From Planctomycetaceae bacterium (GTDB taxonomy: Bacteria > Planctomycetota > Phycisphaerae > Phycisphaerales > SM1A02): DNA of 36,262 nt. Shown in pieces: positions 1-36,262 of the stretch; positions within the stretch are counted from its first letter, which is position 1; every line of letters begins with the position of its first letter. Location: the NCBI GenBank assembly GCA_027483065.1, contig JAIXVI010000298.1, positions 1-36,262 of the forward strand, in the 5' to 3' direction. The notes under the pieces were generated by a model, which was not told where the DNA came from, did not search any database, and worked only from the letters and a program-made list of their open reading frames with translations. Position numbers and translations under genes: made by a program.

Positions 1-558
1 CCCGAGCAACCCACCGAACCATCGCCAGAGCCCAATCCGATGCCGTCGAGCGAGTCGACGCCGAACGCGGAGAACTCGGTTTCAACGAAGAGTGGAACGC
101 AGGGCGGCGGCATCCCCGGCCCTGTTCCAGTCGATGGTTCGCAGAACACTCCTGCACAGCCCTCGCCCGCTGGCGCACCCGGCGACACCGTTGCGCCGGC
201 TGGCGAACTCTCCGATCGCGAGAGCGACCCGACGTCGATCATTGATGTGCCGATGGCGAATTGGCAGAACGGTCGACCACTCGCTGCGAAGGGCATCACG
301 CTCAAGCCCGTGCGACCGCGCTTCACCACGCTCAACTATGTCGATGGCGTCGCGCGCAATCCGATCGGCGAACTTGTGATCGGTCGAGATGGCATTCCAC
401 AAGCGGCGCGACTCGTGCGTTCGACCGGCAACGGCAGCGTCGATGAGGCGATTCGCAACGCGCTTTACAAGTGGCGCGCGAGCGGCAAGCAACTCGAGAA
501 ACTCAAGCCGGGCCAGACCGTGACCATCCGCCTACGGATGATCATGTTGGTGGACTAG
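1..558 (+). CDS. TonB C-terminal-domain protein (5' end outside window)
   Basis: The reading frame is open from base 1, so the gene starts to the left of the window; the ATG at 40 in the ORF track is probably internal. The visible part is a long Pro/Ser/Gly-rich, presumably extended periplasmic linker followed by a globular C-terminus of about 90 residues. That end carries the TonB-like pattern GNGSVDEAIRNALYKWRASG, in which a GxGxVxxAI stretch leads into a helix with a conserved W, and it closes with a strand TVTIRLRMIM. In the family such domains transmit energy from the ExbB/ExbD motor to outer-membrane receptors, or occur in stand-alone TonB-like proteins. No ExbB, ExbD or receptor gene is in the window, so the partner is unknown. 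The stop TAG is followed at once by a repeat element. Confidence 0.75.
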   Translation, partial: PEQPTEPSPEPNPMPSSESTPNAENSVSTKSGTQGGGIPGPVPVDGSQNTPAQPSPAGAPGDTVAPAGELSDRESDPTSIIDVPMANWQNGRPLAAKGITLKPVRPRFTTLNYVDGVARNPIGELVIGRDGIPQAARLVRSTGNGSVDEAIRNALYKWRASGKQLEKLKPGQTVTIRLRMIMLVD

Positions 559-816
559 TTTGAGCGCTCGCAACGTACTTTGAGCGCTCGAGCGCGGCTC
601 TTGCCGCGCCCTCACTTTGGTGTGAGCCACGCGAAAGGGAGCCGCCGCAGCGGCGACCGCGAAGACAACAAGCGCTCGAGCGCGGCTCTTGCCGCGCCCT
701 CGCTCTGGCCAGCTCCCCTCGGAGTGAATCCTCGGGGGCTGAGATGCGCTTTGGAGCGCTGCCGAAGCTCCGCTTCAGATGCCCGCTTTCGCTCGCTTTG
801 GCGTGATTCACGCCAA
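559..816 (+). repeat. Dispersed repeat element, copy 1, filling the TonB/surE convergent gap
   Basis: It begins directly after the TAG stop of the TonB-like gene with two copies of TTTGAGCGCTCG (559-570 and 579-590). It contains two copies of a GCGCTCGAGCGCGGCTCTTG stretch that can fold as a GCGCGGC/GCCGCGC hairpin. Its distal part (about 760-816) matches the element at 26154-26372 when that element is read on the minus strand: both carry TCGCTCGCTTTGGCGTG preceded by a GAAGCT..GCTTCAG hairpin. The order of shared blocks is the same, so this is one family. The ORFs called here (542-829 minus, 580-1287 plus) are artefacts of the repeat. Confidence 0.8.
798..816. terminator. Perfect 8-bp inverted repeat over the surE stop codon
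   Basis: TTGGCGTG-ATT-CACGCCAA is a perfect palindrome with a 3-nt centre. The surE stop codon (808-810) lies inside it. It sits between two convergent genes and could stop transcription both ways, but neither side has a U-run, so a classical intrinsic terminator is not shown. It is also the end of repeat copy 1. Confidence 0.4.
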
Positions 817-1590
817 GCGGCGGCGCCACTCGTCGATGCGGTGGTAATCGGTGAGGTCGTACTGAAGCGGCGTCACCGTGATGAATCGCTCATGCAGCGC
901 TTCGACATCGGTGCCTTCCTTCGTGTGGCAGGACTCCATGCCGTTCCCGTTCGGCCAGTAGTACGGACGGCCGTCAGGTGCAACGCGACGCTCGTAATTG
1001 TCGATGCCCGCGGCGGTGTTCATCGTGACCACCTTGATCTTTGGCATCGGCGTGTCGGCCGCATGCGTGCGCGGCACGTTGATATTGATGACGTTGTGCG
1101 GATCGATCTTGTGCTTCAACACCTCGTCGATCGCATGTCGCGCGATTTCCGCGGCACGGCGCCAATGCGGCGCGCCGCCACCCATGTGGAGGCTCACCGC
1201 AATCGCCGGAACACCAAGAAACGCCGCTTCGACCGCAGCGCCCACCGTGCCCGAATAGATCACGTTGATTCCGACGTTCGCACCTGAGTTCATGCCCGAA
1301 ATCACGACATCCGGTCGCGTGCCCGCGCCAAAGAGATCCGGCCACAGCCGCCGCAATCCAAGCTTCACGCAGTCCGCCGGTCGCCCATCGACCGCGTACC
1401 CGCGCATCGATTCGTTGGGCGCGACTTCCTCAATCATCAGCGGCGTGTGAAAGGTGATGCCGTGACTCGTCGCGCTCTGCACATCTGCGGGCGCAACCGT
1501 CACCACTTCGCCCAAATCGCGGATCGCCCGATGGAGCGCTTCGATACCGGGTGCGTGAATGCCGTCGTCGTTGGTCAAGAGGATCCGCAT
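808..1590 (-). CDS. surE: SurE, 5'/3'-nucleotidase (survival protein)
   Basis: The product of 260 residues starts MRILLTNDDGIHAPG, the metal-binding N-terminus of SurE. It also has SGMNSGANVG, the second family signature, followed by GTVGAAVEAAFLGVPAIAVS. SurE family enzymes are cytoplasmic, divalent-metal-dependent phosphatases acting on nucleoside 5'- and 3'-monophosphates and short polyphosphate. The ORF track extends to 1905, but the extra upstream residues have no family match. The ATG at 1590 gives the normal length and has a TACACT hexamer 9 nt upstream, which supports it. The stop codon lies inside the palindrome that ends the repeat element. The gene is divergent from the glycosyltransferase gene and not in an operon. 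Confidence 0.95.
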   Translation of the reverse strand: MRILLTNDDGIHAPGIEALHRAIRDLGEVVTVAPADVQSATSHGITFHTPLMIEEVAPNESMRGYAVDGRPADCVKLGLRRLWPDLFGAGTRPDVVISGMNSGANVGINVIYSGTVGAAVEAAFLGVPAIAVSLHMGGGAPHWRRAAEIARHAIDEVLKHKIDPHNVININVPRTHAADTPMPKIKVVTMNTAAGIDNYERRVAPDGRPYYWPNGNGMESCHTKEGTDVEALHERFITVTPLQYDLTDYHRIDEWRRRLA

Positions 1591-1599
1591 GGGGGGCGC

Positions 1600-1605
1600 A
1601 GTGTA
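1600..1605 (-). promoter_or_regulatory. Probable -10 box of surE (TACACT), leaderless
   Basis: TACACT on the minus strand lies 9 nt before the chosen ATG, so a transcript starting at the usual distance would begin at or next to the start codon. No Shine-Dalgarno sequence is seen. The same hexamer occurs at the same kind of position before kdsA and the propeller lipoprotein gene. Confidence 0.45.
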
Positions 1606-1677
1606 CGGTTCGTTTCGCTCGCCGGAGGAAAGCATGACTGCAACCTCGCGACACGCACCGCGCTTGCAGCACTGCGT

Positions 1678-1683
1678 TAGGAT
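1678..1683 (+). promoter_or_regulatory. Possible -10 box of the glycosyltransferase gene (TAGGAT), leaderless
   Basis: TAGGAT is 6 nt before the GTG start at 1690. No Shine-Dalgarno sequence is visible between them. A weaker match than TACACT, but it has the same spacing as at several other starts in the window. Confidence 0.35.
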
Positions 1684-1689
1684 GCGCGC

Positions 1690-2925
1690 GTGTCGCTGTT
1701 GGGCATCTTGCTGCTTTTTCCGTGCGTTCTTCTCGCCGCCGTGGCGTGCATCGTTTTTGTACGCCTTCGCCTCGCAGAGCAAGGAATTCCCCGCGTCGCC
1801 GACGGCGACCAACTGCCGCCAGCCTCGGGCCTCCTCTCGATCGTGATCCCCGCACACAATGAGGCACGGGTCATCGAAGAGAGTGTCCGCACGCTTCGAC
1901 GTCAATCATTTCGAAACTTCGAAGTGATCTACGTCCTCGACCGCTGCACCGACCAGACGCGCGAGTTGCTTGTGTCGGCCGCGGCTGGCGACTCGCGCAT
2001 TGGATTTATCGAGAACCACGACTGCCCCGCGGATTGGGCGGGAAAGTGCAACGCGTGTCGTGTCGGCGCCGCAACTGCGAAGGGCGAGTGGATTCTCTTC
2101 ACCGATGCGGACTGCCGCTTTGAGCCAAACATGCTTGATGCCATGTTGGCCATCGCGACTGAACGCAAAACCGCGCTCTTGTCGGCAGTCGGACGACTCA
2201 CCTTCCGCCGCTCCTTCGAACGGCTCCTGCAGCCTGTCGCCGCGCTGGTGCTCTTCCGGATTTTCCCGCTCGACAAAGCAAATCGCGACGTCAACCGCTG
2301 GCCGTTCGCGAACGGCCAATTCCTGCTCTTTCGGCGCGACGAGTACCTCGCGGTCGGTGGGCATGAACTCGTGAAGGACGCGCTGCTTGAGGACCTCTTC
2401 TTCGCGTGGCGCCTTGATCGCAAAGGCGCGCGTTTGGGCGTGGTCGACGCATCGGAGCGCATGGAAGTCTCGATGTACGAAAGCGCGGCCACCATGCGCA
2501 GTGGTTGGACGCGCATCTTTATCGAGTGTTGCAACCGTCGGCCGCAACGACTGATGGTTGCGGCTGCGGAACTCCTCTTTCTTTCGGTGATTCTGCCAGT
2601 CTTTGCAGCGACTGCTACGGTCGTCGGTGCAATCGGCCTCGCGCACGGCGGCGAGGAACCGTGGACGCTTTTCCTCGCCGGAATCGGTTCGCTCGCCCTC
2701 GCGCTCGCCGTTGTTTCCGTCATCTACGCTCGACAACGCGCGCCAATCGTGTGGGCCGTCGCGCATCCGATCGCAGCATTCCGCGTTGCAACCTGGCTCG
2801 CAAGTGGTGCGCGCATGCTGACGCGCCGCGTGCCCATTCGTTGGGGTGGTCGCGAGTACATTCTCGAGCCGCGCATGCGCGCGACCAAACAACCGCGCGA
2901 ACGCGAAACAACCTCTTCCGCGTGA
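1690..2925 (+). CDS. Membrane family-2 glycosyltransferase (HpnB/CrtQ-like)
   Basis: The 411-residue product starts at GTG. An N-terminal membrane helix (about residues 2-25) precedes a GT2 catalytic domain: LLSIVIPAHNEARVIEESV, then the metal-binding FTDADCRFEP, then FANGQFLLFRRDEYLAVGGH and a DALLEDLFFAWRL stretch that takes the place of the (Q/R)xxRW region. Two or three hydrophobic segments follow (about 290-365). This layout matches the glycosyltransferases associated with hopanoid clusters (HpnB) and the carotenoid enzyme CrtQ, which act at the inner membrane on lipid acceptors. The acceptor cannot be read from sequence. Squalene-hopene cyclase elsewhere in the window makes a hopanoid role plausible but unproven. 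The gene is divergent from surE. Confidence 0.8.
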   Translation: MSLLGILLLFPCVLLAAVACIVFVRLRLAEQGIPRVADGDQLPPASGLLSIVIPAHNEARVIEESVRTLRRQSFRNFEVIYVLDRCTDQTRELLVSAAAGDSRIGFIENHDCPADWAGKCNACRVGAATAKGEWILFTDADCRFEPNMLDAMLAIATERKTALLSAVGRLTFRRSFERLLQPVAALVLFRIFPLDKANRDVNRWPFANGQFLLFRRDEYLAVGGHELVKDALLEDLFFAWRLDRKGARLGVVDASERMEVSMYESAATMRSGWTRIFIECCNRRPQRLMVAAAELLFLSVILPVFAATATVVGAIGLAHGGEEPWTLFLAGIGSLALALAVVSVIYARQRAPIVWAVAHPIAAFRVATWLASGARMLTRRVPIRWGGREYILEPRMRATKQPRERETTSSA

Positions 2926-2997
2926 ACGACTCTCCGTAACACGCACCGCGCGCTGCGCACGCTGCTACCCTCTCGACTTCGCCTCTGAACTTTGGCC

Positions 2998-4656
2998 ATG
3001 TACGCACCGCTTCTTGCGAACCGCTACCTCACATCGCGCATCATTCCGTTTCTCGCGGTGGCTGCGGTTGCGCTGTGCGTTGCGCTCGTGATCGTCGTCG
3101 TCAGCGTCATGTCGGGCTTCCTCGACATGGTGCGGAGCTCCGGAAAAACGCTCATCGGCGATGTCGTTGTCACGCGCGACATCGTGGGCATTCCGTACTA
3201 CCAAGACTTCATTCGCGAAATCGAAGCGCTGCCCGAGGCGGAGGCCGCGAGCGCGCTCGTCGAAAGCTACGGCCTTCTTCAAATGCCTTACGGCACAGGT
3301 GATGGCGGCAAGCGCATTGAAACCGTGCAAGTTTGGGGCATCGATCCCGAGAGTTTCGATCGCGTAACCGATTACCAATCGAAACTCTATTGGCGCACGC
3401 CAACCGCGCAAGAAGCGAAGTCGCTCGGCCCTGATGACCCTCGACTCGAAAGCGAGTATCAGCGCGAGAACGACGGCATGTCGCTGCGCGACTCGTTTGG
3501 AAATCCAGGCATCGTGCTCGGTATCGAGATTTCGCCGTTCAATCGCCGCACGAAGGACGGTTCGTATCGCACGGAAAACCAGCTCGGACAACAAGATCCC
3601 GGCTACTTCATGCCGAATGTCGGCAACGTGCTCCTCACGCTCGTGCCGGTATCAGAGTCGGGCAGGATCGTCGGCGAGAAGAAGTCTTCCTTTGCAGTCG
3701 TAAACGAGTTTCAATCGGGCGTCTATCAGATCGATGCGCAGCGTGTCCTCGCGCCACTCACAGATGTGCAGCGCATGCTCATGCTCGATGAAGCGGAACT
3801 CACGTCGAAGACAGAGTTCGACGACAACGGTCGACCGAAAGTCATCGGCACGACACCTGCGCGTGCGACGACGATCGTCGTCAAGGCGAAGCGCGGCGTT
3901 GACCCCCGCACCCTGCGCGAAGCGGTTGAGCGCGCGTACGGCAACTTTTACACGAAGGCGATGGAGAATCGCGCCAACATGGTGAAGCCTCCGGCGCGCG
4001 TGATCGTCGCAACCTGGGAAGAGCGACTTTCCGATTTGATCGGCCCCGTCGAGAAGGAGCGCGAACTCATGCGCACACTCTTCTCGATCGTCTACGTTGT
4101 ATGCGCGGCGCTCGTCCTCGCGATCTTCTGGTCGATCGTGCAAGAAAAGACGCGCGACATCGGCATTCTGCGCGCCGTGGGCGCATCACGGACCGGCGTC
4201 CTCTGGATCTTCCTCCGCTACGGCCTCCTCATCGGCGTCGTCGGATCGATCGTCGGCGTCTTCCTCGCCTGGACCATCGTCGCGCGCATCAACGACATCC
4301 ACGATCTCCTCGGAACTCCCGCACCGATGTGGCTCCGCGTTGGTGCTTGGGTGATCGTTGCGATTGGCCTCTTGATGATCGTGCGCGGCATCGTGCGCGC
4401 GTCGGCGCTCCAAACGGTGCTGTGGGGTTTCGGCACACTGGCGCTCATCGCAATCGCCATCGTCCTCTGGCATCACGAAGGCCACGTCATTTGGGATCCA
4501 AGCGTCTACTACTTCAGCCGCATTCCGAGCACGATTGATTTCCACACCGCGTGGACGACGGCACTCGGCGGAACCATCTTCAGCGTGATCGGCGCAGCGA
4601 TTCCCGCAGGACGCGCCGCCGACACCGACCCCGTTCAAAGCTTGAGGTACGAGTAA
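2998..4656 (+). CDS. lolC: LolC/LolE-type lipoprotein-releasing ABC permease
   Basis: The 552-residue product starts MYAPLLANRYLTSR with one N-terminal membrane helix, followed by a large MacB-like periplasmic domain. The C-terminal FtsX domain begins near VEKERELMRTLFSIVYVVCA and includes EKTRDIGILRAVGAS and WDPSVYYFSRIPSTID, both typical of LolC/LolE. With LolD it would release lipoproteins from the inner membrane to LolA. The family is usually about 400-415 residues. Here part of the excess is two additional membrane helices inserted between the second FtsX helix and the VYYFSRIP motif. The ORF track starts at a TTG (2992); ATG 2998 is two codons later and preferred. Only one permease gene is present, so it may form a homodimer. 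Confidence 0.9.
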   Translation: MYAPLLANRYLTSRIIPFLAVAAVALCVALVIVVVSVMSGFLDMVRSSGKTLIGDVVVTRDIVGIPYYQDFIREIEALPEAEAASALVESYGLLQMPYGTGDGGKRIETVQVWGIDPESFDRVTDYQSKLYWRTPTAQEAKSLGPDDPRLESEYQRENDGMSLRDSFGNPGIVLGIEISPFNRRTKDGSYRTENQLGQQDPGYFMPNVGNVLLTLVPVSESGRIVGEKKSSFAVVNEFQSGVYQIDAQRVLAPLTDVQRMLMLDEAELTSKTEFDDNGRPKVIGTTPARATTIVVKAKRGVDPRTLREAVERAYGNFYTKAMENRANMVKPPARVIVATWEERLSDLIGPVEKERELMRTLFSIVYVVCAALVLAIFWSIVQEKTRDIGILRAVGASRTGVLWIFLRYGLLIGVVGSIVGVFLAWTIVARINDIHDLLGTPAPMWLRVGAWVIVAIGLLMIVRGIVRASALQTVLWGFGTLALIAIAIVLWHHEGHVIWDPSVYYFSRIPSTIDFHTAWTTALGGTIFSVIGAAIPAGRAADTDPVQSLRYE

Positions 4657-5369
4657 TGCACGCACCTCCGCAGACAACCCTGCCACTGATCTCCGCGCAG
4701 AACGTGCGGAAGACGTATCGCCTCGGGAAAATCTCAGTACCCGTTCTGCGCGACGCATCGATTGATGTGCATGAAGGCGAATGGGTTTCGATCGTCGGTA
4801 GTTCAGGCAGCGGAAAGAGCACGCTGCTCCATCTCCTCGGTGGTCTCGACCGCGCAGACGCCGACTCGGGCGCGATTCGTTTCGGTGGCGAAGACATTCG
4901 CGCACTCGGAGCAGCGCGCGAGAATCGCTATCGCAACCGCGACGTCGGCTTCGTCTTCCAGTTCTATCACTTGTTGCCAGAGTTGAACGTCCTCGAGAAC
5001 GCGATGTTGCCTGCGCTCGTGGGCCTCTCGCGTTGGCGCTGGTTTGCCGAGAAAGGCGCGCTCCGCGATCGCACCGCCGAACTCCTCAAGACTTGCGGGC
5101 TCGGGCATCGATTGCTGCACCGCCCTGCCGAACTCTCAGGCGGCGAGCGTCAACGCGTGGCGATCGCGCGCGCGTTGGTCAACGGACCACGCATGCTGCT
5201 TGCCGACGAACCCACGGGCAATCTCGATGCGAAGACCGGCGCGGGGATTCTCGATCTCCTCGCCGAGCGCCACGCCGCGGGCCTCACGATGGTGATGGTG
5301 ACGCACGACGCTTCGATCGCCGCGCGCGCGCAACGACAAGTGCGTATCGCCGACGGCCGCGTGCAGTAA
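4656..5369 (+). CDS. lolD: LolD, ATPase of the lipoprotein-releasing ABC transporter
   Basis: The 237-residue product is a complete ABC ATPase. It has Walker A GSSGSGKST, Q-loop FVFQFYHLLPELN, signature LSGGERQRVAIARAL, Walker B MLLADEPTGNLD and the H-loop in MVTHD. Its closest family is LolD/MacB/FtsE, and the adjacent permease points to LolD. The start ATG overlaps the permease stop in TAATG, so the two genes are translationally coupled. The ORF track starts it at 4551, inside the permease gene; that extension is not real. The predicted role is to power extraction of mature lipoproteins from the inner membrane. Confidence 0.95.
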   Translation: MHAPPQTTLPLISAQNVRKTYRLGKISVPVLRDASIDVHEGEWVSIVGSSGSGKSTLLHLLGGLDRADADSGAIRFGGEDIRALGAARENRYRNRDVGFVFQFYHLLPELNVLENAMLPALVGLSRWRWFAEKGALRDRTAELLKTCGLGHRLLHRPAELSGGERQRVAIARALVNGPRMLLADEPTGNLDAKTGAGILDLLAERHAAGLTMVMVTHDASIAARAQRQVRIADGRVQ

Positions 5370-5382
5370 GCGCGCTACGTTA

Positions 5383-5505
5383 CTTCAGCGTTTTCTCGCC
5401 GCTTTCGTCCGCCGCTTTCGTCCGCCGCTTCGACGCTGCTTTCGTCGCTGCTTTCGTCGCTGCTTTTGCTGATGCCTTTACGGGGCGATTCGTTCGTCGC
5501 GTACA
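5383..5505 (-). repeat. Lys/Ala-rich in-frame extension beyond a UGA stop
   Basis: Immediately after the TGA stop of the gene at 5506-6858, the same frame stays open for 41 codons to a TAA at 5380-5382. It would encode a basic, low-complexity peptide with the periodic core KAATKAATKAASKRRTKAA, like tails of histone H1-like bacterial proteins. At DNA level it is a set of imperfect 9-12-nt tandem repeats (GCTGCTTTCGTC on the plus strand). No start codon lies in this stretch, so it is not a separate gene. It could be a relic C-terminus, a readthrough product, or chance from repeat expansion. Confidence 0.5.
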
Positions 5506-6858
5506 TCAGTCATTCGTGTAGAACCACTTCGATGCAGCAGCGGCCGCCGACGAAATGCTCGATCCGTAGACCCGCTTGAAGCGTTCTTGCCACGGATCGG
5601 TGGGTGCCGTGACCTTCGCGAAGCGCAAGAGTTTCATCCCGCCCTGCTCGTAGAGCCAACGCACGAACATGTACGACATCGACTGCGCGAGGCCGAAGTC
5701 CTTCGTCCACATCGCGTCGGAGTACGCGCTGTTGAGAACCGGCGCGAACGTCGTTCCCGCGCGCAACGCGACGAGCCCATCGCGACGAAGCGCTTCGTCC
5801 ATCGCGGCGTTCGGCGTTTGCAGTTCTGCCATCACACGCGGCAGTCCTTCGTTGAGCCACGCTGGCCCACGCTCGGGCGCACCCGCCGAATGCAGCATCG
5901 CGCGCGCGAGCCCGACCGACGCGTGATAGAGCTGCAGCGCGCGATCGCTGTTTGGCGCGACAAGGACGAGCGGCCGCGGATCTCCGTTCGCGGCCGCGGG
6001 GTAGACGACCAGCACATCTGGGTAGCGCGCAGGATCGGTCGATGCGACCGACGCCGCCAGAAGTCGCCAACGATCGCGGTCGGCAACAAGTGCAACAGGC
6101 ACCTTGCCCTGCAATCGCACAGGGGCACCCGCGCGCGCCAACTCTTCGCTCCAGCGCGCGTAGAAGAACTCAAGTCCGCCGGCGTCGTTGCGGAACGCAG
6201 GGTCGCCCGCCTCCGCGAGAAGTGCCACGTGCGTCGTCTCGTGCAGCGTCGCGCTTGTGCCCGCCTTTGCGAGCGCCGCGCGGGCGCCTTCGAGGTTCTC
6301 CGCACTCGCACGCTCAAACTCGTCGGGCGGCAGTTCTTTCCACGCTCGATTCGTGAAGCGCGGTGCTTCTGGGCTGATCGCGGCGAGCCGCGCGTCTTCC
6401 GCCTTTTTGGCGCGTTCTTCGCGCGCCGAGCGAAGTCGTGCGGCGTCAGTCTTTGCTGCCGTAAGTTGTGTATCCGTCGCACCTTGGCGACGCGCCCAGT
6501 CGGTCAAACTCCGCACGATTCGCTCACCGTCGGGCAGCGACTCCGCGATCGCGACAACATCGGCCGCAGCTTGGGCGTCCTTTTGAGCACCTGCAGCCGT
6601 CGCGCATGCCTTCAACACGACCGCCGCGGACGCGACCCGAAGGTCTTCCCACCGGATCAATCCCGTCGCGCCCTCGATGCCGTCTTCCGACCACGCCTTG
6701 ATGCTTGCGCGTTCGGTGCGACCGCTCGCAAGTTCAAGCTGCACCGAGACCTCGGTCGCAAGTTCGCGACGCTGGATATCCGCCCACGCAACTGCATGAA
6801 TGGCCAGAACGGCAGGCAGGACTCCTGCAAGGACGCGCATCGTCAGCGATGAAACCAT
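5506..6858 (-). CDS. Secreted protein with degenerate peptidase-MA/zincin-like domain
   Basis: The 450-residue product has a clear signal peptide (MRVLAGVLPAVLAIHAVAWA then DIQ). An N-terminal part with SVQLELASGRTERASIKAW and GLIRWEDL is followed by an Ala/Arg-rich helical middle. The C-terminal half resembles the peptidase MA family, with GPAWLNEGLPRVMAELQ fitting the helix that gives the third zinc ligand (WLNEG). Where the family has HExxH just before this, the protein has YHASVGLARAMLHSAG, so the zinc site seems lost. An isolated HETTH occurs about 115 residues earlier, probably outside the active-site helix. Function is unknown. The ORF track starts at a TTG (6870); ATG 6858 is chosen because of the TATTCT hexamer upstream. 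Stop UGA is followed by the in-frame K/A-rich stretch. Confidence 0.7.
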   Translation of the reverse strand: MVSSLTMRVLAGVLPAVLAIHAVAWADIQRRELATEVSVQLELASGRTERASIKAWSEDGIEGATGLIRWEDLRVASAAVVLKACATAAGAQKDAQAAADVVAIAESLPDGERIVRSLTDWARRQGATDTQLTAAKTDAARLRSAREERAKKAEDARLAAISPEAPRFTNRAWKELPPDEFERASAENLEGARAALAKAGTSATLHETTHVALLAEAGDPAFRNDAGGLEFFYARWSEELARAGAPVRLQGKVPVALVADRDRWRLLAASVASTDPARYPDVLVVYPAAANGDPRPLVLVAPNSDRALQLYHASVGLARAMLHSAGAPERGPAWLNEGLPRVMAELQTPNAAMDEALRRDGLVALRAGTTFAPVLNSAYSDAMWTKDFGLAQSMSYMFVRWLYEQGGMKLLRFAKVTAPTDPWQERFKRVYGSSISSAAAAASKWFYTND

Positions 6859-6869
6859 GTTGGATCGCA

Positions 6870-6875
6870 AGAATA
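6870..6875 (-). promoter_or_regulatory. Possible -10 box (TATTCT) of the secreted protein gene
   Basis: TATTCT on the minus strand is 11 nt upstream of the ATG at 6858. It makes the TTG start at 6870 in the ORF track unlikely because that codon directly abuts the hexamer. No ribosome-binding site is seen. Confidence 0.35.
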
Positions 6876-7076
6876 CCTCCCGTTTTCCGCTATCTCAGGG
6901 CGCCGACGTGCCGAAATAGGACTCGTGTAGCAAGTTCGAGGCGATGGCATAAGTCTTGCCCGCCCCGCGCCATTCCCGCGAACTTCGGTACGCGGTGAAT
7001 GAGTACGATGGCAATCCGATTGTCCGAGAAGCCGATCGCGGCGACTCGGTCGACGGATGTGAAGTGGTGAGCCGCT

Positions 7077-7106
7077 CCGGAGGCTTTTCCGGAGGCAAGC
7101 AAGGAG
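7077..7106 (+). promoter_or_regulatory. clpC leader: CCGGAGGC direct repeat and Shine-Dalgarno AAGGAG
   Basis: CCGGAGGC occurs twice (7077-7084 and 7089-7096) around TTTT. AAGGAG at 7101-7106 is 6 nt before the clpC ATG, one of the few good ribosome-binding sites in the window, so clpC has a leadered transcript. The gap 6876-7076 holds no gene. I see neither a CIRCE inverted repeat nor a CtsR heptad repeat there, so the heat-shock control of clpC is not evident. Confidence 0.6.
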
Positions 7107-7112
7107 TCCCCC

Positions 7113-9698
7113 ATGTTCGAACGACTGACCGATCGAGCCCGCAAGGTGATGGCCCTCGCCAACCAAGAGGCCCAGCGCCTCAACCACGAGTACATCGGGA
7201 CGGAGCACATCCTGCTCGGCCTCGTGAAGGAAGGCTCGGGTGTCGGCGCGAATGTGCTGAAGAATCTCGACATCGATCTCCGCAAGGTACGCATCGAGGT
7301 CGAGAAACTTGTCAAAACCGGCCCAGAAATGGTGACGATGGGCAAGTTGCCGCAAACCCCGCGCGCGAAGAAAGTGATCGAGTACGCGATCGAAGAGGCG
7401 CGCAACCTCAACCACAACTACGTCGGCACGGAGCACCTCTTGCTCGGCCTCTTGCGCGAGCATGACGGCGTTGCTGCACAGGTCCTGATGAACCTCGGGC
7501 TCAAGCTCGAAGAAGTCCGCGAGGAAGTGCTCAATCTCCTCGGCGCTGGCGCCGAGAGCGAAGAAGCTCCCCCGCAGTCGGAACCACAGGAACCACCATC
7601 GATGGGCGGTCCCGCGTCCGGTGGCCCTGAGTCGGGCGCGCGTCGCGGTGCTGCGAAGAGCAAGACCCCTGCTCTCGACAGCTTCGGCCGCGACCTCACC
7701 GAACTCGCGAAGAGCGGCGAGCTCGATCCAGTCATCGGCCGCATGAACGAAATCGAGCGCGTCGTGCAGATTCTCTGCCGCCGCACGAAGAACAACCCTG
7801 TGCTCCTCGGCGAAGCGGGCGTCGGCAAGACGGCGATCGTCGAAGGCCTCGCGCAGCGCATCATCAATCAGGAAGTCCCCGACATTCTGTTCGACAAGCG
7901 CCTCGTCGTCCTCGACCTCGCGGCGATGGTTGCTGGTACCAAGTACCGCGGCCAATTCGAAGAGCGCATCAAGGCGGTCATGAACGAAGTCCGCCGCGCG
8001 AAGAACATCATTCTCTTCATCGACGAGTTGCACACGCTCGTTGGCGCGGGTGGCGCGGAAGGCGCGATCGATGCGTCGAACGTGCTCAAGCCTGCACTCG
8101 CCCGTGGCGAGATCCAGTGCATCGGCGCGACGACCTTCGACGAGTACCGCAAGTACATCGAGAAGGACGCGGCTCTCGAGCGACGCTTCCAGTCGATCAC
8201 GGTTGAACCACCGAACGCGGAACAGACCTTCGAAATCTTGAAGGGCATCCGCCCGAAGTACGAAGCGCACCACCGCATCAAGATCACCGACGCTGCGTTG
8301 CGCGCGGCGGTCGAGTTCTCCGGTCGATACATCCCTGGCCGCGTGCAGCCCGACAAGTCGATCGACGTGATCGACGAAGCTGGCGCACGACTTCGTCTGC
8401 GCTCGATGGCGAAGCCGCCGAATCTCGCGGAAATCGAAGAGAAGATCGAGCGTCTCGCGATCGAGAAGGACGAAGCGGTCAAGAACGCCGACTACGAGCG
8501 CGCTGCACAAATCCGCGATCAGATGGACAAGCACCGTCGCGAGCGCGAGAAGTTGCAGGGCGAGTGGAAGGAGCGCATGAACGAAACCGTCGGCACCGTC
8601 GACGAAGAGATCATCGCGGAAGTCGTCTCGAAGATGACTGGCGTGCCGCTCACCCGTCTCGAGAAGGCCGAGAGCGAGCGTTTGCTCCAACTCGAAGGCG
8701 AACTGCACAAGACCGTCGTCAGCCAAGACGACGCCGTCAAGGCCGTCTCACGCGCGATTCGCAAGGCGCGCTCGGGCCTCAAGGATCCGAAGCGTCCGAT
8801 GGGCTGCTTCATCTTCGTCGGACCGTCCGGCGTTGGTAAGACGCTCCTCGCGAAGGCGCTCGCTGAGTTCATGTTCGGCGACCCCGACGCCCTCCTCTAC
8901 CTCGACATGTCGGAGTACATGGAGAAGCACAACGTGTCGCGTCTCGTTGGCGCGCCTCCGGGATACGTCGGCTACGAAGAGGGTGGCCAGCTCACCGAGC
9001 GCATCCGTCGTCGTCCGTACGCGGTTGTCCTCCTCGACGAAGTCGAGAAGGCGCACCCCGACGTCTTCAACATGCTCCTCCAGATCATGGAAGAAGGTCG
9101 ACTCACCGACAGCTTCGGTCGTCACGTCGACTTCAAGAACGTGATCCTGATCATGACCTCGAACCTCGGTGCCGACGTCATCAAGGGCGGCGCGAGCTTC
9201 GGCTTCGGGAAGCGCACGGAAGTCATCGACTATGAGAAGATGCGCAAGGCGCTCATGGGCGAAATCGAGAAGTTCTTCCGCCCAGAGTTCATCAACCGTC
9301 TCGACGAAGTCGTCGTGTTCCGTCCGCTCTTGAAGGAAGACCTCGTCACCATCATCGAGTACGAACTCTCCAAGGTGCGTAAGCGCCTCGGCGAGAAGGG
9401 CATGAAGATGGAACTCGACGGAGCCGCGAAGGACTTCCTCATCGATAAGGGCTACAACCCTGACTTCGGTGCGCGTCCGCTGCGCCGCGCGCTTGGTCAG
9501 TACATCGAAGATCCGCTGGCGGAAAACCTCCTCATGGGCGAGTTCAAGGCTGGCGACGAGATCCGCGTGACCCGCGTCGAAGGCCAAGATCACTTGACCT
9601 TCAAAGCTGTGCGCGCAGGTGAAGGTGGTGGCGGCGACGACGGCGGAAATGCGCCGAAGGAGCCGACACCCACGCCACTCGCGGGCGCACAGGGCTAA
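7113..9698 (+). CDS. clpC: ClpC, AAA+ unfoldase of the Clp protease
   Basis: The 861-residue product is a full-length ClpC. It has two Clp-N repeats (about residues 1-145), each with GTEH(I/L)LLGL. The first AAA module has [13 protein letters not shown] and the Walker B end [16 protein letters not shown] coiled middle region contains the UVR-type motif [16 protein letters not shown], and the second AAA module has [14 protein letters not shown]. In Bacillus ClpC, the Glu of each GTEH motif helps bind phosphoarginine; both Glu are kept here. ClpC unfolds substrates for ClpP in the cytoplasm. mcsA and mcsB lie 23 kb downstream. The tail after the last AAA domain is a Gly/Asp-rich linker ([10 protein letters not shown]). 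A large antisense ORF (6843-8726) is only a shadow. Confidence 0.98.
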
Positions 9699-9722
9699 GT
9701 TCGCCCGGCTAGGTTCGCTCGG
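9695..9722 (+). repeat. 14-nt tandem duplication across the clpC stop codon
   Basis: CTAAGTTCGCCCGG is followed directly by CTAGGTTCGCTCGG (2 mismatches of 14). The first unit carries the TAA stop of clpC and the second a TAG at the same position. The two stops are in different frames because 14 is not a multiple of three. Confidence 0.7.
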
Positions 9723-9770
9723 CAGATCGCGCGCGGCGTGAGCCACGCGCCCATCGAAGAAACCCACCCC

Positions 9771-9803
9771 ACCGCCGTCTGCAAGGACGGCGGTGTTTCT
9801 TTT
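9771..9803 (+). terminator. Intrinsic terminator after clpC
   Basis: A perfect 9-bp stem ACCGCCGTC/GACGGCGGT with loop TGCAAG is followed by GTTTCTTTT. It lies about 70 nt after the clpC stop, as expected for a rho-independent terminator. This is the clearest terminator in the window. Confidence 0.9.
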
Positions 9804-9870
9804 GCGGCGTGTTTTGTATGACCCGCAATGAACGCTCATCCGCGCGACATCGCGACTGAGGCTGGCGCGA

Positions 9871-9929
9871 TCTCAGCAAACACCCGCTTACGCTCAGCGA
9901 ATTCCCGCTTACGCTCAGCGAATTCCCGC
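9871..9929. repeat. 21-nt tandem repeat over the 3' end of the lipoprotein gene
   Basis: TTACGCTCAGCGAATTCCCGC occurs at 9888-9908 and again, identical, at 9909-9929. A degenerate third copy lies at 9871-9887. The second unit contains the last codons and TGA stop of the minus-strand lipoprotein gene, so the following unit repeats the same end (GGAATTCGCTGA) after the stop. The rest of the gap 9804-9870 shows nothing else. Confidence 0.85.
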
Positions 9930-10661
9930 AAGCGTCACGCGTTGGCCCGCGGGAGTTTCTTCGTACGCAATCTCGACGATGCGGTAGCGGAAGTCACCAG
10001 CGATCTGTGGCGTGAGTTCGAGTTGCATGAGCGCTGGTCCCGACTTCCGCATGATGACTGCGTTCGTCGAGAAGCCGAAACTCATGCGATTGAGGAGTTT
10101 CATCACGTCTTCGCGACCGCGGCCACACCACTCGGCAAACTGCGCCCGTGCGGCATCAGCGTCGCCCTCTGCTTCGCGTGTTGCGCGCTCACGCACCGAG
10201 CGCGAGACCATCTGTTCCCACAATTCGCCGTAGCGTTCCTCGCGAAACGCGCGCATCGCGTTCGCGACGACCTGTTCAGGCAACTTCGCCTGCATGCGCA
10301 CGCGACCTTCCGCGTCTTCCTCCCACGGAAGAAACGAAGGCCGGGCGGCCTCACCATCGGCCGATTCGTCGGCTGCACTTTGCGCGCTCGAGTTTGAGCC
10401 AGAACTCCCAGGCTCCCACACCTCGCCGCGCTCGCGTGCGCGCTTCATCGCGAGAAACTCGTTCACGGGCAAGTAGCGAATGATCGTTCCGTCGTCGAGC
10501 ACGACTTCATCGGGGAGTTCCGCGGAGGTGGCGAAGCCAGGTCGCGCGCGATACTCGATGCGTGGACCACACGCGGTGAGCGCGGCGAACGCCGTGCACG
10601 CACCGAACACCACAGTAGCGCGTGCCGCGAACGTTCGAAGATGCGCTGCGGGCAACGTCAT
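9915..10661 (-). CDS. Putative lipoprotein of unknown function
   Basis: The 248-residue product begins with a lipoprotein signal peptide whose lipobox is LTAC at about residues 28-31 (after FGACTAFAA). A Ser/Ala/Glu-rich linker of about 30 residues (EPGSSGSNSSAQSAADESA) separates an N-terminal part containing LDDGTIIRYLPVNEFLAMKRAR from a helical C-terminal part. The latter has AMRAFREERYGELWEQMVSRSVRE and EWCGRGREDVMKLLNRMSFG and ends in a beta-rich stretch. I do not recognise a family. The gene starts 9 nt after the nadB stop on the same strand, so it is probably co-transcribed with nadB. It should be anchored in the inner or outer membrane, where the Lol system would act on it. Confidence 0.8.
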   Translation of the reverse strand: MTLPAAHLRTFAARATVVFGACTAFAALTACGPRIEYRARPGFATSAELPDEVVLDDGTIIRYLPVNEFLAMKRARERGEVWEPGSSGSNSSAQSAADESADGEAARPSFLPWEEDAEGRVRMQAKLPEQVVANAMRAFREERYGELWEQMVSRSVRERATREAEGDADAARAQFAEWCGRGREDVMKLLNRMSFGFSTNAVIMRKSGPALMQLELTPQIAGDFRYRIVEIAYEETPAGQRVTLAGIR

Positions 10662-10670
10662 GCGTCTCGC

Positions 10671-12350
10671 TCAAACTCCCTGATTCACGGGGGTCGATAC
10701 CGTCGAAACACAGCGGATTTCAGGCGCTTCCGCGCCAATCCGATAGAAACGACGCACCGCGCCGGCAGGATCAAGCCCTGGGAAATCGCTGCGCGTATGC
10801 GTTCCGCGCGACTCTTCACGCGCACGTGCCGCAGATGTCACGATCGCTGCGCACGACAGCATGTTCTGAATTTCCCATCCGTCGGGATCGTCGAAGATTT
10901 TGTCGAGCGAGTAACGACACCAGAAGTCGATCATGTCGAGCGCGTCGGCAAGTCGATTGCCGCTGCGCACGATGCCGACGTTGCGCCACATCGCACTTCG
11001 CAAACTTGAGCGCACATCGATGAGATCGAGTTCACCCTTGTCGCTTGGGCGAATGTCGCTCACCACGCGCAAGTTCGCGCGCGGCGGCGCTTCGGTGGTC
11101 GCTGCAGCAACGCCCGCACGTCGACCAAAGACAAGACCTTCAAGAAGCGAGTTCGAAGCAAGTCGGTTTGCTCCGTGCAGGCCGTTGCATGCAACCTCGC
11201 CGCATGCGTAGAGCCCCGGAACTCCCGTCCAACCATCGAGATCGACCGCGACGCCACCGATCGAGTAGTGCGCCGCCGGCATGACTGGAATGGGCTTCGT
11301 TCCAGGATCGATGCCGTACCCCGCGAGGAGTTGCGAAAGACCTGGAAATCGTCGGGCAAAGCCAGCAGATCCGAGTTTGCGCGCATCGAGGAAGACGTGC
11401 GGGTCTTGCGACTGCGCGAGGTGCTCGACGATGCCGCGGCTGACGATGTCGCGCGGCGCGAGTTCCGCTTGCGGATGTCGATCCACCATGAAGCGGCGAC
11501 CTGCGCGATCGATGAGTTCCGCTCCTTCGCCACGGACGGCTTCCGAGATGAGGTGTCGCCCCGCACCGGCGACGTAGAGCGCCGTTGGATGAAACTGGAC
11601 GAACTCGAGATCCGCGACCGTCGCGCCAGCGCGCCACGCCATTGCCACGCCGTCGCCGGTCGCGACGCGTGAATTCGTCGTCTCGCGCCAAAGCTGCCCC
11701 ATGCCACCCGAGGCGAGAATCGTCGCGCGCGCCCAGATGAGTTGCAGGCCGTACTTCGGATGATGCGTGATCGCGCCAAGCACGCGATCTTCGCCAAATC
11801 CTGCGGTGCCGCCGGTCACGAGATCAAGCGCGAAACACTTGTCGAAGAGCCGAATGCGCGCGTCGGCGCGACACGCGGCGAGGAGCGTCCGCGAGAGTTC
11901 GCGCCCCGTCGCGTCACCATCGGTGTGCACGATGCGTCGACGTCCGTGTCCACCTTCAAGCGTGAGATCGAGCGCGCCGGTTGCGTCGCGGTCGAAGCGC
12001 ATGCCGAGCTCGACCAACCGCTCCACTTCGCGCGGGCCCTCGGCCACCAACGCGCGCACCGTTTCGAGTTCACAGAGTCCTGCGCCAGCGACGCATGTGT
12101 CGGCGACGTGATCCTCTGCGCAATCGTCACTTGAGAGCACGGCGGCGATCCCGCCCTGCGCCCACGCGGTATTCGTCTTGTCGAGGTCATCCTTCGCGAC
12201 GAGAATCACTTCGCCATGTTCCGCCGCCGCAAGCGCCGCGCGCAAGCCCGCGACACCCGAGCCGATCACGAGCGTGTCGGTGAAAATCGACGGTAGCAAC
12301 TGCGACCGAAACGGGATCAGATAGCGGCGCTCGGAGATCGGCGAAAGCAT
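10671..12350 (-). CDS. nadB: L-aspartate oxidase NadB
   Basis: The 559-residue product is a flavoprotein of the succinate dehydrogenase/fumarate reductase type. It has the FAD-binding VIGSGVAGLRAALAAAEHG near residue 28, the NadB stretch DKTNTAWAQGGIAAVLSSDD, HTDGDATGRELSRTLL, VDRHPQAELAPRDIVSRGI and CGEVACNGLHGANRLASNSL. It oxidises L-aspartate to iminoaspartate, the first step of de novo NAD synthesis, with oxygen or fumarate as electron acceptor. nadA and nadC are not in the window. The C-terminal helical domain is present (SSLRSAMWRNVGIVRSG), so the enzyme looks complete. It lies between two lipoprotein genes on the same strand. Confidence 0.95.
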   Translation of the reverse strand: MLSPISERRYLIPFRSQLLPSIFTDTLVIGSGVAGLRAALAAAEHGEVILVAKDDLDKTNTAWAQGGIAAVLSSDDCAEDHVADTCVAGAGLCELETVRALVAEGPREVERLVELGMRFDRDATGALDLTLEGGHGRRRIVHTDGDATGRELSRTLLAACRADARIRLFDKCFALDLVTGGTAGFGEDRVLGAITHHPKYGLQLIWARATILASGGMGQLWRETTNSRVATGDGVAMAWRAGATVADLEFVQFHPTALYVAGAGRHLISEAVRGEGAELIDRAGRRFMVDRHPQAELAPRDIVSRGIVEHLAQSQDPHVFLDARKLGSAGFARRFPGLSQLLAGYGIDPGTKPIPVMPAAHYSIGGVAVDLDGWTGVPGLYACGEVACNGLHGANRLASNSLLEGLVFGRRAGVAAATTEAPPRANLRVVSDIRPSDKGELDLIDVRSSLRSAMWRNVGIVRSGNRLADALDMIDFWCRYSLDKIFDDPDGWEIQNMLSCAAIVTSAARAREESRGTHTRSDFPGLDPAGAVRRFYRIGAEAPEIRCVSTVSTPVNQGV

Positions 12351-12401
12351 GGGAGTGACGGGCGTTCCTATGACTGAGGGAGGCGCGGACGCCGGCAGCG
12401 A

Positions 12402-12445
12402 AACGACTTCGAACTTACTTCGAACTCATTTCGAGTTCACTTCGA
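12402..12445. repeat. Four 11-nt tandem repeats over the propeller-gene stop codon
   Basis: Read on the minus strand the units are TCGAAGTGAAC, TCGAAATGAGT, TCGAAGTAAGT and TCGAAGTCGTT. The first includes the TGA stop (12437-12439) of the gene at 12437-13645. Three of the four contain TGA or TAA at the same position in the unit, but 11 nt shifts the frame each time. Confidence 0.8.
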
Positions 12446-13645
12446 CGAGCTCGCAGCAGACGCACCTTGATCGCGATACTTGCCAACGTAGAGCTGGCTC
12501 GACTTCCCCTCGTGACGTTGTCCCGTCCACAAGAGCCACGTGCCATCGGGCGAGAACACGGGCAACACGTCGGCGCCTTCCGATTCCGTCACGCGTCGAC
12601 GGACGGGCTCTTCACCCGCGCGGGTCGGCAGCACGATTTCGAAGATCTCGTAGTTTCGGTGGCCAATCTCACTCGTCGCGTAGACAAGCGTCTTGCCGTC
12701 AGGGCGGAAGAATGGGCACCAGTTCACGTGCTCGTTCGACGTGAGCTGCGTTTCATTCGTCATGCCCGTGATCGCGCCATCGGGTCCGTAGACGAGATCC
12801 GCCACGAACACCTGCAACAAGTTGTCGCGATTGCGATCGGACCGGTAGCAAATCTTCTTCGCATCCGGCGAGAAGAACGGGCCGCCGTCGTAACCGGGCG
12901 CCGTCACGATCGCGGTGCGCTTTCCGGTCTTGAGGTCGTGGACGTAGAGGTCGCCGTCGCCTGACTCAAGCGAACAGAAGAGTAGATGCCGGCCGTCCGG
13001 CGACCAACTCCCTTCGGCGACGTACGCCTTGCCGTCACCTTCGAGCGGCTTCAGCGATGCGGCCGAGCCATCGGCTTGACGGAGATCGACCTCGACGATG
13101 CGCGTCTCGGGCGGAAACGCCCAGCGATATCGCGATGTGCCGCGTTGATAGCCCGGCGTGTTCTCCGCTGTTGGTGCGCCAACGGTCGACGCAAAGAGCA
13201 AACGGTTGGGATCGGTTGGGTGGAACCAACCGCACGTGTTCGCGCTTCCCTTCGGCGAAACGCGACGAATGTTGGTGACGCCTGTGATGTCGCCGCTCGC
13301 GTCGCGCACGACGTCGCACACGAACATCGCGTAGAAGTCCGCCGGGCTCTCTTCACCTTCGGGAACTTCGATCGCTTGGAAGACGATCTGCTTTGCGTCA
13401 GGCGAGAAATACGCCTCGCCTGCTTTGATGAACCGATCGGGGAACGTCAGTTGGCGCGCGCCCGTGACGCCCGGCTCGGCAGAGCCAGTCGAGCTGGACG
13501 CGGAGGTCGCCGATGGCTGCGGCTCGCTCGTTGCGGGCGCCTTGAGCGAACACGCGGCAAGCGCAGCGGAAGCGGCGAGGGCCGACATGAACACAACGTT
13601 GGTACGGATCAACTTGGTACGGATCGTCATAGCACGGTTCGTCAT
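12437..13645 (-). CDS. Lipoprotein with TolB-like (PD40) beta-propeller
   Basis: The 402-residue product has a positively charged start (MTIRTKLIRTN) and lipobox LAAC at about residues 29-32, then a Ser/Thr/Pro linker. Repeated blades follow: AYFSPDAKQIVFQAIE, GSWSPDGRHLLFCSLESGDGDLYVHD, PFFSPDAKKICYRSDRN, PFFRPDGKTLVYATSE and PVFSPDGTWLLWTGQRH. These are PD40/TolB-type propeller repeats. Such proteins bind protein or envelope partners; no catalytic residues can be inferred. It is not TolB itself, because the TolB N-terminal domain is missing and no pal or tolQRA genes are near. The start is chosen at ATG 13645 because TACACT lies 10 nt upstream. It is divergent from the pseudouridine synthase gene. 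Confidence 0.85.
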   Translation of the reverse strand: MTNRAMTIRTKLIRTNVVFMSALAASAALAACSLKAPATSEPQPSATSASSSTGSAEPGVTGARQLTFPDRFIKAGEAYFSPDAKQIVFQAIEVPEGEESPADFYAMFVCDVVRDASGDITGVTNIRRVSPKGSANTCGWFHPTDPNRLLFASTVGAPTAENTPGYQRGTSRYRWAFPPETRIVEVDLRQADGSAASLKPLEGDGKAYVAEGSWSPDGRHLLFCSLESGDGDLYVHDLKTGKRTAIVTAPGYDGGPFFSPDAKKICYRSDRNRDNLLQVFVADLVYGPDGAITGMTNETQLTSNEHVNWCPFFRPDGKTLVYATSEIGHRNYEIFEIVLPTRAGEEPVRRRVTESEGADVLPVFSPDGTWLLWTGQRHEGKSSQLYVGKYRDQGASAASSSK

Positions 13646-13654
13646 GGGGGCGGT

Positions 13655-13661
13655 TAGTGTA
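13655..13661. promoter_or_regulatory. Overlapping divergent -10 boxes (TAGTGT / TACACT)
   Basis: On the plus strand TAGTGT (13655-13660) is 10 nt before GTG 13671. On the minus strand TACACT (13661-13656) is 10 nt before ATG 13645. The two hexamers share 5 of 7 bases of TAGTGTA, and the spacing is symmetric. This suggests one bidirectional promoter driving two leaderless transcripts. Confidence 0.5.
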
Positions 13662-13670
13662 GCCCTTCCC

Positions 13671-14321
13671 GTGACAAGCCTTGGCTATTCCATCCTCTTC
13701 GCCGACTCGGCAATCGTCGCCTGCGACAAGGCTTCGGGACTGCTTTCTGTCCCGGGAATTGGGCCAGAAAAGGCTGATTGTCTCGTGGCTCGGCTGCAAG
13801 TTGACTATCCCGGTGCCCGCATTGTGCATCGGCTCGATCGCGACACCTCGGGCGTCATTGTGCTTGCGCGTGACGCAGTGTCGCACCGTACGTTGTCGAT
13901 GGCGTTCGAGGCCCGCGAGGTGGAGAAGGAGTATGAAGCGCTGGTCGCCGGGCATGTCGCGCGTGAGCGCGGTGAGGTGGACCTTCCGCTTCGAAAGGAA
14001 GCGCTCGGAAGCGCGCGACAGATCGTGCACCACGAAGAAGGGAAGCCGAGTTTCACGGCCTACGAAGTATTGGAACGCGGGCGTGACGCGGACGGCTTTG
14101 CGTGGACGCGGGTTCGACTCCTTCCGCGCACCGGTCGAAGTCATCAGTTGCGCGTCCACATGCTCGCGATTGGGCATCCGATTCTTGGCGATGATCTCTA
14201 CGCAGAAGGCGCTGCGCGCACCGCGCGAACGCGGCTCTGTCTTCACGCGTGCATGCTTTCGTTCGCGCATCCTGTCACGGGTGCAGCGATGCGCATCACC
14301 GCGCCGGCGCAGTTCGCGTGA
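13671..14321 (+). CDS. rluA: RluA-type RNA pseudouridine synthase
   Basis: The 216-residue product matches the short E. coli RluA layout, without an S4 domain. It has DKASGLLSVPG, the catalytic HRLDRDTSGVIVLARD (the Asp within HRLDRDTSG attacks uridine), GKPSFTAYEVLERG, RLLPRTGRSHQLRVHMLA and GHPILGDDLY. RluA modifies 23S rRNA U746 and tRNA U32 in E. coli; the substrate here could differ. The ORF track starts at 13425, well inside the divergent gene. GTG 13671 gives the family length and fits the shared -10 box, while ATG 13644 would overlap the other gene start. It is convergent with the arginase gene, with a 32-nt gap. Confidence 0.9.
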   Translation: MTSLGYSILFADSAIVACDKASGLLSVPGIGPEKADCLVARLQVDYPGARIVHRLDRDTSGVIVLARDAVSHRTLSMAFEAREVEKEYEALVAGHVARERGEVDLPLRKEALGSARQIVHHEEGKPSFTAYEVLERGRDADGFAWTRVRLLPRTGRSHQLRVHMLAIGHPILGDDLYAEGAARTARTRLCLHACMLSFAHPVTGAAMRITAPAQFA

Positions 14322-14353
14322 TAGCGCGCGAACGCGTTCGTCACTCGCATTAC

Positions 14354-15289
14354 TCACACACCACAGAGAAGCGCAGCAGCTTCGACGGCGAGTCGCGCAG
14401 TTTTTCCGGAGGGATCTGCCGATGGATTCACTTCGACGACTTCGACGGCAACCGCCGCGTTTGACGCACCAATCCGTGCGAGGATCACTTCCGCGGTGCG
14501 CCAATCGAGCCCGCCCGGAACGTGGCAATCAACGCCCGGCGCAATCGACGGATCGAGGCTGTCGAGATCGAAACTCACACTGCATCGTCCACTGGTGCCG
14601 CACGCGATCGCCATCGCCTCGTCGATCGCGCGTTCGGGCCCGATGCGCGCGATCTCTTCGGGTGTGAAAATCCGGCAGCCCCAGCGCTCAACGATTTCTC
14701 GTTCACCGTCGTCAATGTCGCGCGCGCCAACGTAGACCGTTCGGCGCGGGTCGCGCAGTCCGCCCTCGACCACATCGCTAAACACGGGCACATGGAGCCC
14801 ATGCACCGCGGCGAGCATCATGCCGTGCAGGTTTCCTGACGGCGTAGTTTCCATCGTGTTTGCGTCGGTGTGCGCATCGATCCAAATGATGCCTGGAACA
14901 TCCGCGCCCGCGCGACGAGCATGGCGACCCACCGCTGCTTGCGTTGCTGCACCGAGCGAATGATCGCCACCAATGACGCACGGAAGTGCACCACGCGCGA
15001 GCACCGCTTCCACCGCATCGCGCAACTCAAGCGAGTAACGCCGCGCCTCTTCGAAAAGCGCCACGCCCGGATCGCGCCCCGGAACACGAACCACATCACG
15101 CGCGACGATGTCGCCGAGATCACGCACGAGGTCATGCACGAGGTCACGCACGTGCTCTCGATCGACACGTCCCGCTGCAAGCCGTGCGCTCAGCCCAGCG
15201 CTCCGCATGGCAATCGGGCCATCGCGCGTGTCGATGCAACGACCGCCGAGTCCGATGCGTGCGCCGATCAACTCAATCACCCGAGACAT
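14354..15289 (-). CDS. rocF: Arginase
   Basis: The 311-residue product carries all ureohydrolase manganese motifs: GGDHSLG, DAHTDANTMETTPSGNLHGM and SFDLDSLDPSIAPG. The TPSGNLHGM continuation is typical of arginase rather than agmatinase. It hydrolyses arginine to ornithine and urea in the cytoplasm. The usual DAHxD is here DAHTD, keeping both Asp ligands. ATG 15289 is preferred over the extended ORF start (15511) because the family N-terminus (VIELIGARIGLGG) begins right after it and a purine-rich AGGGGG lies 6 nt upstream. The gene follows the M1 peptidase gene by 47 nt and is probably its operon partner. No ornithine or urease genes are seen. Confidence 0.93.
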   Translation of the reverse strand: MSRVIELIGARIGLGGRCIDTRDGPIAMRSAGLSARLAAGRVDREHVRDLVHDLVRDLGDIVARDVVRVPGRDPGVALFEEARRYSLELRDAVEAVLARGALPCVIGGDHSLGAATQAAVGRHARRAGADVPGIIWIDAHTDANTMETTPSGNLHGMMLAAVHGLHVPVFSDVVEGGLRDPRRTVYVGARDIDDGEREIVERWGCRIFTPEEIARIGPERAIDEAMAIACGTSGRCSVSFDLDSLDPSIAPGVDCHVPGGLDWRTAEVILARIGASNAAVAVEVVEVNPSADPSGKTARLAVEAAALLCGV

Positions 15290-15292
15290 ACA

Positions 15293-15335
15293 TCGCCCCC
15301 TGTTGCTCGCCCCCTGTTGTTCGTCCTCTCGTTGT
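15293..15335. repeat. 14-nt tandem repeats between the peptidase stop and arginase start
   Basis: TCGCCCCCTGTTGC (15293-15306) and TCGCCCCCTGTTGT (15307-15320) are followed by a weaker third unit up to 15335. They fill the whole gap after the M1 peptidase TGA. The first unit supplies the purine-rich ribosome-binding region of the arginase gene on the minus strand. Confidence 0.75.
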
Positions 15336-15336
15336 T

Positions 15337-18081
<2,745 letters not shown>

Positions 18082-18087
18082 CCGCGC

Positions 18088-18093
18088 AATGTA
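18088..18093 (-). promoter_or_regulatory. Probable -10 box of the M1 peptidase gene (TACATT), leaderless
   Basis: TACATT lies 6 nt upstream of ATG 18081 on the minus strand. This position decides the start in favour of 18081 and implies a promoter internal to the minus-strand run. The 121-nt gap to the kinase gene holds nothing else that I can identify. Confidence 0.45.
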
Positions 18094-18202
18094 CGACGAG
18101 TGCAAGAGAGCGCGCATCCATTTCGGCGGGAGCGGCTCGGTTTCGCGCCTCAAAATCACGAAAGTCGATGTGTCCGGATTGCGGCCGACCGTCGAGCGGG
18201 AA

Positions 18203-20644
18203 TCACTCGTCTGTTGCACGATTCGACACCGCTCGCGCGATCGCATCATCAAACTCTTGGCTTGAAACCGGCTCGGCCCCGACAAGCGCGCACTCTTCGA
18301 GATAGGTGGCGCGCATCCGATCCAAGCGCTCGACTTCGCCCTTTCCTGTCAGCCATGCGAGCGCCGAACGCCGGACCCATGAACTCATCAGACCATCAGG
18401 CTCTTGAAGCCGTTGGTATGCCGCGAGAATTTCAACGAATTCCACCGACACTTCGTCGACGCGACCGAGGTTCGCCAACGACATCGCTCGATTGAAACGC
18501 AGGTTGAGAATCGATCCGTTGGCAGGACCGAGTATTGGCTCGAGTGCCGCACGCTCACTCTCGGCGAATGCGATGAGTTCTTCGACACGCTGAAGCTGCG
18601 ACAGCGCGAGTGAAATCGAAACGGCGACTTTCCCGCGGACAGTGGCGTGTTCAGGAAGCGTGATGAGTTGCTCGTGCAACGTTCGGAGTTCGGCGAGTGT
18701 GGCTTCTTTCTGCGGGTAATCGACGCGCGTTCGAAGAAGCACAGCGCGCGCTTCCAATGCGAGTTTCGACGTGGAACCTGCACAGCGCTCGATGTGTGCG
18801 AGCGCGTCGTGTGGATCGAGGACGACCGCTTCTTCGAGACTTTTGATCTCCGACAAGCGCGTCACACGCGTTCGCAGCGCAGGATTTGGACGGGAATCTC
18901 CGGCATTCTCGCCATGCATCTTTCTCGAAGCATCTTCAAACGCGGAGAGATTCATCGTGGGTAGCAAAATCACCAGCGCTCGCAAACTCTCTTCGTCGCG
19001 TGGCCACAATTGCCCGCGAAGGGGCGTGCCGCGCTGTGCAAGTCGCAGGGCGATTTCGCGTGCTCGATGTGGATCATTGCTCAAAACGACGCGCGCGTAC
19101 TCCGCGAGCATTCGTCGCGCGAGAGGCGCGTCCTCATCGATCGATACACGGACGCGCTCGACGGCGGGCCGCATGATACGTTCGGCGTCGCGCTGAAAAC
19201 CGAGCGAAAACCAGGCGTTGCCCAACGCGAGCCGTACGCGCGCTGCGGCGACTGGGTCGTTTGCGTCGAGTTCCGGGAGACGAGCGCCCGCATCTTCGAG
19301 CACTTCGATCATCAGCGCCCGATCAAAGCCCTGCCCTGCTTTCGACTCAAGCCCGCGCAACAACGCTTCAAGAAATTCTGCGGTCGTCTCTGCGTGAATC
19401 TCGCTGCGATGTGCTCTCTGTGCGGCGAGAAGCGCAACAACCGTCGACGAACAGAGCGCAATGGCCGCGAGCACGACCGCAAGCGACGCCACGCGGTGCC
19501 GTGCTGCGAATCGCCAACTGCTTGCGAGGATCGACTCGGGGCGTGCGCGCACGGCTTCGCCGCGAAGCCATGCCTCGAGATCCGCACCGAACGCATCGAC
19601 GCTTTGGTAGCGCGAATCCGGATCGCGCGCGAGCGCCTTCGCGATGATGGCATCGAGGTCACCACGGAAAAGCAGCGCGTCGCTTGCGGCGAGGGCGACT
19701 CGCGAGGGCGGATCGATCGGAGTCTCGCGCAGAAATCGCGACAGGCTCGAAGGTCGAAGTCCACGAACTTCGTCGCGCGAGAACGGCAAGCGCTCGGTCA
19801 ACAGGAGATAGAGAATGACGCCGAGCGACCAGATATCACTTCGAACGTCGCCACGTGCGAAACTTCCATCCGCTTGTTCTGGACTCATGAACTCGGGAGT
19901 TCCGATCACGCCCCCGCGTGGCTGCTCGTGCGGACTCAGGGGGAATTCCGTACTCGATCCCGAGAGGGATCCTGAGTTCGATGCCGAGGCGAATTCCGCG
20001 TGTGCTGCAGCGTGTAGTTGCGCGTCCGCTTCCCACCGCAAGCCCGCGCGAGGCGATCCGCCGTTCGTCCGTGTGAGGGGCGATTCGCGCGCGGTCGTGG
20101 CGTGTTCGCTCTCGAGCGCTTGCGCGAGGCCCCAATCAATAATGCGGACGCGCCAACCGCCCTCGACCCGTTCTGCGAGCACATTCCCAGGCTTCAAGTC
20201 GCGGTGCAGCATGCCACGTCGATGCGCGTGCGCAACGCCGCCGAGCACCTGAAGGAAGAGGGTGACCCGCTCACGGACCGAGAGTTGCGCCTGACGACTC
20301 GCCGACGTCAGCGGCTCGCCCTGCACGATGGGCATCGCAAAGAACGGCCGACCATCGGCGGTACGTCCGGCGTCGTTGATCGTGATGATCGCGGGGTGAT
20401 CGAGCCCGGCCAACGCAACACGCTCGGCCTCGAAGCGGCGGAGGGCACTGGTTGAGTCGAGTTCCGCGCGAAGGACTTTCACAGCGCAGCGGATCGACGG
20501 CGTCTCCATCGTCTCGGCGACATACACGACACCGTGCGCGCCCTCACCGAGGCGTGCGAGAATGCGATGGCGCGGAAGTGCTGGAAAAGCGGCTTCCGCG
20601 CCATCGTCATCATCTGTCAACCTCCGCGGCTCAATCAGAGTCAT
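18203..20644 (-). CDS. Transmembrane Ser/Thr protein kinase (PknB-like) with TPR-like C-terminus
   Basis: The 813-residue product has a kinase domain at about residues 25-360: GEGAHGVVY, CAVKVL (Lys56), HRDLKPGNVL (147-156), IIDWGLA (DWG in place of DFG) and GTPEFMSPEQADG (248 on). The segment between DWG and GTPE is about 75 residues instead of the usual 15-25 and is rich in Ser, Ala and Gly. A membrane helix (about 386-408, SLAVVLAAIALCSSTVVALL) separates the cytoplasmic kinase from a helical, TPR-like outer part. This is the common planctomycete kinase layout. The gene directly follows the FGE-like lipoprotein gene on the same strand (128-nt gap), a possible sensor pair. The start is supported by TAGTCT 6 nt upstream. 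Confidence 0.93.
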   Translation of the reverse strand: MTLIEPRRLTDDDDGAEAAFPALPRHRILARLGEGAHGVVYVAETMETPSIRCAVKVLRAELDSTSALRRFEAERVALAGLDHPAIITINDAGRTADGRPFFAMPIVQGEPLTSASRQAQLSVRERVTLFLQVLGGVAHAHRRGMLHRDLKPGNVLAERVEGGWRVRIIDWGLAQALESEHATTARESPLTRTNGGSPRAGLRWEADAQLHAAAHAEFASASNSGSLSGSSTEFPLSPHEQPRGGVIGTPEFMSPEQADGSFARGDVRSDIWSLGVILYLLLTERLPFSRDEVRGLRPSSLSRFLRETPIDPPSRVALAASDALLFRGDLDAIIAKALARDPDSRYQSVDAFGADLEAWLRGEAVRARPESILASSWRFAARHRVASLAVVLAAIALCSSTVVALLAAQRAHRSEIHAETTAEFLEALLRGLESKAGQGFDRALMIEVLEDAGARLPELDANDPVAAARVRLALGNAWFSLGFQRDAERIMRPAVERVRVSIDEDAPLARRMLAEYARVVLSNDPHRAREIALRLAQRGTPLRGQLWPRDEESLRALVILLPTMNLSAFEDASRKMHGENAGDSRPNPALRTRVTRLSEIKSLEEAVVLDPHDALAHIERCAGSTSKLALEARAVLLRTRVDYPQKEATLAELRTLHEQLITLPEHATVRGKVAVSISLALSQLQRVEELIAFAESERAALEPILGPANGSILNLRFNRAMSLANLGRVDEVSVEFVEILAAYQRLQEPDGLMSSWVRRSALAWLTGKGEVERLDRMRATYLEECALVGAEPVSSQEFDDAIARAVSNRATDE

Positions 20645-20650
20645 ACCGCG

Positions 20651-20656
20651 AGACTA
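20651..20656 (-). promoter_or_regulatory. Probable -10 box of the kinase gene (TAGTCT), leaderless
   Basis: TAGTCT is 6 nt before ATG 20644 on the minus strand. A purine-rich GGAAGGAGA occurs further upstream, too far to serve this ATG as a ribosome-binding site. If correct, the kinase gene is transcribed independently of the upstream gene. Confidence 0.4.
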
Positions 20657-20772
20657 CCACGACAACGGAGGTCTCCTTCCATAGCACGCGCGCGTTTTGC
20701 TCGATCTCTTGGTGGGCCCGAGAGAAGCCTCACCCGATGAACGAGCCATGTGCGCGCGCTGCAACGTCATCG

Positions 20773-23283
20773 TCACGTACCCGTGGTTTCGATTGGAGCG
20801 TCGGGCGGTGGCAGCGTGCCGTCCTTTCCATCCTTTCCATCACCGCCCTCACGGCCGTCTCTGCCATCACCCTTGCCGTCTTGACCGTTTCCGCTGCCGT
20901 TGTCAGAACCTGAACCGCTGCCTTGGTTTTGGCCGTTGTTCTTGCCTTGGAGCGCGCCAACACCGCGCGGGCGAGCTTCGACCGCACCCAGACCCCCACC
21001 CTGACCGCCTCCGCCCTGATTGCCATTTCCATCGTGGCCCTGCGAAGGTCGATCTTCCTTGTCCTCCGAAGGCTTCTTTTCTTCGTTCGATTGTGTCGAA
21101 TCGCCATGACCCGGCCGCGGGCGCTCGACATCGTCCTCGGTGCGCTTCGCATCTTTCGGCCACTGCTGAACCAGGAGTTCGCGGCTTGAGACCACGCTGC
21201 GGGCAACGCGAAGTCCTGCATCCTTGTCGCCCCGCGATCGTTGCATGCGCGCGCCAGCACGGCACTGCGACACGTCATCCGATGCAGCGCCGCCGCGCAC
21301 CGATCGCACTTCGGCAGATTGGCCCATCGGACGATCATCGGGCTCGGGAATGAGTTCATCAAGGTCAAACGGATTCAAGCACCACTCGCGTGCGTTGCCA
21401 TGCATGCCTCGGAATCCGTAAGGGTTCGACGCCATACGGCCAACGTCGAGTAGGCGGTTGGCGAACTCCACCCTATTCGCCGGCTGATCCCAGTGACTCG
21501 CGTCATTCACCCGCTCCTTTTTAGGGAGCATCTCATTGGGCCACGCAAACTTGACGTCCTTTCCGAACGTGCACGCCCACTGCCACTCAAACTCGTTTGG
21601 GAATCGCAGCGCGGCCTTCGCCTTGCGCAGATAGGTTCGACACTCTTCCCACGACTTGTTCGAGATCGGCCGATCGGAGGTCCCCATCGGCTCGCCGCCG
21701 AGTTGTCTTTGCCAATCGCTCAGCGTCACCTCGCACTCACTGAGGTAGAAGGGATGCGCGATCAACACGCGATAGCCAGCATCCGAGCCAGAGTTCTCTG
21801 TAACGGTGAACTCGCCGTTCGGAACAAGGCGCATACGAAGTCCGGTTTCAAGATCCTCGACCTCCCATGGGAGCCCGGTCCGTTTCTGCGTCGCGAGCAA
21901 GCGCTCTACGAACGCTGGGTTCAGTTGATGGATCTCAGCATCCGGAGTCTCGGTCACGACCTTGACGCGCCAGTGCTCATCGAGCGCACCACCATCGTCG
22001 ACGACCACCACGCGGAGTGGCTGCGCCTCCGACGCGACGACGCGGGTGAGACCGGGAGTGATGCGGCGAATTGGTCGGAACCCGACCGCTGGATGCTCTT
22101 GATCCTTCGAGAGAAATTCGCATGACGCGACCGCGCATTCCTCGATCGGCTTGCGGTATGAACCACCGCGCACGGCCTGCTTTGGGCCGCCAAGCGCACC
22201 GAGTGGGTGCGTGCACCACTCCGCGACGTTGCCATGCACGTGATAGAGACCGAATGGGTTGGCCGGGTAGAGCGTGTTTACGCCACGTTGGTTCGCGTCA
22301 CGCGCTGCATCTCGTGCGCAGTGAATCTCCCCTAGAACAGGAAACTCGCCCATCCAGAATGATGCGCGTTTGCCGGCGCGCGCGGCGAATTCCCACTCCA
22401 CTTCGGTCGGGAGTGAAAGTCCTGCATCCGAGCAGTAGCGGCTCACCGCGTTCCACGATCGCCCTTCGGCGGGCAAGAGCGATGCACGATCGCCGCCACG
22501 GAATCGGAACCAATCGCACTCATCGACTTCACAGATCGCGATGTAGAACGGCTCAACGCGCGCGCGCTTCCCTTCCGCGCGGCCCGGAACTTCGCCGCCA
22601 GGGATGAGTCGGAAATCGATGCCCGTCTCGAGGTCGCGGACAAAGAGCGGATAGCCCCGGCCGACGAGTGCGGTCAATTCTGCCCTGAGCGCGGGTTCCA
22701 AATCATCTATGTTTCCCTGAAGTTGCGGAACGAAGACACGCCACGTCGAAGCCGGAGGATCAACGGCGCGCGCCACGTCAGAGTCGAGTCGTTCGATGAG
22801 AGTCTCACGCGCCACGCCATCGGCGAGGAGCAGCGCTTGGAACACCGACGCAAGCCTTCTGTCGGCCGCTGACAGACTTGCCTGTGGAAACAGCACGTCG
22901 AGTGCTCGGTTCCGCAAAGCCTGATCGATCCGTTCCGACTCAAGCAGCATGTTGAGCGAGGAGTCGACTGCTTCTCGCGAAAGCGCGGGCGACGATGGGA
23001 GCGAAGGCGTTGACGGCACTGCGGGTGGCGTTACGGGTGCCGATCGGAGCGCCGATGCGGGCGCCGATGCAGGCAGCGATGTTGGCGCCGACGCGAGCTG
23101 CGACGCCGGCTGCGATGTCGGCGTCGATGGAGGCGGCGCAGGCAGCGATGCGCGCAGCGACGCCGGCGGCGACGCGAGCGCCGATGCGATCGGCGATGCC
23201 TCGGCATCTTCGCGACAAGCGGTTGAGAACAGGGAAGTCACCACAATCAATGTGGTCGACACGACGAGACTTGAGCGTTGCAT
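20773..23283 (-). CDS. Lipoprotein with two FGE/SUMF1-like domains
   Basis: From ATG 23283 the product has 836 residues. The lipobox STAC at residues 20-23 follows a hydrophobic stretch. A long Ala/Ser/Pro low-complexity segment comes next (ASLRASLPAPPPSTPTSQPA and more). Two copies of the formylglycine-generating-enzyme fold follow. The first runs from about RDLETGIDFRLIPGGEVP to VGFRPIRRI, with LPTEVEWEFAARAG and GNVAEWC. The second runs from EDLETGLRMRLVPNGEF to AGLRVARSV, with FPNEFEWQWACTFG and GNAREWC. The cysteine pair of true formylglycine generators is not evident, so a binding role is more likely than catalysis. The C-terminus is a Gly/Asp/Lys-rich disordered tail. The ORF track starts 18 codons earlier at a GTG (23337), which would displace the signal peptide. 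It precedes the kinase gene. Confidence 0.85.
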   Translation of the reverse strand: MQRSSLVVSTTLIVVTSLFSTACREDAEASPIASALASPPASLRASLPAPPPSTPTSQPASQLASAPTSLPASAPASALRSAPVTPPAVPSTPSLPSSPALSREAVDSSLNMLLESERIDQALRNRALDVLFPQASLSAADRRLASVFQALLLADGVARETLIERLDSDVARAVDPPASTWRVFVPQLQGNIDDLEPALRAELTALVGRGYPLFVRDLETGIDFRLIPGGEVPGRAEGKRARVEPFYIAICEVDECDWFRFRGGDRASLLPAEGRSWNAVSRYCSDAGLSLPTEVEWEFAARAGKRASFWMGEFPVLGEIHCARDAARDANQRGVNTLYPANPFGLYHVHGNVAEWCTHPLGALGGPKQAVRGGSYRKPIEECAVASCEFLSKDQEHPAVGFRPIRRITPGLTRVVASEAQPLRVVVVDDGGALDEHWRVKVVTETPDAEIHQLNPAFVERLLATQKRTGLPWEVEDLETGLRMRLVPNGEFTVTENSGSDAGYRVLIAHPFYLSECEVTLSDWQRQLGGEPMGTSDRPISNKSWEECRTYLRKAKAALRFPNEFEWQWACTFGKDVKFAWPNEMLPKKERVNDASHWDQPANRVEFANRLLDVGRMASNPYGFRGMHGNAREWCLNPFDLDELIPEPDDRPMGQSAEVRSVRGGAASDDVSQCRAGARMQRSRGDKDAGLRVARSVVSSRELLVQQWPKDAKRTEDDVERPRPGHGDSTQSNEEKKPSEDKEDRPSQGHDGNGNQGGGGQGGGLGAVEARPRGVGALQGKNNGQNQGSGSGSDNGSGNGQDGKGDGRDGREGGDGKDGKDGTLPPPDAPIETTGT

Positions 23284-23635
23284 CAAAGCGATGACGCTCG
23301 CCCCGCGACCAGCGCAGGACATGCCAAAACGTTGCACGATGTGCAGTCCTCAGTGAAACACTGAAGGTCCGCGAGAAGAAATGGCCGCGGCAAGTCGTGC
23401 AGCGCAACAACACGGAAGGCGCGGCGCACGCGGGTGGCCTCGTGAGCTCCGCCCCGCGAAATGCGTACGGCGGACCAATGAGCGGAGGGACTCAGCCGTA
23501 GACATCATGCGTGATCCGCGAGAACGTCGGAACCGCATGGCATTCAAATTTCAACAAAAAGTTGATTTGGCGACGAGCGCTGTTCAACCGCACGAGGATT
23601 TTCCCTCGGAAGCGGCTTCTACCCCGAGATCGCCT
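23284..23635. other. Intergenic gap of 352 nt without a convincing gene
   Basis: This lies between the SHC stop and the FGE-like lipoprotein start, both on the minus strand. ORFs crossing it (22940-23413 minus; 23381-23842 plus) are frame shadows of the neighbours. The promoter of the lipoprotein gene should be here, but no TANNNT hexamer stands at the leaderless distance from ATG 23283. An AT-richer patch near 23540-23580 (CATTCAAATTTCAACAAAAA) is the only compositional change. Confidence 0.5.
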
Positions 23636-25789
23636 TCACTCAAAGAGCGCCGCGCGCTCGCCGCGATCGATGAGCCGCTTGCCCGAGAGCCCGCGCCCGT
23701 GCGCATCGAGGTAGCGCCCAATCGCCATCGTTGGGAAGTACAGGCGGTACAAGTGGTAACGGAGGTAGAAGATCTTCGGAAACCCAGTACCGGTGTACTC
23801 GGTTTCGCGCCAACTTCCCGCAGGGTCACCGTCCGGGTTTGAGAGCGGATCGGCGGCGGCGAGCGTGTCGAGTTGCGTTCGGCAGAGCCAATCGATCGCG
23901 CGCTTGAGATCGGGGTCTTCCGCGCCGAACACTTCCTGCAACACCATGGCCGCCCACGCGGTTTGGCTTGCGGTCGAAGGCCCCTGCCCACGCAGCGATG
24001 GGTCTTCGTACGTGGCGGCGCTTTCACCGAAACTGCCGTCTGGCTTTTGGATCGACTTCATCCAGCGGCCCGCACGTTGAATCCACTCTTCGTTGCGCGA
24101 GACACCGCAACGAATCGGACCGATCACCGCTTGCCACGTTCCGTAGATGTAGTTGACACCCCAGCGACCAAAGAAGGGTCCGTCAGGCTCCTGTCGCGCG
24201 CGAATGAACGCGAGTGCCGCACGAATGGATGGATGATCCTTCGTGAAGCCGTGCCACGAAAGGCACTCAAGCACACGCCCGGTTATGTCGGGGCACGACG
24301 GATCTTGCATCGCGTTATGGTCGGCGAACGGCACGTACTCGAGGATGCGACGATCGCGCGTGCGATCGAACGCCGCCCAACCGCCATCATCATTCTGCAT
24401 CGCGAGAATCCAACGCACTCCGCGCTCTGCGGCAGCAATCGTCTCAGCTCGCGCCTGCGTTGATTCTTCGGAGGACGCCGCGCAACCCCGCGCGACGCGC
24501 GCGAGCGCCATCGCAACCATCGCGCTGTCGTCCGAGTCTGGGTAGTACGAATTCGCGTATTCGAAGTACCAACCGCTCGGCGTCACTGCGCCATCGACGT
24601 TCGCTTGCCAATCGCCCGCGAAGCGACACTCACGCGCGACAAGCCACGACGCCGCACGCGCGGCGGCTTCGTCATCCATCGTGTAACCGCAGTCGGCGAG
24701 GGCGTAGAGCGCGATGCCCGTATCCCAAACCGGCGAAAAACACGGCTGAATACGAATCGGCGCGTCGTTCCCTGCGCCAAGTGGCACGAAGAATGCATCG
24801 AGCTCGCGCTCCGCACGCTCAACGAGCGGATGCGAGCGTTCATATCCAAGCGCGTACAGCACGATTTGCCAATACACCATCGACGGGAAGATCGCACCGA
24901 CGCCATCCGTGCGCCCGGGGCCATCCTGTCCAGCGCGCGATGCAATCCAGTCAAACGCGCGATCGATCGCGGCCTGACGCCACGGAGTTCCGCCAACATC
25001 GTGCAACTTCTTGAGGAGACGATCGACCTTCAGGAAGAACTTCTTCCAACGCGCGGGCGCGTCGTTCGTCGGCTTCAGCACGTGGCGCGCATCTTGATCG
25101 AGGAAGAGTTCGCCGATGCCAAGCGCCGCTGGCACTTCACGCGTCGATCGCTTCGTCGCAACGATGGAAAGCGGAAGAATCATCACTCGACTCCACGCGC
25201 TTACCTTCTCCAAGTGAAAGTAGAACGCACGTGGAAAGAAGATGATTTCCGGCGGAATCGCGGGAACTGCGTTCCACGAAACCTGCCCAAGTGCAGCGAG
25301 GTAGAAATTCGTAAACGAGTTGCACTTCTCAGCGCCACCGAGATGACGAATGAGCGCGCGCGCTTTCTTCATGTGCGGCGCGTCGGGTGAGTCGCCAAAG
25401 AGTTTGAGCGTGAAGTATGCCTTGACGCACGCCGAGATGTCCGACTTCGAGTTTGGGTACGGCCCCCAACCACCATCCTCGCGCTGCTGCGAACGGAGAT
25501 ATCCAAGGATGCGCTGCAAGGTCTCCGGACCGCGACCATCGACAAGAGGCTGCGCCTCCTGACCGAGGATCCACTTCATCAGGAGATACTCGCTCTGCAA
25601 GATCGAGTCGCCCTCGAGTTCCGCGCACCAGTGACCGTCGCGCTTTTGGAGCGACTTCAATGCGCCGACGGCACGCACGAGGTGCTGCTCAACATCGGCG
25701 TGCGAAAGAGGCGCGGCGCGATGCGACGACTCGACGCGGCTCGCTGCGGCAGCGAAACTCGGCTGTGGCGTGTGCGGAACTTCTCGCAT
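23636..25789 (-). CDS. shc: Squalene-hopene cyclase
   Basis: The 717-residue product has the double alpha-barrel triterpene cyclase signature. It shows several QW repeats (QREDGGWGPYP, QNDDGGWAAFD, QEPDGPFFGRWGVNYIYG, QKPDGSFGESAATY) and the catalytic acid motif YPDSDDSAMVAMA, a DxDDSA variant of DxDDTA, near residue 417. The enzyme cyclises squalene to hopene and/or hopanol at the inner membrane. The ORF track start (26050) adds 87 residues of low-complexity sequence with no family match; ATG 25789 gives the known length. No squalene synthase (hpnCDE) genes are adjacent. The HpnB-like glycosyltransferase 23 kb away may act in the same pathway. Confidence 0.95.
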   Translation of the reverse strand: MREVPHTPQPSFAAAASRVESSHRAAPLSHADVEQHLVRAVGALKSLQKRDGHWCAELEGDSILQSEYLLMKWILGQEAQPLVDGRGPETLQRILGYLRSQQREDGGWGPYPNSKSDISACVKAYFTLKLFGDSPDAPHMKKARALIRHLGGAEKCNSFTNFYLAALGQVSWNAVPAIPPEIIFFPRAFYFHLEKVSAWSRVMILPLSIVATKRSTREVPAALGIGELFLDQDARHVLKPTNDAPARWKKFFLKVDRLLKKLHDVGGTPWRQAAIDRAFDWIASRAGQDGPGRTDGVGAIFPSMVYWQIVLYALGYERSHPLVERAERELDAFFVPLGAGNDAPIRIQPCFSPVWDTGIALYALADCGYTMDDEAAARAASWLVARECRFAGDWQANVDGAVTPSGWYFEYANSYYPDSDDSAMVAMALARVARGCAASSEESTQARAETIAAAERGVRWILAMQNDDGGWAAFDRTRDRRILEYVPFADHNAMQDPSCPDITGRVLECLSWHGFTKDHPSIRAALAFIRARQEPDGPFFGRWGVNYIYGTWQAVIGPIRCGVSRNEEWIQRAGRWMKSIQKPDGSFGESAATYEDPSLRGQGPSTASQTAWAAMVLQEVFGAEDPDLKRAIDWLCRTQLDTLAAADPLSNPDGDPAGSWRETEYTGTGFPKIFYLRYHLYRLYFPTMAIGRYLDAHGRGLSGKRLIDRGERAALFE

Positions 25790-25953
25790 TGGGGTACTCA
25801 GGGACGGAGGGTCGATGGTAACGCGCGGCCGCCGCTGCCGATGCGCGGTTTTGCGCGATTCGCGCGAGCGCGCGAGAGAGTGGGTTGCGAGTGCGCCAAC
25901 GCGAGCGCGGAGCGAGAGCGAAGCGCAAGAGGATGACACGCGGCTGCGCAAGA

Positions 25954-26087
25954 CGTCTCGTGTGGCATCACCTCTGGTGATGGCAAGACGTAGAAAGGAG
26001 GATTGCCCCGACGATTTCGCAAATCCACGGTTTACGGCCACGCAAGCCACTACCCCTGCTTCGCAGGGGGTAGTGCCACACGAGACG
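25954..26087. repeat. Structured palindromic element upstream of shc
   Basis: A 14-nt arm CGTCTCGTGTGGCA (25954-25967) is matched by its exact inverse TGCCACACGAGACG (26074-26087). Inside are a TCACC-TCT-GGTGA hairpin (25968-25980) and a longer one, CACTACCCCTGC-TTCG-CAGGGGGTAGTG (26048-26075), with one bulged base and a TTCG loop. The whole can fold into a closed multi-branch structure of about 134 nt. No transposase is nearby. It could be a small mobile/REP-like element or a structured leader; nothing here decides. The remaining gap from 25790 to 25953 and from 26088 to 26153 shows no gene. Confidence 0.7.
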
Positions 26088-26153
26088 TTCGTCGACCCCC
26101 ACGTCTACCGCTCAGGCTTCGCTGCGCTCCGCCTTCGGCAAGGTCCCATGTCA

Positions 26154-26372
26154 TCCACGCCAAAGCGAGCGAGAGCGGGCACCTGAAGCGAAGCTTCAGC
26201 AGCCCGCCAGTCGCGAGCGCTCAAACCACGTCGCGAGCGCCGAACCAACGCATCTCGGCCCGACGCGATTCACTCGCGGCGAGGCCGACGAAAGCGAGCG
26301 AAAGCGGCGGACGCGGCGAAGCCGCCCCGCCGCCAGTCGCGAGCGCTCAAACCACGTCGCGAGCGCTCAAAA
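26154..26372 (-). repeat. Dispersed repeat element, copy 2, with duplicated hairpin units
   Basis: Read on the minus strand it starts TTTTGAGCGCTCGCGACGTG, overlapping the TGA stop of the oxidoreductase gene, and ends in TCGCTCGCTTTGGCGTG, as in copy 1. It is internally duplicated: an identical 36-nt block occurs at 26205-26240 and 26331-26366. Each block is preceded by a two-tier hairpin with a GAA loop. Unit A pairs CTGAAGC/GCTTCAG inside GCGGGC/GCCCGC (26175-26207). Unit B pairs GCGGC/GCCGC inside GGCGG/CCGCC (26306-26334). The stems differ in sequence but keep pairing. Confidence 0.85.
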
Positions 26373-27611
26373 CTTATCCAACTCCCGAATCGGCACCGGC
26401 CGACGTTCGCGCGCGCTGCGGATCGCCGCTTCGAGCACGCACTGCGTCTTCAGCGCATCTTCAAAGTCCGGCATCGAAACCACCGGCGACCCGCCCGCCA
26501 CCATCGCGGAGATATCCGCGGCTTGGCTGATGAATCCGTGTTCGTAGCCAATCAAGTGCGCAGCGGGCCAGTAGTGACCGGCGTACGGATGCGATCCGTC
26601 GGTGCACATGATGCGGCTCCATCCACGCAACTTTGGATCGAGCGTGTGATCCCACCACTGCAGTTCGTTCATCCGCTCGAAATCGAACTTGAGCGAACCC
26701 TTCTCGCCGTTGATCTCGATGTTGTTGCGGTTCTGATTGCCGGTCGCCAAGCGCGTCGCTTCGAAACTCGCGACAGCGCCCTGCTTGAATCGCGCCAAGA
26801 AAAGCACCGCGTCATCGACCGTCGATTTGCCCGATTTCTTGCCGGAAGACGCGCCTTTCGCGCCCTTCCCTGAGATCTCGCCGCCAGCGTTTGCAACAAC
26901 TGCGCGCTCTTTCACGAACGTCTCTTCGATCGAACCAACGACTTCTGTGATTTCGTCGCCCGTGATGAATCGCGCCATATCGATGATGTGCGCGTTGAGA
27001 TCGCCGTGTGCGCCAGAACCCGCGAGATCACCTTGGAATCGCCACAAAAGCGGCGTGTCGGGCCCGCCCCAATCTTGGAGGTAACTCGCGCGCACGTGGA
27101 AGATGCGACCGAGGCGCCCTTCCTTCACCATGCGATGCGCAAGCGCGACCGCGGGGCAGCGGCGATAGTTGTACCAAACGAAGGTGCGCACACCCTTCTT
27201 CGCAGCGGCGCGCGCAGCGAGCACCATCTTCTTCGCATCAGCAAGCGTGCCTGCGAGTGGTTTCTCACACGCAACGTGCTTACCCGCCTCGAGGCACGCG
27301 ATGGACATCTCGGCGTGCAAGTGATTCGGCGTGGAAACGTCGACGAGTTCGACGTCGGGGTTCGTCAGAATGTCGCGCCAGTTCGTGGTCGCGTGTTCCC
27401 ATCCCCACTTCGCAGCGAAGGCGTTCGTCTCATCGGGATTGCGACCTGCGACGACCTTCATCGCGGGCGGACGGCGCAATTCAAAGAACTGCGCGCACTT
27501 CCCCCACGCCGTTGAGTGTGCACGACCCATGAACTTCGTTCCAATGAGCGCGACGCCGATTGGACCGGTGGTCTGCGTACGGACAGTCTTCTCGCGATCG
27601 TTCTTCGCCAT
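26367..27611 (-). CDS. Gfo/Idh/MocA-family NAD(P)-dependent oxidoreductase
   Basis: The 414-residue product has an N-terminal Rossmann fold (PIGVALIGTKFMGRAHSTAW), VDVSTPNHLHAEMSIACLEAGKHV and the family ACEKPLAGT with the catalytic-region EKP. The C-terminal dimerisation/substrate domain has GSGAHGDLNAHIIDMARFITG, with the usual GG(G/A)xxxDxGxH region read as GDLNAHIID. Family members oxidise or epimerise sugars and cyclitols; the substrate is unknown. A Gly/Lys/Ser insert (GEISGKGAKGASSGKKSGKS) breaks the C-terminal domain. ATG 27611, preceded 5 nt upstream by AGGATC, is preferred to the extended 27947 start. Its TGA stop is supplied by repeat copy 2. A second MocA-type gene is at the right edge. 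Confidence 0.92.
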   Translation of the reverse strand: MAKNDREKTVRTQTTGPIGVALIGTKFMGRAHSTAWGKCAQFFELRRPPAMKVVAGRNPDETNAFAAKWGWEHATTNWRDILTNPDVELVDVSTPNHLHAEMSIACLEAGKHVACEKPLAGTLADAKKMVLAARAAAKKGVRTFVWYNYRRCPAVALAHRMVKEGRLGRIFHVRASYLQDWGGPDTPLLWRFQGDLAGSGAHGDLNAHIIDMARFITGDEITEVVGSIEETFVKERAVVANAGGEISGKGAKGASSGKKSGKSTVDDAVLFLARFKQGAVASFEATRLATGNQNRNNIEINGEKGSLKFDFERMNELQWWDHTLDPKLRGWSRIMCTDGSHPYAGHYWPAAHLIGYEHGFISQAADISAMVAGGSPVVSMPDFEDALKTQCVLEAAIRSARERRPVPIRELDKF

Positions 27612-27717
27612 GGTTTGATCCTCGCAACCGTGCGCGCGGCGGTTCGCTGCATCTTCCTCGCACGGGACCGATATGCTACCGCCCCGCGTGCCACCTTCGG
27701 CCGCGTCAGGAGCCGAC
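27612..27717. promoter_or_regulatory. Divergent intergenic region with two Shine-Dalgarno sites
   Basis: The minus-strand GAGGATC (27617-27623) serves the oxidoreductase ATG at 27611. The plus-strand AGGAG (27708-27712) lies 5 nt before ATG 27718, which is why that ATG is chosen over 27673 for the repeat-protein gene. CCGATATGCTACC (27669-27681) could supply -10 elements on both strands (TATGCT plus, TAGCAT minus). Confidence 0.5.
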
Positions 27718-29088
27718 ATGCACGAATCGACCCCCTCTCGAGAACTCACCTCTCCGACCCACACCGCCTCGATGGCAGGCGATCCGGGGGCCACGTCGGG
27801 CTCGCACGCTGAAATCGCGCTCCTTCGACAGGAAGTCGCTCGCTTGCGCGGCGAAACGCGGTTTGCGCGCGTCCTTGGCGGGCTCGCTGCGGCAGCACTG
27901 GGCATCGGCCTCCTCGCGATGCGCGACCCGCAAGCCGCCACGGTCATTCAGACGAAGCGCCTTGAAATCGTCGACGAAAAGGGTCGTGTGACGATGGTCG
28001 CCACGTCGACGCCGCAAGGTGGCCGACTCGATCTTTGGGATGCGTCGGGCTCGAACACTGCGCGCCTCGGCGCAAACGATCTCGGCGGCGACTTCATTCT
28101 CTGGAACCGCGAAGGAAAGCCGGTCTTCGGAGCCTACGCGCAGATGAATGGCGGCCGCGCGGAGATCGGTACCTCGCTCGGCCGCGTCGGCGCGGTTGTC
28201 GAAGCGGGTCCGAACGGTGGACGCACGAGTCTTTACGATCCGAACGGCGATCCTGTGGTCGCGGCGGGCGCCTTCACCTCCGGCGGCGCGATTCGCGTGG
28301 CCGATGCGAAGAATGCTGATGCCGTCCTGATCGAAGCGACTGAAACAGGCGGCGGTGTCAGCGTGACGGCTCCTGATGGAGCTGTGTTCGGCCGACTTCG
28401 TGCAGGCGAAACCGGCGGCGAATTCGATCTCGCGTCGAAGTCAGGCGCGAATCGCGTCAACGCGAGTGCCAAGGACAGCGACGCTGCGGTCATCGCGCTT
28501 GGCGCCGCTGGCTCGAGCAAAATCGGTGGATCAAAGGTTGGCGGCGGTATCGACCTCCTCAACGAAAAGGGCGATCGGATCGTCTCGCTCGAATCGAACG
28601 AAGGCGGCGGACTGCTTGTGTGCCGCGCAGGTGGCGAGCGACCGGTTGCGTCGCTTGGCGCGAGTTCAAGCGGTACGCGCGGCGGCTTGCTGCAGGTCTA
28701 CAACGCGCAACAGAGCCCCGTCTTCGCCGCGGCTGTCACGAGCGACGGCGCCGGACGTCTCGCGATCGGCACCGCTGGTGGCGTCGCAACGCTCACCGCA
28801 GAAGCAGGCAAAGAAGATGGCGCCAGCATCAGCCTCGTCCGTGGCGGGAAGCGCGCACTCGCGTTCGTTGCTGCTGCGAATGGCGGCTTGATGAACATCT
28901 TCAGCGCGGCGGGTGCGCCGTCGGTTGTCGCCGGAAACGCCGATGATGCAAGTGGCGGCGTCGTACTACTTCGTTCTGCGGAAGGAAAGGACCTCGCGCT
29001 CTTGGGTGTTGACGACAAGGGCGGCGGCAACGTCGTCCTCTTCAACAAGGACGCGACCGAGCGCAAGACGCTCGCAGGTCCGCGCTGA
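27718..29088 (+). CDS. Membrane-anchored protein with 22-residue beta repeats
   Basis: The 456-residue product has a short cytoplasmic N-terminus, a coil (EIALLRQEVARLRGE), one membrane helix (VLGGLAAAALGIGLLAM) and a long outer part. From about residue 95 it is built of repeats that start with GG and have the pattern GGxhxhxxxxGxxhhxhxxxx. At least six successive units are exactly 22 residues (GGRLDLWD, GGDFILWN, GGRAEIGT, GGRTSLYD, GGAIRVAD, GGGVSVTA). More irregular units continue to the C-terminus. A beta-solenoid is expected. I do not recognise a named family or an enzyme site. It is divergent from the oxidoreductase gene. Confidence 0.8.
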   Translation: MHESTPSRELTSPTHTASMAGDPGATSGSHAEIALLRQEVARLRGETRFARVLGGLAAAALGIGLLAMRDPQAATVIQTKRLEIVDEKGRVTMVATSTPQGGRLDLWDASGSNTARLGANDLGGDFILWNREGKPVFGAYAQMNGGRAEIGTSLGRVGAVVEAGPNGGRTSLYDPNGDPVVAAGAFTSGGAIRVADAKNADAVLIEATETGGGVSVTAPDGAVFGRLRAGETGGEFDLASKSGANRVNASAKDSDAAVIALGAAGSSKIGGSKVGGGIDLLNEKGDRIVSLESNEGGGLLVCRAGGERPVASLGASSSGTRGGLLQVYNAQQSPVFAAAVTSDGAGRLAIGTAGGVATLTAEAGKEDGASISLVRGGKRALAFVAAANGGLMNIFSAAGAPSVVAGNADDASGGVVLLRSAEGKDLALLGVDDKGGGNVVLFNKDATERKTLAGPR

Positions 29089-29237
29089 CGTTGAGGTTGA
29101 CGTCGCATTCGACGTGGCTGCGGCACGCACGCTCTGACGTCGCGTGCGCGGTACGCAAACCATTTTGAAGAAAACTCGAGCGCGCGATTTTCGCGCGGAA
29201 GAAATGCCAACTTTCGCGAAGTGTGGTCGCGCGGCGT

Positions 29238-29243
29238 TACGCT
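29238..29243 (+). promoter_or_regulatory. Probable -10 box of the double-thioredoxin gene (TACGCT)
   Basis: TACGCT is 6 nt before ATG 29250, giving a leaderless start and arguing against the GTG start at 29223 in the ORF track. The rest of the gap 29089-29237 has no gene; just after the preceding stop are loose TGACGT-type repeats (29087-29125). Confidence 0.4.
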
Positions 29244-29249
29244 GCTCTC

Positions 29250-30584
29250 ATGCCGACCACTTCACTCACCTCGCTTGCCACCTCGCTCGTTTTCGCGTTG
29301 TTCGGTGCTGCCGTTGCTGTTCCATGCACGACCTCGCTCGCAGCAACGGTCGCCGTCGATCCCTCGATGGCCGCTTCGGCGGATGAGTTTCCTGAGGAGT
29401 GGTTCTGGCGCATGGGGAAAGCGGGCGCCGCGCATCGCGCCATGACGGGAAAGCCCGCGCCCGAACTGAAGGTGAAGGGCGGCGAAAGCGGATGGACCAT
29501 CATTGGCGATGAGACACCTGAACTCGCCGCGACTCTGAAAGAGCTCAATGCTGAGGGTGGCGATATCGACGCGCTCAAAGGCAAGGTCGTCGTCGTTGAC
29601 TTCTGGGCAACGTGGTGCGGCCCCTGCCGCGCGGCGCTTCCAAAGAACGTCGAGATGATGAAGGAACTCGGGCCGAAAGGCCTCGTCGTCCTCGGCATCC
29701 ACGATGCTGCGCGCGGAAGCGACAAGATGAACGACATCGCGAAGGGCGCGTCGCTGAACTATCCACTCGCGATCGATGATGGAGGTCGGAGCGCGGCGGA
29801 GTGGAAGGTTGGATTTTGGCCAACGTACGGCGTGATCGATCGCAAGGGCATCCTGCGCGCGATTGGTTTGCAACCTCAGCATGTGCGCGCGGTCGCCGAA
29901 AAGTTGCTCGCAGAAGACGCGCCGGAAGCGAAGACGAAGCGCTCCTCGCAGAACAGCTCCTCGCAGGACAACTCCTCGCAGAACAGTGCCTCGGCGGCCT
30001 CGGCGGCCTCGGCGAAGAACCCGCGGCCTGAGCAAGTTCCCGCGATCTACCTCGAGGGTGACGCGCGCAAGCGTGCGCGTTTGGCGAGTTTCGATCTCTG
30101 CCCCGAGTCTCCAGCGCTCGGCGCGATGACGCAGTGGACAAACACCGAATTGCTCGGCGAGGGCCGTTCACTTGCAGAATTCAAGGGCAAAATCGTCGTG
30201 CTCGATTTCTGGGCGACGTGGTGCGGTCCATGCATCCAGTCGATTCCGAAGAACAACGAGATCGCGAAAAAGTACGCCGACGACGGCGTGGTGCTCATCG
30301 GCGTTTGCCACAAGGATGGCGGCGAGAAGATGACAGAGACGATTCGCTCGAAAAAGATCGAGTACCCGTGCGTCCTCGATGCGAAGGGCGAAGCAAACGC
30401 TGCCTTCAAAGTCGATGGCTATCCCGACTATGTGATCATCGATCGCGAAGGTCGCGTGCGCGGCGCGGACGTCCAGAACGGTCAAGTTCAGAACGCGATT
30501 GAGTACTTGCTGCACCAAGAGAAGAAGCAAAATGAGGCGAAGACGCAACGCGAGCAGCAAACAGACGAGAAATCGCCAGGCTGA
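29250..30584 (+). CDS. Secreted protein with two TlpA/ResA-like thioredoxin domains
   Basis: The 444-residue product has a signal peptide (LVFALFGAAVAVPCTTSLAAT). Two TlpA-type thioredoxin domains follow, each with VDFWATWCGPCR or LDFWATWCGPCI and the cis-Pro segment (FWPTYGVIDRKG and GYPDYVIIDREG). Active-site CGPC motifs are at about residues 122 and 324. A low-complexity linker (SSQNSSSQDNSSQNS, then ASAASAASA) joins them. Such domains reduce or transfer disulfides in the periplasm, often for cytochrome c assembly, but no ccm/ccs gene is here. Having two intact active sites in one chain suggests a shuttling or broad reductase role. The C-terminus is a charged Glu/Lys/Gln tail. Confidence 0.9.
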   Translation: MPTTSLTSLATSLVFALFGAAVAVPCTTSLAATVAVDPSMAASADEFPEEWFWRMGKAGAAHRAMTGKPAPELKVKGGESGWTIIGDETPELAATLKELNAEGGDIDALKGKVVVVDFWATWCGPCRAALPKNVEMMKELGPKGLVVLGIHDAARGSDKMNDIAKGASLNYPLAIDDGGRSAAEWKVGFWPTYGVIDRKGILRAIGLQPQHVRAVAEKLLAEDAPEAKTKRSSQNSSSQDNSSQNSASAASAASAKNPRPEQVPAIYLEGDARKRARLASFDLCPESPALGAMTQWTNTELLGEGRSLAEFKGKIVVLDFWATWCGPCIQSIPKNNEIAKKYADDGVVLIGVCHKDGGEKMTETIRSKKIEYPCVLDAKGEANAAFKVDGYPDYVIIDREGRVRGADVQNGQVQNAIEYLLHQEKKQNEAKTQREQQTDEKSPG

Positions 30585-30701
30585 ACGACGAAACTCAACG
30601 AGCGAGCCCGCAGCGCTCAGGATTGAGCGGCAAGTTTCGTGCGTTCATAGCACGCAGATCGATGAAACCATTCGGGTTCGGTAGCCCTGACGACCGCGGG
30701 T

Positions 30702-31493
30702 TTACGCCGCCATCGTGCCAGCGACACCATCGCGCGTGACATAGAAGAGTTCGCGCGTGATCGGATACGGCAATCGGCGGAAATCTTCTTCGACGCGGTG
30801 CTTCAAGCGATCGAGAAACGGGTCCGGCCCGGCAGAGATCGCAATGAAAGTGTCACGTGCAGGCGTTGCGACGTAGAAGTCGCCCTTCATTTCGCGAGCC
30901 AGCCGCCCGTGCAGCGTCGAGAGGAGAAGTCGAGCTGCGTCGTAGCCATCCTGTTGCGCCACGATCGCCGCGCGTCCGCCGTCGTGCGAGTCGACGAGTC
31001 GCACTTCGAGATCGGGCGCGTAGCGCGAGAGATTTTCGCGTGAAAGCGCGTCAAGATCATCGGGCTGGAGGCCCCAACGCACCATCTGCTCCGTGGTGAT
31101 CGAGACGGTGAGTTGCGGAAGATCGATGACGAAGACGATCACCGTATCGTTCACGAACGGGATGTGCGCCACTTGCTCACGATCGAGGTGTTCGAAGATC
31201 GACAATGGTTGAATGCGCGGCATGACCCGCGTGCGTGCCACCGAGAATGGCAGCGGCGCACCTGAGATTTGATCGCCTTCTAGGAGCCTCTCGAGGTAGT
31301 TCTCAACGATCTCCGAGCCGTTGCGCGGATCGCGCAGCACCATGCGGTAGAGGTTCTCAAGCCCCAAATGGCGTCCATCAAAGACGACATGAAGTGGGCC
31401 TGTCACCGAGGCCTCGCGCGCCGGGAACTGACGCTTCAAGAGGCCGAGGACATGCGCGGCAAACGCGTCGGGTTCGAGCGGGAGGTGTTCCAT
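30702..31493 (-). CDS. DUF1444-like protein
   Basis: The 263-residue product, from ATG 31493, includes YRMVLRDPRNGSEIVENYLE, RVMPRIQPL, NDTVIVFVIDLPQLTVSITTEQM and GDFYVATPARDTFIAISAGPD. These blocks and their order fit the DUF1444 (YtpQ-type) family, whose function is not known. No signal peptide or membrane helix is seen, so it should be cytoplasmic. An earlier in-frame ATG at 31541 would add 16 residues (MKAERRPHLAPLRSIA). Neither start has a good ribosome-binding site, so the start is uncertain. The ORF track start at 31790 is too long. It is divergent from kdsA. The upstream 117-nt gap after the thioredoxin gene shows no terminator. Confidence 0.75.
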   Translation of the reverse strand: MEHLPLEPDAFAAHVLGLLKRQFPAREASVTGPLHVVFDGRHLGLENLYRMVLRDPRNGSEIVENYLERLLEGDQISGAPLPFSVARTRVMPRIQPLSIFEHLDREQVAHIPFVNDTVIVFVIDLPQLTVSITTEQMVRWGLQPDDLDALSRENLSRYAPDLEVRLVDSHDGGRAAIVAQQDGYDAARLLLSTLHGRLAREMKGDFYVATPARDTFIAISAGPDPFLDRLKHRVEEDFRRLPYPITRELFYVTRDGVAGTMAA

Positions 31494-31728
31494 GGCGATC
31501 GACCGAAGTGGTGCGAGGTGCGGCCGACGTTCGGCCTTCATTTGAATTCGTCGGCGGACCGGAAACACGGCTTTCCTGAACCTTGCAACTTCCGAATGAA
31601 TTGTTCCTGACCGCCACAAGACCCGGCAACAAAGGCGCCCCGGGGCGCGCAGTGATGGCAGGACGCCCGTGCGACGCTCGACCACGCTCGACCACGCCCG
31701 CGCAACGCAACGGCCCGTGCGGCTGCCG

Positions 31729-31734
31729 TACACT
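31729..31734 (+). promoter_or_regulatory. Probable -10 box of kdsA (TACACT), leaderless
   Basis: TACACT lies 7 nt before ATG 31742, in the context CCGTACACT that also precedes surE. The remaining upstream gap (31494-31728) has no gene and no clear -35 box. Confidence 0.45.
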
Positions 31735-31741
31735 CTGCGAA

Positions 31742-32662
31742 ATGTCCGCGTCTTCGAATCCTCTCCGCGATCCCACAAGCGTTTCCGCAAGTTCTGCTCT
31801 CCGCTCCGCGTCCGGCCCGGCCGCGGCGCTCGAGCGATGGTTCGCGACGCCTGCCGGCCCCACGCGTCCGCTCCTCATCATCGCGGGTCCGTGCGTCCTC
31901 GAAGACGACGACACCAACCGGCGCATCGGCGATGAGGTCGCTGCGGTCTGCGCCGATCTCAAACTCCCCTACGTCTTCAAGGCGAGTTTCGACAAAGCAA
32001 ATCGCTCAAGCATCAAGAGTCCGCGCGGGCCGGGGCTTGCGAAGGGCCTCGACATGCTCGCAGCGATGCGCGATCGACTCGGTGTTCCAGCGACGACCGA
32101 CATCCACGATCCAACCCAAGCGGAACCCGCGGGCAAAGTGGTCGACATGCTGCAAATCCCCGCGTTCCTCTGTCGTCAGACCGATTTGCTCGCCGCCGCC
32201 GCCGCGACCGGACGCGCGGTCAACGTGAAGAAGGGACAGTTCATGTCGGTCCCTGAGATGCGAAATGCGCTTGAGAAACTGCGCGAAGGTGGTGCGACGC
32301 GCTCCATGCTCACAGAACGCGGCACATTCTTCGGCTTCAATCGACTCGTGAATGACTTCATCGGCGTTGGCGACATGATCGAACTCGGCCGCGAGTTTGG
32401 CGCGCCCGTGTGCTTCGACGCAACCCACTCCATGCAACTTCCGGGTGGCGAGAAAACTGCGACGGGCGGCCGTCCCGATCGATGTGCGCAAGTCGCGCGC
32501 GCCGCGGTCGCGGTGGGAGTCGACGCGATCTTCCTCGAGTGCCATCCGAATCCCGCGAAGTCGAGTTCTGATGCGAGCACGATTCAGCCGTTGTCCGCGG
32601 TCCGCGAGATTCTGACATCGCTCGTCGCGATCCAGCGCGCGCTGGTTTCGGCAAACGCGTGA
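31742..32662 (+). CDS. kdsA: 3-deoxy-8-phosphooctulonate (KDO-8-P) synthase
   Basis: The 306-residue product has LLIIAGPCVLEDDDTNRRIG, KASFDKANRSS, TTDIHDPTQ, GRAVNVKKGQFM, CFDATHSMQLPGG and LECHPNPAKSSSD, the ordered KdsA motifs. It condenses phosphoenolpyruvate and arabinose-5-phosphate to KDO-8-phosphate for lipopolysaccharide core synthesis in the cytoplasm. The Cys in IAGPC, where metal-independent enzymes have Asn, indicates the metal-dependent class. The N-terminal 30 residues before the barrel are Ser/Ala-rich and not conserved. The ORF track start (31583) is too early; ATG 31742 has TACACT upstream. The presence of kdsA implies an LPS-bearing outer membrane. Confidence 0.96.
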   Translation: MSASSNPLRDPTSVSASSALRSASGPAAALERWFATPAGPTRPLLIIAGPCVLEDDDTNRRIGDEVAAVCADLKLPYVFKASFDKANRSSIKSPRGPGLAKGLDMLAAMRDRLGVPATTDIHDPTQAEPAGKVVDMLQIPAFLCRQTDLLAAAAATGRAVNVKKGQFMSVPEMRNALEKLREGGATRSMLTERGTFFGFNRLVNDFIGVGDMIELGREFGAPVCFDATHSMQLPGGEKTATGGRPDRCAQVARAAVAVGVDAIFLECHPNPAKSSSDASTIQPLSAVREILTSLVAIQRALVSANA

Positions 32663-32849
32663 TGACAATCGTGTCTCACGCCGCGGTCTTCCTCGTGCCG
32701 CGCAGCGACCGCTCCACGGCACGGCTCCACGCTGCTGCATCAAAACTTCCATCCGAAGCCTAGATTCCATGCGCTTCCGATGCGGCCGAATCCCGCAGAC
32801 GTGGCTACAGTGTCGATCTACCGTACGCGACGGTCCTGCTACGACTGCT

Positions 32850-33407
32850 ATGCAACGACTCTGCGACTGCTGCTCGAATCCCGCCACCGTCCACGAGACG
32901 CTTGTTGAAAACGGCGTCAAGACGGAAGTGCACCTCTGCGCCGAACACGCCGTCGAGCGTGGACTCATCGTGCCGGGACCGCACGGCCCCGCACTTGTCG
33001 TGGCGAAGTTGCTCCAAGGCCAACTATCCGCGCAGCAGCCAGCGCGCCGAGCGGTGAAGACTTGTCCCACCTGCGGAAGTTCGATGCAGTCGATTCGGGA
33101 AGCCGGCCTCGCGGGATGTCCGCTTTGCTACCGACATTTCGAAGAGGAACTTGGCGCGCTGATCAATCGCGCGCAAGGCGGCGCGACGGTGCATGTCGGC
33201 CGACATCCAGCGCACGCTGCGGAACTGGTCGATCGCGCGGCGCTCCGCAACAAACTCGCACGCGAGTTGCGCGAAGCAGTCTCGCGCGAGGAGTACGAAC
33301 GCGCAGCGAAGATTCGCGATCGACTGCAAGCGCTTGGCGGGCAAGTGAGCGACGCCTTCGCGGAGCCCGATGCTTGCGGTGCCGAAGAAGGCGGAACATC
33401 GCCATGA
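32850..33407 (+). CDS. mcsA: McsA-like zinc-finger/UVR protein, McsB activator
   Basis: The 185-residue product begins MQRLCDCCSNPATVHETLVE and contains four metal-binding pairs: CDCC, CAEH, CPTC and CPLC. The second is Cys-x-x-His rather than Cys-x-x-Cys. A UVR motif follows near the C-terminus (SREEYERAAKIRDRLQALGG). In Bacillus McsA binds and activates the arginine kinase McsB. The gene overlaps mcsB by 4 nt (ATGA), so the two are translationally coupled. The ORF track start (32769) adds 27 residues without match. No ctsR is seen upstream, unlike Firmicute operons. The 187-nt gap from kdsA shows no terminator. Confidence 0.9.
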   Translation: MQRLCDCCSNPATVHETLVENGVKTEVHLCAEHAVERGLIVPGPHGPALVVAKLLQGQLSAQQPARRAVKTCPTCGSSMQSIREAGLAGCPLCYRHFEEELGALINRAQGGATVHVGRHPAHAAELVDRAALRNKLARELREAVSREEYERAAKIRDRLQALGGQVSDAFAEPDACGAEEGGTSP

Positions 33408-34507
33408 CGCCAAGCGAATCGAATTCGACCGATGGCGTTCCGATGAACCCGACCCCGCCGTCGGCTTCGTCCCCGCACGCGTCCCGTCTCGTCCACTTCG
33501 ACGACACGCAGCCGCCGCCAGACGCCGACTGTGTGCTCTCAAGTCGCATTCGGCTCGCGCGAAATCTCCTCGGGTTCCACTTCGTGAACAAAGCGTCGCC
33601 ACCGATGCTCGCGGACGTGGTGCACCGGGTTCAATCCGCGCGATTCAGCGGTCCGTTTGCAGGCGGCGTGCGTTGGGTCAACGTGCAAGCGACGGCGCCC
33701 GCAGATCGCCTTTTGCTATTCGAGCGCAACCTCATTTCGCGCCCGTTTGTCGAGGCGCAGCATCCACGCGGTGTTGCGATCTCGTCCGATGAAAGCGCGA
33801 GCGTGATGGTCAACGAAGAAGACCACCTGCGACTGCAGATGCTCGCGCCGGGGCTGCAACTTGTGGCTCTCGCAGAACGGATGTTCGCACTCGATGCCGA
33901 ACTCGAACACTCACTCGAGTTCGCGTTCCATCCCCGCTTTGGCTATCTCACGGCGTGCCCGACCAACGTCGGCACCGGCATTCGCGTCAGCGCAATGTTG
34001 CATTTGCCGGCACTGCGGATGCTCGAAGAACTCGACAAAGTGCAACGCGCCGCGAAGGATCTTCACCTCGCCGTGCGCGGCTTCCACGGCGAAGGGACCG
34101 ATGCGCTTGGCGACTTCTTCCAAGTTTCGAACCAGGTCACGCTTGGGCGAAGCGAGATCGACATCGTTGCCGAGTTCAACGGCGTCATCGTTCCGCGTTT
34201 CATCGCCTACGAACGCGCGGCGCGAACAGCGCTTCTCGAGCGCGATGCGGAAGCGCTTGATGACCGAATCTATCGAGCCCTCGGCATTCTGCGCACATGC
34301 CGATTGCTCACGCTCGACGAAGCGATCAAGTTCCTCTCGCGGCTTCGTCTTGGTGCCGCAACGGGCCGCCTGACCGAAGTCCCTCTCACGTTGATCGATC
34401 GCCTCCTCCTTGAAGTGCAGCCTGCGCACCTCTCGCGCACAACGGGCTGCGAGCTCGGCGCAGATCGCGCGGCACGAGCAGAGTTTGTGCGCCGAAGCTT
34501 GCGCTGA
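33404..34507 (+). CDS. mcsB: McsB, protein arginine kinase
   Basis: From ATG 33404 the product has 367 residues, the usual McsB length. It shows the phosphagen-kinase core VLSSRIRLARNLLGF, DHLRLQMLAPG, the active-site ACPTNVGTGIRVSAML with the conserved Cys, and RFIAYERAAR. McsB phosphorylates arginines on misfolded proteins or repressors as a degradation tag for ClpCP. The last helix has ADRAARAEFVRRSLR, which lines up with the region of the allosteric phosphoarginine-binding RDxxRA motif but reads DRAARA. The first 40 residues are a Ser/Pro-rich leader. The ORF track start (33062) lies in mcsA. It is convergent with the trpG/pabA gene. Confidence 0.95.
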   Translation: MTPSESNSTDGVPMNPTPPSASSPHASRLVHFDDTQPPPDADCVLSSRIRLARNLLGFHFVNKASPPMLADVVHRVQSARFSGPFAGGVRWVNVQATAPADRLLLFERNLISRPFVEAQHPRGVAISSDESASVMVNEEDHLRLQMLAPGLQLVALAERMFALDAELEHSLEFAFHPRFGYLTACPTNVGTGIRVSAMLHLPALRMLEELDKVQRAAKDLHLAVRGFHGEGTDALGDFFQVSNQVTLGRSEIDIVAEFNGVIVPRFIAYERAARTALLERDAEALDDRIYRALGILRTCRLLTLDEAIKFLSRLRLGAATGRLTEVPLTLIDRLLLEVQPAHLSRTTGCELGADRAARAEFVRRSLR

Positions 34508-34530
34508 TTCGGGCGGCACGCCCAGGTCGC

Positions 34531-34605
34531 CAACTCATCGCTCGCCAAACCATCGCTCGCCAACTCATCGCTCGCCAACTCATCGCTCGCCAACTCATCG
34601 CATGT
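34531..34605. repeat. 15-nt tandem repeat over the amidotransferase stop codon
   Basis: CAACTCATCGCTCGC occurs at 34531, 34561 and 34576, with a one/two-base variant at 34546 and a partial fifth copy at 34591-34605. The TGA stop of the minus-strand gene (34595-34597) lies in the last unit, where ACTCATCG is kept. There are no spacers, so it is not a CRISPR array. Confidence 0.9.
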
Positions 34606-35179
34606 TGAGGAAGTTCGCGAGGAGACGCGGTCCTTCGATCGTAAGGAAACTTTCTGGGTGGAATTGCACGCCTTCCAGCGGCGCCGCGCCATTGGGCGCT
34701 TTCCAACGAAGCCCCATCACCTCACCGCGTGCGGTCCATGCTGTGCGCTCGAACTCCGCGGAAATCGTCGCGGGATCCACGACGAGCGAGTGGTAGCGCG
34801 TCGCGAGAAACGGGTTGGACATGCCCGCAAAAAGGCCGCGGCCGTCGTGGTGAATCTCAGAAGTCTTTCCGTGGACCGGCTCGTCATTCCGGCGCACCAG
34901 CATGCCGTGACAATCGCCGATCGTTTGGTGCCCAAGGCACACGCCGAGAATCGGAATTCGCCCGCGAAAGTGCGCGATGAGCGCGGCGCTGACGCCCGCC
35001 TCCTTCGGCGTGCAAGGGCCGGGCGAAATCACGAGGTGCGTCGGCTTCATGGCCTCGGCACCGGCGATATCGATCCGGTCGTTGCGCACGACCTCCACGC
35101 GGAGCCCGCGATCGATCTCGCCAAAGCGCTGCACGAGGTTGAAGGTGAAGCTGTCGTAGTTGTCGATCAGGAGGAGCAC
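34595..35179 (-). CDS. pabA/trpG: Glutamine amidotransferase of anthranilate/aminodeoxychorismate synthase
   Basis: The 194-residue product starts with GTG and reads MLLLIDNYDSFTFNLVQRFG, VISPGPCTPKEAG, the nucleophile-bearing GVCLGHQTIG (Cys of the class I triad), TRYHSLVV and GVQFHPESFLT (His and Glu of the triad). It releases ammonia from glutamine for the chorismate-using partner TrpE or PabB. Which one cannot be told, because neither is in the window and the subunit is often shared. The start is backed by TACTAT 6 nt upstream. It is divergent from the small unknown gene with 43 nt between the starts. Confidence 0.95.
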   Translation of the reverse strand: MLLLIDNYDSFTFNLVQRFGEIDRGLRVEVVRNDRIDIAGAEAMKPTHLVISPGPCTPKEAGVSAALIAHFRGRIPILGVCLGHQTIGDCHGMLVRRNDEPVHGKTSEIHHDGRGLFAGMSNPFLATRYHSLVVDPATISAEFERTAWTARGEVMGLRWKAPNGAAPLEGVQFHPESFLTIEGPRLLANFLNMR

Positions 35180-35185
35180 AGCCGC

Positions 35186-35191
35186 ATAGTA
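35186..35191 (-). promoter_or_regulatory. Probable -10 box of the amidotransferase gene (TACTAT), leaderless
   Basis: TACTAT is 6 nt before the GTG start codon at 35179 on the minus strand. This is one of the closest matches to a TATAAT-type hexamer in the window. Confidence 0.5.
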
Positions 35192-35208
35192 CGGTCACGC
35201 GAAATGTG

Positions 35209-35214
35209 TATCTT
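35209..35214 (+). promoter_or_regulatory. Possible -10 box of the small unknown gene (TATCTT)
   Basis: TATCTT lies 8 nt before ATG 35223. It shares the 43-nt divergent region with the amidotransferase promoter, leaving no space for separate upstream control sites. Confidence 0.4.
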
Positions 35215-35222
35215 CCCCACCC

Positions 35223-35651
35223 ATGCAGAGCGCATCCGCTGATCGATCCAATGCCGTTTGTTGCGTCCGCCTCGAAGAGGCGACCGCTTCCAAGTTCGTG
35301 GTTTCGGTGCCGGGCACCGAATACGTGCTGCAATTCGCGGCGGGCGGTTCGAGTGCGGCCGCGCCAGCACTCGCAGTCGGCAAGCGCGTCTGGGGAACCA
35401 TCACGGGCCGCGCACAGAAGATCCACCGCGCACACGCGGGCGGCGAGTTCATCGAGCCCGTCGAGGGACATCCACGCATCGTCCAGGGCCGAATCCGCGA
35501 GATCGACGCCGCATTGAACCGCGTCCTCCTTCAAGCGGTCGTCCCCATGTGGGTCACGCTCGATGCAGGTCAATCTGCGCGTGACTTTGCCGCGGGTGAC
35601 TTCGTCAATTTCTACATGGAAAGCGGCGTCGTCTTCGCACCGCAGGCGTGA
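35223..35651 (+). CDS. Unknown small beta-rich protein
   Basis: The 142-residue product has no signal peptide and no membrane helix. It looks like two small beta units: AVCCVRLEEATASKFVVSVP..EYVLQFAAGG followed by VGKRVWGTITGRAQKIHRAHAGGEFIEP, and HPRIVQGRIREIDAALNRVLLQAVVPMWVTLDAGQ ending in GDFVNFYMESGVVFAP. The alternation of strands and the VQGRIREID..RVLLQAV pattern suggest an OB-like or barrel fold, but I recognise no family. It is divergent from the amidotransferase gene and followed by a MocA-type gene in the same direction after a gap of about 95 nt. Confidence 0.75.
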   Translation: MQSASADRSNAVCCVRLEEATASKFVVSVPGTEYVLQFAAGGSSAAAPALAVGKRVWGTITGRAQKIHRAHAGGEFIEPVEGHPRIVQGRIREIDAALNRVLLQAVVPMWVTLDAGQSARDFAAGDFVNFYMESGVVFAPQA

Positions 35652-35745
35652 GCACGGCTGCGGTGGACGAACCTTTCGCCAATCCATTCGTCTGCCTTTC
35701 CACCACAGAATCTGACCCGAACCGCGCTCCTCCCGCGCGTAACCC

Positions 35746-36262
35746 ATGACGAGTTCTGAGCCCACATCGCTCGAGCATGCATCCGTCCGAGCACCGCATC
35801 GCGGAACGATCGGCGTTGGCATCATCGGACTCGGCTTCATGGGCCGTACCCACCTCGCGTCGTACGCACGAACGGAAGGATGCGAAGTCCGCGCGCTGCT
35901 CGATCCCGCGCAACGCGCTGCCGCGGCGGGCAACCTCATCACCACGGGCGACGCTGCAAAGGACGACGTCGATCGACTCCTCGCGACGCTTCCGCGTGCG
36001 ACGAGCCTCGAAGACTTTCTCGCGCGCGGCGACGTCGACGTCGTCTCGATTTGCACGCCAACGGACACGCACGTCGACCTCGTGCGAGCCGCGATTCGCG
36101 CGAAGAAGCACGTGCTTGTCGAAAAGCCCACCGCGCTCGACGCCGATGCAATCGATGCGCTCGACCATGAAGCGCGCACCGCGGGCGTCCTCGTGATGCC
36201 TGCGCACTGCATGCGTTTCTGGCCTGCGTGGTCGTGGATGGCGGAGGCGATTCGCACACGTC
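35746..36262 (+). CDS. Gfo/Idh/MocA-family oxidoreductase (3' end outside window)
   Basis: The frame is open from ATG 35746 to the last base, 172 codons, and is missing from the ORF track because it has no stop inside the window. It shows the Rossmann start TIGVGIIGLGFMGRTHLASY, VDVVSICTPTDTHVDLVRAA and HVLVEKPTALDADAIDAL, with the EKP motif of the family, then MPAHCMRFWPAW. The substrate is unknown. It differs clearly from the MocA-type gene at 26-27 kb, so they are not recent duplicates. No good ribosome-binding site precedes the ATG. Confidence 0.9.
   Translation, partial: MTSSEPTSLEHASVRAPHRGTIGVGIIGLGFMGRTHLASYARTEGCEVRALLDPAQRAAAAGNLITTGDAAKDDVDRLLATLPRATSLEDFLARGDVDVVSICTPTDTHVDLVRAAIRAKKHVLVEKPTALDADAIDALDHEARTAGVLVMPAHCMRFWPAWSWMAEAIRTR

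Follow-up and report, generated by a model that had tools for sequence, protein, structure and literature searches.

The array described here belongs to a mosaic family of palindromic repeats, REP/REPIN-like and restricted to a single planctomycete genus, which probably persists as DNA (we put this reading at about 60%). Copies of the element are dispersed, their stems covary, sites and modules turn over between relatives, and units directly follow stop codons, terminators or the 3′ ends of tRNAs in a fixed polarity. What is new about the family is its sequence and the absence of any known mobiliser; its design is familiar.

The window is the whole 36,262-nucleotide stretch of DNA that was analysed. 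Its relevant features are as follows.

26154..26372, minus strand: whole mosaic array; in the sense of the upstream gene, two R-boxes, hairpin B, L-box, M2 hairpin, two R-boxes, hairpin A, L-box
26164-26216: unit A, GCGGGC / CTGAAGC-GAA-GCTTCAG / GCCCGC with an AC/CA internal loop
26164..26176, plus strand: L-box of unit A, AGCGAGCGAGAGC, a flank conserved in all copies
26175..26207, plus strand: variable hairpin A, GCGGGC-AC-CTGAAGC-GAA-GCTTCAG-CA-GCCCGC
26209..26242, plus strand: R-box region of unit A, AGTCGCGAGCGCTCAAACCACGTCGCGAGCGC..., second R-box copy degenerate
26252..26289, plus strand: M2 spacer hairpin, TCGGCC-CGACGCGA-TTCAC-TCGCGGCG-A-GGCCGA
26293-26342: unit B, GCGGCGG / GCGGC-GAA-GCCGC / CCGCCGC
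26293..26305, plus strand: L-box of unit B, AGCGAGCGAAAGC, conserved flank
26304..26333, plus strand: variable hairpin B, GCGGCGG-AC-GCGGC-GAA-GCCGC-C-CCGCCGC
26335..26370, plus strand: two R-boxes of unit B; in mRNA sense, TTTTGAGCGCTCGCGACGTGGTTTGAGCGCTCGCGACT
26367..26369, minus strand: TGA stop of the Gfo/Idh/MocA gene, inside the first R-box
26367..27947, minus strand: Gfo/Idh/MocA oxidoreductase gene, upstream in the element's sense direction; its real start is probably farther inside this frame
559..830, plus strand: copy 1 mosaic array, with R-boxes (561-592), GAGCGCGGC-TCTT-GCCGCG hairpins, the GCCGCCGCAGCGGCGACC end module, M2 and the copy 1 hairpin
752..805, minus strand: copy 1, L-box and hairpin CTGAAGC-GGA-GCTTCGG, right-hand box not intact

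The sequence-only reading had described the array at 26154-26372 (its copy 2) as internally duplicated. Both hairpins fold where it placed them, and the flanking block that it took to be unchanged between units A and B is identical over 37 nt (26204-26240 and 26330-26366). Its third hairpin, in copy 1, is real (89% complementary over the 54 nt of 752-805), but the second pair is an uncompensated T.G and the right-hand box is missing. The copy 1 array (about 559-805) sits between converging gene ends, with one stop codon at 556-558 and the end of a SurE gene at 808. The 231-nt array folds much more stably than dinucleotide shuffles of it, with z −5.9 on one strand and −4.2 on the other as RNA, and z −7.0 as DNA. 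No Rfam family matched the window above its gathering score, and a test for intrinsic terminators found no T-tract after the array hairpin, which is followed in the sense direction by GCYYTYGCTCGC.

In the window's own genome (318 contigs, 3.69 Mb), a BLAST-type search with the element gave 55 matches, many of them at contig ends. At least weak matches to the element occur in 13 of the 16 genomes of the genus and in none of 25 genomes of other genera. A pattern with only the two flanking boxes fixed and the hairpin left free matched 51 copies here; across the genus it matched about 170, in 7 of the 16 genomes, compared with a single match for the reversed-pattern control. Run on 121 genomes of the family including 44 other genera, the flank pattern gave one match outside the genus, lacking the matching hairpin. 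Carriage by phages, plasmids or viral contigs was rejected, as the collections of each that were searched held no copy. The element occupies many contig ends of this genome (for example C249, C180, C102, C211 and C283) and breaks the short-read assemblies of these lake bacteria, so the copy numbers are underestimates. In public records the genus appears mostly as metagenome-assembled genomes (MAGs) under the labels Planctomycetaceae, Phycisphaera or uncultured bacterium; judging by isolate names, several come from lakes or ponds. One public MAG, titled Limnohabitans sp. MAG13 (L083 and L088; JASGCF010000000 records), matches genome G010 of this planctomycete genus, and the Limnohabitans name looks wrong.

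Since copies were chosen by their flanks alone, their hairpins form an unbiased sample. The inner stems include CTGAAGC/GCTTCAG, CCGAGGC/GCCTCGG, CTGACGC/GCGTCAG, ATGAAGC/GCTTCAT, TTGAAGC/GCTTCAA, AAGAAGC/GCTTCTT, GTGAAGC/GCTTCAC, GCGAACC/GGTTCGC and GCGGC/GCCGC, and the outer stems GCGGGC/GCCCGC, GCGGCC/GGCCGC, GCCTGCGG/CCGCAGGC and GCGTCGC/GCGACGC. An alignment of 39 copies gives 741 pair cells, of which 99.1% are paired; changes on both sides occur at 9 of 19 pairs (2.8 in shuffles) and 32 cells are doubly changed (4.3 in shuffles, with none of 500 shuffles reaching the native value). These counts treat related copies as independent, which they are not, so a control with slid structures is the safer one; all slid structures fell far below the native covariation count. 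At the basal R..Y pair, which the search pattern left free, 91 units comprise 56 G-C, 28 A-T, 5 G-T and 2 A-C (Fisher P 4e-16). Chimeras joining arms from different copies fold worse than native hairpins (−16.2 versus −24.2 kcal/mol), and compensated variants of the M2 spacer hairpin, too, occur in other copies. Further copies and uncompensated stem changes had been proposed as the genome-wide check: copies are many and changes are nearly always compensated, and copy counts and covariation together bear out a dispersed, structured, REP-like element. The co-change originally read from units A and B is of another kind, as there one hairpin has replaced the other wholesale, a process that accounts for part of the hairpin diversity; true point compensation is found between other copies.

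That stems stay paired had been taken as selection for a folded form. The pairing stands, but it can also be read in another way, because template switching between the arms creates and maintains hairpins and also keeps palindromes paired (PMC8794818). If one arm were repeatedly copied onto the other with no selection on the hairpin, double changes would be common and one-sided intermediates rare, as we observe. Against this, the flanks are conserved, and the internal mismatches (AC/CA and the RR/CAG loop) remain unpaired in most copies and have not been corrected. No inverted loops were found either (none of the reverse type), although loop inversion by template switching is also rare in the published study (PMC8794818). 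We regard purely mutational maintenance as possible, at clearly less than even odds.

The substitution pattern also bears on which molecule folds. G.U pairs make up only 3 of the 741 cells despite frequent double changes; mismatches fall about equally on both strands, and the few wobble events are symmetrical. A specifically RNA function is thus not supported by the pattern of substitution. Of 93 listed units, with many unrelated stems, 71 have a loop that reads R-N-A on one strand, and conserved GA/GA steps (GCGAGC..GCGAGC) are found on this same strand. Such steps are stable in DNA. The type of loop and the type of mismatch together point to a structure formed at the DNA level by the strand antisense to the upstream gene.

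The positional analysis covered 106 distinct sites. In 72 of 81 cases the gene next to the R-box has its 3′ end facing the element (genes were predicted with a self-trained caller, so that starts are approximate); in 7 of the 9 exceptions, what ends there is a tRNA or an intrinsic terminator. Of the 72 gene-facing ends, 28 lie no more than 7 nt from the stop codon and 54 no more than 54 nt from it, and in 22 the stop codon is itself part of the R-box. Copies between tandem genes favour one polarity by 20 to 2 (P 1.2e-4), and no cluster has units on both strands. Copies also lie about 4-6 nt 3′ of tRNA-Ser, tRNA-Leu, tRNA-His and a tRNA-Gly. Near one tRNA-Ser(TGA) in this genome, a partial 5′ half of tRNA-Ser, resembling an integration scar, lies about 200 nt upstream of the intact gene (L277, G000:C263). 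A different post-gene repeat, GGTGCCGAGAGGCTGGCGGGTACAAGCGGGTACGAGCGGGT...CGGCACCG with sliding GCGGGTAC repeats, was seen in two relatives (L187, L189 and L252; G010 and G002).

This placement, flush behind mRNAs, tRNAs and tmRNA and in a fixed direction, is what would be expected of a 3′-end RNA element whose transcript hairpins act as a terminator, an exonuclease block or an end-processing signal. The strong RNA folding fits, as does site S10, where an ordinary terminator in the close relative G011 stands in the position of the array of the present genome (G000). However, a random 202-kb sample of this genome (20 contigs) held about four element clusters at 140 genes; with only about 3% of genes carrying the element, a general role as terminator was rejected. 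Some copies lie downstream of complete T-tract terminators, including one after the terminator of the tmRNA, and the element has no U-tract of its own. Close relatives differ in occupancy, and the near absence of G.U pairs and of strand bias among mismatches argues in the same direction. We consider this explanation unlikely.

Orthologous comparison of 28 site groups demonstrated that array modules are swapped in place and that close relatives have gained or lost sites. The flanking genes of G000 and G011 are mostly 95-100% identical, yet G011 has no copy at S10 or T2, where G000 has one, and the composition of the array differs at S2, T1, T10 and T15. At T1, hairpin A in G000 corresponds to hairpin B in the close relative, and at T10 to a third hairpin type. 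The S7 copy is cut down to a bare R-box in G011; G005 and G010 have no box there at all, so insertion before the split of G000 and G011 followed by loss in G011 is the simplest course, and the difference could be a deletion. Genome G013 carries a copy at none of 21 orthologous sites. Not every difference is a clean insertion, since at T20 the element of G005 replaces a native 110-nt spacer ahead of a tRNA-Ser-like sequence; the compared sites included no clean insertion marked by a defined target or a duplication. Downstream of the S6 terminator, neighbouring genes are not syntenic between the genomes compared.

In its layout the element most resembles the REPINs of Pseudomonas and others, which have conserved ends and a spacer that needs only length and the capacity to form a hairpin, with compensatory changes common (PMC3116915). 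Shared features are two conserved arms, a compensating spacer, extragenic location, many copies and no gene of its own. In contrast to REPINs, the two arms do not clearly form an inverted pair derived from a single REP (the ends pair only in part, GCRA/TYGC and AGCG/CGCT, with unpaired steps between), conserved unpaired steps lie within the stem, hairpin classes are swapped wholesale at one locus and no RAYT is linked. Like BIMEs, whose REPs alternate in orientation (PMC2817692), the element forms arrays in which palindromic units are combined with linker motifs; the sequences are unrelated, and here the R-box, variable hairpin and L-box follow head-to-tail. REPs tagged with GTAG or CGTC adjoin gene 3′ ends within 20 bp, mostly of convergent or unidirectional pairs and rarely between divergent genes, and their termini may supply stop codons (PMC3733652). 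The present element shares these traits, although it is untagged and provides TGA or TAA through TTTGAGCGC. At the stem foot of 128 units we counted no GTAG and 4 CGTC on the right, and 1 CTAC and 19 GACG on the left, the GACG matches being part of the M2 linker. With IS200/IS605-type ends and HUH single-strand transposition the element shares an imperfect stem-loop with a strand-specific loop, and it may be a possible substrate, although no such transposase carries element ends and no target motif is established. It thus has the imperfect palindrome, the many extragenic copies and the 3′-end proximity with stop-codon supply of a REP, while no copies flank a RAYT gene as expected of REPINs; we name it REP-like rather than REP because it has neither a GTAG/CGTC tag nor a RAYT linked to any copy.

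REPs are usually explained by a RAYT transposase. Y1-type transposases are present in 13 of the 16 genomes of the genus, and the REPIN-like layout and location (PMC3116915, PMC3733652) would suit a true REP/REPIN mobilised by the genus's RAYT-like enzymes. A RAYT link had been proposed and was rejected: no box of the element lies within about 1.5 kb of any of the genus's 20 RAYT-like loci, no RAYT was detected in G011 with its 35 copies, and G007 has four RAYT loci and no copies. The stem foot also lacks the expected tags. The single RAYT-like gene of the present genome (L031 1237-1869, G000:C266) scores below the NCBIfam cut-off and adjoins a different palindrome, GGCACGTGCCATGCAGTGCC.., which is probably that gene's own REP. 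Mobilisation by RAYT is therefore improbable. An RNA-mediated, retroposon-like spread appending the element to transcript 3′ ends would account for copies at the ends of every kind of transcript, but every copy-rich genome lacks a reverse transcriptase (PF00078) and neither an A-tract nor a target duplication was seen, so this mobiliser was rejected and the idea is extremely unlikely.

The reading that we prefer, a repeat family persisting as DNA, could work as follows. In each unit, two conserved boxes enclose a hairpin that can vary in sequence provided that it stays paired, and arrays combine such units with other hairpin modules. The element would persist as DNA, spreading as a non-autonomous passenger of a putative enzyme acting on single-stranded DNA, by recombination between copies, or both. 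The strand that folds would be antisense to the upstream gene, with its purine GNA-type loops and its tandem G.A mismatches. Insertions may survive mainly behind genes, since they do not break genes there, and effects on mRNA ends, if any, would be secondary; tolerance of insertions at gene ends does not on its own explain the fixed polarity. A bolder version, in which a putative enzyme sets a mobile hairpin, independent of RAYT and reverse transcriptase, one-way at the 3′ ends of transcription units of all kinds (mRNA, tRNA, tmRNA, terminators), with exchange of hairpin cassettes remodelling gene ends, is speculative and rather doubtful. A REPIN-like family with no linked RAYT makes hairpin maintenance, whether as an enzyme substrate, through RNA function or by template switching, testable within one well-sampled genus, and the element reshapes the 3′ ends and stop codons of genes from one close relative to the next.

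Other repeats were seen in the window. A second dispersed repeat at 25940-26095, with about 25-30 copies (48 pieces) in this genome, is REPIN/MITE-like, with hairpins CATCACC-TCT-GGTGATG and CCCCTGC-TTC-GCAGGGG, inverted TGTGGCA ends and a variable middle; it frequently adjoins R-box/L-box arrays. At 34527-34601 there is a 15-nt tandem repeat in five copies, TCGCCAACTCATCGC.
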